DNA of 64,000 bases from Dyella sp. S184 (GTDB lineage Bacteria > Pseudomonadota > Gammaproteobacteria > Xanthomonadales > Rhodanobacteraceae): positions 532,196-596,195 of the forward strand of contig NZ_LMUE01000009.1 of NCBI RefSeq assembly GCF_009766065.1. The letters run 5' to 3'. The position numbers and the translations under genes were made by a program. Each line of letters starts with the position of its first letter. Position 1 is the first letter of the stretch. The notes below the pieces were generated by a model, which had not been told where the DNA came from, searched no databases, and worked only from the letters and a program-made list of their open reading frames with translations. Below are positions 1-64,000 of the stretch, piece by piece.

Positions 1-36
1 CTGCGCAAAGTGGGCATCGAGGCAGTTCGCCAATAA
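1..36 (+). CDS. C-terminal end of an upstream protein (partial)
   Basis: Frame 1 reads LRKVGIEAVRQ and then TAA at 34-36, 67 bases before parC. It is the likely tail of a gene lying outside the window. Eleven residues are too few to identify it, and chance openness of the frame cannot be excluded. Confidence 0.35.
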   Translation: MRKVGIEAVRQ

Positions 37-103
37 CGCGGCGCTTTCTGGCACCATCGTCCGGTTATCCGCGCACCGCGCACCACTCATTTGATGTAAC
101 TCC

Positions 104-2344
104 ATGAACTTGCAAGCCAATTACGAACAGATCCCGCTCAAGGAATACGCCGAGCGGGCTTATCTCGACTACTCGATGTATGTGGTGCTGGATCGCGCCC
201 TGCCCTTCGTGGGCGACGGCCTCAAGCCAGTGCAGCGGCGCATCATCTACGCGATGAGCGAGCTGGGACTGGCCGCCACTGCCAAGCCTAAAAAATCCGC
301 GCGCACGATCGGCGATGTGATCGGCAAGTTCCATCCGCACGGCGACAGCTCCTGTTACGAAGCAATGGTGCTGATGGCGCAGCCATTCTCGTACCGCTAT
401 CCGCTGGTCGACGGCCAGGGCAACTTCGGCTCGCCGGACGACCCGAAGAGCTTCGCCGCGATGCGTTACACCGAGTCCAAGCTCAGCCCGATCGCCGAGG
501 CGCTGCTCGGCGAGCTTGGCCAGGGCACGGTGGACTGGGTACCGAACTTCGACGGCACCATGGACGAGCCGAGCTGGCTGCCGGCGCGTGTGCCGCACGT
601 GCTTCTGAACGGTTCGATGGGTATCGCGGTAGGCATGGCCACCGACATCCCACCGCACAACCTGCGCGAACTGGCCAGCGCCTGCATCCGCCTGCTGGAC
701 GATCCGGACGCCACCGTGGCCGACCTGTTCGAGCATGTGCGTGGTCCAGACTACCCGACCGAGGCGGAGATCATTACCCCGCGCGCCGACCTGCTGGCGA
801 TGTACCAGACCGGCGGCGGCTCGGTACGTGCCCGCGCGGTGTACCAGCGTGAGGAAGGCAACATAGTGATCACCGCGCTGCCGCACCAGGTAAGCCCGTC
901 GAAGATCCTCGAGCAGATCGCCGCGCAAATGCGCGCGAAGAAACTGCCGATGATCGAGGACTTGCGCGACGAATCCGATCACGAGAATCCGATCCGTCTG
1001 GTCATCGTGCCGCGCTCGAACCGCGTCGATGCCGACGAGACGATGCAGCACCTGTTCGCGACGACGGATCTGGAAAAGAGTTTCCGCGTCAACCTCAACA
1101 TGATCGGCCTGGATGGCCGGCCGCAGGTGAAGGATCTCAAGCGCATCCTCAGCGAATGGCTGGCTTTCCGCACCAGCACGGTCACACGACGCCTGGAACA
1201 CCGGTTGGCCAAGGTCGAGCGTCGCCTGCACCTGCTCGAGGCGTTGCGCATCGCCTACCTGAACCTCGATGAGGTGATCCGCATCGTGCGCAGCGAGGAC
1301 GAGCCCAAGCCCGTCCTGATCGCCCGCTTTAAGCTCAGCGAGGAACAAGCCGACTACATCCTGGAAACCCGCTTGCGCCAGCTGGCGCGGCTGGAAGAGA
1401 TGAAGATCGCGGCCGAGCGCGACCAGCTCGAAGAGGAGCGCGCGAAGATCAGTGTGCTGCTGAAATCGCCGGCCAAGCTGAAGAGCCTGATCAAGGACGA
1501 GCTGCGCGCCGACGCCGCCAAGTTCGGCGACGACCGCCGCTCACCGCTGGTGCAGCGCGAAGCGGCGCAGGCACTGGACGAGAGCGCGCTGGTCGTCAGC
1601 GAGCCGGTTACCGTAGTGCTGAGCCAGAAGGGCTGGGCCCGCGCGGCCAAGGGTCACGACATCGACGCCGAAGGCCTGAATTATCGCGAAGGCGACGGCC
1701 TGCTCGCGGTGGCCAAGGCCCGTACTACCCAGCAAGTAGCCTTTATCGATTCCACCGGTCGCAGCTATTCCACCCCGGCGCATACGCTGCCTTCGGCGCG
1801 CGGCAACGGCGAGCCGCTGACCGGACGCTTCAGCCCGGCGGCGGGCGCCAGCTTCGATGCGGTGATCGCCGGCGACAACGATACCCGGCTGATCCTCGCC
1901 ACCGATTTCGGCTACGGCTTCGTCACCCGCTTCGAGGCACTCACCGGTCGCAACAAGGCCGGCAAGCAAATCATCAGTCTCAGCGATGGCGCGCATGTCC
2001 TTGCGCCGCAGATCAGCGCCGATCCAGCCCGGGATCGCATCGTGGTGGTTACCACCGAAGGCCATCTGCTGATGTTCTCGGTGGCCGAGCTGCCGGAGCT
2101 GGACAAGGGCAAGGGCAACAAGCTGATCGAGGTGCCCAAGGCGAAACTCGCCAGTGGCGATGAACGCTTGGCTGGCGTGGCCGTCGTCGCCGAAGGTAAG
2201 GGTGAAGTCACCCTGTACGCCGGTCAGCGTAAACTCACCCTGAAATGGTCAGACTTGGTCGAATACGGTGGCAACCGCGCAACCCGTGGCGGTCTGTTGC
2301 CACGCGGCCTGCGCCGGGTGGAACGGATCGAGACGACAGCCTGA
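104..2344 (+). CDS. parC: DNA topoisomerase IV subunit A (ParC)
   Basis: ParC is the breakage-reunion subunit of topoisomerase IV and, with ParE, decatenates daughter chromosomes. The 746-residue product is the usual family length. The active-site tyrosine is Tyr122 in AAMRYTE, two positions beyond E. coli Tyr120. The quinolone region reads [10 protein letters not shown], so the equivalents of E. coli Ser80 and Glu84 (Ser82, Glu86) are the wild-type residues. The C-terminal third (about 500-746) has the short beta-pinwheel of ParC rather than the longer acidic tail of GyrA. ATG at 104 begins [17 protein letters not shown], matching the family start. parE is not in the window. A hairpin follows the stop. 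Confidence 0.97.
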
Positions 2345-2349
2345 TGAGC

Positions 2350-2372
2350 GGTGGCAGGAACTTCCTGCCACC
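2350..2372 (+). terminator. possible parC terminator hairpin
   Basis: There is a perfect 10-bp inverted repeat (ggtggcagga / tcctgccacc) with a 3-base loop, starting six bases after the parC stop. The following sequence ctgtagtttc has only a weak T tract, so termination may be inefficient or Rho-assisted. Confidence 0.5.
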
Positions 2373-2445
2373 CTGTAGTTTCAAATACGGATGTGCACGC
2401 CAACCCAGCATTGCGCGTTAGACACGTCATATCTTCGGAGCACGT

Positions 2446-2895
2446 ATGAACATGAAACGTCTGATCATTGCCTTGGCAAGCACCCTGCTGGTCAGTTCGG
2501 TATGGGCGCAAACGGCCAGCAAGCCGTTGAATCTCAAGCTTCCGCCCGGCGACGTACCGGCCTCCAGCTCGACCACCGCCCAGCCCGCCAGCTCCAGCTC
2601 CACCGCCGCAGCAGCCAAGCCGGCACCGGGCGTGTATTACGGCGATACCAGTGGCAGCACCAGCGACCGCTCGCTTGGTGAAGCTCCCGCCTGCGACGAT
2701 TCCAAGTACAACGATGCGCAGGTACATGGCAGCGTAGGCATGGGCGTAGTTGGCGGCAACCACGTGAGTGGCAGCTACCAGACCGGCGAGGTCAGCGTCA
2801 CCAAGGCGCTGGGCGATTGCGAGCATCCCAGCGGCGGCATCGGCTTCTCGGTCAGCGTCGGCCAGGGCAACTTCCACGGTGGTCACGGCTTCTGA
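2446..2895 (+). CDS. small exported protein of unknown function
   Basis: The 149-residue product starts with a clear Sec signal peptide (MKR, a hydrophobic stretch, then SSVWAQ with likely cleavage after WAQ or WA). A Ser/Ala/Thr-rich linker follows at about 45-65. The compact C-terminal part has two cysteines (in ACDD and GDCEHP) that could form a disulfide, is Gly/Val-rich and ends GGHGF. I recognise no family. It is likely periplasmic or surface-exposed. Upstream gagcacgt is a weak ribosome site; ATG at 2452 is an alternative start. It lies alone between the parC hairpin and the lipoate ligase genes. Confidence 0.75.
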   Translation: MNMKRLIIALASTLLVSSVWAQTASKPLNLKLPPGDVPASSSTTAQPASSSSTAAAAKPAPGVYYGDTSGSTSDRSLGEAPACDDSKYNDAQVHGSVGMGVVGGNHVSGSYQTGEVSVTKALGDCEHPSGGIGFSVSVGQGNFHGGHGF

Positions 2896-2974
2896 CCCAA
2901 GGCAACAACATCGGGGATCCGAAGCCCGGCTTGTCCAGTCCCCTATTGGTATTGATAACGTAGGGAAGCGGTCG

Positions 2975-3265
2975 ATGCACGGTGAGTACAAGATGCCCGG
3001 CGGCAAGCTGGTGGTGATCGATCTCGACCTGCACAACGGCCATCTCGCGAACGTGCAGCTGAGCGGCGACTTTTTCCTGGAGCCGGACAGCGCGCTGCAC
3101 ACCATCAATGTCGTGCTGACCGGTCAGCCAGCGGATGCCGATGAAGCCTCGCTTGTCACCACGTTGCACGCTGCACTCTCATCCGAGGTGATGATGTATG
3201 GCGTGTCACCGGAGGCGATCGCCGTTGCCGTGCGCCGCGCCGTGCGACCGGGTTCCGACGCATGA
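2975..3265 (+). CDS. lipoate-protein ligase accessory domain (LplB-like)
   Basis: The 96-residue product begins MHGEYKMPGGKLVVIDL, the pattern of the small C-terminal domain of lipoate-protein ligase A (Lip_prot_lig_C). In E. coli LplA this domain is fused to the catalytic domain. In Thermoplasma it is a separate protein needed to form lipoyl-AMP. Here it is a separate gene placed before the catalytic gene, and the two overlap in ATGA (3262-3265), so they are probably translated together and form a complex. ATG at 2975 has gggaag six bases upstream. The frame stays open back to about 2768, but that part overlaps the previous gene in another frame. The assignment rests on pattern recognition. 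Confidence 0.8.
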   Translation: MHGEYKMPGGKLVVIDLDLHNGHLANVQLSGDFFLEPDSALHTINVVLTGQPADADEASLVTTLHAALSSEVMMYGVSPEAIAVAVRRAVRPGSDA

Positions 3266-4038
3266 TGCGCACCGACTGGCGCGACCACGACTGGCAACTG
3301 ATCCACACCGCCCCGCAATCGCCCACCCTGCATATGGCGCTGGACGACGTGCTGACCCACGAAGTCGGTGCCGGTCGACGCGCACCGACGCTGCGCATCT
3401 GGGAATGGGCCACGCCGGCAGTGGTGATCGGCCGTTTCCAGTCGCTGCGCAACGAGGTTGATGCGGAAGCCGTGCAACGTCACGGTATCCAGGTCGTACG
3501 TCGGATCAGCGGCGGCGGTGCGATGTTCATCGAGCCGGGAAACACCATCACCTACTCGATTTATGCACCGCTGTCGCTGATCACTGGCATGTCGTTCCAG
3601 GAAGCGTATGCGTTCATGGATACGTGGGTGATCGAGGCGCTGGGCGAACTGGGCATCCAGGCCTGGTACCAGCCACTCAACGACATCACCTCTGCGGGCG
3701 GCAAGATCGCCGGCGCGGCGCAGGCACATCGCGGAGGCGCGGTGCTGCATCACGTGACGATGGCCTACGACATCGACACCACGAAGATGCTGGACGTGCT
3801 GCGCATAGGCCGCGAGAAGCTGTCCGACAAGGGCACTACCAGTGCCGCCAAACGGGTCGACCCATTGCGCAGTCAGACTGGCCTGCCGCGCGAAGCGGTA
3901 ATCGAGAAAATGATCGACACCTTCCGTCGTCTGCACCAACTGCACGACGACGTGTTGCAGCCCGGCGAACTGGCTCGCGCGGAAACGCTGGCACGGGAAA
4001 AATTCTCGAGTCCTGCCTGGCTCGCCGACGTGGTGTGA
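3262..4038 (+). CDS. lplA: lipoate-protein ligase, catalytic domain (LplA-like)
   Basis: This is a 258-residue biotin/lipoate ligase fold that attaches free lipoate, via lipoyl-AMP, to lysines of 2-oxoacid dehydrogenase E2 and glycine-cleavage H proteins. Visible motifs are RRISGGGAMF (the nucleotide-binding RRxSGGG loop, about residues 79-88) and GGKIAGAAQ, whose lysine binds the activated lipoyl group. The protein stops after the catalytic domain; the accessory domain is the overlapping gene just upstream. ATG codons at 3262 and 3265 are both possible. It could instead transfer octanoate, but the adjacent accessory gene favours lipoate ligase. Confidence 0.85.
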   Translation: MMRTDWRDHDWQLIHTAPQSPTLHMALDDVLTHEVGAGRRAPTLRIWEWATPAVVIGRFQSLRNEVDAEAVQRHGIQVVRRISGGGAMFIEPGNTITYSIYAPLSLITGMSFQEAYAFMDTWVIEALGELGIQAWYQPLNDITSAGGKIAGAAQAHRGGAVLHHVTMAYDIDTTKMLDVLRIGREKLSDKGTTSAAKRVDPLRSQTGLPREAVIEKMIDTFRRLHQLHDDVLQPGELARAETLAREKFSSPAWLADVV

Positions 4039-4163
4039 CTCACTCTGTGGAAGCGGTTTCGGTCGCGACGCCGTTCCTGTGCACAAAACAAGCTCCAACG
4101 GTCAAGACACGCATCCCAACTTTACGTCCGCCCGGTTTGGCCACCTGTCGTGGCCTCGTACCC

Positions 4164-4979
4164 TCAACCGATCGCACGCAGATTGGCGAAGTGATCCTTC
4201 ACCAAATCGGACAACCGAAACTCTCTGGGATCGATCGGTTGCTCGCCGCGCTGTATCACTACCCAGTTCTCCATCACGGTGACTTCGCGAATTACATCGC
4301 CCTTGCGCGCCCGAGCCAACACCAGTTCAAGCGGCAATCGGACAAGGCGGGGATCGGGTACCGGCTGCATGGTGGCTGCCAGCCCCAACGTATGCGCCAA
4401 GGCATCATGATCGGGAGTTGAAGAATCGGCCAGAATCGTGTCGAAGTGGTCGGCGACCAGATGGTCGGCGTTCCAGTCCTCGATCACATAGAGACCACCC
4501 GGACGCAGCCGCGGAAACAAGGTCTCGAAGGCAGCTCGCGTTTCATGCAGCAGGTGTGATGCATCATCGATGACCAGATCAACCGGGCGGCCGGCAAGCT
4601 CCGCCGCCATGATCGCCGCCACGCCGTCGCGATCGGCCTGGTTGATGCCGTAGTGAGGGCGAATGACCTCATCCAGGCCATGGCGGTGGATATACGCCGA
4701 CAACGCTGCCGCCGGCTCGGAAGCCAGCTCGATCGCCACCAGCCGCCGCGGCTGGAACAAGGCGTGAAGAAGGGCGGTGCTACCGCCCCGATAGATGCCA
4801 ATCTCCACGATCACCTCGGCCGGCATGCTCTTCTGCAGGCGCAGATAGCGCTCAACCTGATCCCGTGACTTGGCTACCGGAAGAAAGCCTTCCGGTTCCA
4901 CCTCGTCGTCGTTATTCCATTGGTAGTGGCAGTGGAAATCGACGCCACCCACCCGCAGGTGCTGATCGTCCAGAAACAT
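4164..4979 (-). CDS. class I SAM-dependent methyltransferase
   Basis: The product (271 residues from ATG 4979) resembles the Methyltransf_24 / cephalosporin-hydroxylase-like group of Rossmann methyltransferases. Motif I is VEIGIYRGGSTALLHALF at about residues 60-80. A later segment reads IDDASHLLHETRAAFE and then LRPGGLYVIEDW, the region that in this group holds the metal/acceptor-site acidic residues. Substrates of relatives are often sugars or small secondary metabolites; none can be named here. A TTG at 4994 has ggag five bases upstream and is a credible alternative start. The gene is alone on the minus strand, convergent with lplA. Confidence 0.8.
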   Translation of the reverse strand: MFLDDQHLRVGGVDFHCHYQWNNDDEVEPEGFLPVAKSRDQVERYLRLQKSMPAEVIVEIGIYRGGSTALLHALFQPRRLVAIELASEPAAALSAYIHRHGLDEVIRPHYGINQADRDGVAAIMAAELAGRPVDLVIDDASHLLHETRAAFETLFPRLRPGGLYVIEDWNADHLVADHFDTILADSSTPDHDALAHTLGLAATMQPVPDPRLVRLPLELVLARARKGDVIREVTVMENWVVIQRGEQPIDPREFRLSDLVKDHFANLRAIG

Positions 4980-5159
4980 TGGCAGGATAGTCAAAGCGGC
5001 TCCCGGTCAAGGTGTGCAAAAGTAATGTTCCGCAGGAACTGTGAAGGTTTCCCGACATTCTAGCCAGACACCGAAGCCCGCCCCTCGAATGATTGTCGTG
5101 AATGGGAAAGCCCCCCGCCAGCTCCTTCCCAAGCGCAGCTCACCATCACCCAAGCATCG

Positions 5160-5648
5160 CTACAGCCGCGTATAGCTCCACGACTGCATGCAGCCGTCCT
5201 TGTATGGCATCACGCCATGGAACGGCCGCGGATCGGCATCGAACACCAGTGGCAGGAAGTGGCGATCACCTTCCCACATCGGCAGCTCGATCAGCCTGTC
5301 ACGCGGCACCCATTCCAGCGTGCCCTCGGCGTTGGCCGTAAACGGAGTACCTGCGTAACGGTCGATCACGAAGATGAAGCCGAGCCAGTCCTCGCCCTGC
5401 TTGCCGAAACCAGGCCAGTTCAGTGTGCCGCGCAACTGCATCGACTCGCAGGTGATGCCCGCCTCCTCCAGGATCTCGCGGCGCATGCACGCGGCAATGT
5501 CCTCGCCCGGCTCCATCTTGCCGCCAAGGCCGTTGTACTTGCCCAGGTGCTGGTCATCCGGCCGCGCGTTGCGGTGGATCATCAGCACCTCGCTGCGATC
5601 GGGCGAGAGCACGTAGCCGAGCGTGGCCGTGATCGGGGTATACGGCAT
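5160..5648 (-). CDS. Nudix hydrolase (MutT-like)
   Basis: The 162-residue product has a complete Nudix box at residues 43-65 (GX5EX7REUXEEXGU, seen as REILEEAGI at its end), so it should hydrolyse a nucleoside diphosphate linked to another moiety using Mg2+. The overall pattern (PYTPITATLGYVL start, box, then GFGKQGEDW and EWVPRD) is that of 8-oxo-dGTP diphosphatase-like members. The substrate is not provable from sequence. I chose ATG 5648, which aligns with family starts; a GTG at 5690 would add 14 residues of unlikely sequence. Confidence 0.85.
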   Translation of the reverse strand: MPYTPITATLGYVLSPDRSEVLMIHRNARPDDQHLGKYNGLGGKMEPGEDIAACMRREILEEAGITCESMQLRGTLNWPGFGKQGEDWLGFIFVIDRYAGTPFTANAEGTLEWVPRDRLIELPMWEGDRHFLPLVFDADPRPFHGVMPYKDGCMQSWSYTRL

Positions 5649-5820
5649 GGACGGAGCCCGCGATAAAAATCGAAGTTTAGCGGCAGTCACTCATCCACGC
5701 CGGACCGTGGCCTGAACATCAGCCGCTGCCGGGCTTGCACCGGCACGGCTGGCCGGCGACCATCGACAGATGCCCGCTCACGCTCCTGCACCCCATCAGC
5801 TTCTCCCCGGCCACCGACTC

Positions 5821-6588
5821 ATGCGCTGGCTGCCGGCGTTGGCATTGTTGGTCAACATCCTCGGCTGCACATCGCCGGCGCAGGCACTGGACAGCAGCGA
5901 GCTGGCGTTCGAAGGGCAGAACTACCGCGTTGTGCGCCTGGATATCAAACGTGAGCCGCTGGGCCTGCACTGGCGCGACCCGCAAAGCAGCCAGCCATTC
6001 GGCAGTATCGAGGCGTTGCGCCAATGGGGCGAAGCACGCGGTGAGCGACTGCTGTTTGCCACCAACGCGGGCATCTACGACAAGCAGTTCGCGCCGCTCG
6101 GCCTGTATGTGGAAAGTGGCAAGACCGTGGTGCCATTGAACCTGTCGCATGGCAACCCTGCTTCCGGCAATTTCTCGCTCCTGCCGAATGGAGTGTTCGC
6201 GATCTATCCGGACGGCCACGCCGCGATACATACCAGCGCCGCGTTCAAGGCCGACGGCAAATCCGTGCAATGGGCAACCCAATCGGGCCCGATGCTGCTG
6301 ATCGACGGCAAGCTCAACGAACAATTCGTCGATGACTCAGCCAGCCTGAAGTGGCGCAGCGGCGTGTGCGTGAAAACCACCAGCGAAGTGATCTTTGCGG
6401 TGAGCGAGGCGCCGGTGAATTTCCATACCTTTGGGCGGCTGTTCCGCGACAAGCTGGGCTGCCGTGATGCCTTGTACCTGGATGGCAGCATCTCGCAGCT
6501 GTATGTCGATGGCGAAGGTTATTCCGGCGCACCAGCCTTCATGGTCAAGCCGTACGCCGGCATCTTCGCCGTGTTTGCCAAGCCGTGA
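5821..6588 (+). CDS. exported phosphodiester glycosidase family protein (NAGPA/DUF2233-like)
   Basis: The 255-residue product has an N-terminal signal sequence (MRWLPALALLVNILGC, then an SPAQA cleavage-like site). The cysteine in ILGC resembles a lipobox but has Leu at -2, so lipoprotein status is uncertain. The body matches the NAGPA/DUF2233 fold: FATNAGIYDKQFAPLGLYV, QSGPMLLIDGKL and the C-terminal ALYLDGSISQLYV segment. Relatives cleave phosphodiester-linked sugars. The stop codon overlaps the start of the downstream acylase gene, so the two are co-translated. Upstream ATGs near 5770 would bury the signal peptide. Confidence 0.8.
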   Translation: MRWLPALALLVNILGCTSPAQALDSSELAFEGQNYRVVRLDIKREPLGLHWRDPQSSQPFGSIEALRQWGEARGERLLFATNAGIYDKQFAPLGLYVESGKTVVPLNLSHGNPASGNFSLLPNGVFAIYPDGHAAIHTSAAFKADGKSVQWATQSGPMLLIDGKLNEQFVDDSASLKWRSGVCVKTTSEVIFAVSEAPVNFHTFGRLFRDKLGCRDALYLDGSISQLYVDGEGYSGAPAFMVKPYAGIFAVFAKP

Positions 6589-9011
6589 TGATGCACCCCA
6601 AGGGGTCTCGGCGCTGGCGCATCCTGTGCGCCCTTCTGTTCACCCTGCTGGTCCTGTTGCTAGCCGCCTTTTTCACCGGCTGGTACCTGCTAGCCGGCAG
6701 CCGTGCCCAACTCAACGGCGTACGCCGGATAGCGAGCCTCTCGGCACCTGTCAACATCAGCCGTGACGCGCTGGGCACAGTCACCATCGAAGGGAAAAAC
6801 CGCACCGACATCAGCTACGCGCTCGGCTACGTGCATGCGCAGGAGCGCTACTTCGAGATGGATCTGATGCGCCGCATGGCCGCCGGCGAACTGTCTGCGC
6901 TGGTCGGACCCGCGGCGCTCAAGCTCGATCTCAACCATCGCCGCCATCGCCTGCGCGCGGTCGTCGAGGCCGCCTACGCGCAACTGCCAGCGGCGGAAAA
7001 ACTCCAACTCGACCGCTATCGCGACGGCGTCAATGCCGGACTCGCCGACCTGCGCGTGCAACCGTGGGAATACCTGCTGCTAGGCAGCAAGCCGCAACCG
7101 TGGCGCTCGGAAGACAGCGCACTGGTAATCGCCGCGATGTATCTCGACCTCAACAGCGATGGCCGCAACGAACGCGAACTGCGCATCGCGCATATGCGCG
7201 CGGTGCTGCCCGGCCCGCTGGTGGATTTCCTGCTGGCACCGGATCCGGACTGGGAAGCACCACTGAGCGGTGAGCTGTCACATGCACCGGTAATCCCCGA
7301 CGCCGACGTGTTCGACCTGCGCCATCTCGCACCGACCGGATCATCCGCCAGCGTGGCCACCATGCTGGCGCCGGCACTCGATGCGCCACGCCCAGGCAGC
7401 AACAACTTCGCCGTCGCCGGCTCGCTCACCGACAGCGGGGCGGCGATCCTCGCCAACGACATGCACCTGGGCCTGCGTGTGCCGAACATCTGGTTCCGCA
7501 CCCGCCTGCGTTACCCCGATCCAGGCGCACCGAACGGCTTGCGTGACGTCAACGGCGTCAGCCTACCCGGCACGCCAGCCGTCATCGTCGGTTCCAACGG
7601 CCAGATCGCCTGGGGCTTCACCAACAGCTATGGCGACTGGCTCGACTGGGTGCGCGTGCTGCGCGATCCGGCCGACCCCAGCCGCTACAAAGTGCCGGAA
7701 GGCTGGGCCCGCCTCGAAACTCACGACGAACACATCCAGGTCAAAGGCAAGCCGGACACCTTGCTCAAGGTCGAGGACACGCGCTGGGGCCCGATCATGG
7801 GCAAGGATGTCGACGGCACGCCACTGGCGCTGGCCTGGATTGGTGCGCAGCCGCGCGGCTACAACGTCGAGCTGATGCAACTGGAGCACATGCACGACGT
7901 AGCCAGCGCATTGAGCGTGGCTCCTCGGCTCGGCATGCCACCGCAGAATCTGCTGGTGGCTGACAGTGCCGGCAAGATCGGCTGGACGATTGCCGGCAAC
8001 AGCATCCCGCTGCGCGCCGGCATCGATCCGCTGTTGCCATCCGACTGGTCGAAGCCCGGTACTGGCTGGCAGGGCTGGGCCACGCCCGCGCAGTACCCAC
8101 GCATCGAGAATCCGGCCGAAGGTCGCCTGTGGACCGCCAACAACCGCACCGTCGATGGCGATGCACTGGCCCTGCTTGGCGACGGTGGCCATGACCTCGG
8201 CGCGCGCGCGCAGCAAATCCGCGACGACCTGCGCGCACATGGCCGTTTCGCCCCTGCCGACCTGCTCGACATCCAGCTCGACAACCGCGCCGTACTGTTG
8301 ACCCGCTGGCAGCAACTGCTGCAACAGACACTGGCCGACAGCCACGATCCGGCGCTGCGACAGCTGCGACAGCTCAGTGCAAACTGGCTGGGCCACGCCG
8401 CCATCGACAGCGTCGACTACCGGCTGGTACGCGCGTTCCGCAGCCAGGTCAGCGACGCGGCGCTGGCACCGTTCGTCGCGCAGGTGAAGCATCGCTACGG
8501 TGACTTCAGCTGGCCCAGTGAGAACAGTGCCGAAGCGGCGGTTTGGGCGCTGATCCAGGCGCAGCCGGCGCAGCTGCTCGATCCGAAATATCACGACTGG
8601 CATGCCCTGCTCGTCGACGCCGCCAAACAGGTCGCCAACGATCTTGGCCAGCAACCCGGCGGGCTCGCCGCACGCAGTTGGGGCGAACGCAACCGCAGCC
8701 AGATCAACCACCCGCTGTCCGCCGCACTGCCTCACTGGCTCGGTCGCTTGATCGACATGCCCGAACAACCATTGCCCGGCGACAACAACATGCCGCGCGT
8801 CGCCTCCCCCGATTTCGGTGCCTCCGAACGCCTCGACGTGGCACCGGGCCACGAAGCGCAAGGCATTCTCGAAATGCCTGGTGGCCAGAGCGACAACCCG
8901 TTATCGCCCTACTTCGGCGCAGGGCATGACGACTGGGTCAAGGGGCGACCCACATCTTTATTGCCGGGACCAGCACAGCACACCCTGACGCTGGAACCTG
9001 GCGCTTCGTGA
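6588..9011 (+). CDS. penicillin acylase family protein (Ntn hydrolase)
   Basis: The 807-residue precursor has an N-terminal transmembrane signal/anchor (about residues 12-35, leucine-rich) and a periplasmic body. Penicillin-acylase relatives autocleave to expose an N-terminal serine. Here the site is GSNNFAVAG, giving nucleophile Ser271, followed by AAILANDMHL and the WGFTNSYGDW core region. The family includes beta-lactam acylases and acyl-homoserine-lactone acylases; sequence alone does not settle the substrate. The start overlaps the previous stop as TGATG (ATG 6588; GTG 6585 and ATG 6591 are also possible). The gene is translationally coupled to the glycosidase-like gene. Confidence 0.88.
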   Translation: MMHPKGSRRWRILCALLFTLLVLLLAAFFTGWYLLAGSRAQLNGVRRIASLSAPVNISRDALGTVTIEGKNRTDISYALGYVHAQERYFEMDLMRRMAAGELSALVGPAALKLDLNHRRHRLRAVVEAAYAQLPAAEKLQLDRYRDGVNAGLADLRVQPWEYLLLGSKPQPWRSEDSALVIAAMYLDLNSDGRNERELRIAHMRAVLPGPLVDFLLAPDPDWEAPLSGELSHAPVIPDADVFDLRHLAPTGSSASVATMLAPALDAPRPGSNNFAVAGSLTDSGAAILANDMHLGLRVPNIWFRTRLRYPDPGAPNGLRDVNGVSLPGTPAVIVGSNGQIAWGFTNSYGDWLDWVRVLRDPADPSRYKVPEGWARLETHDEHIQVKGKPDTLLKVEDTRWGPIMGKDVDGTPLALAWIGAQPRGYNVELMQLEHMHDVASALSVAPRLGMPPQNLLVADSAGKIGWTIAGNSIPLRAGIDPLLPSDWSKPGTGWQGWATPAQYPRIENPAEGRLWTANNRTVDGDALALLGDGGHDLGARAQQIRDDLRAHGRFAPADLLDIQLDNRAVLLTRWQQLLQQTLADSHDPALRQLRQLSANWLGHAAIDSVDYRLVRAFRSQVSDAALAPFVAQVKHRYGDFSWPSENSAEAAVWALIQAQPAQLLDPKYHDWHALLVDAAKQVANDLGQQPGGLAARSWGERNRSQINHPLSAALPHWLGRLIDMPEQPLPGDNNMPRVASPDFGASERLDVAPGHEAQGILEMPGGQSDNPLSPYFGAGHDDWVKGRPTSLLPGPAQHTLTLEPGAS

Positions 9012-9058
9012 GTCCTGCGGATGCTCAAAGACGCATGTCGACTCATTAAACGACCAAG

Positions 9059-10144
9059 TCACACGCCGCCTTTCCGCGCGAGGAACGTCAGGAATTCATC
9101 GTCCTGGACGCGGGTAACCGGCCACATCAAGCGGAACCTCAGCAGCAGCGGCAGGCGGCGCGGTTCCGATCCGTCGGGCGACTTCCCCATCTGCATCCGC
9201 AGGCTGGCCAGATACATGGATCGTCTGACGGCTGTGCGGCGTTTCGTCTCGATATTCTCGAACCCGGCAGCCTTCAAAAGCCCGACCAGGCCCGCCTGAC
9301 TGAAAAGCACCAGGTGCCGCGGCGTTTCCAGACCACGCCAGTTCCTGCCCCAGCGCCGGACGCCGAGGCTTTGGATATTCGGGGTATCGACAAAGATCAC
9401 GCCACTGGGTTTCAGCAGGCGATGGACGGCATGGATGAACTGCCTTGGGTCGTGCAGATGCTCCAGCACATGGCTCAAGGTGATCGCATCGAAACAGCCG
9501 GAGCCGCCTGCGAACAGGTCGATGCCGCCCGTTCTGACATCGAGGCCACGCTGTTTCGCGACAGCCACCGCCTTGGGATCGGTATCGATGCCCAGCACCT
9601 CCCAACCCGCATCACGCGCATTGGCCAGGAAGTCGCCGTTGCCACAGCCGATATCCAGCAGTCGCTGGCCCGGCCCGGGCTTCGGCAGATAACGAAATTC
9701 GGCATCACGCTTCTGTCGTCGCAGCGGCAGGAGCTTTGCCACCCAGATACCGAGCCAAGTGGCCGGTTGGCGCTGGGTTCCATAACGCGAATTCAGATAG
9801 CCGTTTGTCAGTGCCATCTTCAGGTGCCGCACGGCACCCGGCTGGCCTCGTGTGTCCCGTGGTCCGTCGACGGTATGGGTGTAGTAAACCCCGTAAGCCT
9901 TGCCAATGCTCGCCTCGCTCGGCCGCGGATCCAGATAAGCGCTGCTGCAATTCATGCAGCGGTAAAGCGTCCAGCGTCCCGGCGCAACGAAGAATGCGTT
10001 GTCCACCAGGTTTCCAAGCAGCAATTCACGCGTGCTGCCGGCACAGAGCGGGCACACGGGCACGCGTTCCAGTTCGTCCGCAGGCCACGATACGTGCCAT
10101 GCCGGCTTGGATTCCGATGCCTTCTCGTCGATGCTTTCCGGCAT
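9059..10144 (-). CDS. SAM methyltransferase with N-terminal zinc ribbon
   Basis: The 361-residue product has two cysteine pairs near the N-terminus (Cys31/Cys34 in VCPLC and Cys63/Cys66 in RCMNC) that form a likely zinc ribbon. A class I methyltransferase domain follows: motif I LLDIGCGNGDFL at about residue 155, then ITLSHVLEHLHDPRQF and LKPSGVIFVDTPN. This layout is typical of methyltransferases acting on nucleotide-sugar-derived or cell-surface glycan substrates. No glycan cluster flanks it, so the substrate is open. It is convergent with the acylase gene, with a 47-base gap. Confidence 0.85.
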   Translation of the reverse strand: MPESIDEKASESKPAWHVSWPADELERVPVCPLCAGSTRELLLGNLVDNAFFVAPGRWTLYRCMNCSSAYLDPRPSEASIGKAYGVYYTHTVDGPRDTRGQPGAVRHLKMALTNGYLNSRYGTQRQPATWLGIWVAKLLPLRRQKRDAEFRYLPKPGPGQRLLDIGCGNGDFLANARDAGWEVLGIDTDPKAVAVAKQRGLDVRTGGIDLFAGGSGCFDAITLSHVLEHLHDPRQFIHAVHRLLKPSGVIFVDTPNIQSLGVRRWGRNWRGLETPRHLVLFSQAGLVGLLKAAGFENIETKRRTAVRRSMYLASLRMQMGKSPDGSEPRRLPLLLRFRLMWPVTRVQDDEFLTFLARKGGV

Positions 10145-10214
10145 GCCCTGATCCGCGCCTTACAGCTCAATGCAATAGAAGGAGCGGACAGTGCCATATG
10201 AATGTGGAACGTGC

Positions 10215-11363
10215 CTATCGCAAGTCCTCACGCTGCAGCAATCGTTCACAAACCGCCCGGTATATCGCCGGCAAACGTTCCAGCTCTTCCACCGCAACGC
10301 ATTCGTCAACCTTGTGGATCGTCGCGTTGACCGGGCCGATTTCCACCACTTCGGCGCCCATTGGCGCAATGAAGCGGCCATCCGAGGTGCCGCCGCCGGT
10401 GCTTTGCTCGGGATCGAGGCCGCATAGATCGCGGCACACACCGACCACTGTCTCGCGCAGCAGGCCGCCCGGCGGCGTGAGGAACGGTTCGCCGGACAGG
10501 TTCCAGTCCAGGGCGAAGTCCAGACCGTGCCGGTGCAGGATCGCCTCGGTGCGCGCGCGCAGATCCTCGGCATGACTGGCCGTGCAGTAACGGAAATTGA
10601 TCAGTGCCTTCAGCTCGCCGGGAATCACGTTGTTGGCGCCGGTGCCCGCGTTGAGGTTGGAGACCTGGAACGAGGTGGGCGGGAAATCGCTATTGCCTTC
10701 ATCCCAGCGCTCGGCCGCCAGTTCGGCCAGTGCTGGTGCAAACGCGTGGATCGGGTTCAGCGCCTTCTCCGGATACGCCACATGCCCCTGCACGCCATTC
10801 ACGCTGAGAGTACCCGACAGCGAGCCACGCCGGCCTACGCGGATCAGGTCACCCAGCTTTTCCTTCGCCGACGGCTCGCCGACCACGCACCAGTCGATGC
10901 GTTCGCCAACAGTGCGGAAGTGCTCGACCACCTTGCGCACGCCATCCAGATTGGTCGGCCCTTCCTCGTCGCTGGTCAACAGCAGGCCGACCCGGCCGCG
11001 ATGATCGGGATGCGTCGTGACGAACTGCTCCAGCGCCACCACCATCGCTGCCACCGAACCTTTCATGTCGGCGGCACCGCGGCCGTATAGACGGTCATCA
11101 CGAATCGTCGGCTCGAATGGCGGGCTCTGCCACGAGGCTTCCGGCCCGCTCGGCACCACATCGGTATGGCCAAGGAAGGCCAGCGTCGGGCTACCCATGC
11201 CATGCGTGGCCCACAGGTTGTCCACCTCGCCGTAGCACAGGTGTTCGATACGGAAGCCCGCACGCTGCAGACGCCCACCAATCAGTGACAGACAACCGGC
11301 ATCTTCCGGCGTCACCGAACGACGACGGATCAGGTCACAGGTGAGATCGAGGACTTCGGACAT
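10215..11363 (-). CDS. dapE: succinyl-diaminopimelate desuccinylase (DapE)
   Basis: DapE is a zinc metallopeptidase-fold enzyme that removes succinate from N-succinyl-L,L-diaminopimelate in the lysine/peptidoglycan pathway. The 382-residue protein shows GHTDVVPSG and [16 protein letters not shown] (metal ligands His and Asp), then TSDEEGP with the catalytic glutamates, and [10 protein letters not shown] near the C-terminus. ATG 11363 gives [14 protein letters not shown], the family start; the frame stays open a further 78 bases upstream. dapD, the enzyme two steps earlier, lies about 3.4 kb upstream on the same strand. Confidence 0.96.
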
Positions 11364-11407
11364 GGACACTCGCCAGGCGCTTTGGATTGACAGCGGCCAG
11401 CATAACA

Positions 11408-11430
11408 AGGGCGCCCGAAAGAGGCGCCCT
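11408..11430 (-). terminator. possible terminator after the beta-helix gene
   Basis: An 8-bp perfect stem (agggcgcc / ggcgccct) with a 7-base loop lies just past the stop at 11438 and before dapE. The T tract on the minus strand (ttgtt) is weak, so partial read-through into dapE is possible. Confidence 0.5.
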
Positions 11431-11437
11431 GCGATGA

Positions 11438-12685
11438 TCAATGCCCCTGCTTCGCGCTGACCCCGCCCTCGACGCTCAGCCGTCCCACCACACCGAGCAT
11501 TTCCAGCGGTGCAACGCCATCGCCATGCGTGGTAACGCCGCCGTCGATGTCGATCTCGCGCGCGGAACCACCGGCTTTGACGCTGAGCGCAATGGCCGAG
11601 AGCTTCAACACCACGCCCTTCACCAGCGAGTCGCCGGTGCCACCAAAGGTCTCAAGCCCACGGCGCACGCTGAGATAGCCGATCGGCTGGCTGATCTGGA
11701 TGCCGACTGCTCCATCGGCATGGGTGGTGATGCGATCGAACACCGCACGATTGACGGTGCCGGCATAAACGTTGAAACCGCGCGCACCCTGCCCGAACGT
11801 CTCGATCGGTGCCTCGACCTCCAGCTCGTTGACCAGGCCGAAGTTGACGAAGCCGATGCCGCTGGGGCCGTACGAAGTGATCTTTTCCTCGGCGACCCAG
11901 TGATCCACCGAACCCCAGTTGTCGAGCACCATGTCGTTCTGCCCGTAAGTCACCACCGGGCCCAGATTGCGCACGGTATCGACGAACGCATTGAACACGG
12001 TGAATACGCCGCCGGTGATTACGTCCGGCGTGCCCGGCGCGATGCGACCATCGCTGTGGATCTCGCCGGTTTCCAGCAGCGAGACGGTGAGCCGGCCACC
12101 CTCGAAACCGGCACCACTGACGAAGATGCCGCTGCCGAGTACCGGCGCCGCCGCACGTCCGGCGGACAAGCCAACCAACCGTGCACTGATCACCACCGTG
12201 GCGTCGGCCTGCATGTTCCACAGCGTGAACGCACCCTGCAGCACATGCACGCCAAAACCTTGCGGCCGGTCGGTCTGCGCACGCGCATCGGCAGTTACGA
12301 TGTCCAGGCCAGCGACCTCGACATGACCGCTGCGCACCCTGCCGCGCGCGAGGATCTGGACCTGACCGATCGTAGTCACTTCACCCAGCACCAGCCGACC
12401 GAGACTTTCCACCTGCGTATCGTTGTGGATCGCGCGCCGGTCCGGCGAGGCAACGAGGTGCAAGCCGTGGACCTCGTTGTCCGTGCTCAACTGCAGGCCA
12501 TCAATGCCGGCTGCGAAGATCAGCGCCGCGTCATCGCCCTGCCCCAACAGCACCTGTCCTGGCAACAGCCGGATCGCCGGCACCTCGGCGAGCTCACCAT
12601 CAACCACGATCTGCCGTATGTCGGGATCCTGAGCAGCACGAACCAGTTCAGCCACACTGCTGACGACGATCGAGGAAGCGCTCAT
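11438..12685 (-). CDS. beta-helix-like repeat protein of unknown function
   Basis: The 415-residue product has no signal peptide and no recognised enzyme motif. Its sequence is a long run of short beta-strands rich in Val, Gly, Ile and Asn with recurring turns (for example [55 protein letters not shown]), as expected for a right-handed parallel beta-helix. The phrase THADG/THGDG occurs near residues 325 and 390. Start ATG has aggag six bases upstream. It lies directly before dapE but a hairpin separates them. Function unknown; not obviously an adhesin because export signals are missing. Confidence 0.75.
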
Positions 12686-12792
12686 GGGTTTCTCCTGGGC
12701 TGAGGGAATGCAAATGCTACGACATTGCTGGTTGCCTCAAGCAGCCACTTGGATGACGCCAGATTGACGACGACTTCTTGCGAAACCTCACT

Positions 12793-13872
12793 TCAACCCG
12801 CGATCGCCGCGCCCAGCAAGTGACCCACCGTATAGGTGATCGTCGCGGCGGCCGCAGTGATGCCGAACTGGCGCGCGATCGAGAACAACATGCTGCGCCC
12901 GGTAAACAACGAGGTGCCGATGCCGATCAGCATCAGCCCGACGGCGGTGGAGCACGCGCTGGCCAACAGCGCCAGGTGCCCGCCGAGAAAGAAGTACGGC
13001 GCCACCGGAAACAGTGCACCGCAGGCGAACAGGCAGAACGACGAAATCGCCGCGCCATACGCGGAGCCACCGAGTTCGCCCGGATCGATGCCCAGATCCT
13101 CGCGCACCAGCATGTCCAGCGCCGCCCGTGGCGTCTCGGCAATATGCTCGGCCAGGTGCTCGGCGGCGGCTGGCTCCAGCCCTTTCTCGCGATAGATGCC
13201 TGCGATGTGCTGCAGACCATCCTCCGGTGCCACTGCGAGTCGCTCGGCCCGCTCGGTGATCTGGGCTTGATAGAACTCGCGCGAGCTGTTCACCGACAAC
13301 CATTCGCCCAACGCCATCGAACAGGCACCGGCCACCAAACCAGCCAGACCGGCCAGCAGCACGGCACGATCCCCCGATGCCGCGCCGGCCATGCCCATCA
13401 CCAGGCTGACGTTGGAGACCAGTCCGTCGTTGGCACCGAGCACCGCCGCCCGCAACGTATTGCCGCTTTGCGTTTGATGCCGGCGACCATGCACACCGAG
13501 TTCGTGCGGTGGAATGAAATGGTCGCGATGACCGCTGCGATCCACCGGCGTGTCGGCGTGGTCGGCATGTTCCAGCCGCACCACCGTCGGCATCACGAAC
13601 TCGGTACCGAAGCGCTGCGCAAACCAGCTCAACGCACGCACGCGCGTGCCGATGCGGATCGGTGGCACCGCTTCGCCCAAACCGCGCAGGCGCGTTTCCC
13701 AGAACTGCGCATTGCTCTGCTCACCCGCGGCAATGCGGCGGTAGACCTGACTCAGCCGCGGATCGGTCGCCAGTTCGGCCAGCCGCGCATACAGCGCGGC
13801 GTTGTCGCGCTCGATGCGCAGGTTGCTGCGGAACCTGCGTTCCGGGTGGTTGCCCATGTCAACGCCCGTCAT
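12793..13872 (-). CDS. VIT1/CCC1-family transporter with N-terminal ferritin-like domain
   Basis: In this 359-residue two-domain protein, residues about 15-100 form a ferritin/rubrerythrin-like helical domain (ERDNAALYARLAELA, then VYRRIAAGEQSNAQFW with Glu ligands). Residues about 140-359 form a CCC1/VIT1 membrane domain beginning TLRAAVLGANDGLVSNVSLV, with later helices ending in GITAAAATITYTVGHLL. Related membrane-bound ferritins (MbfA) export iron, and VIT1 moves Fe2+ or Mn2+ out of the cytosol. The loop with HADHADTP and GHRDH is histidine-rich and may bind metal. ATG 13872 overlaps the previous stop by 4 bases; ATG 13857 is an alternative. Confidence 0.88.
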   Translation of the reverse strand: MTGVDMGNHPERRFRSNLRIERDNAALYARLAELATDPRLSQVYRRIAAGEQSNAQFWETRLRGLGEAVPPIRIGTRVRALSWFAQRFGTEFVMPTVVRLEHADHADTPVDRSGHRDHFIPPHELGVHGRRHQTQSGNTLRAAVLGANDGLVSNVSLVMGMAGAASGDRAVLLAGLAGLVAGACSMALGEWLSVNSSREFYQAQITERAERLAVAPEDGLQHIAGIYREKGLEPAAAEHLAEHIAETPRAALDMLVREDLGIDPGELGGSAYGAAISSFCLFACGALFPVAPYFFLGGHLALLASACSTAVGLMLIGIGTSLFTGRSMLFSIARQFGITAAAATITYTVGHLLGAAIAG

Positions 13873-14369
13873 TGCTGGTCGCGCTCGTCATCGTGCTGGC
13901 CGAGATAGACCAGCGCGACGAGCAACACGACGACGAAGCGGAAGGCACTTTCTAGACCGTTCCACTGGGTGGACATCCACATGCCGAACCATTCGCCACC
14001 AAGTGCCATGAAACCGCCAAGCCACAGTATCAGGCCGACAGTCAGCCCGTAGATCGCGAAGCGCTTGGCACGACGGAATGTCGATGCCGGTGCGCGACGT
14101 GCGCGCCACATGCGCCAGGCCCCGATCGAGCACAGCAGCGCGGCCACGCTTTCGGTGGCGATGATCAGCACATAGGCGACGTGTTGCAGCAGCGGCGAGT
14201 GGATCGCACGGTAATGAATGCTGGCGTCTGGGGAGATCGAATCCATCGCCAGCACGTGCTGCACGAAGACCCAGTTGCTGCCGTAGTCAGTGATGTTGCC
14301 GAACGCGACCAGCGCCAGCCACAGCGCGATCGCCGTCAGCAGCAGGACTCCGGAAAGCCGCATCGCCAT
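13869..14369 (-). CDS. DUF2165 family integral membrane protein
   Basis: The 166-residue product has about four hydrophobic segments (roughly 5-25, 62-82, 105-125, 140-158). It matches the small predicted membrane family DUF2165, with ALVAFGNITDYGSNWVFVQHVL as the N-terminal family block and GGEWFGMWMSTQWNG near the C-terminus. The function of the family is not known. It is coupled on both sides: one base separates it from the ArsC-like gene and a 4-base overlap joins it to the ferritin-VIT1 gene. Confidence 0.85.
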   Translation of the reverse strand: MAMRLSGVLLLTAIALWLALVAFGNITDYGSNWVFVQHVLAMDSISPDASIHYRAIHSPLLQHVAYVLIIATESVAALLCSIGAWRMWRARRAPASTFRRAKRFAIYGLTVGLILWLGGFMALGGEWFGMWMSTQWNGLESAFRFVVVLLVALVYLGQHDDERDQQ

Positions 14370-14370
14370 C

Positions 14371-14727
14371 TCAGCGCCCGAACAGTTTCTTGAAGCCGTT
14401 GTCAGTGAAGCCCACGCTCACTGAGCCATCGGGCTGTACCACCACCGGGCGACGGATCAGCGCGGAATATTCCTTCAGCAGCAGCGTCCACTCCGGATCG
14501 CTGCCGGGGTTCTTGCGCTGCGGCAGCAGGTTGCGCCAGGTCGTGGACGACTTGTTGACCAGCTTCTCCCAGCCACCCAGCTTCGCCGCCCAGTCCTTTA
14601 GCGTGGCAGCCGGCACCGGGTTCACGCGGTAATCGACGAAGTCATGCGCCACCTCGAAACGGGCCAGCCAGTTGCGCGCCTTCTTGCAGGTGTCGCAGTT
14701 GGGAAGTCCATACAAGACGGGATTCAT
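14371..14727 (-). CDS. yffB: ArsC/Spx-family thioredoxin-fold protein (YffB-like)
   Basis: The 118-residue product starts [27 protein letters not shown] is the CxxC form of the active site seen in YffB rather than the single-cysteine HCX5R site of arsenate reductase. It continues with KSSTTWRNL and ALIRRPVVV, family-typical. YffB-like proteins are reported to be glutathione-dependent thiol reductases of unclear role, and in many gammaproteobacteria the gene sits beside dap genes, as here. The start overlaps dapD's stop by 4 bases. No arsenic genes are nearby, so arsenate resistance is unlikely. Confidence 0.88.
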
Positions 14728-15551
14728 TCGCCGCTCCGCAGCAGTTCGTTGATGCTGGTCTTGCTGCGCGTCTTCGCATCGACCTGCTTGACGATGATCG
14801 CGGCGTACAGGCTGTGGCTGCCGTCCTTGGCCGGCAGGCTACCCGATACCACCACGCTGCCAGCCGGCACGCGACCGTAGCTGACTTCACCGGTAGCGCG
14901 GTTGTAGATGCGGGTGGACTGGCCGAGGAACACGCCCATGCCGATCACGCTGCCGCGCTCCACCACCACGCCCTCGACCACTTCCGAACGCGCGCCGATG
15001 AAGCAGTTGTCCTCGATGATGGTCGGGTTCGCCTGCAGTGGTTCCAGCACACCGCCGATGCCGACGCCGCCGGACAGATGCACGCCGGCACCAATCTGCG
15101 CGCACGAACCGACCGTGGCCCAGGTGTCGACCATCGTGCCGGCCCCGACGTAAGCACCGATGTTCACGTAGCTCGGCATCAGTACAGCGTCTTTTGCGAT
15201 ATGCGCACCACGGCGCACCAGCGCGCCTGGCACCACGCGTGCGCCGAGGTTCTGCAACTCGGCATCGTTGCCATGGGCGAAGCGCAGCGGCACCTTGTCG
15301 AACGCCTGCGCCGGGCCACCATCGACCACGCGGTTGTCGTTGATGCGGAAATACAGCAGCACCGCCTTCTTGATCCACTGATTCACCGTCCAGCCACCAT
15401 GGCCGTCCGGTTCGGCGACACGACGTTCGCCGGATTCGAGCAGGTCGAGGACTTGGCCCAGCGCCGGCCGCAGATGGGTCTCGATCTCGGTCTGGGTCAG
15501 CTCGTTGCGGCGCTCGAAGGCGCCATCGATCAGGGTTTCAATGGCTTGCAT
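14724..15551 (-). CDS. dapD: tetrahydrodipicolinate N-succinyltransferase (DapD)
   Basis: DapD transfers succinate from succinyl-CoA to tetrahydrodipicolinate in the DAP/lysine pathway. It is a 275-residue left-handed beta-helix hexapeptide enzyme. The hexapeptide region is clear from about residue 110: [37 protein letters not shown], then [17 protein letters not shown]. Length and start ([15 protein letters not shown]) match E. coli DapD. It is first in a minus-strand cluster (dapD, yffB-like, DUF2165, ferritin-VIT1) joined by 1-4 base overlaps or gaps. Confidence 0.96.
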
Positions 15552-15798
15552 GGAGTGGATTCACTGGTTGAAGGCGGACGGAAGACAGATGCCATGGGGT
15601 TGATCGCAAAGAGTACATGCTGCGGCGGCCGATGCCGCAGCACAGGCGACATCTGGCCCGGGCCCCGCGCGAAGGAGCGGCAATTTCATCCGCCTTTAAC
15701 CCGGTCCGGCAGTACATTGGACGGCCAACTGCGACAAACAGCATTCAATCCCGGCAAGTCTTTCTGTTCAACCCACATCACCCCTGGGAGCATCGGAA

Positions 15799-16353
15799 AT
15801 GAGTCAGCTGAAGATCGCCGTTTTCGTCGGTAGCCTGCGCAAGGATTCATTCAATGGCCGGCTTGCCCGTGCGGTGGAAAAGCTTGCGCCGACCGAACTC
15901 ACCTTCAACCATGTCCGCATCGACGACTTGCCGCTTTATTCGCAGGATTTCGACGGTGCCTATCCGGCCGTCGCCACCCGACTGAAGAAAGAAGTCGAGT
16001 CAGCCGATGGATTGCTGTTCGTCACGCCCGAATACAACCGTTCGATACCCGGCGTGCTGAAGAACGCCATCGACATTGCATCGCGCCCCTGGGGCACCAA
16101 CTCGTTTGCCGGCAAGCCCGCTGCGGTGATCGGTGCCTCGATTGGCACCGGGGGTACCGCGCTGGCACAGCAACACCTGCGCAATGTGCTGGCCTATCTC
16201 GACGTGCCCGTGCGGGGCCAGCCGGAAGTATTCATCCACTTCAAGGACGAACTGATTGCCGACGACGGCACGATCAACAATGACGGTACACGGAAATTCC
16301 TGCAGGACTTCGTCGACATCTATGTCGCGTGGATCAAGCGTTTTGCTGGTTGA
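15799..16353 (+). CDS. NAD(P)H-dependent FMN reductase
   Basis: This 184-residue flavodoxin-fold enzyme is of the ChrR/YieF/azoreductase type. The FMN phosphate loop is GSLRKDSFNGRLA (residues 11-23) and the second flavin motif is TPEYNRSIPGVLKNAID. Such proteins reduce quinones, chromate or other acceptors with NAD(P)H. A gggag ribosome site lies nine bases before ATG 15799. The gene is divergent from dapD across a 247-base gap that must hold both promoters. Confidence 0.9.
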   Translation: MSQLKIAVFVGSLRKDSFNGRLARAVEKLAPTELTFNHVRIDDLPLYSQDFDGAYPAVATRLKKEVESADGLLFVTPEYNRSIPGVLKNAIDIASRPWGTNSFAGKPAAVIGASIGTGGTALAQQHLRNVLAYLDVPVRGQPEVFIHFKDELIADDGTINNDGTRKFLQDFVDIYVAWIKRFAG

Positions 16354-16472
16354 AGGCTTCTGGAGGAGGTATCAGCCCGGTTTCGCGCCATGCGCGGCAG
16401 GAGCTGCATCATTTGTTTCCAGGTGAGCGCGGGACGCGATTCGTTTACAAACCGGTTACAGGTGGATCAGTC

Positions 16473-16754
16473 ATGCACGAACAGATCGAAAAAGGATTCA
16501 TGGTATTCGTCTCCGATGGCGACGAGGGAGTCGGTTCAGTCCGCGAGATTCGCCACGGCCTGCCGGAGCTGGTCATTTATATCGAGAACGCCGGCGACTT
16601 TGTGATACCACTCTCGGCCGTCAAAGCGGTTCACTCAGGCAAAGTGATCCTCGCCTGGGATCGGCTGGACCTTCGCATACGCAATGCGATCACGCACGCA
16701 CGTGATTCGGAAGATCCCGACTATGTCGCACCGGACCCGGAAGAGGACGAATAA
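16473..16754 (+). CDS. small acidic protein of unknown function
   Basis: The 93-residue product starts MHEQIEKGFMVFVSDGDEGV, with ggtgga a few bases upstream. It has the look of a small beta-barrel of PRC/DUF2171 type (a VGSVREI strand, then a VIPLSAVKAV segment) and ends in a strongly acidic tail (DPEEDE). That family link is a suggestion only. It lies 119 bases after the FMN reductase and ends before a strong terminator. Confidence 0.65.
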   Translation: MHEQIEKGFMVFVSDGDEGVGSVREIRHGLPELVIYIENAGDFVIPLSAVKAVHSGKVILAWDRLDLRIRNAITHARDSEDPDYVAPDPEEDE

Positions 16755-17063
16755 CGAAGGTCTTCTGGGGGATTTACGCAGCAGCACGTCCGAAACACGG
16801 TTGCCGGCGGCCTGACGTCCAAGCACTCTCACCACTGAGAATCGGGGCAATCGGCGCCGGCCGCCGGCCATGGATACCGGTGCACCGCCGACCGCCATGC
16901 CGATCGAGGCCTCCGTTTCTCGCCATGACCTGCCGTGAAAGCGCCCCACCGCAGTCGCAGCAACAAAAAAAGCCACCCCTCTCGGGGTGGCTTTTTTTGG
17001 ACTTCATGCTTACAGCCGCGTCGCAACCTGTATCGGATTGATGCCTACGCCACTGCAACAAAG
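16755..17063. other. 309-base gap between the small acidic protein gene and tRNA-Val
   Basis: Apart from the terminator at 16965-16998, this stretch holds no supported gene. Frames open through it show no start with a ribosome site and no recognisable protein. Bases 16850-16880 are GC-rich with imperfect inverted repeats (cggcgccggccgccggcc). Confidence 0.5.
16965..16998 (-). terminator. bidirectional Rho-independent terminator
   Basis: A 9-bp stem (agccacccc / ggggtggct) with loop tctc is flanked by seven A's on the left and a run of T's on the right. It can end the minus-strand tRNA-Val transcript and also the plus-strand gene ending at 16754. Confidence 0.9.
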
Positions 17064-17138
17064 TGGTGGGCGGTACAAGGATCGAACTTGTGACCCCTTC
17101 CATGTCAAGGAAGTGCTCTACCGCTGAGCTAACTGCCC
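17064..17138 (-). tRNA. tRNA-Val (GAC anticodon)
   Basis: This is a full 75-base cloverleaf including an encoded CCA. The D stem is GCTC/GAGC, the anticodon loop TTGACAT with anticodon GAC, the anticodon stem CTTCC/GGAAG, and the T arm ACAAG-TTCGATC-CTTGT. The acceptor arms are GGGCAGT and ACCGCCC, which leave an A-C mismatch at pair 5-68 where G-C would be expected. The gene follows uvrB on the minus strand and is followed by a strong terminator. Confidence 0.95.
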
Positions 17139-17222
17139 ATTTCGCATCGGCTTGCCGAGCGAGCCACGGATTATACGGGAGTAGCCGACGCTCGACAATA
17201 TCCCACCCAAGTGGCCACCAGC

Positions 17223-19241
<2,019 letters not shown>

Positions 19242-19393
19242 TGGCTACAAGTGTGGGCGCGGCAGCGCATTTTAAATCGGGCCTGCTGACAGCAGGCGTC
19301 AGCAGAGCCCGACATCCGCACGACTGCCAGGCTGCTGGCCGCGCCACAGCACCGCCCTAGCATGGAACTCCCGGGCAGCGCAGGGATGACGCC

Positions 19394-19954
19394 ATGAGGA
19401 TTCGCAGGAATTCCGGACTGCAGCACAAACAGCGCGGCGTGACCCTGATCGAGCAGATCATGGTGCTCGTCATCGTGACGGCCCTGACCTGTGTGGCCGT
19501 TCCACCCCTGCGGCAGCTATTGGGCCGAAACCAGCTGCAGGTCGCCCAAACGGATTTCATCTCGGCATTGCAGCACGCACGCGAAGCCGCGATCACCACC
19601 GGGAAAAGCACCGTGTTCTGCCCGACCCGCGACGGCACCAGTTGCATCGACGCCGCGCGCTGGGACAGCGGCTGGCTGCTTGGCCACGACGCCGATCACA
19701 ACAATCAGCCCGACCACGGGCCGCTGTACAGCGGAAGCGGTTACGCCGGCAAACTGATCATCCAGAGCAGCAGTGGACGGCACTACGTGCGCTTTCGCCC
19801 CGATGGCAGTGCAAGCGGCAGCAACATCACCCTGGTGTTCTGCCAGCGCTCCAGCGCACAGCAGGCGCTCAGCGTGGTGGTCTCCAACTCCGGCCGCGTC
19901 CGCGGCGCTCCGGCCAGTGCCAGCCAGGCTGCTGACTGTGCGCAAATGAATTGA
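19394..19954 (+). CDS. type IV pilin-like protein (GspH/FimT family)
   Basis: The 186-residue product has a type III prepilin signal: basic leader ending KQRG, cleavage before VTLIEQ with glutamate at +5, then a hydrophobic helix (MVLVIVTALTCVAVP). The body, with LQVAQTDFISALQHAREAAI and the later WDSGWLLGHD, matches the GspH/FimT domain of minor pseudopilins. Four cysteines in the globular part may pair. Minor pilins prime assembly of type IV pili or type II secretion pseudopili. Here it stands alone, without other pil genes. Confidence 0.85.
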   Translation: MRIRRNSGLQHKQRGVTLIEQIMVLVIVTALTCVAVPPLRQLLGRNQLQVAQTDFISALQHAREAAITTGKSTVFCPTRDGTSCIDAARWDSGWLLGHDADHNNQPDHGPLYSGSGYAGKLIIQSSSGRHYVRFRPDGSASGSNITLVFCQRSSAQQALSVVVSNSGRVRGAPASASQAADCAQMN

Positions 19955-19980
19955 CCGGGATTCCTCACCGCAGAAAAGCA

Positions 19981-20005
19981 AAAAGCCGGCAATCTGCCGG
20001 CTTTT
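19981..20005 (+). terminator. Rho-independent terminator after the pilin gene
   Basis: There is an 11-bp perfect stem (aaaagccggca / tgccggctttt) with a 3-base loop. It works in both directions. Before the islet inserted it probably also ended the tRNA-Asn transcript, because the tRNA remnant starts only 8 bases further on. Confidence 0.85.
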
Positions 20006-20012
20006 GCCAATC

Positions 20013-20047
20013 TGGCGCCCGAAGCTGGACTCGAGCCAGCGCCCCCC
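20013..20047 (-). repeat. displaced 3' end of tRNA-Asn (left attachment-site copy)
   Basis: These 35 bases match the 3' end (CCA, acceptor and T arm) of the intact tRNA-Asn at 21195-21229 at 33 positions, with the first 22 bases identical. The rest of a tRNA is missing. This is the footprint of site-specific integration into a tRNA 3' end. Confidence 0.85.
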
Positions 20048-20066
20048 GAGTAGAGATTTCAACGTA

Positions 20067-20077
20067 TTGCGACAGTT
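20067..20077 (+). repeat. arm-site-like repeat, copy 1 (9/11)
   Basis: TCGATTTACAC differs from TTGATTTATAC at two positions. It lies 20 bases inside the left tRNA-derived repeat. A role as integrase arm site is inference. Confidence 0.4.
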
Positions 20078-20130
20078 CGATTTACACAAAAACGCCTGGA
20101 TCTGCACGCGATTATCAAGGACTTGGCGAG

Positions 20131-20141
20131 TTGATTTATAC
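20131..20141 (+). repeat. arm-site-like repeat, copy 2
   Basis: TTGATTTATAC is identical to the copy at 21137-21147 near the right end of the islet, in the same orientation. Confidence 0.45.
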
Positions 20142-20427
20142 GGAATGGGGGTGCGCAGATACAGCTAAGAACCAAGATGTACACGAGGCCGGATGGAAGC
20201 ATCGCAGCCGATTCGCCGCGATACGATCTGACGGACTTTGACCATAACGCAGCGCATGCGTGCACCCTAATGATTCCGCTGGATCGCTGCGAATCGCCAG
20301 TGCATGCAGCTCACCCCGAAACTGTCTTGGCGCTGGCCGCAGGACAGATGGTGTAATAGGGATATGCTGGCACTCACTCCGCAGGCGTAGCCGGCGCCTC
20401 GTCAACCTGAAAGGTGACTAAGATGGC

Positions 20428-21123
20428 ATGCCCGCTTGCCCGCGAATTAGCATGAGAATTCCACATCGGCAAGCACACGTTCTGCTCGCCGCGCTATTGT
20501 TCAGTGCAAACGCTGGCGCCGAAACGCCCGTCACAATTGTCATGTACGGCGACTCAACAACTTGGGGCAAGACGCTCCTGCATGGTGCGTATTCGCAGTC
20601 GCCGACGAATGAGCCGGGCGAGCTTCAACGCATGTTCGATGAAGCGGGGGAGCATGTCGTTGTCAAGAATCGAGGGGTCAGCGGACTGAGCTGCCTAGAT
20701 TTTTTGCAAGGCAGGCCATTCCACGGCCTGGACGCTTGGGATGTCGAAATGAAGCGCTCAAACGCTGACATCGTTGTGATGAATGTGGGGATCAATGATG
20801 TATTGCTTCGTCCTGGCGCAGGCATTTCAGACTGCTACGCAAGGCTTTCGGCAATCGCCAAGGCAAACGGCAAAATCTTCGTGATCGAGACACCGAACCC
20901 CGTTGCCTATTTCTGGAATGCCCGCGTCGGTCGAGTTGCGGCGCAAGGGCGAGATGCCGGCCTGGTCGTAATTGACCAATGGACGGCCATTCAGAAGATA
21001 CCCAATTGGCGCTCCATGCTTTCAGACGGCGTACACCCCGACGCAGCCCTGTATCAGCGAAAGGCTGCGATTTCGTTCCCGACACTGGACGGCATCGTTA
21101 AAAGCGTCACCAAGACCCGGTAA
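20428..21123 (+). CDS. exported SGNH/GDSL-family hydrolase
   Basis: This 231-residue protein has a signal peptide (VLLAALLFSANAGA, cleavage before ETPV). SGNH block I is MYGDSTTWG with the nucleophilic serine, block III is MNVGINDVL with the oxyanion Asn, and block V is DGVHPDA with the catalytic Asp and His. Such enzymes deacylate carbohydrates, lipids or thioesters in the periplasm or outside the cell; the substrate here is unknown. The start is ambiguous: ATG 20428 has aaggtg 11 bases upstream, ATG 20452 gives a tighter signal peptide. It is the only gene in the tRNA-Asn islet, and its composition is lower in GC than the neighbours. Confidence 0.85.
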   Translation: MPACPRISMRIPHRQAHVLLAALLFSANAGAETPVTIVMYGDSTTWGKTLLHGAYSQSPTNEPGELQRMFDEAGEHVVVKNRGVSGLSCLDFLQGRPFHGLDAWDVEMKRSNADIVVMNVGINDVLLRPGAGISDCYARLSAIAKANGKIFVIETPNPVAYFWNARVGRVAAQGRDAGLVVIDQWTAIQKIPNWRSMLSDGVHPDAALYQRKAAISFPTLDGIVKSVTKTR

Positions 21124-21136
21124 CCCCTGCTGGTGA

Positions 21137-21147
21137 TTGATTTATAC
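21137..21147 (+). repeat. arm-site-like repeat, copy 3
   Basis: TTGATTTATAC, identical to 20131-20141, lies just inside the right end of the islet between the hydrolase stop and the tRNA terminator. Confidence 0.45.
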
Positions 21148-21152
21148 AGCGG

Positions 21153-21186
21153 CCAAAAATAAGGCCCTGCATCGCTGCAAGGCCTT
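21153..21186 (-). terminator. terminator of tRNA-Asn
   Basis: The stem aaggccctgca / tgcaaggcctt has one mismatch and a 4-base loop. On the minus strand it is followed by ATTTTTGG. It lies inside the islet, so the element brought its own terminator when it replaced the tRNA 3' end. Confidence 0.8.
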
Positions 21187-21194
21187 GGTATAAC

Positions 21195-21271
21195 TGGCGC
21201 CCGAAGCTGGACTCGAACCAGCGACCCCCTGATTAACAGTCAAGTGCTCTAACCAGCTGAGCTATTCGGGC
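21195..21271 (-). tRNA. tRNA-Asn (GTT anticodon)
   Basis: This is a 77-base cloverleaf with encoded CCA. The acceptor is GCCCGAA/TTCGGGC with discriminator G, the D stem GCTC/GAGC, the anticodon loop CTGTTAA with anticodon GTT, and the T arm GCTGG-TTCGAGT-CCAGC. The tRNA is intact, with its 3' end supplied by the integrated islet; the old 3' end lies at 20013-20047. Confidence 0.96.
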
Positions 21272-21342
21272 GTGAGCTGCGTAGTTTGTCGGGGCTGCGA
21301 CCAGCTGTCAAGCCATTGCGGGCGAATCAGCGGGCTGAATTA

Positions 21343-22743
21343 TCAGCTCGTGATGACCCGATAGCACGGCACGTACATCGCGCCGCCGGGTAGCTTCATG
21401 CGGTGCTGTTCGACGAACGCCTGCAGCAGTTTGTCGAGCGCACGCATGATGTCTGCATCGCCGTCGATCTCGAACGGGCCGGACTGCTCGATCGCCTGCA
21501 CGCCCTCTTCCTTTACGTTGCCCGCGACGATGCCGGAGAAGGCGCGACGCAGATCCGCCGCCAGTTCATGCCGCGGACGATCGCGATGGATCTGCAATGC
21601 ACGCATGGCCTCGTGGGTGGGACGGAACGGCGTCTGGAATACCAACGGGATCTGCAATGCCCAGTTGAAGAAGAACGCATCCTTGGTGTCCAGCCGATTG
21701 TGGCGCACCTTGTCGATGCCTTTCACCATCGCCCGCGCCACCGAAGCCGGATCATCCACAATGATCTGGTAGTGCTGCGCCGCTTCGTCGCCGAGAGCCA
21801 GCCGCAAGAAACGGTCGATCTGCTCGAAATATGCAGCCGATTGCCGCGGGCCAGTGAAGATCAATGGGAACGGCGTACCAGCGTTGTCCGGATGCAACAG
21901 GATACCCAGCAGGTACAGGATTTCCTCGGCCGTGCCGACGCCACCAGGGAACACGATGATGCCGTGGCCCATGCGCACGAACGCCTCGAGCCGCTTCTCG
22001 ATATCCGGCATGATCACCAGGTGGTTGACGATCGGATTCGGCGATTCTGCGGCGATGATGCCCGGCTCGGTGATCCCGATATAACGGTTGTTGCGTCGGC
22101 GTTGCTTGGCGTGTGCGATGGTTGCGCCCTTCATGGGGCCCTTCATCGCGCCCGGACCGCAACCGGTGCAGATATCCATTCCTCGCAGACCAAGCTGGTA
22201 ACCGACCAGCTTGGTGTACTCGTATTCCTCACGCGAGATCGAATGGCCGCCCCAGCACACCACCAGGTTGGGGTCGATGTTCGGCTTCAGGATACGCGCA
22301 TTGCGCAGGATCTCGAACACGCCTTGGGTCAGCCCGGCCGAGCCTCCCAGGTCGATGCCGATCTGTTCCAGCTGGGTCGAGACGTAAACGATGTCGCGTA
22401 CCACCGCCACCAGCAACTCGTTGATACCGCGGATGATCTGGCCATCCACAAACGCCTGCGCCGGCGCATGGCTGAGTTCGATCTTGATGCCGCGATCCTG
22501 CTGCAGCACCTGGATATCGAAATCCGGGTACTGCTCGAGGATCGCCCGTGGATCGTCACTGACGCTACCCGAGGTCAACACCGCCAGCGCGCAGCGGCGC
22601 AGCAGCGCATGCAGGCCCGAATCACTCGCACCGCGCAGGCGCACCACTTCGTTGCGGGAAAGGATATCGAGCCCGCCGACCGGCGAGATGCGCGCGCTGA
22701 CGGTGGCTGACTTGTCGCGCGTGGCGGTGTTTGTATCGTTCAT
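21343..22743 (-). CDS. ppnN: pyrimidine/purine nucleotide 5'-monophosphate nucleosidase (PpnN, LOG family)
   Basis: This 466-residue cytosolic enzyme splits nucleoside monophosphates into base and ribose 5-phosphate and in E. coli is controlled by (p)ppGpp. The LOG core reads GCGPGAMKGPMKGA and then FPGGVGTAEEILYLLG, the nucleotide-binding signature. Flanking N- and C-terminal domains give the long PpnN (YgdH) form rather than the short LOG protein. ATG 22743 has aggag ten bases upstream. Longer starts up to 22866 would run into the terminator at 22848-22876, which argues against them. Confidence 0.93.
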   Translation of the reverse strand: MNDTNTATRDKSATVSARISPVGGLDILSRNEVVRLRGASDSGLHALLRRCALAVLTSGSVSDDPRAILEQYPDFDIQVLQQDRGIKIELSHAPAQAFVDGQIIRGINELLVAVVRDIVYVSTQLEQIGIDLGGSAGLTQGVFEILRNARILKPNIDPNLVVCWGGHSISREEYEYTKLVGYQLGLRGMDICTGCGPGAMKGPMKGATIAHAKQRRRNNRYIGITEPGIIAAESPNPIVNHLVIMPDIEKRLEAFVRMGHGIIVFPGGVGTAEEILYLLGILLHPDNAGTPFPLIFTGPRQSAAYFEQIDRFLRLALGDEAAQHYQIIVDDPASVARAMVKGIDKVRHNRLDTKDAFFFNWALQIPLVFQTPFRPTHEAMRALQIHRDRPRHELAADLRRAFSGIVAGNVKEEGVQAIEQSGPFEIDGDADIMRALDKLLQAFVEQHRMKLPGGAMYVPCYRVITS

Positions 22744-22847
22744 CCGAATCATTCTCCTGACCGCGTGGTTCGCGGCATATATTCCGTCATCAATCGTGTG
22801 CCGACCGGATAGCTTCACGCGCCGCTCCAGCACCGTCAAGCGCGCAC

Positions 22848-22876
22848 AAAAAGCCGGCGCCCACAAGGGCGCCGGC
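22848..22876 (-). terminator. Rho-independent terminator after the Oar-like receptor
   Basis: A perfect 10-bp stem (gccggcgccc / gggcgccggc) with loop acaa is followed on the minus strand by TTTTTG. It lies 24 bases after the receptor stop and separates it from ppnN. Confidence 0.9.
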
Positions 22877-22899
22877 AGCTGTATCTAACTTCCGATGAA

Positions 22900-25800
22900 T
22901 CAGAAGGTGTACTTCACCGTCAACTGCACGGACCAGCGCTGGGCCAGATCGTCACCGTTGTTGATATAGGTGGGCACAGCCAACGGGCTGTAGTGACCGT
23001 TCTGGCTGTAGTTGGTGCAGGTGGCCGCACCGCCGCAATCGATGTTGTAGATGTACTTGCCGGTCGTCGGATCGACTCCGTAGAAATCGGCCAGTGCGCG
23101 GCCACCCGGGAACGCCACACGCTTCTCGATGCCCCAGTTCTTGTTGAGCAGGTTGGTGAAATTGTAGACATCCAGCTTGATCAGGCCCTTGTTGCCCTTG
23201 AAGAGACCCGGGATTTCCTGACTGAAGCTCAGGTCGAGCTGGTTGATCCAGCCCGCGCGATCGCCATTGCGCTTGGCAATCTGGCCCTGATGATCCTTCA
23301 AGTAGTCGTTGTGCTGGATGTAGTCGTAGAACTCCTGGATCAACGCCGGATTGGTGCCTGGGCGGAACTCCACCTGACCCGGCTTCGGAATGAAGGCCAG
23401 ATCGTTGGTGAAGGTGTCACCGTTGGCATCATTGCCGAACGACCAGCTATACGGATATGCGGAGTGGCCATCGAAGAACGCGCTGGCGCTGGTCACATAA
23501 TCGCCGAAGAAGTGATGCTGCCAGTTCAGTGCAGCGATCACCCGCTTGGGCACGGAGTAATTCGACACACTGGCCACGTTCTCGTTCGAGTTGGCGACGT
23601 AGTTGTACTTGTAGTTCGACGACGCCACGCTCGACGTGCCCGGATTCACTTCGGTCGCGCGACTCAGCGTGAAACCGACCATTCCGGACCACTCGTTGCT
23701 GAACGACTTCTTCAACTGCAGGGTCAGGCTGTCGGCCTTGCCGCGGTTGCTGTCCGCCAAATTGATCGTATTTGCGCTGAAGGCCGCATTGGAGTTGTAG
23801 ACCGACTGCTGGCCGGTGGCCTTGGGGTCGCCATTGACCAGCTTGTAGTAGGTGTTGCGGCCATCCGGCAACTGCCCGGTGGGTGCGCCCAGGTTGATCG
23901 CCTGATACCAGATCGCATCGCGTTGAATGATGTGCTCGTAGTCGGCGGTAGCCACCAGACCCCACCACGGCAGTTCCTTGTCGAAGCCCAGGCTGAGCTT
24001 CCATGCACTGGGAATCAGGAACCCGGGCGAGATCGTGTTGACTGTCATCGCGCCGGAGCCCGTGGGTCCGTTGTTCTGCGCGTACGGGTTCGGACTGAAC
24101 GGCGGCAGGTTGGCGTTGCACGGCGCCTTCTGCGTCGGGCCGCAGTTGTACTGCGTCTGGGTGATGCCCGAGTTGGAGAAGATGTTGCCGATCCACACGC
24201 CCGGCGGGTTCGATACGAACAGGCCGGCGCCGCCACGCAACTGCATCATGCGCTCGGTGTCGAAAGCGTAGTTGAACGACATGCGCGGCTGCACCACGCG
24301 GTTGCCGTTGATCGTGGTCTGGTTGGTGCGGCCAAAACCGCCCGTGGCCTGGTTCGGATTGTTGCCCATGCCAGGGACGCCCGGCGCTGCGGCAAACGCA
24401 GCGTTGTACAGCGGCCGGTCGCTCATTAGCGGAATGTCCACACGCACACCGTACTGCAGCGACAAGTTATGGTTGACCTGCCAGGTGTCCTGCAGGAACA
24501 CACCGTACTGGGTCAGGTCATAGGCGGCCGCGGTTTGTGCCAGATCCAGCCCATTGGCCGGACGGTTGTAGTAATACTGGTAGTAGTTGCCAGCAAGGAA
24601 ATTCTGCAGGCCGGTATTCTTGCTGCCCTTCAGATCTTCGAAGGTGTAGCTGCCGAACAGGTTCTGCACGAACAGGTTGTAGTACTTGTCCTTCTCGAAA
24701 TCGACACCGCCCTTCACCGTGTGATCGCCGAGGAACAGCGTACCGGCCCACGCCGCATTCAGGGTATTCACCTTGAGCACGTTGGCCTGGCTGGAGTACT
24801 CGGTACCGAATTCCACCGATGGGCCGCCGTACGCCACCGGATAAACCTTGATATCGGGCATCGGGGTGCCGGTGTAGGGGCCTCGATTCTGCACGAAGTC
24901 GGAATACGACACCGTGGTGTCGCTGGAGAACATGTCCGACCAGTCATCGTAGAAATGCAGTGCATAGTTCTTGTTGTCGACGGCGGTCTTGTACCAGCCA
25001 CTGGAGAGCACCAGGTTGGTCGTGCTGCCGGTGATGATCGGCTTGGTCTCCTTGGTCTCGGTATAGGTGAAGCTGGCGCGGTGGTCGTTGCTGATGTTCC
25101 AGTCGATCTTGGCCAGGTAACGTTTGTCGAGCAGGTTCGAGTTGCCGCCGCCGACCGAGCCGATATCCGTCAAGCCATACGTCGCCGCCGCGTCACGCAC
25201 CTGCTGCACCTGCGCAGAAGTCAGGCCAGCGATCGGTGAGGTCGCGCCGGAGTCGGCCGGCCCTTATGGACTGCCAGGACCAATCTGGGTGCTCTTTTCG
25301 TACGAGGCGAAGAAGAACAGCTTGTCCTTGATGATCGGACCACCAACGGTGGCGCCACCTGTCCACTGACGCGCGAATCCGGCGTACGGCGCGCCAGTCT
25401 GGTTGTCGCCGATCATCTTGTCGTTCTGGTACACGTAATACACGGAACCGTGGAAATCGTTGGTGCCGCTCTTGGTCACCGCATTCACCGTGGCACCCAG
25501 GCCGCGGCGGTTGGCCACGTCGTAGTTCGCGGTGGAGATGTTGTATTCCTGGATCGTGTCCTGCGAGATCGGCGTGCCCAGCGTCGGCAGGCCGTTCGCA
25601 TTCAGGCCGAACGGATCGTTGGCACTGATCGAGTCGACGGTAATGTTGTTGTAGCGGCTGTTCTGGCCGTTGGCGGAAATTTCGCCACGGGCGCGGTCAG
25701 TGATGACTACACGCGGATCCATGCGCACGATGTTCTGGATCGAACGACCCGGTGTCGGCTGGGCGTTCAGTTCAGCGAGCGAGACATTGGTGCTGATGCC

Positions 25801-26229
25801 CTTGTTGTCCGACGAGAACGTCTGCGCCAGTGCATTGGCCGACACCGACACGCCAGTCAGATCTTTCGCATCCTTCGCCTGAGTGCCGCCACTCACGGTC
25901 AGATTGACCGGAGTTTCCTGGGCCAGTTGCAGGTAGACATTGCTCTGCTCGACCTTGGTCACGCCGTCCTTGGAGACGGTCACGTCGAACGGGCCACCCA
26001 CGCGCAGGCCCTGTGCCGCATAGCGGCCATCGGCGTCGGTCGTGGTGACCTTGGTGGTGCCTGACGGCTCGTGCACGATCTGCACGGTGGCACCGGCAAC
26101 CGGCTGTCCGTTGGCGTCCAGCACACGACCGGAGATCGCGGAGGAGGTGTCTTGTGCAAGGACCGGTGAAGAGGCGAGCAGCCCAGCGATGGCCAGCGGC
26201 AGAAGCTTTGTGCGAATAGTACTTTTCAT
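22900..26229 (-). pseudogene. Oar-like TonB-dependent receptor interrupted by an in-frame stop
   Basis: The two halves are in one reading frame: 321 residues (26229-25264) end in TAA at 25264-25266, and the same frame continues to 22900, for about 1109 residues in total. The first half has a signal peptide (LAIAGLLASSPVLAQ), a carboxypeptidase-regulatory-like beta-sandwich (about 30-110, AISGRVLDANGQPVAGATV) and a plug domain (RSIQNIVRMDPRVVIT). The rest is the outer-membrane barrel ending in VQLTVKYTF, with the terminal Phe used for barrel insertion. Bases around the stop give GSP-stop-GPADSG, so a TAC or TAT tyrosine codon is the likely ancestor. A GTG at 25209 could restart translation, but without signal or plug. 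Sequencing error is possible. Confidence 0.8.
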
Positions 26230-26474
26230 CGAACATCGACCCTATGGTGGTTCGCAAGAAATAACGAATCAAGGCGACAAAGAAACCACTCGCCCGTCAG
26301 ATTTCTCTGCAAGACGATGATTTTTGTTTTGTTTCCCTGAAAGAAGCTGGCTAAGGCCTGGCTACCTTGGCTTCGCCAGATCGGCCTAAAGTTACGCGCA
26401 GAATATTACAAATTCGTAAGTATTTGCCATACTCGTAATTTTTTGCAGTTCTGTCAAAGGGTTGCAGCACCCGC
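26230..26474. other. AT-rich upstream region of the Oar-like receptor
   Basis: There is no gene here. The region between the second receptor's terminator and the first receptor's start is much richer in A+T than its surroundings, with runs such as ttttgttttg, and is presumably the receptor promoter and leader. No Fur box or other known operator is recognisable by eye. Confidence 0.5.
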
Positions 26475-26502
26475 AAAAAAGCCGGCGCCCGAAGGCGCCG
26501 GC
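26475..26502 (-). terminator. Rho-independent terminator after the second TonB receptor
   Basis: A 9-bp perfect stem (gccggcgcc / ggcgccggc) with loop cgaa is followed on the minus strand by TTTTTTGCGG. It lies 46 bases past the stop of the receptor gene at 26549. Confidence 0.9.
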
Positions 26503-26548
26503 CTGATGAGCCACGCAGTGCCTGCCGTGGGTATGAGCTTTTTGTTTC

Positions 26549-29002
26549 TTAGAAGAACGAGGCGCCGAAAGTCACCATGACCGTACGGCCCTCCAGCAGC
26601 GAGTAGTAGGGTTCCGCCGCATACAGGGTCGTGCCGTTCTGGTCCTTGATGTTGGTCGGATTGGCCGCGAGGAACGCCGTGATGTTGTTCGCGTTGGTGA
26701 GCGCCTGGCGATCGGCAAGGTTGAACATGTTGAGCTTGATATACGGCTTGGTGAACCATGACGAGAAGTCCTGGAACTTCCAGCCAGCACTCAGGTTGAG
26801 CGTGGCGTAGCCGCCCACCTGCTGCGTATTGGACCAGTCACCCCAGATCGGACCACGATACTTCTCGTCCAGGCTGGCCCAGAACGGCCCCTGGTCGTAG
26901 CTCACCCGCACGAAGCCCATGTTCTTCGGCGTATTCAGCAGGGTCTTGCCCTGGGTATCGTAGATGCCGTCACCTTCCGAATTGAGGTTATCTTCCAGGG
27001 TCGCCTTGGTGTACGCGTAGGAGCCATACACGGTCCAGCTCGGCGTGATCTTGTAGCTGGCTTCGGTATTCAGGCCGCGCATATGCACTTCGGGCAAGGC
27101 CAGGTAAACCGTCGCGAAGCTCACTTCATCGAAGCCGGATATCTGCTTGTTGGTGAGATTGGACGCGTAGGCGTCGACGCTGGCCGAGAACGTGTCGTTG
27201 TAGAAGCGCCAGCCCAGATCCGCCGTGCTCGCCGTCTCCGGCTTGTTGAGGAAGTTGGCCGCCGGCGCCGTCTGGCCCGGATAACTTGCCGAGGCGTCAT
27301 TTTGCAGGGTGGCGCCATTGATCGGTGCGCGGAATGTCTTGCCCCAGCCGAAGTAGAACTGGTTCTGTTCGTTCAGCTGATATTTGACACCGGCGGTCGG
27401 GCTCACCTTGTGGAAAGTCGCGCTGACGCCGGCAATGCCGTATTCCGTGTCGTAGCCCTTTACCGAACCCGGGTACTCATAGTCGAAGCCAGTGCGGTTC
27501 ACCCAGAGGTAGGAGGCACCCGCCGTGATGGTCCACTGGTCATTCGGCGTCCAGGTGTCCGTGGCGAACACCTTGCGCGTTTCAGTGGTGGTGTACTCGT
27601 CGTAGGCCCGCTGTATCACGCCGCTCGGATAGCGGATCAGGTCCGTCTGGGCCCAGTTGTCGGAGGGAACACCCGTGAGCGGATCAGTCGGCGTGAACAC
27701 CTCACTTTGTTCCTGACGCGGACGCTCCCACCACACGCCATATTCGAGACTGTTGTTCTCACCGAAATCCTGATTCAACTTGGCGATCACACCAGGGCGC
27801 ATCGTGTAGGAGGTATTCAGCGAATACGCCAGAGCCTTGTTGTTCTTGCCACCGATGATCCCGTCGCCGTTGAGATCCTGGTTGGCGTATTGATACTCGT
27901 TGACCGTCGACGTCGATTCAGTGAATACAGCGCCACCGCCACCGCCGCCGAAGCCGTACTGGAAGTAAGGCACCACCGAGAGACGCAGGTTGTCGCTCAG
28001 CTTGAACTCGCCATCCATGCTGACCAGCCAGCTGCGGAACGGATTGGTGTGCAGCAGGTAGAAATTCTTGTCGGTGGTCGTGTTACCCGTCAGTGTCGGG
28101 TTGTAGCTCTGGTTGTAATCCTGCTGAGCCTGCGCCTTGGTCAGACTCTGGTATTCGTCGGTGAACTCGCGGTTGTACTGGAATGATGCCGAGATCGAGT
28201 TATTGTCGTCGATGGTCCACAGCGACTTGCCGTCCACCTTGGTCACGTTCTGGTCGCCGGGACCACGCCACAGGTCGGCACTGTTGTTGGAATAGGACAA
28301 CCACGAACGCACCGGACCGGTATCGCCGGTATTCAGACGGAAGAAGGTGCGGCTGTAATCATTGCTGCCAAACGTCTGGCTGAAGTCCACGCCGGCCGTA
28401 TGCGAGGGGTCGAGGGTGACCCAGGCGATCGAACCGCCGGCCGCGCCGCCGATCGGAGTATCCACGTCCGGATAGCCCTGCAACACGGTGATGTCGCCAT
28501 AGTTCTCTGCGTCGCCGTACTCGGTCGAATAGACCTTGTAGTTGCCGCTGTCGTTGATCGGTGCGCCATTGACGGTGGTACCGATCTCGTCGCTGGTGAA
28601 GCCGCGGATGCTGTAGTTGCCGTTGGCGAGGCCGGTGTAGTCGTCAGTGGAAGCATCGACGCCCGGAATGCTGTCGATCATCTGCACGAACGTGCCGCCC
28701 GGTGCAGCCTTTTCGATCGCATCACGGGTGATCGTGGAAACTGCCTTGGGCGCGGTCTGCACCGACATCAAGCCTCCACCCAGCGACAACGACTGGGCCT
28801 GCACCTGCACGGCCGTCAGCTGCTGTACGCGCTTGGTGTCGTTCGAGGTAGTTGTGTTGGAGGTGCTCGATGCGCTGGCACGCTGTACGGACGTCTGGGG
28901 GGCAGCCGCGGGTGCCTGATCCGGCGCGCTCTGCGCCGTGGCTGCACCGATGCTCATGCAGCAAGCAAGCGCAATTGATGCCGATAGATAGGTTCGTTTC
29001 AT
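26549..29002 (-). CDS. TonB-dependent receptor
   Basis: This 817-residue outer-membrane receptor has a signal peptide (MKRTYLSASIALACC, cleavage near ATAQ) and a low-complexity Ser/Thr/Asn stretch at about 40-60. The plug domain starts VQQLTAVQVQAQSLSLGGG and includes NGNYSIRGFTSDEIGTTVNG. A roughly 600-residue beta-barrel ends in TVMVTFGASFF with a terminal Phe. The plug segment QMIDSIPGVDAS is typical of siderophore- or carbohydrate-type receptors; the ligand is not apparent. ATG 29002 is preceded by ggaatccata; ATG 29014 is an alternative. It sits beside a second receptor on the same strand, each with its own terminator. Confidence 0.93.
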   Translation of the reverse strand: MKRTYLSASIALACCMSIGAATAQSAPDQAPAAAPQTSVQRASASSTSNTTTSNDTKRVQQLTAVQVQAQSLSLGGGLMSVQTAPKAVSTITRDAIEKAAPGGTFVQMIDSIPGVDASTDDYTGLANGNYSIRGFTSDEIGTTVNGAPINDSGNYKVYSTEYGDAENYGDITVLQGYPDVDTPIGGAAGGSIAWVTLDPSHTAGVDFSQTFGSNDYSRTFFRLNTGDTGPVRSWLSYSNNSADLWRGPGDQNVTKVDGKSLWTIDDNNSISASFQYNREFTDEYQSLTKAQAQQDYNQSYNPTLTGNTTTDKNFYLLHTNPFRSWLVSMDGEFKLSDNLRLSVVPYFQYGFGGGGGGAVFTESTSTVNEYQYANQDLNGDGIIGGKNNKALAYSLNTSYTMRPGVIAKLNQDFGENNSLEYGVWWERPRQEQSEVFTPTDPLTGVPSDNWAQTDLIRYPSGVIQRAYDEYTTTETRKVFATDTWTPNDQWTITAGASYLWVNRTGFDYEYPGSVKGYDTEYGIAGVSATFHKVSPTAGVKYQLNEQNQFYFGWGKTFRAPINGATLQNDASASYPGQTAPAANFLNKPETASTADLGWRFYNDTFSASVDAYASNLTNKQISGFDEVSFATVYLALPEVHMRGLNTEASYKITPSWTVYGSYAYTKATLEDNLNSEGDGIYDTQGKTLLNTPKNMGFVRVSYDQGPFWASLDEKYRGPIWGDWSNTQQVGGYATLNLSAGWKFQDFSSWFTKPYIKLNMFNLADRQALTNANNITAFLAANPTNIKDQNGTTLYAAEPYYSLLEGRTVMVTFGASFF

Positions 29003-29637
29003 TATGGATTCCATCTCGCAAGTTCAAACAAATGAATGACCGGTTCAACGGCCGATCGCATAGCAGCCTTCTTCGTGGTCTTCCGAATCACTGGACATCC
29101 CTATTCGCTTATTCACGTCCAGCAACCATACGCAGGGGGAACTTTGGTAATTCGGAGCGTTCCAAGTGCCACTGTTAACTGGGTTAGAGCAATCTGATCA
29201 GTGCCGAAATCGTAAATTCGTGCGTACGTCTTTCATAAAAAGCGAAAGAAAAAACGCAAATTGCGGGCACAAAAAAACCCAACACGGCAGTCGGGCAAAA
29301 GTGTCAATTTTTCGAAATTACTTGTGATTATTCCGTGCCAATCACGCACGAATGGCATATAGCTGAAAGCTCTCCGCTATTGTCTTAGTTTTACCTTACA
29401 ACAATTTTACAACATTTCCAGTCGTCGACGATTGGCTTGAATGGCTATGCCATTTGCCACGGCAGGCCATAACGCACCGCCACGACCAGTGCCATGTCCT
29501 CATCCTGATGTCCCGTACATCATGGTCAGCGCTGGGCGCGACAGTCCTTTCGCCGATAGCACTTTCTGAGATCGCCACCCATCTCCGTGTACTGAGGCTG
29601 GCAATCACCGCACCGACCTGCCGAAGTACGGCTGCAA
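29003..29637. other. 635-base AT-rich gene-free region
   Basis: No frame here has a credible start, ribosome site and family match. The middle (29200-29420) is strongly AT-rich (24 of 60 bases are G+C in 29221-29280) and should hold the receptor promoter and leader. A minus-strand terminator lies at 29271-29295. On the minus strand ttgtaaaattgttgtaagg (about 29396-29414) repeats TTGTAA. Confidence 0.55.
29271..29295 (-). terminator. minus-strand terminator with no assigned gene
   Basis: On the minus strand, cccgac / gttggg form a 6-bp stem (one G-U pair) with a 6-base loop, followed by seven T's. The acyltransferase gene ends about 340 bases upstream of it, and the receptor starts about 270 bases downstream. 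It may end a long 3' UTR, a small RNA, or a regulated leader of the receptor. Confidence 0.6.
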
Positions 29638-31350
29638 TCAGACCGACTTGCCCAGATAACGCGCACGCTTGGCTGGCTTGAGCGCGGCAAGATCGAGCAT
29701 CACCAGCCCGTCCACGCAGCCGGAGAAATCCGGATCCTCACCAAAATCGAGGAATTGCACGCCCGCGGGTTCGACCAAGTCGACATACTGCCGATAGAGC
29801 ACCGGCAAGCTGACACCCAGCGCATCGAGATGATGCTTGAGCTTGCCCAGGCCAGCGGCGGCGTCGAGGCCTTCCAGTGCCAGCTGTACACCGCGGCTTA
29901 CTTCAGCCGAAACCACGAAGGGCTGCCTCGCCGCCGCCAGCCCCGGAGCACCAAAATAATGCTGATGTGCCGCAGCAATCCATTCGCGCGCCTCACGCGG
30001 CAAGCTCACCGACATGCTGACCGGGCCGAACAAATAACGCAGCTCTGGATGGCGCTGCAGGTACAGGCCGATGCCCTGCCACAACTGGTCCAGGGCACGC
30101 GAGCGCCAGTACGCCGGTGCGATGAAACTACGGCCAAGCTCCAGCCCTTGCGCCAAACGGGACTCCAGCGCCGGCGAGTAATTGAACAAGCTTGAGGTAT
30201 ACAGCCCGGCCATGCCGTGCTCGGCAAGCAGCCGGCCACCATGGCCAAAACGATAGGAGCCAACAATCCGCAAGGCCTGCGGATCCCACAACACCAGATG
30301 CTCGTAATGCGGATCGCAGGCATCCAGATCACGCCGCGCACCGGTGCCCTCACCGACCTTGCGGAAAGTCAACTCACGCAACCGGCCGATCTCGCGCAAT
30401 ACCACGCTGTCGACGGCGCCCTTGAACAACAGCAGCTGCTTGCTGTCGTTGAGATCAGTCAGTTTCTCAGCCTTTGCCAGTTCGGCAGCGACCTGTCCGG
30501 CTGGTTCCGGATGCGCCAGCGGTGCCTGCCCGCCAAAGATCAGGCCACGATGCCGTCCCACCCGATAAACATGCCGACGCATGAGCTTGGCAGCCTGCGT
30601 CGGCGAACCCCCGCTGCGCTGCTCGAGTTCACTGGCCGCAATCAGCGCGCCGATGCTGAAACCGATTCGACGGCTACCCGATGCCACTGCCTCGCGCGGC
30701 AGCATCGCCGTACTCAAAGGTTTGGCCAGCATCGACATGCCATAGAACATTGTCGAATTGCGCGCGGCAACATGGACTGGCAAGACCGGCACTTTGCGGC
30801 GCAGCGACAACCGCGCAAAACCCTCCGACCAACGCCCGTCGCGCACACCATCGGCACGCACCCGCGATACCTCGCCCGCCGGGAACACGATCAACGCCTC
30901 GCCGTTGTCCAGTGCACGGTAGATGCCACGCAGACGTGAAGCAGTCCCCTTGCCAAACACGTCCACCGGCAACAGCAGCCGGCCCAATTGTGGAACCGTT
31001 GCCAACCAGTCGTTGCCGAGAATACGCACGTCCGTGCGTACCGAGCTGATCAACTGCAGCAGCGCCAGCGCATCCTGCATACCCAAGGGGTGATTGGCCA
31101 CCACCAGCAGCGGGCCATCCACCGGAATGTGCTCGCGTTCGCGTGAATTGACGTGATAGCTGGTACCGAGCACGTCCAGCACGCGCTCGACGAAATCAAA
31201 GCCGGTAGCCGTGCCGACCCGATCCAGTACGCGATTGAAACCATCCTCGTCGGCCAGTCGCCCGAGCACACCTGCCATCGGGCGACGAATGCCGGGATAT
31301 TGCGCCAGCCAGGGCAGGCGCTCGACCAGAGACTGCTCGATACTCAGCAT
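29638..31350 (-). CDS. two-domain acyltransferase (PlsC + GNAT, OlsF-like)
   Basis: Residues about 70-260 of this 570-residue protein are a PlsC-type acyltransferase with VVANHPLGMQDALAL (His/Asp motif) and VFPAGEVSR. Residues about 300-470 are an OlsB-like GNAT acyltransferase (FRKVGEGTGARRDLDACDPH, then VGSYRFGHG and ELGRSFIAPAYWRS). The same domain order is known in Serratia OlsF, where the C-terminal domain N-acylates ornithine and the N-terminal domain adds the second, ester-linked chain to make ornithine lipid. Ornithine-lipid synthesis is therefore the best guess, but other amino-acid lipids are possible. No phospholipase or hydroxylase gene is beside it. Confidence 0.8.
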   Translation of the reverse strand: MLSIEQSLVERLPWLAQYPGIRRPMAGVLGRLADEDGFNRVLDRVGTATGFDFVERVLDVLGTSYHVNSREREHIPVDGPLLVVANHPLGMQDALALLQLISSVRTDVRILGNDWLATVPQLGRLLLPVDVFGKGTASRLRGIYRALDNGEALIVFPAGEVSRVRADGVRDGRWSEGFARLSLRRKVPVLPVHVAARNSTMFYGMSMLAKPLSTAMLPREAVASGSRRIGFSIGALIAASELEQRSGGSPTQAAKLMRRHVYRVGRHRGLIFGGQAPLAHPEPAGQVAAELAKAEKLTDLNDSKQLLLFKGAVDSVVLREIGRLRELTFRKVGEGTGARRDLDACDPHYEHLVLWDPQALRIVGSYRFGHGGRLLAEHGMAGLYTSSLFNYSPALESRLAQGLELGRSFIAPAYWRSRALDQLWQGIGLYLQRHPELRYLFGPVSMSVSLPREAREWIAAAHQHYFGAPGLAAARQPFVVSAEVSRGVQLALEGLDAAAGLGKLKHHLDALGVSLPVLYRQYVDLVEPAGVQFLDFGEDPDFSGCVDGLVMLDLAALKPAKRARYLGKSV

Positions 31351-31466
31351 GACCGCGTCCTCGAATCGACTTCCTCCATCGTGAGGGTCGAATGTGACAA
31401 GCGGTCGATGACATCGATGCCTAGTGACTCTCTATGCCGTGGAAACACCGCTCCAGGCGATCAGGT

Positions 31467-32078
31467 TCAGACGGCCAGATGCAGGAACGACGCCACGCCA
31501 GCCATGAACATCTGCACCGACAACGCAATCAGCAACATGCCCATCACGCGCTCCAGTGCAGTCAACACGCTCTCGCCGAGCCAGCGGAACAGATAGGTGG
31601 CGCTGAGCAGGATCACCGAAGTGGCAAGCCATGCCAGCAGTAGCGCAATCACCCAGTCGGCAGTACGACCTGGCTGCGTGTTGGTCAGCAGCAATAGCGC
31701 CGCCATCGCGGACGGACCAGCCACGCCGGGGATCGCCATCGGTACGATGAACGGCTCTCCTTCGCCCGGTTTGCCAAAGATGCCGCCACCATCAGTCGGT
31801 GGAAACACCATCTTGATGCCGATCAGGAACAGCACGATGCCACCGGCGATGCTGATCGAATCCGGCTTCAATTGCAGCAACTGCAACAGGTGCTGGCCGC
31901 CAAACAAAAAGGCCAGCAAGACGCCCAGCGCGATCAGCAGTTCGCGCACCATCACCCGACGACGGCGCTTGGGTGGCACGTGCTTGAGCAGGCTCAGGAA
32001 GAACGGGATGTTGCCCAGCGGATCCATGATCAGAAACAACATGATTCCCGCGGACAACGTGGTCATCTGCGTTTCCAT
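31467..32078 (-). CDS. MarC/YhgN family membrane protein
   Basis: This 203-residue integral inner-membrane protein has about six hydrophobic helices. The family start is seen in LFLIMDPLGNIPFFLSLL, and later blocks are GGIVLFLIGIKMVF and PMAIPGVAGPSAMAALLLL. The MarC name came from the mar locus but the family has no proven role in drug resistance; transport is presumed. It ends 116 bases from the start of the acyltransferase gene. Confidence 0.9.
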   Translation of the reverse strand: METQMTTLSAGIMLFLIMDPLGNIPFFLSLLKHVPPKRRRRVMVRELLIALGVLLAFLFGGQHLLQLLQLKPDSISIAGGIVLFLIGIKMVFPPTDGGGIFGKPGEGEPFIVPMAIPGVAGPSAMAALLLLTNTQPGRTADWVIALLLAWLATSVILLSATYLFRWLGESVLTALERVMGMLLIALSVQMFMAGVASFLHLAV

Positions 32079-32140
32079 CTCGACTCCATCCTAAGTGGGG
32101 CCAGCACCGCGCCGACGATATCCGATATCAGTGAATTCTT

Positions 32141-32908
32141 TCAGTCGACGCGCAGATCCAGCACTGCGCCGCGCGCCGCCATGGCCTGTGCGCTGAGCAG
32201 ATAGATGGCTGCCGCGGCCGTGGCACCCGGCGGCGGCCGCTGCATGATGTCCTCGCCGAAATACGCCTGACGTCGCAGCGCCGTGCGCATCGGTGCCGGC
32301 AGCAGCGCATGCGTGCGCAGCGGACCATTGTCGGTTTCTTCATGCAGGATCGCCACGAAGCGCTCCAGCGCGGCCTTCGACACGCCATAACCGCCCCAAT
32401 GCGCACGCTGCAACAACTCGGGGTTGTCCAGCACGAACACCACCGAGCTATCGCTGGCCTGATTCAGCAGCGGCAAGCAAGCCTGGGTCAGCGCAAACGG
32501 CGCCGACACGTTCACATGCAAGGCGCGCAGCCAGTCGTCCGGCTTGTGCATCGCGATCGGGGTCAGCCCGGTGAAACTGGCGGCGCAATGCACGATGCCG
32601 TCGAGCCGGCCAAAGTCACGTTCCAGCCCCTCGGCCAGCGCGGTGTACTCGCGCGGCGTAGCCACTTCCATGTCCAGCGGATGGATTACCGGCTCGGACA
32701 GCCCTTCGGCCAGCATCGCGTCATACAGCTGCTCAAGCTGGCGCTTGCGCTTGCCCGTCACCACCACGGTGGCACCGGCACGCGATGCCGCACGCGCCAC
32801 CGCGCCGCCCAGACCGCCATAGGCGCCAGTCACCAGCACTACGCGATCGGCCAGGGTGTCGGCGCACGCCATCCAGGCCGCCGGCAAGCGGGCAACAGGC
32901 AAGCTCAT
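32141..32908 (-). CDS. short-chain dehydrogenase/reductase (YciK-like)
   Basis: The 255-residue SDR has cofactor loop [11 protein letters not shown] at about residue 28 and active-site YGVSKAA. The serine-position segment [14 protein letters not shown] and the ending [19 protein letters not shown] resemble the YciK subgroup of oxidoreductases. NADP preference and substrate are unknown. ATG 32908 shares a base with the stop of grxD (TGATG), so the two genes are co-translated. Confidence 0.85.
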
Positions 32909-33231
32909 CAATGCGCCACTCCGGCCACGTCGCTGGCCATGCGGGCCAGCTCACCGGCGGAGTTCAGATCCTCGATGATGTCGCAACCGCCAATCAATTC
33001 GCCCTGGATAAACAGTTGCGGGAAGGTCGGCCAATTGGCGAAATGCGGCAACGCGGCGCGCACCTGCGGCTCGGCCAGCACATTTACCGCATGGAATGTC
33101 ACACCGGCTTCGGACAACGCTTGCGCAGCGCGGCTGGAAAAACCGCACATCGGGAATTCGGGCGTGCCTTTCATGAAAAGCACGATGGGATGTTCGGCCA
33201 GTGTCGACCTGATTTGTTCGTTGATGTCCAT
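32908..33231 (-). CDS. grxD: monothiol glutaredoxin (Grx4/GrxD)
   Basis: This 107-residue CGFS glutaredoxin has its active site at residues 29-32 (MCGFSSRA), preceded by the family block [11 protein letters not shown]. Monothiol glutaredoxins bind a [2Fe-2S] cluster with glutathione and pass it on or sense iron, often with BolA-family partners; a BolA-type gene (ibaG) lies elsewhere in this window. ATG 33231 aligns with E. coli GrxD; ATG 33246 would add five residues. It is divergent from sodB. Confidence 0.93.
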
Positions 33232-33342
33232 AGCGCAGCGTTTCATCTTTACAATGCAGACAGACCGATATTGTATCAGTCAGCCGCCGGCTGCCGCCCG
33301 CTGCGCCGGCCCATCTCCCCAGCCACCGTCAAGGAGCCACTC

Positions 33343-33921
33343 ATGGCGATCGAACTTCCCCCGCTTCCGTACGAGAAGAACGCACTGGAGCCGCACATTT
33401 CCGCCGAAACGCTTGAATATCACTACGGCAAGCATCACCAGGCCTATGTGACCAACCTCAACAAGCTGATCGAAGGCACCGAGTTCGCCGGCGCCTCGCT
33501 TGAAGAGATCATCAAGAAATCGTCCGGTGGTGTGTTCAACAACGCCGCGCAGGTGTGGAACCACACGTTCTACTGGAACTCGATGAGCCCCAAGGGTGGC
33601 GGTGCACCGGCCGGCAAGCTCGCCGACGCGATCACCAAGGCGTTTGGCTCGTTCGACAAGTTCAAGGAAGAGTTCACCAAGTCGGCGACCGGCAACTTCG
33701 GCTCCGGCTGGACTTGGCTGGTGCAGCGGCCGGACGGCTCGCTCGGCATCGTCAACACGTCGAATGCGGCCACGCCGATCACCGGCAGCGACAAGCCGCT
33801 GTTCACTGCCGACGTGTGGGAACACGCCTATTACATCGACTATCGCAACCTTCGCCCGAAATATGTGGAAGCGTTCTGGAACCTGGTGAACTGGGACTTC
33901 GCGGCCAGCAACCTGGCCTGA
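33343..33921 (+). CDS. sodB: superoxide dismutase, iron type (SodB)
   Basis: The 192-residue enzyme disproportionates superoxide. Metal ligands fit His27 (in EYHYGKHHQ), His74 (in QVWNHTFYW), and the Asp and His of [11 protein letters not shown]. Gln70 in [10 protein letters not shown] is the second-sphere glutamine position typical of Fe-SOD. There is no signal peptide, so it is cytosolic. aaggag lies six bases before ATG 33343. A long frame extending upstream to 32785 in the same phase crosses the divergent genes and is not part of the protein. Confidence 0.96.
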
Positions 33922-33930
33922 TTCGTCCGC

Positions 33931-33973
33931 AGCAACAAAAAACGGAGCCTTCGCGGCTCCGTTTTTTGTTGCT
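33931..33973 (+). terminator. bidirectional terminator between sodB and purK
   Basis: A near-perfect 19-bp inverted repeat (arms from agcaacaaaaaacggagcc and its complement) has a 5-base loop (ttcgc), with A and T runs built into the arms. It serves the convergent genes sodB (plus) and purK (minus). Confidence 0.93.
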
Positions 33974-33989
33974 GCTACCCAACCCGAAC

Positions 33990-35144
33990 TCAGCCGAGCA
34001 GCTGCAACACCGGCGCAGCCTGCGCCTTGCGCCCAAGCAGGTCGGCCAGCACGGCCAGTCGGATGCCTAACTGCGCGGCATCCGGCGCGCACAACGTGGC
34101 ATGGCCCACCTTGCGCCCGGGTCGCGCCTGCTTGCCGTAATCGTGCCAATGCGCATCGACGGCATGCAGTACCGGCGCCGCCTCGGGCAGTTCACCGATC
34201 CAGTTGAACATCGTCGACACACCGCGCGCGCCGGTGTCGCCCAGCGGCAGACCAAGCACCGCGCGCACATGGTTCTCGAACTGGCTGGTATGCGCGCCTT
34301 CGATGGTCCAGTGACCGGAGTTGTGCACCCGTGGCGCCATCTCGTTGCCGAGCAGTTCGCCATTCTTGACGAACAGCTCCAGTGCGAACACGCCCACGTA
34401 ATCCAGCCGTTCGGCCAGCGTGCGTGCCAGTGTCGTGGCGCGCTGCTGCAACTGCTCGATATCCGGCGCCGGTGCCAGACTCATCGCCAGCACGCCGTCG
34501 GTATGCCAGTTGCGAGTCAGCGGCCAAGTGCGGAAATCGCCATCGCGCCCACGCACCGCAATCACGGACAGCTCGCGCTCGAACGGCACGAACGCTTCCA
34601 GGATCAGGCCATGCTTCGATGCCTGTGCGCCAAGCGCCGCCCATGCGGCGTCGGCATCCGCCACGCTGCTGAGGCGAAACTGGCCTTTGCCGTCGTAGCC
34701 GAGTCGGCGGGTCTTGAGGATCGCCGGCGCACCGATCGCCGCGAGTGCCTGATCCAGTCCCGCACGCGTATCCACCGCCATGAACTCGGGCGTTCGCAAG
34801 CCGCATTCAAGGAACAGGGTTTTCTCGGCCAGTCGATCCTGCGCCACCGCCAATGCCTGCGGTGCCGGCGACACCATCACCCGCGCGGCCAGCCAGTGCG
34901 CCGTCTCGGCCGGCACGTTCTCGAAATCGAAAGTGACTACGTCGACCTCTGCTGCGAAAGCCTCCAGCGCGGCATAGTCAGCCCAGTCGGCCACTACCAG
35001 CGGCGCGACCTGCCCCGCGCAGGCATCGGCCGAGCTGTCCACCACCAAGGTCTTCACGCCCAGCGGTGCCGCCGCCAGCGCCAGCATGCGCGCCAGCTGG
35101 CCACCACCCAGGATGCCCAATACGGGTTGGCGCCGATCGTTCAT
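33990..35144 (-). CDS. purK: 5-(carboxyamino)imidazole ribonucleotide synthase (PurK)
   Basis: PurK is an ATP-grasp enzyme that makes N5-CAIR from AIR, ATP and bicarbonate in purine synthesis. The 384 residues start with [17 protein letters not shown]; the ATP-grasp core includes [13 protein letters not shown] and the metal-binding [16 protein letters not shown]. The start overlaps purE's stop by 4 bases, so purE and purK form a coupled pair in pathway-reverse order, as is common. Confidence 0.97.
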
Positions 35145-35644
35145 TGACGCGGATCCGGCTGCTCCAGGACCGCCTGGGTCTGGCGTGTGCGCCAGGCCTC
35201 CAGTACCGTGGCCAGCGCGGAGTCGTGCAGAGCCAGCACCGCGGCCGCCAGCAAACCGGCGTTCACCGCCCCGGCCCGGCCAATCGCCAAGGTACCTACC
35301 GGGATACCGGCTGGCATCTGTGCGATCGAGAGTAGTGAATCCATGCCGTTGAGGGCCTTCGACTGCACCGGCACGCCAAACACCGGCAGCCGGGTCTTGG
35401 CTGCCAACATGCCGGGCAGATGCGCGGCGCCGCCAGCACCGGCGATGATGATCTGGATACCACGCGCCACTGCCTTCTCGGCATAGCTGAACAGCAGATC
35501 CGGCGTGCGATGCGCGGAGACGACCTGCACCTCATGCGGCACGCCCAACTCGGTCAGCACATCGGCCGCATGCTGCATGGTGTCCCAGTCCGAACGCGAC
35601 CCCATCACCACGCCAACACGGGGCGCCTTGGTTGTTCCTGTCAT
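35141..35644 (-). CDS. purE: N5-CAIR mutase (PurE class I)
   Basis: PurE moves the carboxyl group of N5-CAIR to give CAIR. The 167-residue length and motifs [25 protein letters not shown] and [14 protein letters not shown] are class I PurE. ATG 35644 begins [11 protein letters not shown]; a TTG at 35659 would add five residues without family support. It is the first gene of the purEK pair, divergent from the Trm112-like gene. Confidence 0.97.
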
Positions 35645-35713
35645 GGCCCAGCCATCCAAAAACGGCTATTGTACGGTCTTTAATCCTGCCCCGGCACACG
35701 CCAAATAGCCATT

Positions 35714-35986
35714 ATGGACAAGCGTCTACTCGACATCCTGTGCTGCCCAGTCAGCAAAACGCCGGTGCGCCCGCTGAGCAAGCACGAGCTCGATGCCCTG
35801 AATGACGCGATCGCGGCCGGCAAGGTGGATTCCGTCGCCGGCGTAGGCATCCGTGAGCGGGTGACCGAGGCGCTGATCACCACTGACCGCAAGGTGATCT
35901 ACCGGATCGAGGACGGCATTCCGGTGATGTTGCCGGAGGAAGGCATCGGCACCCTGCAACTGACGGCCTTCCCTGTCACGCCGTAA
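35714..35986 (+). CDS. Trm112-family protein
   Basis: The 90-residue product starts MDKRLLDILCCPVSKTPVRP, the zinc-ribbon start of bacterial Trm112/YcaR proteins, and ends with VIYRIEDGIPVMLPEEG. In eukaryotes Trm112 activates methyltransferases; bacterial members are less well understood. Only one cysteine pair (CC) is visible, so the second half of a zinc site is missing, as in many bacterial homologues. It lies between purE and the DUF1631 gene. Confidence 0.88.
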   Translation: MDKRLLDILCCPVSKTPVRPLSKHELDALNDAIAAGKVDSVAGVGIRERVTEALITTDRKVIYRIEDGIPVMLPEEGIGTLQLTAFPVTP

Positions 35987-36111
35987 AATCCTGCGAACCA
36001 TGACTCGCTGCGGCCCGCGCATGACACGGACACACGCTTTGACTTATCGTCAGTATCCGTGCGGCACATCGGTTGGTTCAGCCGCACTAGCAATGCTTCA
36101 GGGGGTTGGCG

Positions 36112-38412
36112 ATGAGCGAAGCCAGTGATCCATCCAGAGTTGTCAACTTGAGCCAGCGGATGGACCCCGCCAGCGAGCGTGTGGGCGAGCTGCTCAACGC
36201 GGTGCGTGGCATTGCCAACCGGCGGCTGCAGCAATGGGTCGGCAACGCCTTCGAACATGTCGATGACGCGCTGTTCGACCTGGCCGAGAAGGCCGAAAAC
36301 AACGCCGCCCAGATGCACTACTTCGACGGCATGCGCGAAGTACGCAAGCGCCGCCCGGCGGTGGAGCGCAACTTCCTCGGCGCGATCAGCCGGCATCTCG
36401 GCGAACTGACCCATCCTGCGCAGCAGCAAAGCGTGCCCACGCCGGCAACCCCCGGCACCGTCGAGCTGTCACTGGTGGCCGACAACGAACTGGAAGAGTC
36501 GCTGGCCATCACCAGCATGATCAGCAAGAACGAATCGCGCCTGTCGCGCGACCTGTTCTCGGTGAACCAGCGACTGTCGGTGATCTGCGGTGGCCACAAG
36601 ATCGACGACACCAGCAACCCGGTGGCACCGGCCATCCTGTCGCAGGCATTTCGCCTCGCGCTGCAGGAGCTCAGCGCGGACATGCGCGTCAAGCTGATCA
36701 TCTACAAGCTGTTCGATCGCTACCTGCTGTCGTCGCTGGAAGAGCTCTACCAGGAAATCAACACCGAACTGGCCCGCGCGGGCGTGCTCCCGCAACTGCG
36801 GCACGAGATCGTGCGCGGTAGTGGTGCGAAAGCTGCCGCCACTGCTAGCAGCAACGCACAAGCTGCCGGGGCGGCGGCGGAAACTGCCGAGGAAGCCGGC
36901 GAGATACCGAGCGACCTGTTGCAGACCCTGCATGCGCTGTTCAGTGCCCGCCGCGGTTCCACCGGTGCCACCGTTGTTGGCAGTGGTGGGATGCCGGCGA
37001 TGCCAAGCGGCCCGTTGCCTTCGGCAAACGAATTGCTTGGTGCACTCAGCGTGTTGCAAAGCCAGATCGCCAGTGCCGGCCCGTTGCCTTACGCACAGCC
37101 CAACGACGCGATCGAACTCAGCCGCGAAGTCATGCAGCTGAAGGGACAGCTGCTGAGCCAGATTGGCGCCTTGCGTGGCGAACGTCCAAGCCATGTAGCC
37201 ACCATCGATGAAGACACCATCGACCTGGTCGGCATGCTGTTCGAATTCATTCTGGAGGACCGCAACCTCCCCGCCGAGATGCAAGTGTTGCTGGCACGGT
37301 TGCAGATCCCCTATCTCAAGGCGGCGATCCTCGACCGCAAGATGTTTGCACATCGCCAGCACCCGGCGCGCCGGCTGCTGGACGGTCTGGCCGAGCAGGC
37401 CAAGAGCTGGTCGGAGGAATCCGATCGTGACCGTCGCCTGCACGACAAGGTAAAAACGATCGTCGAGCAATTGCTGCACGATTTCGACGACGACATGGGC
37501 ATCTTCGAGCGCCTGTTGGCCGACCTGCAGCAGTTCCAGGACGTCAACAAGCGGCGTTCCGAACTGGCCGAACAACGCGTGGCCGAATCCACCCGCGGAC
37601 GCGAGAAGCTGGAGCAGGCGCGCCGCCGTGCCGCCCGTGAAATCCTCGACCGCATCGGCGAACACAAACTTCCACCACTGGTGCATGGCGTGCTGGCACG
37701 CGCATGGGCCAATCATCTGGTGCTGACCCTGCTGCGCCAGGGCGAGGCTTCGCCCGAGTACAGGAGCGCACTGCACTTCGTCGACGATCTCATCGTCAGC
37801 ACACGCCCCGCGCAGGATCCGGAAAGCCGGCAACGACTGCGGCAGATGATTCCCAGCATCGAACGCGCGCTGCGCATGGGCCTGACCAATGTGGCTTTCC
37901 AGGAACACGACATCGATCGCCTGCTGAGCCAGTTGCATGCCTACTACCGGCAGCAGCTCGGTGAAACGGCAGAGACTGGCGAGACCGTCATCGTCGACGA
38001 GGACACCGCGATGCTGGCGATCCCGGACAGCATCCAGCCGGTCATCGACCGCGACGCCGAGCTGGATGAACACGTGGACGACGACGCCGTCGTGGTGCCA
38101 CCAGATAGCCCCGAATGGCAGCAGGTCCAGGCCTTGCAGCCGGGTACCTGGCTCGAGTTCAGTCACGTCGAGGAGGCGATGACCCGCGCCAAGCTGTCGT
38201 GGATCAGCCCGATGAGCGGACGCTATCTGTTCGTCAACCGGCGCGGCCTGAAAGTAGCCGACTACTCGCCACAGGAGTTGGCTGCCTTGCTGATCGACGG
38301 CCACGCCCGCGTACTCGCCGCCAATGCGCTGTTCGATCGCGCGCTGAGCGCCATCGTCGGCCGACTCAGCCAGACAGATAGCCCTCCTGCACCTGCCACG
38401 GATACCGAATGA
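36112..38412 (+). CDS. DUF1631 family protein
   Basis: This large 766-residue cytosolic protein has no signal peptide. The family pattern is visible in LLNAVRGIANRRLQQWVGNA near the N-terminus, the central helical region (YLKAAILDRKMFAHRQHPAR, then LLDGLAEQAKSW) and the C-terminal segment WLEFSHVEEAMTRAKLSWIS with SGRYLFVNRRG. The last part looks like a PilZ-type beta-barrel but lacks a clear RxxxR motif. An Ala-rich linker sits at about 240-265. No function is established. ATG 36112 has a ggggg ribosome site. The stop overlaps nadC in ATGA. Confidence 0.88.
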   Translation: MSEASDPSRVVNLSQRMDPASERVGELLNAVRGIANRRLQQWVGNAFEHVDDALFDLAEKAENNAAQMHYFDGMREVRKRRPAVERNFLGAISRHLGELTHPAQQQSVPTPATPGTVELSLVADNELEESLAITSMISKNESRLSRDLFSVNQRLSVICGGHKIDDTSNPVAPAILSQAFRLALQELSADMRVKLIIYKLFDRYLLSSLEELYQEINTELARAGVLPQLRHEIVRGSGAKAAATASSNAQAAGAAAETAEEAGEIPSDLLQTLHALFSARRGSTGATVVGSGGMPAMPSGPLPSANELLGALSVLQSQIASAGPLPYAQPNDAIELSREVMQLKGQLLSQIGALRGERPSHVATIDEDTIDLVGMLFEFILEDRNLPAEMQVLLARLQIPYLKAAILDRKMFAHRQHPARRLLDGLAEQAKSWSEESDRDRRLHDKVKTIVEQLLHDFDDDMGIFERLLADLQQFQDVNKRRSELAEQRVAESTRGREKLEQARRRAAREILDRIGEHKLPPLVHGVLARAWANHLVLTLLRQGEASPEYRSALHFVDDLIVSTRPAQDPESRQRLRQMIPSIERALRMGLTNVAFQEHDIDRLLSQLHAYYRQQLGETAETGETVIVDEDTAMLAIPDSIQPVIDRDAELDEHVDDDAVVVPPDSPEWQQVQALQPGTWLEFSHVEEAMTRAKLSWISPMSGRYLFVNRRGLKVADYSPQELAALLIDGHARVLAANALFDRALSAIVGRLSQTDSPPAPATDTE

Positions 38413-39260
38413 GTCCACCGTCTACGGCACCGGATGCCACCTTGGTCGCCGCCGATATCGAGCGCGCCTTCGCCGAGGACCTGGGCCAGGGCGACGCGAC
38501 TGCCGAATTGCTGCCGATCGATGCCCGTGCGCAGGCCGAACTGACCTGTCGCGACTCGGCGGTGATTGCCGGCACGGCATGGTTCGATGCCTGCTTCCGC
38601 AAGCTGGACCCGGCCGTACGGATCGACTGGCAGACGCATGACGGGCAGCGGGTCGATGCCGGCAAGATCATCTGTCGCCTGTCTGGCCATGCCCGTTCGC
38701 TGGTCAGTGCCGAGCGCTCCGCGCTGAACTTCCTGCAATTGCTGTCCGGCACCGCCACGGTAACCGCCGATTATGTAGCCGCCGTCGCCGGTACCGGCGT
38801 GCGCATTCTGGACACCCGCAAGACCGTACCCGGCCTGCGCCTCGCGCAGAAGTACGCGGTACGCTGCGGCGGTGGCTACAACCACCGCATCGGCTTGTAC
38901 GACGCGATCCTGATCAAGGAAAACCACATCATCACTGCCGGCAGCATTACTGCCGCGGTGCAGGCGGCGCGTCGGCTGCACCCGAACCTGTTGCTGGAGG
39001 TCGAGGTGGAAAACCTCGATGAGCTGGCGCAGGCGCTGGATGCAGGCGTGGATCGGATCATGCTGGACAACTTCAGCCTGCCGCAGATGACCACAGCTGT
39101 GCAGCTCGCGGCCGGCCGCGTGCCACTGGAAGTATCCGGCAACGTCACTCTGCAGACGATCGGTGCGTTTGCCCAAACCGGCGTGGATTTCATCTCGGTG
39201 GGCGCACTGACCAAGCATGTGCGTGCAGTCGACCTGTCGCTACGGCTGCAGCTGACCTGA
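38409..39260 (+). CDS. nadC: nicotinate-nucleotide pyrophosphorylase (NadC)
   Basis: NadC is quinolinate phosphoribosyltransferase, giving nicotinate mononucleotide in de novo NAD synthesis. The 283 residues show the N-terminal block EDLGQGDATAEL, RLSGHARSLVSAERSALN, and the barrel motifs LDTRKTVPGLRLAQKYAV and LLEVEVENLDEL, then VSGNVTLQTI. The start overlaps the DUF1631 stop by 4 bases, so the two are co-translated. nadA and nadB are not in the window. Confidence 0.97.
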   Translation: MSPPSTAPDATLVAADIERAFAEDLGQGDATAELLPIDARAQAELTCRDSAVIAGTAWFDACFRKLDPAVRIDWQTHDGQRVDAGKIICRLSGHARSLVSAERSALNFLQLLSGTATVTADYVAAVAGTGVRILDTRKTVPGLRLAQKYAVRCGGGYNHRIGLYDAILIKENHIITAGSITAAVQAARRLHPNLLLEVEVENLDELAQALDAGVDRIMLDNFSLPQMTTAVQLAAGRVPLEVSGNVTLQTIGAFAQTGVDFISVGALTKHVRAVDLSLRLQLT

Positions 39261-39312
39261 TCCAGCTATTCACTGGCTTGCACACGGGCACCTGCGCCCA
39301 CACACTGTTGGC

Positions 39313-39723
39313 ATGAGTGATGTTTCCAACCTGCTGCTGTTGCTGGTGCTGGGCGCGATCGTCGGGCTGTGGCTGAAGCTCAGCGTCGCGCGTGAGCGCG
39401 CAATGCGGGAAGCACGGCAGCAATGCCAGCAGCATGGTCTGCAGCTGCTGGACGAGACGGTCGGCCTGCGCGGCGTGCGTCTTCGCCGCGTCAATGGCCT
39501 GCACCGGCTCGAACGCTGCTACAGCTTCGAGGTAAGCATCGACGGACACGACCGCGAACCCGGTCGCCTGTGGATGCTCGGCGACTCGCTGAGCAGCCTG
39601 AGTCTGCCAACGATCGAATTGCTGCCACCGCATGAAGCTGCTCCCGGAGCATCCCTGCCCGTCCCGACCAGCAATGTCGTGATGCTGCACTCCCGCCCAC
39701 GCACGGGTGACCGGCTACATTGA
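39313..39723 (+). CDS. DUF3301 family membrane-anchored protein
   Basis: The 136-residue product has one N-terminal hydrophobic segment (LLLLLVLGAIVGLWL). A cytoplasmic part follows (ARQQCQQHGLQLLDETVGL, RRVNGLHRLERCYSFEVS), which is the DUF3301 pattern. It is a single-pass inner-membrane protein of unknown role. It follows nadC by 52 bases and is convergent with sspB. Confidence 0.85.
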   Translation: MSDVSNLLLLLVLGAIVGLWLKLSVARERAMREARQQCQQHGLQLLDETVGLRGVRLRRVNGLHRLERCYSFEVSIDGHDREPGRLWMLGDSLSSLSLPTIELLPPHEAAPGASLPVPTSNVVMLHSRPRTGDRLH

Positions 39724-39761
39724 TCGGCCGGCATGAGCGCCGGCGCAGCATCGCGCAGCCG

Positions 39762-40217
39762 TTACTTGACCACGCGCAGATGCGGTGCGCCACGCTTGGG
39801 CTTGTCACCGCCAGCACCGGGCGCAGGTGGCGTGTCGTCGGGTTCCGGGGCTGACGGAGGCGGCATGTCACCACCACCCTCTTCTTCATCAGCCGGAAAC
39901 ATCATGCCCTGCCCATTTTCCTGGGCATACAACGCCAGGATTGCCTGCACCGGGATGTGGATGGTCTGGCTGGCACCGGAAAAGCGCGCCTGGAAACTGA
40001 CCCACTCGTTGCCCAGATCCAGACTTGCGACCGCACGCATGGCGAGATTGAGCACGACCTGACCGTTCTTGATCACCTGCGGGGGCACCTGCACACCCTT
40101 GAAAGTGGCGTCGACCAGCACGTAGGGCGTGAGATTGTTGTCACTGATCCAATCGTAGATCGCCCGCAGCAGGTACGGGCGATTGGAGCTCATCGGCACG
40201 GTTTCATTCTTGCTCAT
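39762..40217 (-). CDS. sspB: ClpXP specificity-enhancing factor SspB
   Basis: SspB delivers ssrA-tagged and other substrates to ClpXP. The 151-residue protein has the substrate-binding domain (SNRPYLLRAIYDWISDNNLT, then YVLVDATFKGVQVP and GQVVLNLAMRAV), a flexible Pro/Glu-rich linker, and a C-terminal ClpX-binding tail (RGAPHLRVVK). The start overlaps the end of sspA by 14 bases, the usual sspA-sspB arrangement. Confidence 0.95.
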   Translation of the reverse strand: MSKNETVPMSSNRPYLLRAIYDWISDNNLTPYVLVDATFKGVQVPPQVIKNGQVVLNLAMRAVASLDLGNEWVSFQARFSGASQTIHIPVQAILALYAQENGQGMMFPADEEEGGGDMPPPSAPEPDDTPPAPGAGGDKPKRGAPHLRVVK

Positions 40218-40842
40218 GGAGTTGCCGCATTACCTTTTCTTGGTCGGTCATGCTGCGCGCAAAACCCTGGCTGTGGAACAGGCGCTCACCATAATCGATG
40301 ATCGGCTTGCCTTCACGGCCCAGGTCGACCCCGAGCCAGGGCAGCCGCCAGATTACCGGCGCCACCAGGCAATCGGCCAGGCTCATTTCCGGATTGAGGA
40401 AGAATTTTGACGCCTTGAACAGCGGCAAAGTGGACAATAGTTGCTCGCGCAGGCGCTTGCGCGCGGCCTCGACCGGGCGACCACCGGCACGGATGGTATC
40501 CACCTCAGGCAGCCAGTCCTTCTCGATGCGCACCGCCGCCACGCGCAGGCGCGCGCGCGATTGCGGGTCGATCGGCATCAGCGGTGGATGCGGGTAACGC
40601 TCATCGAGGTATTCGCAGACCACGGCGGTGTCGAACAGGGTGAGATCACGATCGATCAGGGTTGGCGTGCTGGCATAGGGATTGAGGTCGATCAGATCCT
40701 CCGGCGGCTTGGCCGGATCGACCAGCACCCGTTCATAGCTGACCCCCTTGGCGGCCAACACCAACCGCGCGCGATGACACTGGATGTCATCCGCCGTGGT
40801 GTAGAGCGTCAGTACGGTACGTGAGCGAACGCTTTGAACCAT
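40204..40842 (-). CDS. sspA: stringent starvation protein A (SspA)
   Basis: This 212-residue glutathione-S-transferase-like protein lacks catalytic activity in E. coli and binds RNA polymerase during starvation. The N-terminal thioredoxin-like part is TLYTTADDIQCHRARLVLAA, with VDPAKPPEDLIDLNPYASTP and TLFDTAVVCEYLDERYPHP following, and the C-terminal part is helical. ATG 40842 was chosen over GTG 40848. It follows petC on the minus strand, the order seen in many beta- and gammaproteobacteria. Confidence 0.94.
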   Translation of the reverse strand: MVQSVRSRTVLTLYTTADDIQCHRARLVLAAKGVSYERVLVDPAKPPEDLIDLNPYASTPTLIDRDLTLFDTAVVCEYLDERYPHPPLMPIDPQSRARLRVAAVRIEKDWLPEVDTIRAGGRPVEAARKRLREQLLSTLPLFKASKFFLNPEMSLADCLVAPVIWRLPWLGVDLGREGKPIIDYGERLFHSQGFARSMTDQEKVMRQLHEQE

Positions 40843-40865
40843 GCGCACTTCCTCATCGATGAGAC

Positions 40866-40894
40866 GACTGCGGCGGCTCGTGGCCGCCGCAGTC
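40866..40894 (-). terminator. hairpin between petC and sspA
   Basis: A 12-bp perfect stem (gactgcggcggc / gccgccgcagtc) with a 5-base loop sits just after the petC stop. No T tract follows on the minus strand, so it may stabilise the pet mRNA or pause transcription rather than end it. Confidence 0.5.
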
Positions 40895-40912
40895 GGATGA
40901 TCCCTGGCGGCG

Positions 40913-41641
40913 TCAGTGGACGTCCTTCCAGTATTCCTTCTTGAGCATGGCGGCCAGCAAGGTGAAGAACGCCAGGAACAGCAGCACCCAGATGCCGTAA
41001 TGATGGCGCTGCAAGGCGGCCGGCTCCGAAGCGTATTCCAGGAAGCTGGTCAGGTCACGAGTAGCCTGCTGGTACTGCGCCGGCGTCAGCTTGCCCGGCT
41101 TGGTCAATTCCAGTTTCTCCACCTCGTCGGTACCCGGCTTCATCACCGCCGTCTGCATCCCTTGCAGCTCCCACAGCGGGAACGGCATGGCGGCATTCGG
41201 CAAGGTGGTGTTGTTCCAGCCGATCGGGCTTTTCGGATCCAGGTAGAACGTATTGAGGTAGGTGTAGACCCAGTCTGCACCCTTCGCACTCACTTCCAAC
41301 GACAGATCCGGCGGCGCCTTGCCGAACCACTTGCCGGCCGACTCCGGCGGCATGTGCGAAACAATCGGGTCGTCGAACCTGGCGCCGGTGAAATCGAGGT
41401 TCTGCATCACTTCCTGTTCGGACAGGCCCAGGTCCTCGGCGATGCGCGAATAACGCACATACTTCAGCGAGTGGCAGCCGACGCAGTAGTTGAAGAACAG
41501 CCTGGCGCCACGCTGCAGCGAGGCTTGGTCGCGTACGTCGGAGCCGGACTTGAGCAGCCCGCCTTCGCCTTCGGCGTGCGCCGGCATGGTGCCAACCAGC
41601 AGCCCGAGCGCCAGCGCGGCCGAGGAGAGGAAATGCTTCAT
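40913..41641 (-). CDS. petC: cytochrome c1 of the bc1 complex
   Basis: The 242-residue product has a signal peptide (FLSSAALALGLLVGTMPAHA), heme-binding NYCVGCHSLKYVRYSR (CxxCH), the region around LPNAAMPFPLWELQG that supplies the axial methionine, and a C-terminal membrane anchor (YGIWVLLFLAFFTLLAAML). Cytochrome c1 passes electrons from the Rieske protein to soluble cytochrome c at the periplasmic face. ATG 41662 is an alternative start that overlaps the petB stop; 41641 gives the tighter signal peptide. Confidence 0.96.
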   Translation of the reverse strand: MKHFLSSAALALGLLVGTMPAHAEGEGGLLKSGSDVRDQASLQRGARLFFNYCVGCHSLKYVRYSRIAEDLGLSEQEVMQNLDFTGARFDDPIVSHMPPESAGKWFGKAPPDLSLEVSAKGADWVYTYLNTFYLDPKSPIGWNNTTLPNAAMPFPLWELQGMQTAVMKPGTDEVEKLELTKPGKLTPAQYQQATRDLTSFLEYASEPAALQRHHYGIWVLLFLAFFTLLAAMLKKEYWKDVH

Positions 41642-41654
41642 CGTGATCTGCCGC

Positions 41655-42956
41655 TTAGTCATGCATCGTCACCCGATCAGGAACCGGCTTGGTCTTTTCC
41701 CAGCCGAAATGCGTGTAGGCCCAAAGGAACGCGAAGAAGCCGAAGTAGAGCAGGGTCATCAGACGGCCAAACGCGTTTTCCCAGGTCGTCAGGTCGACAT
41801 TGCCGAACCACTCGGGGATCACTTCGGCGGTGATGCCGGCTCCGACTGCGCCGAGACCGAGGAACGCGATCACGAACACGCCCAGCGCCACCTTGTAACC
41901 GGTGCCGCGGTAGCGGATCGACTTGACCTGGCCGCGGTCGAACCACGGAAACAGGAACAACACGGCTATCGCGCCGAACATCGCCAGCACACCCCACACG
42001 GCCGTGCCGAATAACGACGGGATCATGCGCACGATCGCGTAGAACGGAGTGAAGTACCACACCGGCTTGATCTCGGCCGGAGTGACCAGATTGTTGGCCA
42101 TGATCGAGTTGTCGTGCTCGAGGAACCAGCCACCGAAGGTCGGCGCGAAGAAGATGATGAAGGCCGCGATCAGCAGGAAGAAACCCACGCCGACCAGATC
42201 CTTCACCGTGTAGTACGGGTGGAACGGAATGCCGTCGGCCGGCTTCAATGCGTCCCAGCGGTTGCCCTTGGGGCCCTTCTTGATCTCGACGCCATCCGGG
42301 TTGTTCGAACCCACTTCGTGCAGCGCGGCGATGTGCAGCACTACCAGCAGCAGCAGCACGAGCGGCAACGCAATCACGTGCAGTGCAAAGAAGCGGTTCA
42401 GCGTGGCATCGGCCGGCAGGAAGTCGCCCATGATCCATTCGACCAAGGTGCTGCCGATCACCGGGATGGTGCCGAACAGCGACACGATCACCTTGGCACC
42501 CCAGAACGACATGTTGCCCCACGGCAGCACGTAGCCCATGAACGCCTCGGCCATCAGCACCAGGAAGATCAGCATGCCGAGCAGCCACACCAGCTCGCGC
42601 GGCTTCTTGTACGAGCCGTACATGATGCCGCGGAACATGTGCAGGAACACCACCACGAAGAACAGCGAGGCGCCGGTGGAATGCATGTAGCGGATCAACC
42701 AGCCCCACTCCACGTCACGCATGATGTACTGCACCGAGTCGAAGGCTCCCGCCGCGCTCGGGTTGTAGTTCATGGTGAGGAAGATGCCGGTGACGATCTG
42801 GTTGATCAGCACCACGATCGCCAGCGAACCGAAGTAGTACCAGAGATTGAAGTTCTTCGGCGCGTAGTACTCCGTCATGTGCTTGCGGTACATCGGCATC
42901 ATGTTCGGCGCGCGCTCGGTGACCCAGTCACCGATTTTCGTGAATACGTTGGCCAT
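41655..42956 (-). CDS. petB: cytochrome b of the bc1 complex
   Basis: The 433-residue integral membrane subunit has paired heme ligands in helices B and D (RYMHSTGASLFFVVVFLHMF and FALHVIALPLVLLLLVVLH). The quinone-site segments are AFMGYVLPWGNMSFWGA and a PEx-type loop region reading PAEIKPVWYF. About eight to nine hydrophobic helices are visible. The start shares a base with the petA stop, and the stop overlaps the longer petC start. Confidence 0.97.
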   Translation of the reverse strand: MANVFTKIGDWVTERAPNMMPMYRKHMTEYYAPKNFNLWYYFGSLAIVVLINQIVTGIFLTMNYNPSAAGAFDSVQYIMRDVEWGWLIRYMHSTGASLFFVVVFLHMFRGIMYGSYKKPRELVWLLGMLIFLVLMAEAFMGYVLPWGNMSFWGAKVIVSLFGTIPVIGSTLVEWIMGDFLPADATLNRFFALHVIALPLVLLLLVVLHIAALHEVGSNNPDGVEIKKGPKGNRWDALKPADGIPFHPYYTVKDLVGVGFFLLIAAFIIFFAPTFGGWFLEHDNSIMANNLVTPAEIKPVWYFTPFYAIVRMIPSLFGTAVWGVLAMFGAIAVLFLFPWFDRGQVKSIRYRGTGYKVALGVFVIAFLGLGAVGAGITAEVIPEWFGNVDLTTWENAFGRLMTLLYFGFFAFLWAYTHFGWEKTKPVPDRVTMHD

Positions 42957-43561
42957 TACGCAGCTCCCTTCGGATCCACACCAATCTGGATGGTCGAATC
43001 GTCAATGAAGTTATATGGCGGGATTTCCATGTTCTTCGGCGCCGGTACCCCTTGATAGACGCGACCGGCCATGTCGTAGCGCGAGTGATGGCACGGGCAG
43101 TAATAGCCACCTTGCCAGTTCGGATCGAACGGCTCCGGCTTCATCTCGCCCACGAAGTTCGGTACGCAACCCAGATGGGTGCAGATACCCACCATCACTA
43201 GCCACTCGGGCTTGATCGAACGGGTCTCGTTCTGTGCATATTTCGGCTGCTGCGCGGCCGAGCTGCCGTCCGACTTCGGATCGACCAGCCGCGGGTCCTG
43301 CTGTGGCAATGCCGCCAACTGGGCCGGCGTGCGATTGACGATAAACACCGGCAGGCTGCGCCAGCCCACGATCAACTGCTGACCAGGCTCGATTTTTTTC
43401 AACGACTGGGTAACCGGAGCACCAGCGGCCTTCGCACGCGCGCTGGGTTCCCACGACTTGATGAAGGGCACAGCTGCCGACACGATTCCAAGACCACCAA
43501 CCACCGCAGTGGTTGCTGTAAGGAAACGGCGGCGGCCGTGATCGACGACTTCGTTCGCCAT
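42956..43561 (-). CDS. petA: ubiquinol-cytochrome c reductase, Rieske iron-sulfur subunit
   Basis: The 201-residue product has an N-terminal twin-arginine-like segment (GRRRFLTATTAVVGG) and membrane anchor, and the two cluster-binding boxes CTHLGC and CPCHHSRYD (two Cys and two His ligate [2Fe-2S]). It is the first gene of petABC. ATG 43561 matches bacterial Rieske starts; the frame stays open further upstream with no family resemblance. It is divergent from the DegS-like protease gene. Confidence 0.97.
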   Translation of the reverse strand: MANEVVDHGRRRFLTATTAVVGGLGIVSAAVPFIKSWEPSARAKAAGAPVTQSLKKIEPGQQLIVGWRSLPVFIVNRTPAQLAALPQQDPRLVDPKSDGSSAAQQPKYAQNETRSIKPEWLVMVGICTHLGCVPNFVGEMKPEPFDPNWQGGYYCPCHHSRYDMAGRVYQGVPAPKNMEIPPYNFIDDSTIQIGVDPKGAA

Positions 43562-43718
43562 CAGGCTCTCCGGTACTTGCACATGGTGGGATTTTGGGCC
43601 CCGCAAAAATCGCGTTAGTGTAGCGTCAGGCCCTGCCCCGTACAATAAAACCGCATCCCGGCGAAAGCCGATCCGCCGTGACCCTCGCCATGATTTGCCG
43701 GAACCCTCTTCTTTCGAC

Positions 43719-44900
43719 ATGAAACATGCCGCCGGCACGCTTGCCTTCATCGCCCGCTTCGTCGTCCTCGGCCTGGCGGTAGCGTTCGTGATCAGCCTGT
43801 TCTGGCCCGGCAGTGGCGAGCGTCTGCGCGCGCGTTTCGGCCTGACCACGCCGCCGTCCTCATCGACGGCGGTCGCCACGCATACGGTCAACGGCCCGGT
43901 TTCATACGCCGACGCGGTGGCCACCGCGGCACCCTCGGTGGTGAACATCTACGCCAACAAGGTCGTCACAGAGCCAGCCGTACGGATGTACGACAACCCG
44001 GTGCTGCAGCAATTGTTCGGCGGCCAGCCCACGACTTACCAGCATAGCGAGCAGACCCTCGGCTCCGGCGTCATCGTCAGTGCGCAGGGTCAGGGCTACG
44101 TGCTGACCAACAACCACGTGATCGCCCACGCCTCCGACATCCAGGTGCTGCTGTACGACGGTCGCGTCGCCAAGGCCACCCTCGTCGGTGCGGACGAGGA
44201 AACCGACCTGGCGGTATTGAAGATCGACGCCAACAATCTGCCGGTGATCCAGATGGCCGACCACCAGTTGCTGCGTGCCGGTGACGTGGTGCTGGCGATC
44301 GGCAACCCGCTCGGCCTCAACCAGACCGTGACCATGGGCATCGTCAGTGCCGTGGGGCGCCAGTTGAACAGTACCAGCCCCGAAGAGTTCATCCAGACCG
44401 ATGCCGCCATCAACCTGGGCAATTCGGGTGGCGCACTCATCAACACCCAGGGTGAGCTGGTCGGCATCAACACCTTGCTGATCAGCAAGACCTCCGGCGC
44501 CGAGGGCATCGGCTTCGCGATTCCGGTGGCCACCGCGCGCAAGGTACTGGATCAGCTCATCACTACGGGACACGTCGTGCGCGGCTGGCTGGGCGCCGAT
44601 TATGCGTTCGTGCCGTTGGCGGCCAACGGCGGCCTGCCGGCAGCGGCGCGCGGCGTCCAGGTCACCGAGGTCGATCCCGGGGGCCCGGCGGCGCAAGCCG
44701 GCATCAAGCCCAACGACATCCTGCTGCGCATCGGCAATGACGACATCCTCGATCCAGCCGATCTACGCCGGCGCGAAGCCGCCTTGAAGCCTGGCAGCGT
44801 AGTGAAGGTCTCCGGCCTGCGCGATGGAGTCCCGCTCCATGTCGAGGTCACCCTGGTCCAACGACCACCGACAAGCGCCGGGCCCTCGCTCGGCGATTGA
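43719..44900 (+). CDS. DegS/DegQ-like trypsin-fold periplasmic protease
   Basis: The 393-residue protein has one N-terminal membrane anchor (FIARFVVLGLAVAFVISLF). The serine-protease domain has triad His133 (NNHVIAH), Asp163 (EETDLAVLKID) and Ser236 (LGNSGGAL). There is a single PDZ domain at about 285-385 (GVQVTEVDPGGPAAQAGI). One PDZ plus anchor is the DegS layout; DegS cleaves the anti-sigma factor RseA in the envelope stress response. No rseA is in the window, so the substrate is inferred. The gene ends one base from the convergent transglycosylase gene. Confidence 0.92.
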   Translation: MKHAAGTLAFIARFVVLGLAVAFVISLFWPGSGERLRARFGLTTPPSSSTAVATHTVNGPVSYADAVATAAPSVVNIYANKVVTEPAVRMYDNPVLQQLFGGQPTTYQHSEQTLGSGVIVSAQGQGYVLTNNHVIAHASDIQVLLYDGRVAKATLVGADEETDLAVLKIDANNLPVIQMADHQLLRAGDVVLAIGNPLGLNQTVTMGIVSAVGRQLNSTSPEEFIQTDAAINLGNSGGALINTQGELVGINTLLISKTSGAEGIGFAIPVATARKVLDQLITTGHVVRGWLGADYAFVPLAANGGLPAAARGVQVTEVDPGGPAAQAGIKPNDILLRIGNDDILDPADLRRREAALKPGSVVKVSGLRDGVPLHVEVTLVQRPPTSAGPSLGD

Positions 44901-44901
44901 T

Positions 44902-46068
44902 TCAGCCGCGTCCGCCCGCGGCAGCCAGCGGTGGATGGATCACCGCGCCGTAGCGCTTGCGCAGGGTTTCCACGCGCTCTACATACACTTGGGTTTCGGC
45001 GTACGGCGGCACCCCGCTGTAGCGCTGCACCGCGCCAGGGCCGGCGTTGTAGGCAGCCGCAGCCAGTCGCTCGCTGCCGTTGAAATCATGCAGCAGCAGG
45101 CTCAGGTAACGTGCACCGCCGCGGATGTTCTGGTCGGTGTCGAATGCATCCAGCACACCCATGTCGCTGGCTGTGGCCGGCATCAACTGCATCAGGCCCT
45201 GCGCCCCCTTCAGCGACAGTGCGCGCGGATTGAACGCGCTCTCGGCATGGATGATCGCGCGCAGGAATGCCTCGTCGACTCCATACTCGATGCTGGCGGC
45301 GCGAATCGTGTCGGCGTAGGCGATCAGGTTCAGTGAAACACTACCCCAGCGGATCGTTGAGTGCAGGTCGCAGGCAACACAACTGGCGATGTAGGTGAAC
45401 AACATGGTCACGGTGTGACCTTTCTGGCCGGTTGGTTGCAGGTTGGTGTATTCCACACTGCCGTCCGCCTGCACGATGCGATAGACCGCACCGCGCAGGA
45501 CACGGGTGTCCGGTGCATCCGCGATCGCTGGCAGCGGCGCCTCGGTACCGCGAGATTCGTGATAGCTCCACTTGCCTGGTGTGCCGGTGATGGCTGTTGC
45601 CAACGGCGGCTTCGCGGTGGTTTCGACCGAACCCTGCACCGCAGCCAGTGAAACGCGCTGCACCTTCGCCTCACCGAGTCCACGCGCGCTGGTCGTGGCC
45701 GAGCCTTGAACATTGGCGAGCGCGGTCGGCCGGCTCCCATCGGCGGCAAGACTGCGCGCGGTGGTCTCGACCGAACCCGTCACCCCGATCAACGAGGTCC
45801 GTGGCGGCGGCAGTTCCTGGTGACGTGGCGCCGGCGCCGCATAGGTGCTGATCGCCTTGCAGCCGTGGTAGCCGACCTTGCTGCTGCTGAATGCCACTTC
45901 GCCGCTGGCACCGGTGCACTGGTAAAGCGTGCCGGCGCGCGCGCTGCTGCACCAGCATCCGGCCCACAGCAGCGCACAGCCCAGCCCGACCCGGAACAGG
46001 ATCGAGCGAATTGGGAAGCCCCCGGCAGGCCGATCGACGCTTCCCCCGTGGCTTGCAACGTCGAGCAT
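44902..46068 (-). CDS. lytic transglycosylase with internal repeats
   Basis: The 388-residue product has a hydrophobic, Cys-containing leader (LGCALLWAGCWCSSARAG) and two DUF4124-like segments (47-64 and 195-210). The C-terminal SLT domain (about 245-375) has catalytic Glu276 in IIHAESAFNP, then GAQGLMQLMPATA and AAYNAGPGAV. It should cleave peptidoglycan between MurNAc and GlcNAc. Between the DUF4124-like parts lie three degenerate copies of a GSVETTAR-like unit (about 94-106, 119-129, 144-153). ATG 46068 is chosen; longer starts to 46278 give unlikely sequence. Confidence 0.85.
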   Translation of the reverse strand: MLDVASHGGSVDRPAGGFPIRSILFRVGLGCALLWAGCWCSSARAGTLYQCTGASGEVAFSSSKVGYHGCKAISTYAAPAPRHQELPPPRTSLIGVTGSVETTARSLAADGSRPTALANVQGSATTSARGLGEAKVQRVSLAAVQGSVETTAKPPLATAITGTPGKWSYHESRGTEAPLPAIADAPDTRVLRGAVYRIVQADGSVEYTNLQPTGQKGHTVTMLFTYIASCVACDLHSTIRWGSVSLNLIAYADTIRAASIEYGVDEAFLRAIIHAESAFNPRALSLKGAQGLMQLMPATASDMGVLDAFDTDQNIRGGARYLSLLLHDFNGSERLAAAAYNAGPGAVQRYSGVPPYAETQVYVERVETLRKRYGAVIHPPLAAAGGRG

Positions 46069-46311
46069 GGACGCAGTGTGCCGCCACGCGCCTCTGGCGC
46101 CAAGTGCGCCGTCGCCATTTCGTGCGCCATGCAGCGTTCGCCGAATGCCTGGATCACGCGACACCCGGGACGCCCGCCCGGCACCGCGCCAGTTGCCGCA
46201 AGTGCTTGATATGTCATGCCAGGTCGACTGGCAGGCCGGCTTGCAGGCAGGTAAACTGCACGGTTCAGCGGATTGCACCTACTGCTTCACGAACCACGGT
46301 ATTCCCACGCC

Positions 46312-47655
46312 ATGAGCGGCAAGCTTTTCATCAAGACCCACGGTTGCCAGATGAACGAGTACGACTCGGCCAAGATGGCCGACGTGCTGAAGGCGTCGCA
46401 TGGCATGGAACTGACCCAGGACGAGTCCGAGGCGGACGTGATTCTGATCAATACCTGCTCGATCCGCGAGAAGGCCCAGGAAAAGGTGTTCAGCCAGCTC
46501 GGCCGCTGGAAACAGCACAAGAAGGACGGCAAGCCGGTGCTGATCGGGGTGGGTGGCTGCGTGGCAAGCCAGGAGGGCGACGCCATCGTCAAGCGTGCAC
46601 CTTACGTTGACCTGGTGTTCGGACCGCAGACGCTGCATCGCCTGCCCGAGCTGATCGAGAAGCAGCGCGCCAGCGGCCTGCCGCAAGTGGACATCAGCTT
46701 CCCCGAGATCGAGAAGTTCGACCGCCTGCCCGAACCGCGCGCCGAAGGCCCGACCGCCTTCGTCTCGATCATGGAAGGCTGTTCGAAGTACTGCAGCTAC
46801 TGCGTGGTGCCGTACACCCGCGGTGAGGAAATCAGCCGTCCATTCGACGACGTCATCGTCGAGGTCGCCAAGCTCGCCGCGCAAGGCGTGCGCGAGGTGA
46901 ACCTGCTCGGCCAGAACGTCAACGCCTATCGCGGCCCGACCCACGACGGCGGCATTGCCGATCTCGCCGTGCTGATCCACGCGATCGCGCAGATCGACGG
47001 CATCGGCCGCATCCGCTTCACCACCTCGCATCCGCTGGAGTTCTCCGACTCGCTGATCGAGGCGTATGCGAATGTGCCCCAGCTGGCGAACTACCTGCAC
47101 CTGCCGGTGCAGGCCGGCTCGGACCGCATCCTCAGCGCGATGAAGCGCGGCTATACCGCGATCGAGTTCAAGCAGAAGATCCGCAAGCTACGCGCGGTGC
47201 GTCCGGATATCTGCGTGTCCTCCGATTTCATCGTCGGCTTCCCCGGCGAGACTGCTGAGGATTTCGAGAAGACCATGAAGCTTATCGACGACATCGGTTT
47301 CGACCAGAGCTTCTCCTTCATCTTCTCCTCGCGTCCCGGCACGCCGGCGGCGAATCTCGCCGACGACACACCAGCGACGGAGAAGCACGCACGACTGATG
47401 CGCTTGCAGGCAACCATCAACGCCAACGCGAAGAAGATCAGCCAGGCGATGATCGGCAGCGTGCAGCGCGTACTGGTGGAAAAACCCAGCACGCGCGATG
47501 CGAGCGAGCTGACCGGTCGCACCGAGAACATGCGTTTCGTCAACTTCCCCGGCCATCCGCGCCTGATCGGCCAGTTCGTCGACGTGGTGATCACCGAAGC
47601 GATGAGCAACTCGCTGCGCGGGCGCCTGCAGCTGACTGACGACGTGGCGGCCTGA
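46312..47655 (+). CDS. miaB: tRNA-2-methylthio-N6-dimethylallyladenosine synthase (MiaB)
   Basis: MiaB is a radical-SAM methylthiotransferase that modifies A37 of tRNAs reading UNN codons. The 447-residue product has the N-terminal cluster cysteines 12, 49 and 83, the radical-SAM cluster Cys157, Cys161 and Cys164 ([17 protein letters not shown]), and a C-terminal TRAM domain ([18 protein letters not shown] onward). ATG 46312 begins [19 protein letters not shown]. It is divergent from the transglycosylase gene. Confidence 0.97.
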
Positions 47656-47704
47656 CACGCTCTTCGCACAACATCCCGCGCTCTCCTGCCAAGGCTCCCG
47701 TCGC

Positions 47705-48901
47705 ATGCATCGCACCGGCTCCATCCTGCTGCTGTTCGCGTTGCTGCTGTTCGGCACGCTGTCCAGCGCCCATGCCAGCGTCGCCAATGCACCCGGCGCC
47801 AACCTCGAGGTATCGCTGATCACCTACGGCCCCGGCGCAACCTACTGGGAGCGCTTCGGCCACGATGCGATCGAGTTGCGCGACAGCGTTTCGGGCGAAG
47901 CGGTCGACTTCAACTACGGCGTGTTCGACTTCAACGAGTCGAACTTCTTTCTCAACTTCGCCCGCGGCCGCATGCATTACCTGATGGACGCCGGGTACAG
48001 CGCACCCGAGCAGGCCAGCTATGTAGAGGATGGCCGTTCGGTGACCCGCCAGCGGCTGGCGCTGAATGCCGACCAGGCCGGCGCACTACGCGACTTTCTG
48101 CTGTGGAACCTGCGCCCGGAAAACGCCGGCTACAACTACGACTACTACGCCGACAACTGCACCACCCGCGTGCGCGATGCGCTGAACCAGGCACTCGGTG
48201 GGATATTGAAAACACAGCTCACTGCGCGCGCCGGCGGCATGACCTATCGTCAGCAGACCGCACGCCTGATGAGCGCGCAACCGTGGTTGATGCTGATCAT
48301 GGATCTGGGTCTGGGGCCGTATGCCGACCAGCCGCTCAACGCTTGGCAGGAAAGTTTTCTGCCGATGGTGCTGCAGGCGCAATTGCGCGATGTACACCTC
48401 GACAACGGCCAGCCGCTGCTGCTGAGTGAACAGCTGCTGTCACCGAACCGGCTCGATGTACCGCCAGCCACCGCACCCGACCTGCGCCTGCCGCTAGCAC
48501 TGGCTGGGTTGTTGATCGCCGCGCTGATCGTCGCGACGCGACGCTGGTGGCACACCGGTTACGCCTTGCTCGGCACGCTGTACCTGCTAGCGGCCGGCCT
48601 CGTCGGCATCCTGCTGCTGGTGCTGTGGACGCTGACCGCGCATCACTCGGCGTGGGCCAACGCCAACCTGTTGCTGTTCAATCCGCTGGCGTTCCTGCTG
48701 CTGCCCACACTGTGGCGATCGCGTCGCGGCCTCGCTGCCTCACGCTTCATCGATGGCGTGATCGCGCTGCAGCTGCTCGCCGCCCTGATCGCGATCCTGC
48801 TGCATCTGTTGCCTGGCGTCGTGCAGCAGAACCAGCCGTGGCTGCTGTTCGCGCTGCCCTGCTGGCTGGCATTGGCATGGAGCCTGCGGCGCGCCGGGTG
48901 A
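47705..48901 (+). CDS. DUF4105 family membrane protein
   Basis: The 398-residue product has a signal peptide (ILLLFALLLFGTLSSAHA). The periplasmic DUF4105 domain (TYGPGATYWERFGHDAIELR, VDFNYGVFDFNESNFF, then YNYDYYADNCTTRVRDAL, with conserved His and Cys like an NlpC-type fold) is followed by four to five membrane helices from about residue 262. Function unknown; a hydrolase-like role has been suggested for the domain. It follows miaB by 49 bases. Confidence 0.85.
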   Translation: MHRTGSILLLFALLLFGTLSSAHASVANAPGANLEVSLITYGPGATYWERFGHDAIELRDSVSGEAVDFNYGVFDFNESNFFLNFARGRMHYLMDAGYSAPEQASYVEDGRSVTRQRLALNADQAGALRDFLLWNLRPENAGYNYDYYADNCTTRVRDALNQALGGILKTQLTARAGGMTYRQQTARLMSAQPWLMLIMDLGLGPYADQPLNAWQESFLPMVLQAQLRDVHLDNGQPLLLSEQLLSPNRLDVPPATAPDLRLPLALAGLLIAALIVATRRWWHTGYALLGTLYLLAAGLVGILLLVLWTLTAHHSAWANANLLLFNPLAFLLLPTLWRSRRGLAASRFIDGVIALQLLAALIAILLHLLPGVVQQNQPWLLFALPCWLALAWSLRRAG

Positions 48902-48959
48902 CTCAGCTAGCTGGCGCCACCCACTCCAGCTGGCACCAGCACATTGCCAGCGTGATCCT

Positions 48960-50514
<1,555 letters not shown>

Positions 50515-50709
50515 ACTGAAGCGTGAGTCGGCGAAAAGGTGGATTCAGTCGCTTGTTGAATCCAACGCGCGGACTTATGACGTTAAAATGCGAATATGCC
50601 ATGGTAATGGAAATACGCTGGCGCAGAAACGACAGTGACCGCAGATCGGCATGACCGATGCCTTGTCGCCACGGCGACCCGGCGTCAGCCCTCCCTCTTC
50701 CGAGCCCCC

Positions 50710-51720
50710 ATGAACGCACGCATCACCCCAACCACCCCGATCGACCTGGACATGGATGCCATCGCGCGCAGCGCACGCACGGTGATCGCTACCGAAGCAC
50801 GCGCCGTGCACGCCTTGGAATCGCGTATCGGGCCGGATTTTGTCGAGGCCTGCCGGCTGATCCTGGCCTGCAAGGGCCGCGTGATCGTGAGTGGCATGGG
50901 CAAGTCCGGGCATGTCGCGCGCAAGATCGCCGCCACCCTGGCCTCCACCGGTACCCCGGCATTCTTCGTGCATCCGGGCGAAGCCAGCCATGGCGACCTC
51001 GGCATGATCCTGCCGCAGGACGTGGTACTGGCGCTGTCCTACTCCGGCGAAACCGACGAGCTGCTGTTCATCCTGCCGGTGATCAAGCGTCAGGGCATTC
51101 CGTTGATCGCGATCACCGGCAAGCCCAGCTCTTCGCTGGCGACCCAGGCCGACGTGCATCTGGATGGCAGCATCTCCAGCGAGGCCTGCCCGCTGGGTCT
51201 GGCGCCGACCACCAGCACCACCGTGGCACTGGTCATGGGGGACGCGCTGGCGATCGCGCTGCTGGAGGCACGCGGCTTCACCTCGGACGATTTCGCCCGC
51301 TCGCATCCGGCAGGCAGCCTCGGCCGGCGCCTGCTGCTGCACATCGGCGACGTGATGCATACGGGCGACGACGTGCCCCGGGTATCGCCAGACGCCAACC
51401 TGACCGCCGCCCTGGTCGAGATGACCCGCAAGCACCTGGGCATGACCGCCGTGGTCGATGCCGACCAGCGACTGCTCGGTGTATTCACCGACGGCGACCT
51501 TCGCCGCGCGCTGGACGATGAAGGTGTGGACTTGCGTGGCGCCACCGTGGCCGAACTGATGACCCGCGGCCCGAAGACCATCGGCGCCGACAAGCTGGCC
51601 GCGGAAGCGGCCCAGTTGATGGAAAAGCACCAGATTCACGCCTTGTTGGTGGTCGATGACGAACAACGCGTGGTCGGCGCACTGAACATTCATGATCTGC
51701 TCCGTGCACGTGTGGTCTGA
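50710..51720 (+). CDS. kdsD: arabinose-5-phosphate isomerase (KdsD)
   Basis: KdsD converts ribulose 5-phosphate to arabinose 5-phosphate, the first step of Kdo synthesis. The 336-residue protein has an SIS domain (about 35-185; VIVSGMGKSGHVARKIAATL, then ALSYSGETDEL) and two CBS domains (about 205-336). The metal/active-site block PTTSTTVALVMGDALA is present. It starts a plus-strand run with kdsC and lptCAB. Confidence 0.96.
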   Translation: MNARITPTTPIDLDMDAIARSARTVIATEARAVHALESRIGPDFVEACRLILACKGRVIVSGMGKSGHVARKIAATLASTGTPAFFVHPGEASHGDLGMILPQDVVLALSYSGETDELLFILPVIKRQGIPLIAITGKPSSSLATQADVHLDGSISSEACPLGLAPTTSTTVALVMGDALAIALLEARGFTSDDFARSHPAGSLGRRLLLHIGDVMHTGDDVPRVSPDANLTAALVEMTRKHLGMTAVVDADQRLLGVFTDGDLRRALDDEGVDLRGATVAELMTRGPKTIGADKLAAEAAQLMEKHQIHALLVVDDEQRVVGALNIHDLLRARVV

Positions 51721-51764
51721 TTACGCGTTCTCATCCTTCATCCGGCACGAGCCCACGACCTCCC

Positions 51765-52304
51765 ATGTATCTGGCTGACCTCCCCGCTGACGTCCTCGAC
51801 CGTGCCGCCAGGATCCGTCTTGCCGTGTTCGACGTGGATGGCACCCTGACCGACGGGCGCCTGTGGTACGGCGAGGATGGCCGCGAAACCAAGGTATTCC
51901 ATGTACATGACGGCCTTGGCCTGAAACAGCTGCAGGCAAACGGCGTGCAGGTGGCACTGATCACTGCACGGATCAGCCACCCGGTCGCGCTACGCGCCGA
52001 GGAACTGGATATCGCCCACGTCTACCAGGGGCAGAGTGACAAGCGCGCCAGCCTGCTGGAACTGCTGGACGCGCTGCATCTCACAACTGAGCAGGTCGCC
52101 TTCATCGGCGATGACCTGCCTGACTTGCCACCGATGCGCATTGCCGGCTTGGCGGTGGCGGTAGCCAATGCGCATCCATGGGTCGCCGAGCAGGCGCACT
52201 GGCAAACCAGCAAGAGCGGTGGCCTGGGTGCCGCCCGCGAAGTGTGCGACCTGATCCTGCACGCGCAGGGCAAGAGCGACGCCGAGCGGGAGCGCTGGCA
52301 GTGA
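51765..52304 (+). CDS. kdsC: Kdo-8-phosphate phosphatase (KdsC)
   Basis: The 179-residue HAD-family phosphatase lacks a large cap domain, as in the tetrameric KdsC type. Motif I is FDVDGTLTDG (nucleophile Asp23), motif II lies in VALITAR, and the C-terminal acidic motif is FIGDDLPDLP. The stop overlaps the GTG start of lptC by 4 bases. Confidence 0.95.
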   Translation: MYLADLPADVLDRAARIRLAVFDVDGTLTDGRLWYGEDGRETKVFHVHDGLGLKQLQANGVQVALITARISHPVALRAEELDIAHVYQGQSDKRASLLELLDALHLTTEQVAFIGDDLPDLPPMRIAGLAVAVANAHPWVAEQAHWQTSKSGGLGAAREVCDLILHAQGKSDAERERWQ

Positions 52305-52903
52305 AACTGTGGCTCTGGCTGCGCGACCGGCGCCTGCCGGCCGCGATCATCGCGATCGCCTTGGCAGCCGGCATTCTGCAGGCGCTGCAGTGGTGGTTGG
52401 GGCCCGAAACGGCAAACCACGACTTTGTCGGACCGCCACGTTCCGGCTATACGCTGATCAACTCCCGCGTTACCGAATACGACGTCGACGGGCAGCCCGG
52501 GCTGCGAGTGCAGTCCCCGCACCTGGAGCGCCGCGAAGGTGATGAGTCGCTATACCTCAATTCGCCGACCTTCCAGATGCCGGCGAAAAAACCTGGCGTC
52601 CCCGACTGGGATGGCGAGTCGCAGTACGGCTGGGTCAACCAGCCAGGCACCCTGCTCAAGCTGCAGGGGGCAGTCCACATGCATCGGGCAGCCTACGCTG
52701 ACACCGCCGTCGCCGACATGTACACCACGGATATCACCGCGTGGCCGAAGGAAAACCGCATGGAAACCGCGGCCCCGGCGCACATGATCCAAGGCGCCAC
52801 TACAATGGCCGGGATCGGCATGCGTGCCAATCTCAACGACAATCACCTGGAGTTACTCGATGACACCCACGGCTCGTTCCCGCCGCGCAAGCGCAAGTCG
52901 TAA
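52301..52903 (+). CDS. lptC: LPS export system protein LptC
   Basis: The 200-residue product has one N-terminal membrane helix (LPAAIIAIALAAGILQALQW) and a periplasmic beta-jellyroll (INSRVTEYDVDGQPGLRVQS, YLNSPTFQMPAK). LptC bridges the LptB2FG ABC transporter and LptA. It starts with GTG in the overlap GTGA with kdsC. Its 3' end overlaps lptA by 44 bases, which keeps production of the two in step. Confidence 0.92.
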   Translation: MKLWLWLRDRRLPAAIIAIALAAGILQALQWWLGPETANHDFVGPPRSGYTLINSRVTEYDVDGQPGLRVQSPHLERREGDESLYLNSPTFQMPAKKPGVPDWDGESQYGWVNQPGTLLKLQGAVHMHRAAYADTAVADMYTTDITAWPKENRMETAAPAHMIQGATTMAGIGMRANLNDNHLELLDDTHGSFPPRKRKS

Positions 52904-53549
52904 GTTCGCCATCGGCCTGCTCTCGGCAGCGCTGCTGAGCCTGCTGCCTGCGCTCGCACTGGCCAAGAAATCCGATCGCGATCTGCCGATGAACTACGTG
53001 GCGAAGACCACCAACGCGTTCAACGCACCGAACACGATCACCACTCTCACTGGCAACGTGAAGATCACCCAGGGCACGCTGCTGGTCACCGGCGACGTGG
53101 CCAAGCTGTATCTGGACGGCGACACCCAGATCGCCCGCATCGTGGTTACCGGCAGTCCGGCGCACTTGGCGCATATCCAGGAACTGGACGAGAACGATCA
53201 ACTGGTGCAGGGCGATGGCCTCACACTCGACTACGACAACATCAACAGCATCGCCGTACTCACCACCAACGCCTGGGTGAAACAGCAGGGTCGCGGCGAG
53301 TTCCACGGTGACAAGCTGACTTACAACTCCAATACCCAATTGATCACCGGCGTAGCCGGTGCCGATGGCTTGGTACACGGCGTGATCCTGCCCAAACCCA
53401 AGCCCCCCGCAGCCGCAGCGCCGGCGCACCCCGCCAAGCCTGCCGTTACCAAACCGGCTTCGGCGTCGAGTGCGTCGACCACACCGACGACAGCACCAGT
53501 GACGGCACCAGCTTCCAGCACCTCGACATCCACGCACGGACAACCGTAA
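52860..53549 (+). CDS. lptA: lipopolysaccharide transport periplasmic protein LptA
   Basis: The 229-residue product has a signal peptide (FAIGLLSAALLSLLPALALA) and an OstA-type jellyroll (NTITTLTGNVKITQGTLLV, FHGDKLTYNSNTQLITG). About 50 Pro/Ala/Ser/Thr-rich residues follow the folded domain (from PKPKPPAAAAPAHPAKP on), unlike the short end of E. coli LptA. LptA forms the bridge that carries LPS across the periplasm. ATG 52860 has ggag seven bases upstream, inside lptC. Confidence 0.93.
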   Translation: MTPTARSRRASASRKFAIGLLSAALLSLLPALALAKKSDRDLPMNYVAKTTNAFNAPNTITTLTGNVKITQGTLLVTGDVAKLYLDGDTQIARIVVTGSPAHLAHIQELDENDQLVQGDGLTLDYDNINSIAVLTTNAWVKQQGRGEFHGDKLTYNSNTQLITGVAGADGLVHGVILPKPKPPAAAAPAHPAKPAVTKPASASSASTTPTTAPVTAPASSTSTSTHGQP

Positions 53550-53552
53550 CCG

Positions 53553-54272
53553 ATGCTCTCCGCCGAAGGTCTGCAGAAAAGCTTCAAAGCACGCAAAGTG
53601 GTGCGGGATTTTGCCTTTTCGATTCGCGAAGGCGAAGTGGTTGGCCTGCTCGGCCCCAACGGTGCGGGCAAGACGACCTGCTTCTACATGGTGGTCGGCC
53701 TGATCGAAGCCGATGCAGGCAGGATCCAGCTGGACAAGCAGGACATCACCGGCTTGCCGATGCATGCCCGCGCCAAGCTGGGCATCGGCTACCTTCCGCA
53801 GGAGGCCTCGGTGTTCCGTCGGCTCAGCGTGTCGGACAACATCCTGGCCGTGCTGGAGCTGCGTGAAGGTTTGAGCGAGCAGCAGCGCAACAGCGAACTG
53901 GAAAGCCTGCTCGACGAGCTGAAGATCAGCCATATTGCCGGCCAGAAAGGCGTCAGCCTGTCTGGCGGCGAACGTCGCCGCGTCGAAATCGCCCGGGCGC
54001 TGGCCGCGCAGCCGCGCTACATGCTGCTGGACGAACCGTTCGCCGGCGTCGACCCGATCTCGGTGGGCGAAATCCAGCGCATCGTGCGACACCTCAAGGA
54101 ACGCGGCATCGGCGTGCTGATCACCGACCACAATGTGCGCGAAACGCTGGGAATCTGCGACCGTGCCTACATCATGAGCGAAGGCGAGGTATTGTCCCGC
54201 GGTACTCCGGCGCACATTCTCGCCGACGAAAGGGTGCGAGAAGTGTACCTGGGTCGCGAATTCCGCCTCTGA
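53553..54272 (+). CDS. lptB: LPS export ABC transporter ATP-binding protein LptB
   Basis: The 239-residue ATPase of LptB2FG has Walker A GPNGAGKT at residues 34-41, Q-loop [14 protein letters not shown], signature [15 protein letters not shown] and Walker [12 protein letters not shown] followed by the H-loop ITDHNVRE. It powers extraction of LPS from the inner membrane. It starts three bases after the lptA stop; lptF and lptG are not here. Confidence 0.97.
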
Positions 54273-54372
54273 ACCTTGGATTTGCCGTTACGCGGCAATC
54301 GGTTGCATGCGGCTATGGCCGCGTCTGCGGGCAAGCGCTACGATGGCCGCGAGTTCCTTCGACCTGGCTGGC

Positions 54373-55833
54373 ATGAAACCCGCACTGCAGTTTCGCCTCC
54401 ATCAGCAGCTGACCCTGACGCCCCAGTTGCAGCAGGCGATACGTCTGTTGCAATTGTCGCAGCTGGAGCTGGAGGCCGAACTGCGTCAGATCGCTGAAGG
54501 CAATCCGTTGCTGGAGTTCGCCGAAGAAATCGAGGACGAGGAAGCAGTCGATCGCGAAAGCGCCGAAAGCGAATACCCGAGCGCCGAAAGCGTCGCTGCG
54601 GCCGGCACCACCGACAATGACGACACTGGCGAATGGGCCGATGGCGGCACCGTCGAGGCGCCGATCGACTTCTCCAGCAGCAGCGTCGGCAGCAGCGGCA
54701 GCGTCGGCTCACGCGGGGACGACGATTTCGAGCCGCAGAACGCCGCGCCGGAGACCCTACAGCAGCACCTGCTGTGGCAGCTCAACATGGCCTCGTTCAA
54801 TCCCCGCCAGCATTTGATCGCCACGGTGCTGATCGATGCACTGGATGCCTCCGGCTACCTCACCGAAGGACTGGAGGCGATGCTCGCCGTGCTGCCAGCG
54901 GACCTGAAGGCAAGCATCGAGGAAATCGACGCCGTGCGTCGGCGCTTGCAGGGCTTCGACCCCGCAGGTGTCGGCAGCCTGGATCTGCGCGATTGCCTGC
55001 GCGTGCAGCTGGAGCAGTTCGACCCGAACACGCCACAACGCGAGCTGGCCCTGCGCATGGTCGACAGCGAGCTGGAACTGCTCGCGCGCAACGACATCAC
55101 GCGGCTGGCCCGCCGCCTGCGTGCCAGCGAAGACGACGTGGCCGCCGCCGCCGTGCTGATCCGCAGCCTCGATCCGCGCCCGGGTGCCGCCCTCGACGCA
55201 ACCCCGGTGGAATACGTGGCACCGGATGTCTACGCGTTGCGCGACGGCAGCCGCTGGCGGGTCAGCCTGAACCCGGATGCGCAGCCGCGGCTGGGACTCA
55301 ACCAGCATTACTGTGGCCTGATCGCACAGGCGCGTGGCGAAGACGCCAGCTGGATGCGCGGTCAGCTGCAGGAGGCACGCTGGCTGATCAAGAGCCTGGA
55401 ATCGCGCGCCGAAACCCTGCTCAAGGTGGCCGAGGCGATCGTGCGTCGGCAGAGCGCCTTTCTCGACTATGGCCCCGAAGCAATGCATCCGCTGGTATTG
55501 CGCGAAGTGGCCGAGGAAGTGGCCATGCATGAGTCGACCATCTCACGCGTGACCACCCGCAAATACCTGCATACCCCGCGCGGCACCTTCGAGCTGAAAT
55601 ACTTCTTTTCCAGTGGCGTCTCCACCGAGGATGGCGGCAGCGCCTCGGCTACCGCGATCCAGGCCATGCTGCGCAAGCTGATCGGCGCCGAGGATGCGCG
55701 CAAACCGCTCTCCGACCAGGCGATTGCCGAGGAGTTGCAACGCAAGGGTATCCAGGTGGCCCGGCGTACCGTGGCCAAATACCGGGAGGGACTGCGCATT
55801 CCCAGCTCCAGCGAACGCCAGCGCGCCAGCTGA
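54373..55833 (+). CDS. rpoN: RNA polymerase sigma-54 factor (RpoN)
   Basis: The 486-residue product has region I (LQFRLHQQLTLTPQLQQAI), an acidic, Ser-rich variable region II (about 70-130), a core-binding domain and a helix-turn-helix. The C-terminal RpoN box ARRTVAKYRE at about 463-472 recognises -24 promoter elements. ATG 54373 (MKPALQFRL) matches family starts; the frame stays open 66 bases upstream. It follows lptB by 100 bases, the widespread lptB-rpoN-hpf order. Confidence 0.97.
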   Translation: MKPALQFRLHQQLTLTPQLQQAIRLLQLSQLELEAELRQIAEGNPLLEFAEEIEDEEAVDRESAESEYPSAESVAAAGTTDNDDTGEWADGGTVEAPIDFSSSSVGSSGSVGSRGDDDFEPQNAAPETLQQHLLWQLNMASFNPRQHLIATVLIDALDASGYLTEGLEAMLAVLPADLKASIEEIDAVRRRLQGFDPAGVGSLDLRDCLRVQLEQFDPNTPQRELALRMVDSELELLARNDITRLARRLRASEDDVAAAAVLIRSLDPRPGAALDATPVEYVAPDVYALRDGSRWRVSLNPDAQPRLGLNQHYCGLIAQARGEDASWMRGQLQEARWLIKSLESRAETLLKVAEAIVRRQSAFLDYGPEAMHPLVLREVAEEVAMHESTISRVTTRKYLHTPRGTFELKYFFSSGVSTEDGGSASATAIQAMLRKLIGAEDARKPLSDQAIAEELQRKGIQVARRTVAKYREGLRIPSSSERQRAS

Positions 55834-55983
55834 GCCTCGCATGAAACATCGGCGGGAACTTGGTTATCACTAAAGCGTTCCCATACCTGACACAGAATGA
55901 TTGACGATGTGCCGCCGCCACCTTGGCCACGGTACGTCTACCCGCCGCGAAAAGCGGCACTGCACCACCAGAGGAGGCGCCCT

Positions 55984-56307
55984 ATGCAATTCCAACTCAG
56001 CGGCCAGCAGATTGAAGTGACCCAGGCCCTGCGCGAACACGCCACCGCCAAGCTCGACCGCCTCACGCGCCTCGACGATAAATTGATCAGCCTTGCCATC
56101 GTGCTGTCCGTCGACAAGCTCCGACAACGTGCCGAAGGCACACTGGGTGTGATCGGCGCCACCCTGCATGCCGAAGCCACCGAGGTCGACATGTATACCT
56201 CCATCGACATGCTGTTTGACAAGCTGGTCAACCAGTTGCGCAAACATCGTGAAAAAGTCAGCGACAAGCATCAGCACGAAGCACGCGAAGCTCGCCTGTA
56301 CGGCTGA
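55984..56307 (+). CDS. hpf: ribosome hibernation-promoting factor (HPF, short form)
   Basis: The 107-residue protein starts MQFQLSGQQIEVTQALREH and has the basic C-terminal KLVNQLRKHREKVSDKH segment of short HPF/YfiA proteins. It binds the 30S decoding region in stationary phase and promotes 100S dimers. A strong gaggaggcgcc ribosome site precedes ATG 55984. A GC-rich hairpin follows. A ptsN gene often found next in this locus is missing here. Confidence 0.94.
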   Translation: MQFQLSGQQIEVTQALREHATAKLDRLTRLDDKLISLAIVLSVDKLRQRAEGTLGVIGATLHAEATEVDMYTSIDMLFDKLVNQLRKHREKVSDKHQHEAREARLYG

Positions 56308-56316
56308 TCTCTCCCC

Positions 56317-56341
56317 GCGGCCCGCCCCTCCGGCGGGCCGC
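56317..56341 (+). terminator. GC-rich terminator between hpf and hprK
   Basis: A perfect 10-bp stem (gcggcccgcc / ggcgggccgc) with a 5-base loop is followed by tttcgtta. It probably separates the rpoN-hpf message from the PTS genes, which then need their own promoter in the remaining 100 bases. Confidence 0.75.
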
Positions 56342-56441
56342 TTTCGTTATGACCGAAGGCGCATAAGCATCCAAGCTGGCACAATGGTCACGTTGCCGCA
56401 CAGGCCCACCGGGCTTTCCATGCGGCACAAGGGATCTTCGC

Positions 56442-57392
56442 TTGGACCGGATCAGCGCGCGACAACTCTACGATGGCGTCCACGAGCGCATGGCCCTGCG
56501 CTGGTTGTCTGGCATGCGCGGGGAGTCGCGTGTCATCGAACCCGGTGCGGCACAGTCGCGCCGGCCTTCCCTGATCGGCTACCTCAACGTCATCTATCCG
56601 AACAAGATCCAGATCATCGGCACCGAGGAGCTGAGCTTCCTCGACGCCCTGGATTCGCGCCAGCGCTGGGAAGTGATGCACAAGATCGCCGCCTACCAGC
56701 CGGTGGCGCTGATCGTGACCAAGGACCAGACGGTACCGGCCGACCTGCGCGAGGTCGCCGAGGAAACCAATACGCCGCTGTGGATCAGCCCCAAACGTGG
56801 GCACGAGCTGCTGACCTACCTGCAGTACCACCTCGCGCGCATGCTGGCAGCGAAGACCACCCTGCATGGGGTGTTCCTGGAAGTGTTCTCGATCGGTGTG
56901 CTGATCACCGGCGAAGCCGGTTCCGGCAAGAGCGAGCTGGCGCTGGAACTGATCAGCCGCGGCCATCGTCTGGTCGCCGACGATGCCACCGAGTTCACCC
57001 TGATCGCACCGGACGTGATCGACGGCAGCTGTCCCGAACTGCTGCAGGACCTGCTTGAGGTGCGCGGCCTGGGTGTGCTCAACGTACGCGAGATGTTCGG
57101 CCACATGTCGGTCAAGCCCTCCAAGTACCTGCGTCTGGTGATTCATCTCAAGCCGATGCGCGATGGCGAAGAAACGGACGCGCTGACCCGCCTCACCGGC
57201 GATATCGGCCATCGCGAAATCTTCGATGTGCCGGTGCCGATGATCACCATCCCGGTGGCACCGGGACGCAACCTCTCCGTGCTGGTCGAAGCCGCCGTGC
57301 GCAGTCACGCGCTGAAGAGCAAGGGTATCGACCCGGCGCAGACTTTCATCGACCGGCAGGCCCACCAGCTGCGCCGGCTGCCTCCGTGGTGA
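56442..57392 (+). CDS. hprK: HPr kinase/phosphorylase (HprK)
   Basis: HprK phosphorylates HPr on a serine with ATP and reverses this with phosphate. The 316-residue protein has Walker A GEAGSGKS at residues 157-164, the conserved catalytic-loop His142 ([10 protein letters not shown]) and the family signature [16 protein letters not shown]. No in-frame ATG gives this N-terminus; TTG 56442 with aaggga eight bases upstream is the start. Its target Ser46 is present in the HPr encoded three genes downstream. Confidence 0.95.
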
Positions 57393-57396
57393 ATTC

Positions 57397-58299
57397 ATGA
57401 GCAACGACAACACACCCCTGCTCAACCCGCTGGTCGATCCACACGAGATCCACCTGATCGTGCTCACCGGCATGTCCGGCGGCGGCAAGACGGTGGCGCT
57501 GCGTGCACTGGAAGACCTCGAGTTCTACTGCGTCGACAACCTGCCCTCGGCGCTGCTGCCGCAGCTGGTCAATGCAGCGACCGAAGGCGGCAGCAAGCAC
57601 CGGCGCATCGCGGTAGGCGTGGACGTGCGCAATCGCGGCGCGGATTTCGCACTCATGCCGACCGTGCTGTCGGAACTCGCCGCTGCCGGCGTACAGGTGC
57701 ACCTGATCTTTCTGGATTGCCGCGACGAGGTGTTGATCAAGCGCTATTCGGAAACCCGACGTCGCCATCCGCTAGCCACGCGTGGACTGTCACTGGCCGA
57801 CGCGATCGTCGAGGAGCGTCGCCTGCTGCGCCCGCTGATGGCGATTGCCGAGAAGGTGATCGACTCCAGCGAACTCAACGTGCACCAGTTGCGCCGTCTC
57901 GTCGCAACCGGGTACGCCCAGGCGACCGAAGGACTCACCCTGATGTTCCAGTCGTTCGCGTTCCGCCGCGGATTGCCACTGGATGCGGACTTCGTGTACG
58001 ACGCGCGCTGCCTGCCGAATCCGCACTGGCATGCACACCTGCGCCCGCTGTCCGGCAAGGATGCACCCGTGCGCGATTTCCTCGACGCCGAGCCATTGGT
58101 CGCCGAATACTTTGCCGATACCGCACGCTGGCTGGATGCGTGGCTGCCACGCTTCGAGCAGGACGACCGCAGTTACGTGACGATCTCGGTCGGCTGCACC
58201 GGTGGCCGACACCGTTCCGTCTATCTGGTCGAGAAACTCGCCGCCCATTACCGCGCGCGTCGCGAAGGCGTGCTCACCTTCCATCGCGAGCTGGAGTAA
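57397..58299 (+). CDS. rapZ: RNase adapter / nucleotide-binding protein RapZ
   Basis: The 300-residue P-loop protein has Walker A GMSGGGKT (residues 25-32) and the C-terminal block SVGCTGGRHRSVYLVEKLA. In E. coli RapZ guides RNase E to the GlmZ RNA and senses glucosamine 6-phosphate; whether a GlmZ exists here is unknown. It starts four bases after the hprK stop. Confidence 0.96.
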   Translation: MSNDNTPLLNPLVDPHEIHLIVLTGMSGGGKTVALRALEDLEFYCVDNLPSALLPQLVNAATEGGSKHRRIAVGVDVRNRGADFALMPTVLSELAAAGVQVHLIFLDCRDEVLIKRYSETRRRHPLATRGLSLADAIVEERRLLRPLMAIAEKVIDSSELNVHQLRRLVATGYAQATEGLTLMFQSFAFRRGLPLDADFVYDARCLPNPHWHAHLRPLSGKDAPVRDFLDAEPLVAEYFADTARWLDAWLPRFEQDDRSYVTISVGCTGGRHRSVYLVEKLAAHYRARREGVLTFHRELE

Positions 58300-58336
58300 A
58301 GATCATGCCGCTTGCAAGACTCACGGATAGCTGGTC

Positions 58337-58729
58337 ATGAGCGTCGGCGTGCTGTTGATGACTCACGAGGCGGTCGGCCAGGCGCTGATCTCCGCCGCGC
58401 ATCACGTGATGCCGAAACTGCCATTACAAGTGGCAGCGGTGGAAATACCACCACAATCCGACCCGGACGTGATGCGCACGCTAACGGTGCGCCATGCACG
58501 CGAACTGGATCAGGGCGAAGGCGTGCTGGTGCTGGCCGACCTCTATGGCGCCACACCATGCAATATTGGCCTGTCGCTCGGTGCATTGGGCGTCCATCTT
58601 CGCTGCGTGTCGGGCCTCAACCTGCCGATGTTGCTGCGCGTACTCAACTATGCGGAAAAACCACTGGACGAACTGGCCGAGATTGCGGCCAGCGGTGGCC
58701 GCGGGGGAATTTTCATCGATCATGCTTGA
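58337..58729 (+). CDS. PTS EIIA component, mannose family
   Basis: The 130-residue ManX-type EIIA domain has phosphorylation site His10 (GVLLMTHEAVG), and LADLYGATPCN corresponds to the DLxGGTPxN block. It accepts phosphate from HPr. Mannose-family EIIA normally works with EIIB and EIIC/D partners, but none is present in this locus, so a regulatory role is likely. The stop overlaps the HPr start by 8 bases. Confidence 0.92.
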   Translation: MSVGVLLMTHEAVGQALISAAHHVMPKLPLQVAAVEIPPQSDPDVMRTLTVRHARELDQGEGVLVLADLYGATPCNIGLSLGALGVHLRCVSGLNLPMLLRVLNYAEKPLDELAEIAASGGRGGIFIDHA

Positions 58730-58991
58730 ACAAGAAATCGTCGTTTCCAACAAGCTCGGCCTGCATGCCCGCGCATCCGCCAAACTGGTGCAACTAGTGC
58801 AGGGTTTCAAATCCACCGTGTGGCTGGTCAGCAAGGGTCGCGAGATCAACGCGCAGAGCATCATGGGCGTGATGATGCTGGCCGCTGGTATTGGCACCTC
58901 GCTGACCATCCGCGTCGATGGCCCGGATGAGCAATCCGCGCTGACCGCCGTAGCCGCGCTGTTCGAGCGCAAATTCGACGAAGGAGCCTGA
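58722..58991 (+). CDS. ptsH: phosphocarrier protein HPr
   Basis: The 89-residue HPr has active-site His15 in NKLGLHARASAKL and regulatory Ser46 in NAQSIMGVMML, the residue modified by HprK. The 8-base overlap with the EIIA gene suggests translational coupling. EI follows after 68 bases. Confidence 0.96.
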   Translation: MLEQEIVVSNKLGLHARASAKLVQLVQGFKSTVWLVSKGREINAQSIMGVMMLAAGIGTSLTIRVDGPDEQSALTAVAALFERKFDEGA

Positions 58992-59059
58992 ATGGATCGT
59001 GCGTCTGCCAAGCTGGTGATTCTGCTATCCATGCCGGTCCGGCATGAGAAGCGGCACGC

Positions 59060-60805
59060 ATGAGGCATGTGCTCAACGGCACGATCGCCGCCCACGGCAT
59101 GGCGCTGGGACGGGCCCGGCTGGTGCAGCCGAGCCGCTACACCGTCGATACCCGGCCGCTGGCCGAGGAAGAGATCGAGGTCGAGATCGGTCACTTGCAT
59201 CGCGCACTGGACACGGCACGACAGGAGTTGCGCGAATTGCGCGGCAAGCTGCATGGCGCACTGGCGCGTGAGGTCAACGAGTTCATCGACGCGCACAGCC
59301 TGTTGCTGGACGACGCGGAGTTATTGCGCGGGCTGGATGACCTGGTGCGGATTGGCCACTACCGTCCCGGCGCCGCGCTGAAGAAACAGCGCGACCGTCT
59401 ATCCGCCGTGTTCGAAGCGATGGATGATCCGTACCTGCGCAGCCGCAAGGAAGACGTCGAACAGGTGATCAACCGGGTGATCTCCGCCCTGCAGCGGCAG
59501 ACCAGCCCGGAAGAACGCAAGCTGGCCGCGCGCGTCGGCGAGATCCTGATCGCCGACAGCATCGCGCCGGCCGACATGGCGCAACTGGCCGGCAACGGCC
59601 TGCTCGGCGTGGTCGGCAGTTCCGGTAGCCCGTATTCGCATAGTGCGATCCTCGCGCGCAGTCTCGGCCTGCCAATGCTGGTCGGTACCCGCGATGCATT
59701 GTCGAACATCCATGACGATGACCTGATCCTGCTCGACGCCGAGCGCGGCGAGGCGGTGGTGCATCCCACCGCGCAGGATCTGTCGCGCTACCGCGCCTGG
59801 CAGCGTGAGGCGGTGATCGAGGGGCGCCGCCTGGCCAAACTCGCGAATGCGCCCACGCGCACCCGTGACAACGTCGAGATCTGCCTGCTCGCCAACGCCG
59901 AAACTCCCTCCGACGTGGCCAGTGCGCGTGCGCGTGGCGCCGATGGCGTCGGTCTGTACCGCACCGAATTCCTGTTTCTCAAGCACAAGGGACTGCCGTC
60001 GGAAGACGAGCAGTTCATCGCCTATCGCGACCTGGTGATGGGCATGGGCGGTTTGCCGGTGACCATCCGCACGCTGGATCTGGGCGCCGACAAGGCCGAT
60101 GCCGCCGGACTCGTACTGCGCGGGGAGGACAATCCAGCGCTCGGCGTGCGTGGTGTACGCCTGTCGCTGCGCTACCCCGCAGTGTTCTCCACCCAGATCC
60201 GCGCGATCCTGCGTGCCGCCTGCTACGGCCCGGTGCGCGTGCTGGTGCCGATGGTGACCCAGCCGGATGAACTGATTGCGGTACGCACACTGTTCAAGCT
60301 GGCTCGGCAGGATCTGAAGCGCGAAAACATCGACCTGCCGGAGAAGCTGCCACTGGGCGCGATGATCGAAGTGCCGGCAGCAGCGATCAACGTGCGCGCG
60401 CTGCTGGAGCATGCCGACTTCCTCGCGATCGGCACCAACGATCTGGCCCAGTACGTACTCGCCGCCGATCGTGGCAACGATGCGCTGGAAAACATCTACA
60501 ACCCGTTGCAACCGGCGCTGCTGCGGCTGTTGTCGCACGTGATCAGCGCCGGCCGCCGCGCGAAGAAGCCGGTGAGCCTGTGCGGCGAGATCGCCGGCGA
60601 CGTGAACTTCACCGCGCTGCTGCTGATGCTTGGCCTGTGCGAATTCAGCATGCATCCGGGCCAGATCCTGCAGGTGCGCGACCGCCTGGCCACACTCGAT
60701 CATGCCCACCTGCGCCGCCATGCCTCCCGGTTGCTGCGTGCGCATACGCATGAACAGGCCGAGGCCCTGCTGGGTCAGATCATCGATTCATCGGCGCTGG
60801 GCTGA
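59060..60805 (+). CDS. ptsI: PTS enzyme I (PEP-protein phosphotransferase)
   Basis: The 581-residue enzyme takes phosphate from PEP and passes it to HPr His15. The active-site histidine is His194 in SSGSPYSHSAILARSLGLP. The C-terminal PEP-binding barrel includes DGVGLYRTEFLFL, IRTLDLGADK, NDLAQYVLAADR and the active-site cysteine in SLCGEIAGD. It is the last gene of the PTS block, convergent with the LysR gene (17-base gap). Confidence 0.97.
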   Translation: MRHVLNGTIAAHGMALGRARLVQPSRYTVDTRPLAEEEIEVEIGHLHRALDTARQELRELRGKLHGALAREVNEFIDAHSLLLDDAELLRGLDDLVRIGHYRPGAALKKQRDRLSAVFEAMDDPYLRSRKEDVEQVINRVISALQRQTSPEERKLAARVGEILIADSIAPADMAQLAGNGLLGVVGSSGSPYSHSAILARSLGLPMLVGTRDALSNIHDDDLILLDAERGEAVVHPTAQDLSRYRAWQREAVIEGRRLAKLANAPTRTRDNVEICLLANAETPSDVASARARGADGVGLYRTEFLFLKHKGLPSEDEQFIAYRDLVMGMGGLPVTIRTLDLGADKADAAGLVLRGEDNPALGVRGVRLSLRYPAVFSTQIRAILRAACYGPVRVLVPMVTQPDELIAVRTLFKLARQDLKRENIDLPEKLPLGAMIEVPAAAINVRALLEHADFLAIGTNDLAQYVLAADRGNDALENIYNPLQPALLRLLSHVISAGRRAKKPVSLCGEIAGDVNFTALLLMLGLCEFSMHPGQILQVRDRLATLDHAHLRRHASRLLRAHTHEQAEALLGQIIDSSALG

Positions 60806-60822
60806 GTTACTCAAGCCTTTAC

Positions 60823-61725
60823 TCAGCGGCCGAAGCCAGTGCCGTCGAGATCGGTGCCGTCTAGAAACGCATCCAGCAAAGTGCCGCGGTATTTCTGCCG
60901 GTGCAGCAATAACGAGAGCTTGCGGCGCAGGTCGAGGAACGGGGTTTTCAATGCCTTCAGTCGCCCCGTCGCCAGTGCATCGACGACTGCCACCGCCGGC
61001 AGGCAGGCAATGCCGAGCCCGGCCACCACGACTTGCTTGATCGCCTCGATCTGGTCGAGTTCAAGCACGGTTTCACCGGGCGGCAGCTGCGCCAGCACGC
61101 GCTCGCTGATCGCACGCGTGGCCGAACCAGGTTCACGCAGCACCCAGCGGGCGCCGGCAAAATCCGCCGGCTTCAGGCTGCGCCTGCGCGCCAGCGGGTG
61201 CTCCGGCGGCGCGCATACCACCAGCAGGTCATCGCGCCACGGCCGCACTTCCAGCAAGGGATGGGTCACCGGCCCTTCGACACAACCGATATCCAGGCTG
61301 TGATCGAGGACGCCGGCAGCAATCGCTTCGGTATTCGCCACGCGCAGGCGGATCGCCACCTGCGGATGGGCACGCACAAACGCGCCAAGCAGTTCACCGA
61401 CGCGGTAATTGCCCACGGTGTTGCTGGCGCCGATGCGTAATTCGCCGCCCAACGCCATGCCGTCGTCACTGCCACGGCGACCGAATTCGGCATGCCGCTC
61501 CAGCAGCTCCTGCGCCAGTGGCAGCAGTTCGCGGCCACGCGCGTTCAGGCGCAGTCGGCCGCGCTCGCGCGCGAATACCGGCGCATCCAGCTGCCGCTCC
61601 ATTTCCGCCAGCGCCATGCTGGCGGCGGGCTGGGTCAGGTGCAGCCGCTCGGCGGCGGCACGCACGCTGCCGTGCAGCGCGATCTGCACGAATACCTGAA
61701 GCTGGCGCGGGCTGATGTTGATCAT
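60823..61725 (-). CDS. LysR-family transcriptional regulator (YeiE-like)
   Basis: The 300-residue product has an N-terminal winged helix-turn-helix (LQVFVQIALHGSVRAAAERL, TQPAASMALAEMERQL) and a LysR substrate-binding domain (GELRIGASNTVGNYRVGELL onward). It is divergent from a YeiH-family transporter gene, as yeiE is from yeiH in E. coli, so it probably controls that gene. The effector is unknown; YeiE relatives respond to sulfite. Confidence 0.9.
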   Translation of the reverse strand: MINISPRQLQVFVQIALHGSVRAAAERLHLTQPAASMALAEMERQLDAPVFARERGRLRLNARGRELLPLAQELLERHAEFGRRGSDDGMALGGELRIGASNTVGNYRVGELLGAFVRAHPQVAIRLRVANTEAIAAGVLDHSLDIGCVEGPVTHPLLEVRPWRDDLLVVCAPPEHPLARRRSLKPADFAGARWVLREPGSATRAISERVLAQLPPGETVLELDQIEAIKQVVVAGLGIACLPAVAVVDALATGRLKALKTPFLDLRRKLSLLLHRQKYRGTLLDAFLDGTDLDGTGFGR

Positions 61726-61740
61726 CAGCCTATCTTATAC

Positions 61741-61754
61741 ATATCATCAGATAT
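61741..61754. promoter_or_regulatory. candidate LysR operator
   Basis: ATATCATCAGATAT is a perfect 5-4-5 inverted repeat in the 87-base gap between the divergent LysR and YeiH genes, 15 bases before the LysR start. Position and symmetry fit an autoregulatory LysR site, though the spacing is one base short of the T-N11-A consensus. Confidence 0.4.
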
Positions 61755-61812
61755 TCCAAATTTTCCTGATGGATGTGGGCGCGGACAATGACGCCATTGC
61801 CGGAGCCCATGC

Positions 61813-62853
61813 ATGAACGCGTCATCCATTGCTGCCCTTACCCACCCCACGATGCGCATGCGCACACCGGGCCTGTTGCTGGCGGTGGCAATTGGTGTGC
61901 TGGCCATGGTGCTGGGACGTTACGCGCCGCTGATCGGCGGTCCGGTGATCGGTATCGTGCTCGGCATCCTCGTGCGTAACCTGTTGTCTCCAGGCGAGCG
62001 TTACCAGCCAGGCATCGTGTTCGCCGGCAAGTACGTGCTGCAGTGGTCGATCATCGCACTGGGTTTCGGACTCAGCCTCAGCCAGGTGGCGAAGACCGGC
62101 CTCGAATCACTGTCGGTGACCCTGGTGACGATGACCGTGGCCTTCCTCGCCGCGTGGCTGCTCGGGCGCTGGCTCGGCGTGCACGACAAATTGAAGATCC
62201 TGATCGGCGTGGGCACCGCAATCTGTGGCGGCTCGGCAATTGCCGCGGTCACCCCGATCATCCGACCGGACGACCACGACACCGCGTTCGCGATCTCCAC
62301 CATCTTCCTGTTCAACCTGGTCGCGGTGCTGCTGTTCCCGCTGCTCGGCCACCTGATGCACATGTCCGACATGGGCTTCGGCCTGTGGGCCGGCACGGCG
62401 ATCAACGACACCTCGTCGGTGGTCGCCGCCGGCTACAGCTACAGCCACGCCGCGGGCGACTACGCCACCATCGTCAAGCTGACCCGCGCCACCCTGATCA
62501 TCCCGGTCTGCCTGGTGCTGGCCTTCGTGGTCGCCGCCCGCGAAAAGCGCCGGCACAAGCAGGAAGGCAGCGTCGGCCATTTCAGCCTCGCCAGCATCTT
62601 CCCGTGGTTCATCCTGTGGTTTCTGATTGCCTCGGCAGTGCGCACCGCCGGGCTGATCCCCATCGTCATCCAGCCGGCAATCCACCTGCTGGCGGAATTC
62701 CTGATCATCGTGGCGCTGACCGCGATTGGTCTGTCAGCCAACCTGCGTCGGATGGCTGCGAGCGGTGCACGACCGATCCTGCTGGGTCTGGGCGTGTGGA
62801 TTGCCGTGTCAGTGAGCAGTTTGCTGGTGCAGTTGGTGATCGGGCAGATGTGA
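61813..62853 (+). CDS. yeiH: YeiH-family putative sulfate/sulfite exporter (UPF0324)
   Basis: This 346-residue integral membrane protein has about ten helices. Family blocks are VLGRYAPLIGGPVIGIVLG, QWSIIALGFGLSLSQVAKTG, GVGTAICGGSAIAAVTPII and NDTSSVVAAGYSYSHAAGDYA. It is annotated widely as a putative sulfate exporter; direct transport data are scarce. It is paired with the divergent LysR gene. Confidence 0.92.
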   Translation: MNASSIAALTHPTMRMRTPGLLLAVAIGVLAMVLGRYAPLIGGPVIGIVLGILVRNLLSPGERYQPGIVFAGKYVLQWSIIALGFGLSLSQVAKTGLESLSVTLVTMTVAFLAAWLLGRWLGVHDKLKILIGVGTAICGGSAIAAVTPIIRPDDHDTAFAISTIFLFNLVAVLLFPLLGHLMHMSDMGFGLWAGTAINDTSSVVAAGYSYSHAAGDYATIVKLTRATLIIPVCLVLAFVVAAREKRRHKQEGSVGHFSLASIFPWFILWFLIASAVRTAGLIPIVIQPAIHLLAEFLIIVALTAIGLSANLRRMAASGARPILLGLGVWIAVSVSSLLVQLVIGQM

Positions 62854-62951
62854 CGACGCCTGGCTGTCCGACATTACTCAACTCATTTGCCGATTGCGTA
62901 GTGCCTCTTTCTGCATGTCAGCTCTCGCAGCCAGGAGCGGACATTCACGGC

Positions 62952-63332
62952 CTACCGACCTTCTCCATCTTGGTCGCGAGGCACTACATGGGGATGGATC
63001 ATGCCGCGTATGACCGCGGGCTGGACAGCTCCTTTCTGCAGCGGTTTCGTTGGACACACCAAGAAATCTGCGAACAGGGCATTGTCACCCGCGGCTCCGG
63101 CGTCATCATTTCCCGACTTCAGCAGATCGACCGCTTTATCCCAAGATGAACCTTGGTCGCTACCATCGTAATCCGGCTCAAATTCGTGGTGGGTCCCGAT
63201 GTGCCATAGACGGAGTTGGCCGTCTGCCGTATAGAGAATCATGCGTCCATGAATTTTTTGACACGGCTCGGCCGCGAAGGCGATAGAGGCCCAGATGGTC
63301 AGCAACACCGCAATGGTCGGGGTGAGTCGCAC
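62952..63332 (-). CDS. small exported protein of unknown function
   Basis: The 126-residue product starts with GTG (aaagg seven bases upstream) and a good signal peptide (TPTIAVLLTIWASIAFA, cleavage before AEPCQ). The mature part has two cysteines (EPCQK and LVCPTK) that could pair, a GRMILYTADGQLRLWHIGTH strand-like segment, and a polar C-terminus. I recognise no family. It stands alone between yeiH (convergent) and tsaB. Confidence 0.7.
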   Translation of the reverse strand: MRLTPTIAVLLTIWASIAFAAEPCQKIHGRMILYTADGQLRLWHIGTHHEFEPDYDGSDQGSSWDKAVDLLKSGNDDAGAAGDNALFADFLVCPTKPLQKGAVQPAVIRGMIHPHVVPRDQDGEGR

Positions 63333-63538
63333 GATGTCGCCTTTGATGAAAATTCAGTGTAATGACGGATGTTCATTTTCTGAGGACATGTCGTCGACAC
63401 GTCTTGGCCAATGATTATTTTGAGTTGCGCTCAGCGGTTGAGTCTGCCACCGAAAGCGGAACTTCGGTGTATTTATCCCAGCAATACGACCTTGGCAAAA
63501 GCAACATCCAGCTCCCCCACAGTAGGGAGCGAAAAAAC

Positions 63539-64000
63539 TCAAGCCTTGCCCTGCTCCACCAGAGTAAGCGCTACCTTGTCACGCAGATACACCGGCAACG
63601 CCAGCTCCGGTGCCTGCGCGCGACCGGCTCTGAATTCGCGCAGCGCCAACTCCGCAACATGCGCAGCCTGTGGATAGCGCAGGCCATCGGCCGAATGCAG
63701 GGTGCCGGTAAGGCGCTCGCACAATACCGTGGCATAGGTGGCCCAGCCGCTGCCGACGACCTGCCATGCGGCGGCTTGCGGTAACTGCAGGGTATCGGCA
63801 GTGCAGATGCGTTCGTCGTCCAGCGCGATCAATCCGCCGTTGTCGTCGCGGCGGTAACAGGCGGCGTAGATCTCGCCCATGCGCGCATCGATCACGGCGA
63901 GGATCGCCGTGCCTTCCTCTTCCGGCGCTTCCAGCGCCAGCGCGGCCAGCGATGAAATCGTGATCACCGGCAGGTCCAGCGCCAACGCCATACCCTGCGC
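63539..64000 (-). CDS. tsaB: tRNA threonylcarbamoyladenosine biosynthesis protein TsaB (partial)
   Basis: The C-terminal 153 residues of TsaB are present; the gene runs off the right edge of the window, with AQG encoded before the first visible Met. Blocks ALDLPVITISSLAALALEA and LAVIDARMGEIYAACYRRDD are typical of TsaB, the scaffold that binds TsaD in making t6A at tRNA position 37. The C-terminus LPVYLRDKVALTL is intact. Confidence 0.93.
   Translation of the reverse strand, partial: AQGMALALDLPVITISSLAALALEAPEEEGTAILAVIDARMGEIYAACYRRDDNGGLIALDDERICTADTLQLPQAAAWQVVGSGWATYATVLCERLTGTLHSADGLRYPQAAHVAELALREFRAGRAQAPELALPVYLRDKVALTLVEQGKA

Follow-up and report, generated by a model that had tools for sequence, protein, structure and literature searches.

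A one-gene islet at tRNA-Asn of Dyella sp. S184 is probably a grounded prophage remnant

The tRNA-Asn gene of Dyella sp. S184 is followed by an islet of 1,147 bp with a single gene, which we interpret, with a probability of roughly 0.8, as the remnant of a grounded prophage that has kept one moron-like gene. The islet was analysed within a stretch of 64,000 nucleotides (contig NZ_LMUE01000009.1, positions 532,196 to 596,195), hereafter the window. Grounded, or cryptic, prophages are described in the available part of PMC6379469 as fixed by loss of an attachment site or of the recombinase, with their moron genes kept. The islet resembles them in being phage-derived by its ends and in retaining a moron-like gene, but it differs from those described in that part of the source in that it has one gene in 1.15 kb and both arms are still recognisable.

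In the mechanism that we favour, a temperate phage of a family targeting tRNA-Asn would have inserted at the gene, displacing the tRNA 3' end together with the old terminator and supplying a new tRNA 3' end and a new terminator, as comparison with related loci indicates. To judge from an intact provirus, a deletion would have removed nearly all of the phage, leaving the proximal arm, the SGNH gene and the distal arm, and the distal core would have lost about 21 bp, including the anticodon-loop half of the repeat, as seen in aligned distal ends. Without this half, where the crossover probably falls, the remnant would be locked in the chromosome. The gene that remains probably belonged to the phage as a moron and might encode an exported esterase acting on a cell-envelope ester, possibly an O-acetyl group of surface polysaccharide.

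The islet and the same site in relatives

The features of the locus are as follows.

17223..19241, minus strand: uvrB, native neighbour (long open reading frame; name from reading; order the same in relatives)
19394..19954, plus strand: gspH, native neighbour past the displaced fragment (PF12019)
19981..20005, minus strand: original tRNA-Asn terminator, displaced (11-pair stem; similar stems directly after the tRNA at empty sites)
20012..20047, minus strand: distal attachment core, the displaced tRNA-Asn 3' fragment with its anticodon-loop half missing (34/36 identical)
20048..21194, no strand: islet, 1,147 bp (low GC; absent at empty sites)
20079..20087, minus strand: candidate distal arm site GTGTAAATC (-50 from core)
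20133..20141, minus strand: candidate distal arm site GTATAAATC (-104 from core, 54 bp from the other distal site)
20428..21123, plus strand: SGNH/GDSL hydrolase gene, probably exported, moron-like (PF13472, E 3.6e-14)
21139..21147, minus strand: candidate proximal integrase arm site GTATAAATC (+72 from core)
21161..21186, minus strand: element-brought terminator, now behind tRNA-Asn (11-pair stem)
21195..21271, minus strand: tRNA-Asn(GTT), complete (ARAGORN; Rfam RF00005, 71.2 bits)
21343..22866, minus strand: ppnN, native neighbour on the tRNA 5' side (PF11892 and PF14793)

An earlier note on this DNA had described a repeated tRNA end enclosing about 1.15 kb of lower-GC DNA with a single SGNH hydrolase, an old and a new terminator and no recombinase, and each of these points held. 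The repeat 20013-20047 matches 21195-21229 directly at 33 of 35 positions (34 of 36 with one base added), and the second-best 35-base match in the window reaches 22/35. The displaced 3' fragment lies downstream of the complete tRNA-Asn in the same orientation, as in tRNA-integrated elements, and from the sequence the 3' part of the tRNA gene is read as the proximal attachment core. The GC content between the copies is 55.2%, against 62.9% for the window, and only 0.6% of sliding windows are as low. Terminator-like stems occupy both expected positions, and at the empty sites of G017, G013 and G040 the tRNA is directly followed by stems similar in sequence to the displaced one. Neither an integrase-like reading frame nor a match to a sigma-70-type promoter was seen in the islet. 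A search of the whole assembly with the tRNA returned 20 rows: the gene itself, a match on contig 11 (84% over 57 bases) that is probably a related tRNA, the islet copy (94%, E 2e-9) and then weaker rows. Rfam matches other than the tRNA were all below their gathering scores.

We compared the locus in relatives sampled at one genome per species, G000 being the genome that carries the islet. The tRNA-Asn adjoins ppnN in 44 of 45 genus genomes, G036 giving only weak tRNA matches. Empty sites, which the earlier note had suggested looking for, were found at 12 of these 44 loci, with gspH 133-183 bases from the tRNA start. At nine loci gspH is displaced, by 1.3 kb in G000, 1.5 in G035, 1.8 in G025, 4.3 in G037, 5.0 in G024, 9.7 in G026, 12.2 in G021, 15.7 in G023 and 33.5 in G016. 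At the other 23, no gspH was present in the stretch covered (weak pilin-like matches in G002 and G003 were scored as no gspH), and two of these, G001 and G027, have a distal tRNA fragment. When the islet was excised in silico, each of the 12 empty sites could be aligned with the G000 flank after the tRNA, along 123-139 bases and with 66-85% identity. On a tree that covers 30 of the 44 loci, of which 9 are filled, 9 are empty and 12 are unclassified, the filled and empty states need four changes, three of them forced by well-supported branches.

Among the genomes compared, the islet itself was found only in G000. Its protein has matches in 2 of the 45 genus genomes, namely G000 and, elsewhere in the genome, a 43% relative in G042, and the gene stands at tRNA-Asn only in G000; its presence there in all relatives would have spoken against an insertion. 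The other such sign, a partial tRNA copy lacking the islet, was encountered in G146 alone, where it belongs to a decayed scar of about 0.2 kb, and this fits a collapse. The islet DNA matched 41 of 233 family genomes, nearly all of them through 30-50 bases at the tRNA end, and the search of these 233 genomes revealed neither a whole-islet match nor a second copy. At the DNA level, phage and plasmid records likewise returned only short matches at the tRNA/terminator end. In the 14 loci read besides that of G000, the islet-end stretch stands behind tRNA-Asn at 11, a truncated tRNA-Asn at two and tRNA-Phe at one. Some of these are empty sites with a similar-looking native terminator; the element is therefore marked by the arm repeats behind the terminator and not by the terminator alone.

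Attachment arms, an intact provirus and the damaged distal core

The motif GATTTAYAC occurs three times in the window against 0.19 expected, always within the islet, on one strand and near both ends. A second proximal site, expected 12 bp on, is degenerate in G000. As the motif was first noticed in the islet, the independent test lies in other loci; a count over 56 loci (10 matches in 7 loci, 0.06 expected) is not independent, because part of these loci were chosen by islet-end similarity. Viral contigs were scanned for the 3' end of tRNA-Asn, which yielded 51 loci, comprising 33 partial and 14 full tRNAs and four that could not be scored. On the tRNA side, a 12-bp direct pair of arm sites was present in 8 of the 46 viral loci with enough sequence, and all eight encode the same integrase family; in five of them the pair follows a terminator (+73/+85 from GGTTCGAG), and in the other three there is no terminator (+40/+52). 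A distal pair at -124 (one at -125) and -71 was found in 8 of 31 partial viral loci with enough sequence, with a spacing of 53-54 bp against 54 bp in the islet; neither figure of eight is a count of independent loci, as some viral loci nearly duplicate each other or are opposite ends of a single contig (L173/L214, L177/L199, L181/L199 and L194/L211). Most of the remaining viral loci have different sequences after the core, indicating that several element types use tRNA-Asn.

Among cellular genomes, tRNA-side sites were found at +72 in G001 and G129, at +73/+85 in G108, G111 and G156, and at +71/+83 in G146; a distal site was found at -124 in G111, and none in G001, G129 or G146. The element end with its terminator also adjoins tRNA-Asn 3' ends elsewhere in the family, and five viral loci have a terminator followed by the arm repeats. 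A scan of viral contigs for terminator plus arms listed 21 loci, without adding to this picture. In part of the phage family, this terminator between core and arm would be a small example of an element that brings insulation for the tRNA gene it enters. The only other GTRTAAATC pair in the 233 family genomes, on contig 27 of G046, was set aside as a related element, since neither a tRNA nor a frame resembling an integrase lies within 1.5 kb of it. From the position and recurrence of these sites, we infer that the islet ends are attachment arms of a temperate phage family targeting tRNA-Asn, in which the repeats would serve as integrase arm sites.

An intact provirus occupies the same chromosomal site on IMGVR_UViG_2162886015_000004, a Rhodanobacter-like metagenome contig of 45,437 bases. 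One end (L211, bases 1-2032) carries ppnN (92%) and tRNA-Asn, and the other (L194, bases 37196-45437) carries the tRNA fragment, gspH (69%), uvrB (95%) and phage tail genes; 43.6 kb lie between the cores. Tail genes accompany the islet's arm pattern in L199 and L177 as well. In L211, a protein of 376 amino acids whose stop overlaps the proximal arm matches the phrog_1 integrase family (E 5e-24) and has no Pfam match; the SGNH gene of G000 runs in the same direction and stops 15 bp from the corresponding arm. The provirus thus shares with the islet the site and the proximal and distal arm motifs, with an integrase where the SGNH gene of the islet ends, but it differs in its 43.6-kb length and complete distal core, in passing from core to proximal arm without a terminator and in having no SGNH gene in the parts read. 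With empty sites, filled sites and this provirus at one position, the tyrosine-recombinase type of insertion that had been proposed is strongly supported, and the provirus is a larger integrase-bearing element of the kind that the earlier note had suggested looking for.

The L211 integrase has matches in 19 of the 233 family genomes, some of them only fragments, and none anywhere in the G000 genome. Against Pfam, two members of the family gave no match at E 0.001 and two others fell below the cut-off. An interim reading from PF00589 searches, that most filled sites lack an integrase, was abandoned when the phage-integrase query found two copies in the island of G111; the absence of a PF00589 match does not mean the absence of an integrase. 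Further family members (L238-L247) lie near tRNA-Gln, -Lys, -Leu, -Thr or -Asn genes in other genomes, so that changes of tRNA target seem to have been frequent in the family.

An alignment of distal ends (eight rows) revealed that the G000 core is 21 bp shorter than those of its phage relatives, which accounts for the shift of the distal arm sites by 20-21 bp. Identity to the tRNA extends over at least 45 bases from the 3' end in 32 of 33 partial viral loci, spanning the anticodon loop (bases 39-45), whereas it covers 35-36 bases in G000; the short repeat is thus explained by the missing anticodon-loop half of the distal copy. A link between tRNA sub-site and integrase class has been reported (Williams 2002, as cited in the available part of PMC2647930). 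This link and the block boundary place the crossover, in our inference, within the anticodon loop, in which case the loss of that half probably leaves the islet unable to excise and stuck in the chromosome, as far as its sequence can indicate.

The retained SGNH hydrolase

Counted from its first ATG, the protein has 231 amino acids; another ATG in the same frame follows 24 bases later. The protein is probably exported, to judge from its N-terminus as read by eye. Its PF13472 match is above the cut-off, and the GDS, N and DxxH residues, which we take to be the named SGNH catalytic blocks, do not vary in an alignment of four proteins. Most relatives come from viral contigs or a prophage, although G042 and plasmids also have some: the closest in the family (G168, 45%) has prophage genes for tail fibre and baseplate as neighbours, 21 were obtained when viral contigs were searched with a profile, and nine plasmids carry relatives at 27-31% identity, so that the SGNH family is not confined to phages. 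Single-protein pattern searches of the genome and the viral contigs gave nothing useful, and four small frames between the gene and the distal arm had no PHROGs match below E 0.1.

The nearest described counterpart is the esterase of Burkholderia phage Magia, an SGNH hydrolase that aligns with 86% of the query at 31.8% identity and is annotated as an 'outer membrane-associated lipid esterase', an activity given by annotation; it differs from the islet gene in that it lies within a complete phage and adjoins an acyltransferase. In the 21 viral relatives, G168 and Magia taken together, ORFs of opposite direction follow the SGNH stop directly in 11 cases, after one ORF in eight and after two or three in two, and none was found in L137 and L139. 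When ten downstream ORFs from nine viral loci were scanned, seven loci gave matches to tail fibres, L145 gave one of the structural/tail kind and L156 gave none; the SGNH gene of L149 is directly followed by an O-acetyltransferase/O-antigen acetylase. SGNH relatives, including that of Magia, are thus convergent with tail genes, and the orientation in the islet agrees with this if the phage gene order was kept. The gene itself was not seen in the 51 tRNA-Asn viral loci, which cover only parts of their contigs, and its phage origin is accordingly argued by analogy. The same analogy suggests that it may be a conversion gene, whose product might act as an esterase on a cell-surface ester.

Decay series and alternative readings

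Islands with the same arms differ in size and content. G129 (13.5 kb) has sugar-use and regulator genes and, beside the proximal arm, a 37-residue integrase remnant with a stop; G001 (3.8 kb) has an EAL/GGDEF gene and a further ORF that matched nothing; G111 (28 kb; L115, L129) has type I restriction-modification, HipA and Fic genes and its two integrase copies, 66% and 62% identical to the phage integrase. G146, from another genus (L097/L110), retains a proximal arm, about 0.2 kb and a decayed distal core, with no gene-sized content. ORFs of the compared loci were called mechanically, and G033, G041, G108 and G156 were left unclassified. Because non-phage genes lie between similar ends in G001, G129 and G111, the content of such an island cannot be assumed to be phage-delivered. 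Within the islet, no phage gene, structural or other, and no integrase fragment is left. In our interpretation, it shows an end point of prophage decay, with one gene and two attachment arms remaining, and such remnants would be recognisable by their arm sites rather than by phage genes.

The content of these same-arm islands, which includes metabolic, signalling or restriction genes, is one reason to consider that the islet instead derives from a collapsed ICE, IME or other island, or that it is a prophage scar which the SGNH gene reached later. The same tRNA is also used by G027, with an integrase and a relaxase-like ORF (relaxase by reading), and by the G016 island with its distal PF00589 integrase. 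However, the G027-type ends differ in their terminator and lack the arm motif, whereas the islet's arm pattern accompanies tail genes in L194, L199 and L177, and the largely viral or prophage distribution of SGNH relatives, despite those in G042 and on plasmids, points the same way; we therefore regard such an origin as distinctly unlikely.

The earlier note had offered a cargo unit mobilised in trans or a collapsed island, of which the collapse stands, as that of a prophage. Mobilisation would make the islet a CIME-like element that cannot move by itself but still does so with an integrase from another phage or element, in keeping with two arms that are recognisable and positioned as in intact phages. 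In Streptococcus salivarius, according to the available part of PMC7563491, CIMEs measure 1.2-13 kb and microCIMEs, which have no genes, 130-220 bp; G000, at 1.2 kb with one gene, resembles the first size class, and G146, at about 0.2 kb, the second. As described in the accessible parts of PMC7563491 and PMC5704250, CIMEs and microCIMEs are, like the islet, deletion derivatives flanked by attachment sites; they nevertheless derive from ICEs or IMEs and keep both sites, whereas the islet has a damaged distal site and arms that match those of tail-gene-bearing phage loci. The distal core without its anticodon-loop half, the degenerate second proximal arm site, the lack of a phage-integrase match in G000 when 19 of 233 family genomes have one, and the lack of a second copy in those 233 genomes all argue against continued movement, which we consider very improbable. 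Chance similarity or an unrelated tRNA-end duplication is negligible, given the margin of the repeat over its next-best match and a coherent pattern over 44 loci with an intact provirus at the site.

Starting from the grounded prophage reading, a doubtful but wider generalization would make tRNA-Asn a domestication site in this family, where phages able to bring a terminator land repeatedly and some lysogens are reduced to a gene that modifies the cell surface, after which one attachment site is damaged and the conversion gene becomes fixed like any other gene of the chromosome. If this were true, islets of this size would be common and invisible to integrase-based island finders. According to the available part of PMC4383910, Islander rejects candidates without a PF00589 integrase and those shorter than 2 kb; as the four integrases of the phage family compared with Pfam match it below the cut-off or not at all, intact relatives may be missed too. 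Among the papers listed on Rhodanobacter genomic islands and tRNA genes or prophages, none was on the tRNA-Asn locus by title or beginning of the abstract.

Other islands were also noted in the course of the comparison. The 33.4-kb island on contig 24 of G016 (L048/L049) duplicates the whole tRNA-Asn gene and carries its integrase near the distal end. G027 (L079) represents a second island type at this tRNA-Asn, with an intact integrase beside the tRNA, and N-terminal remnants of this integrase type persist in G037 (L051, 102 residues), G031 (L059, 65) and G021 (L061, 61). On contig 1 of G156, a 40-kb tRNA-Leu island seems to end in a direct repeat; about 0.7 kb inward of this repeat, at about 3166295 (L131), there is a tRNA-Asn 3' fragment together with the terminator and a pair of arm repeats.
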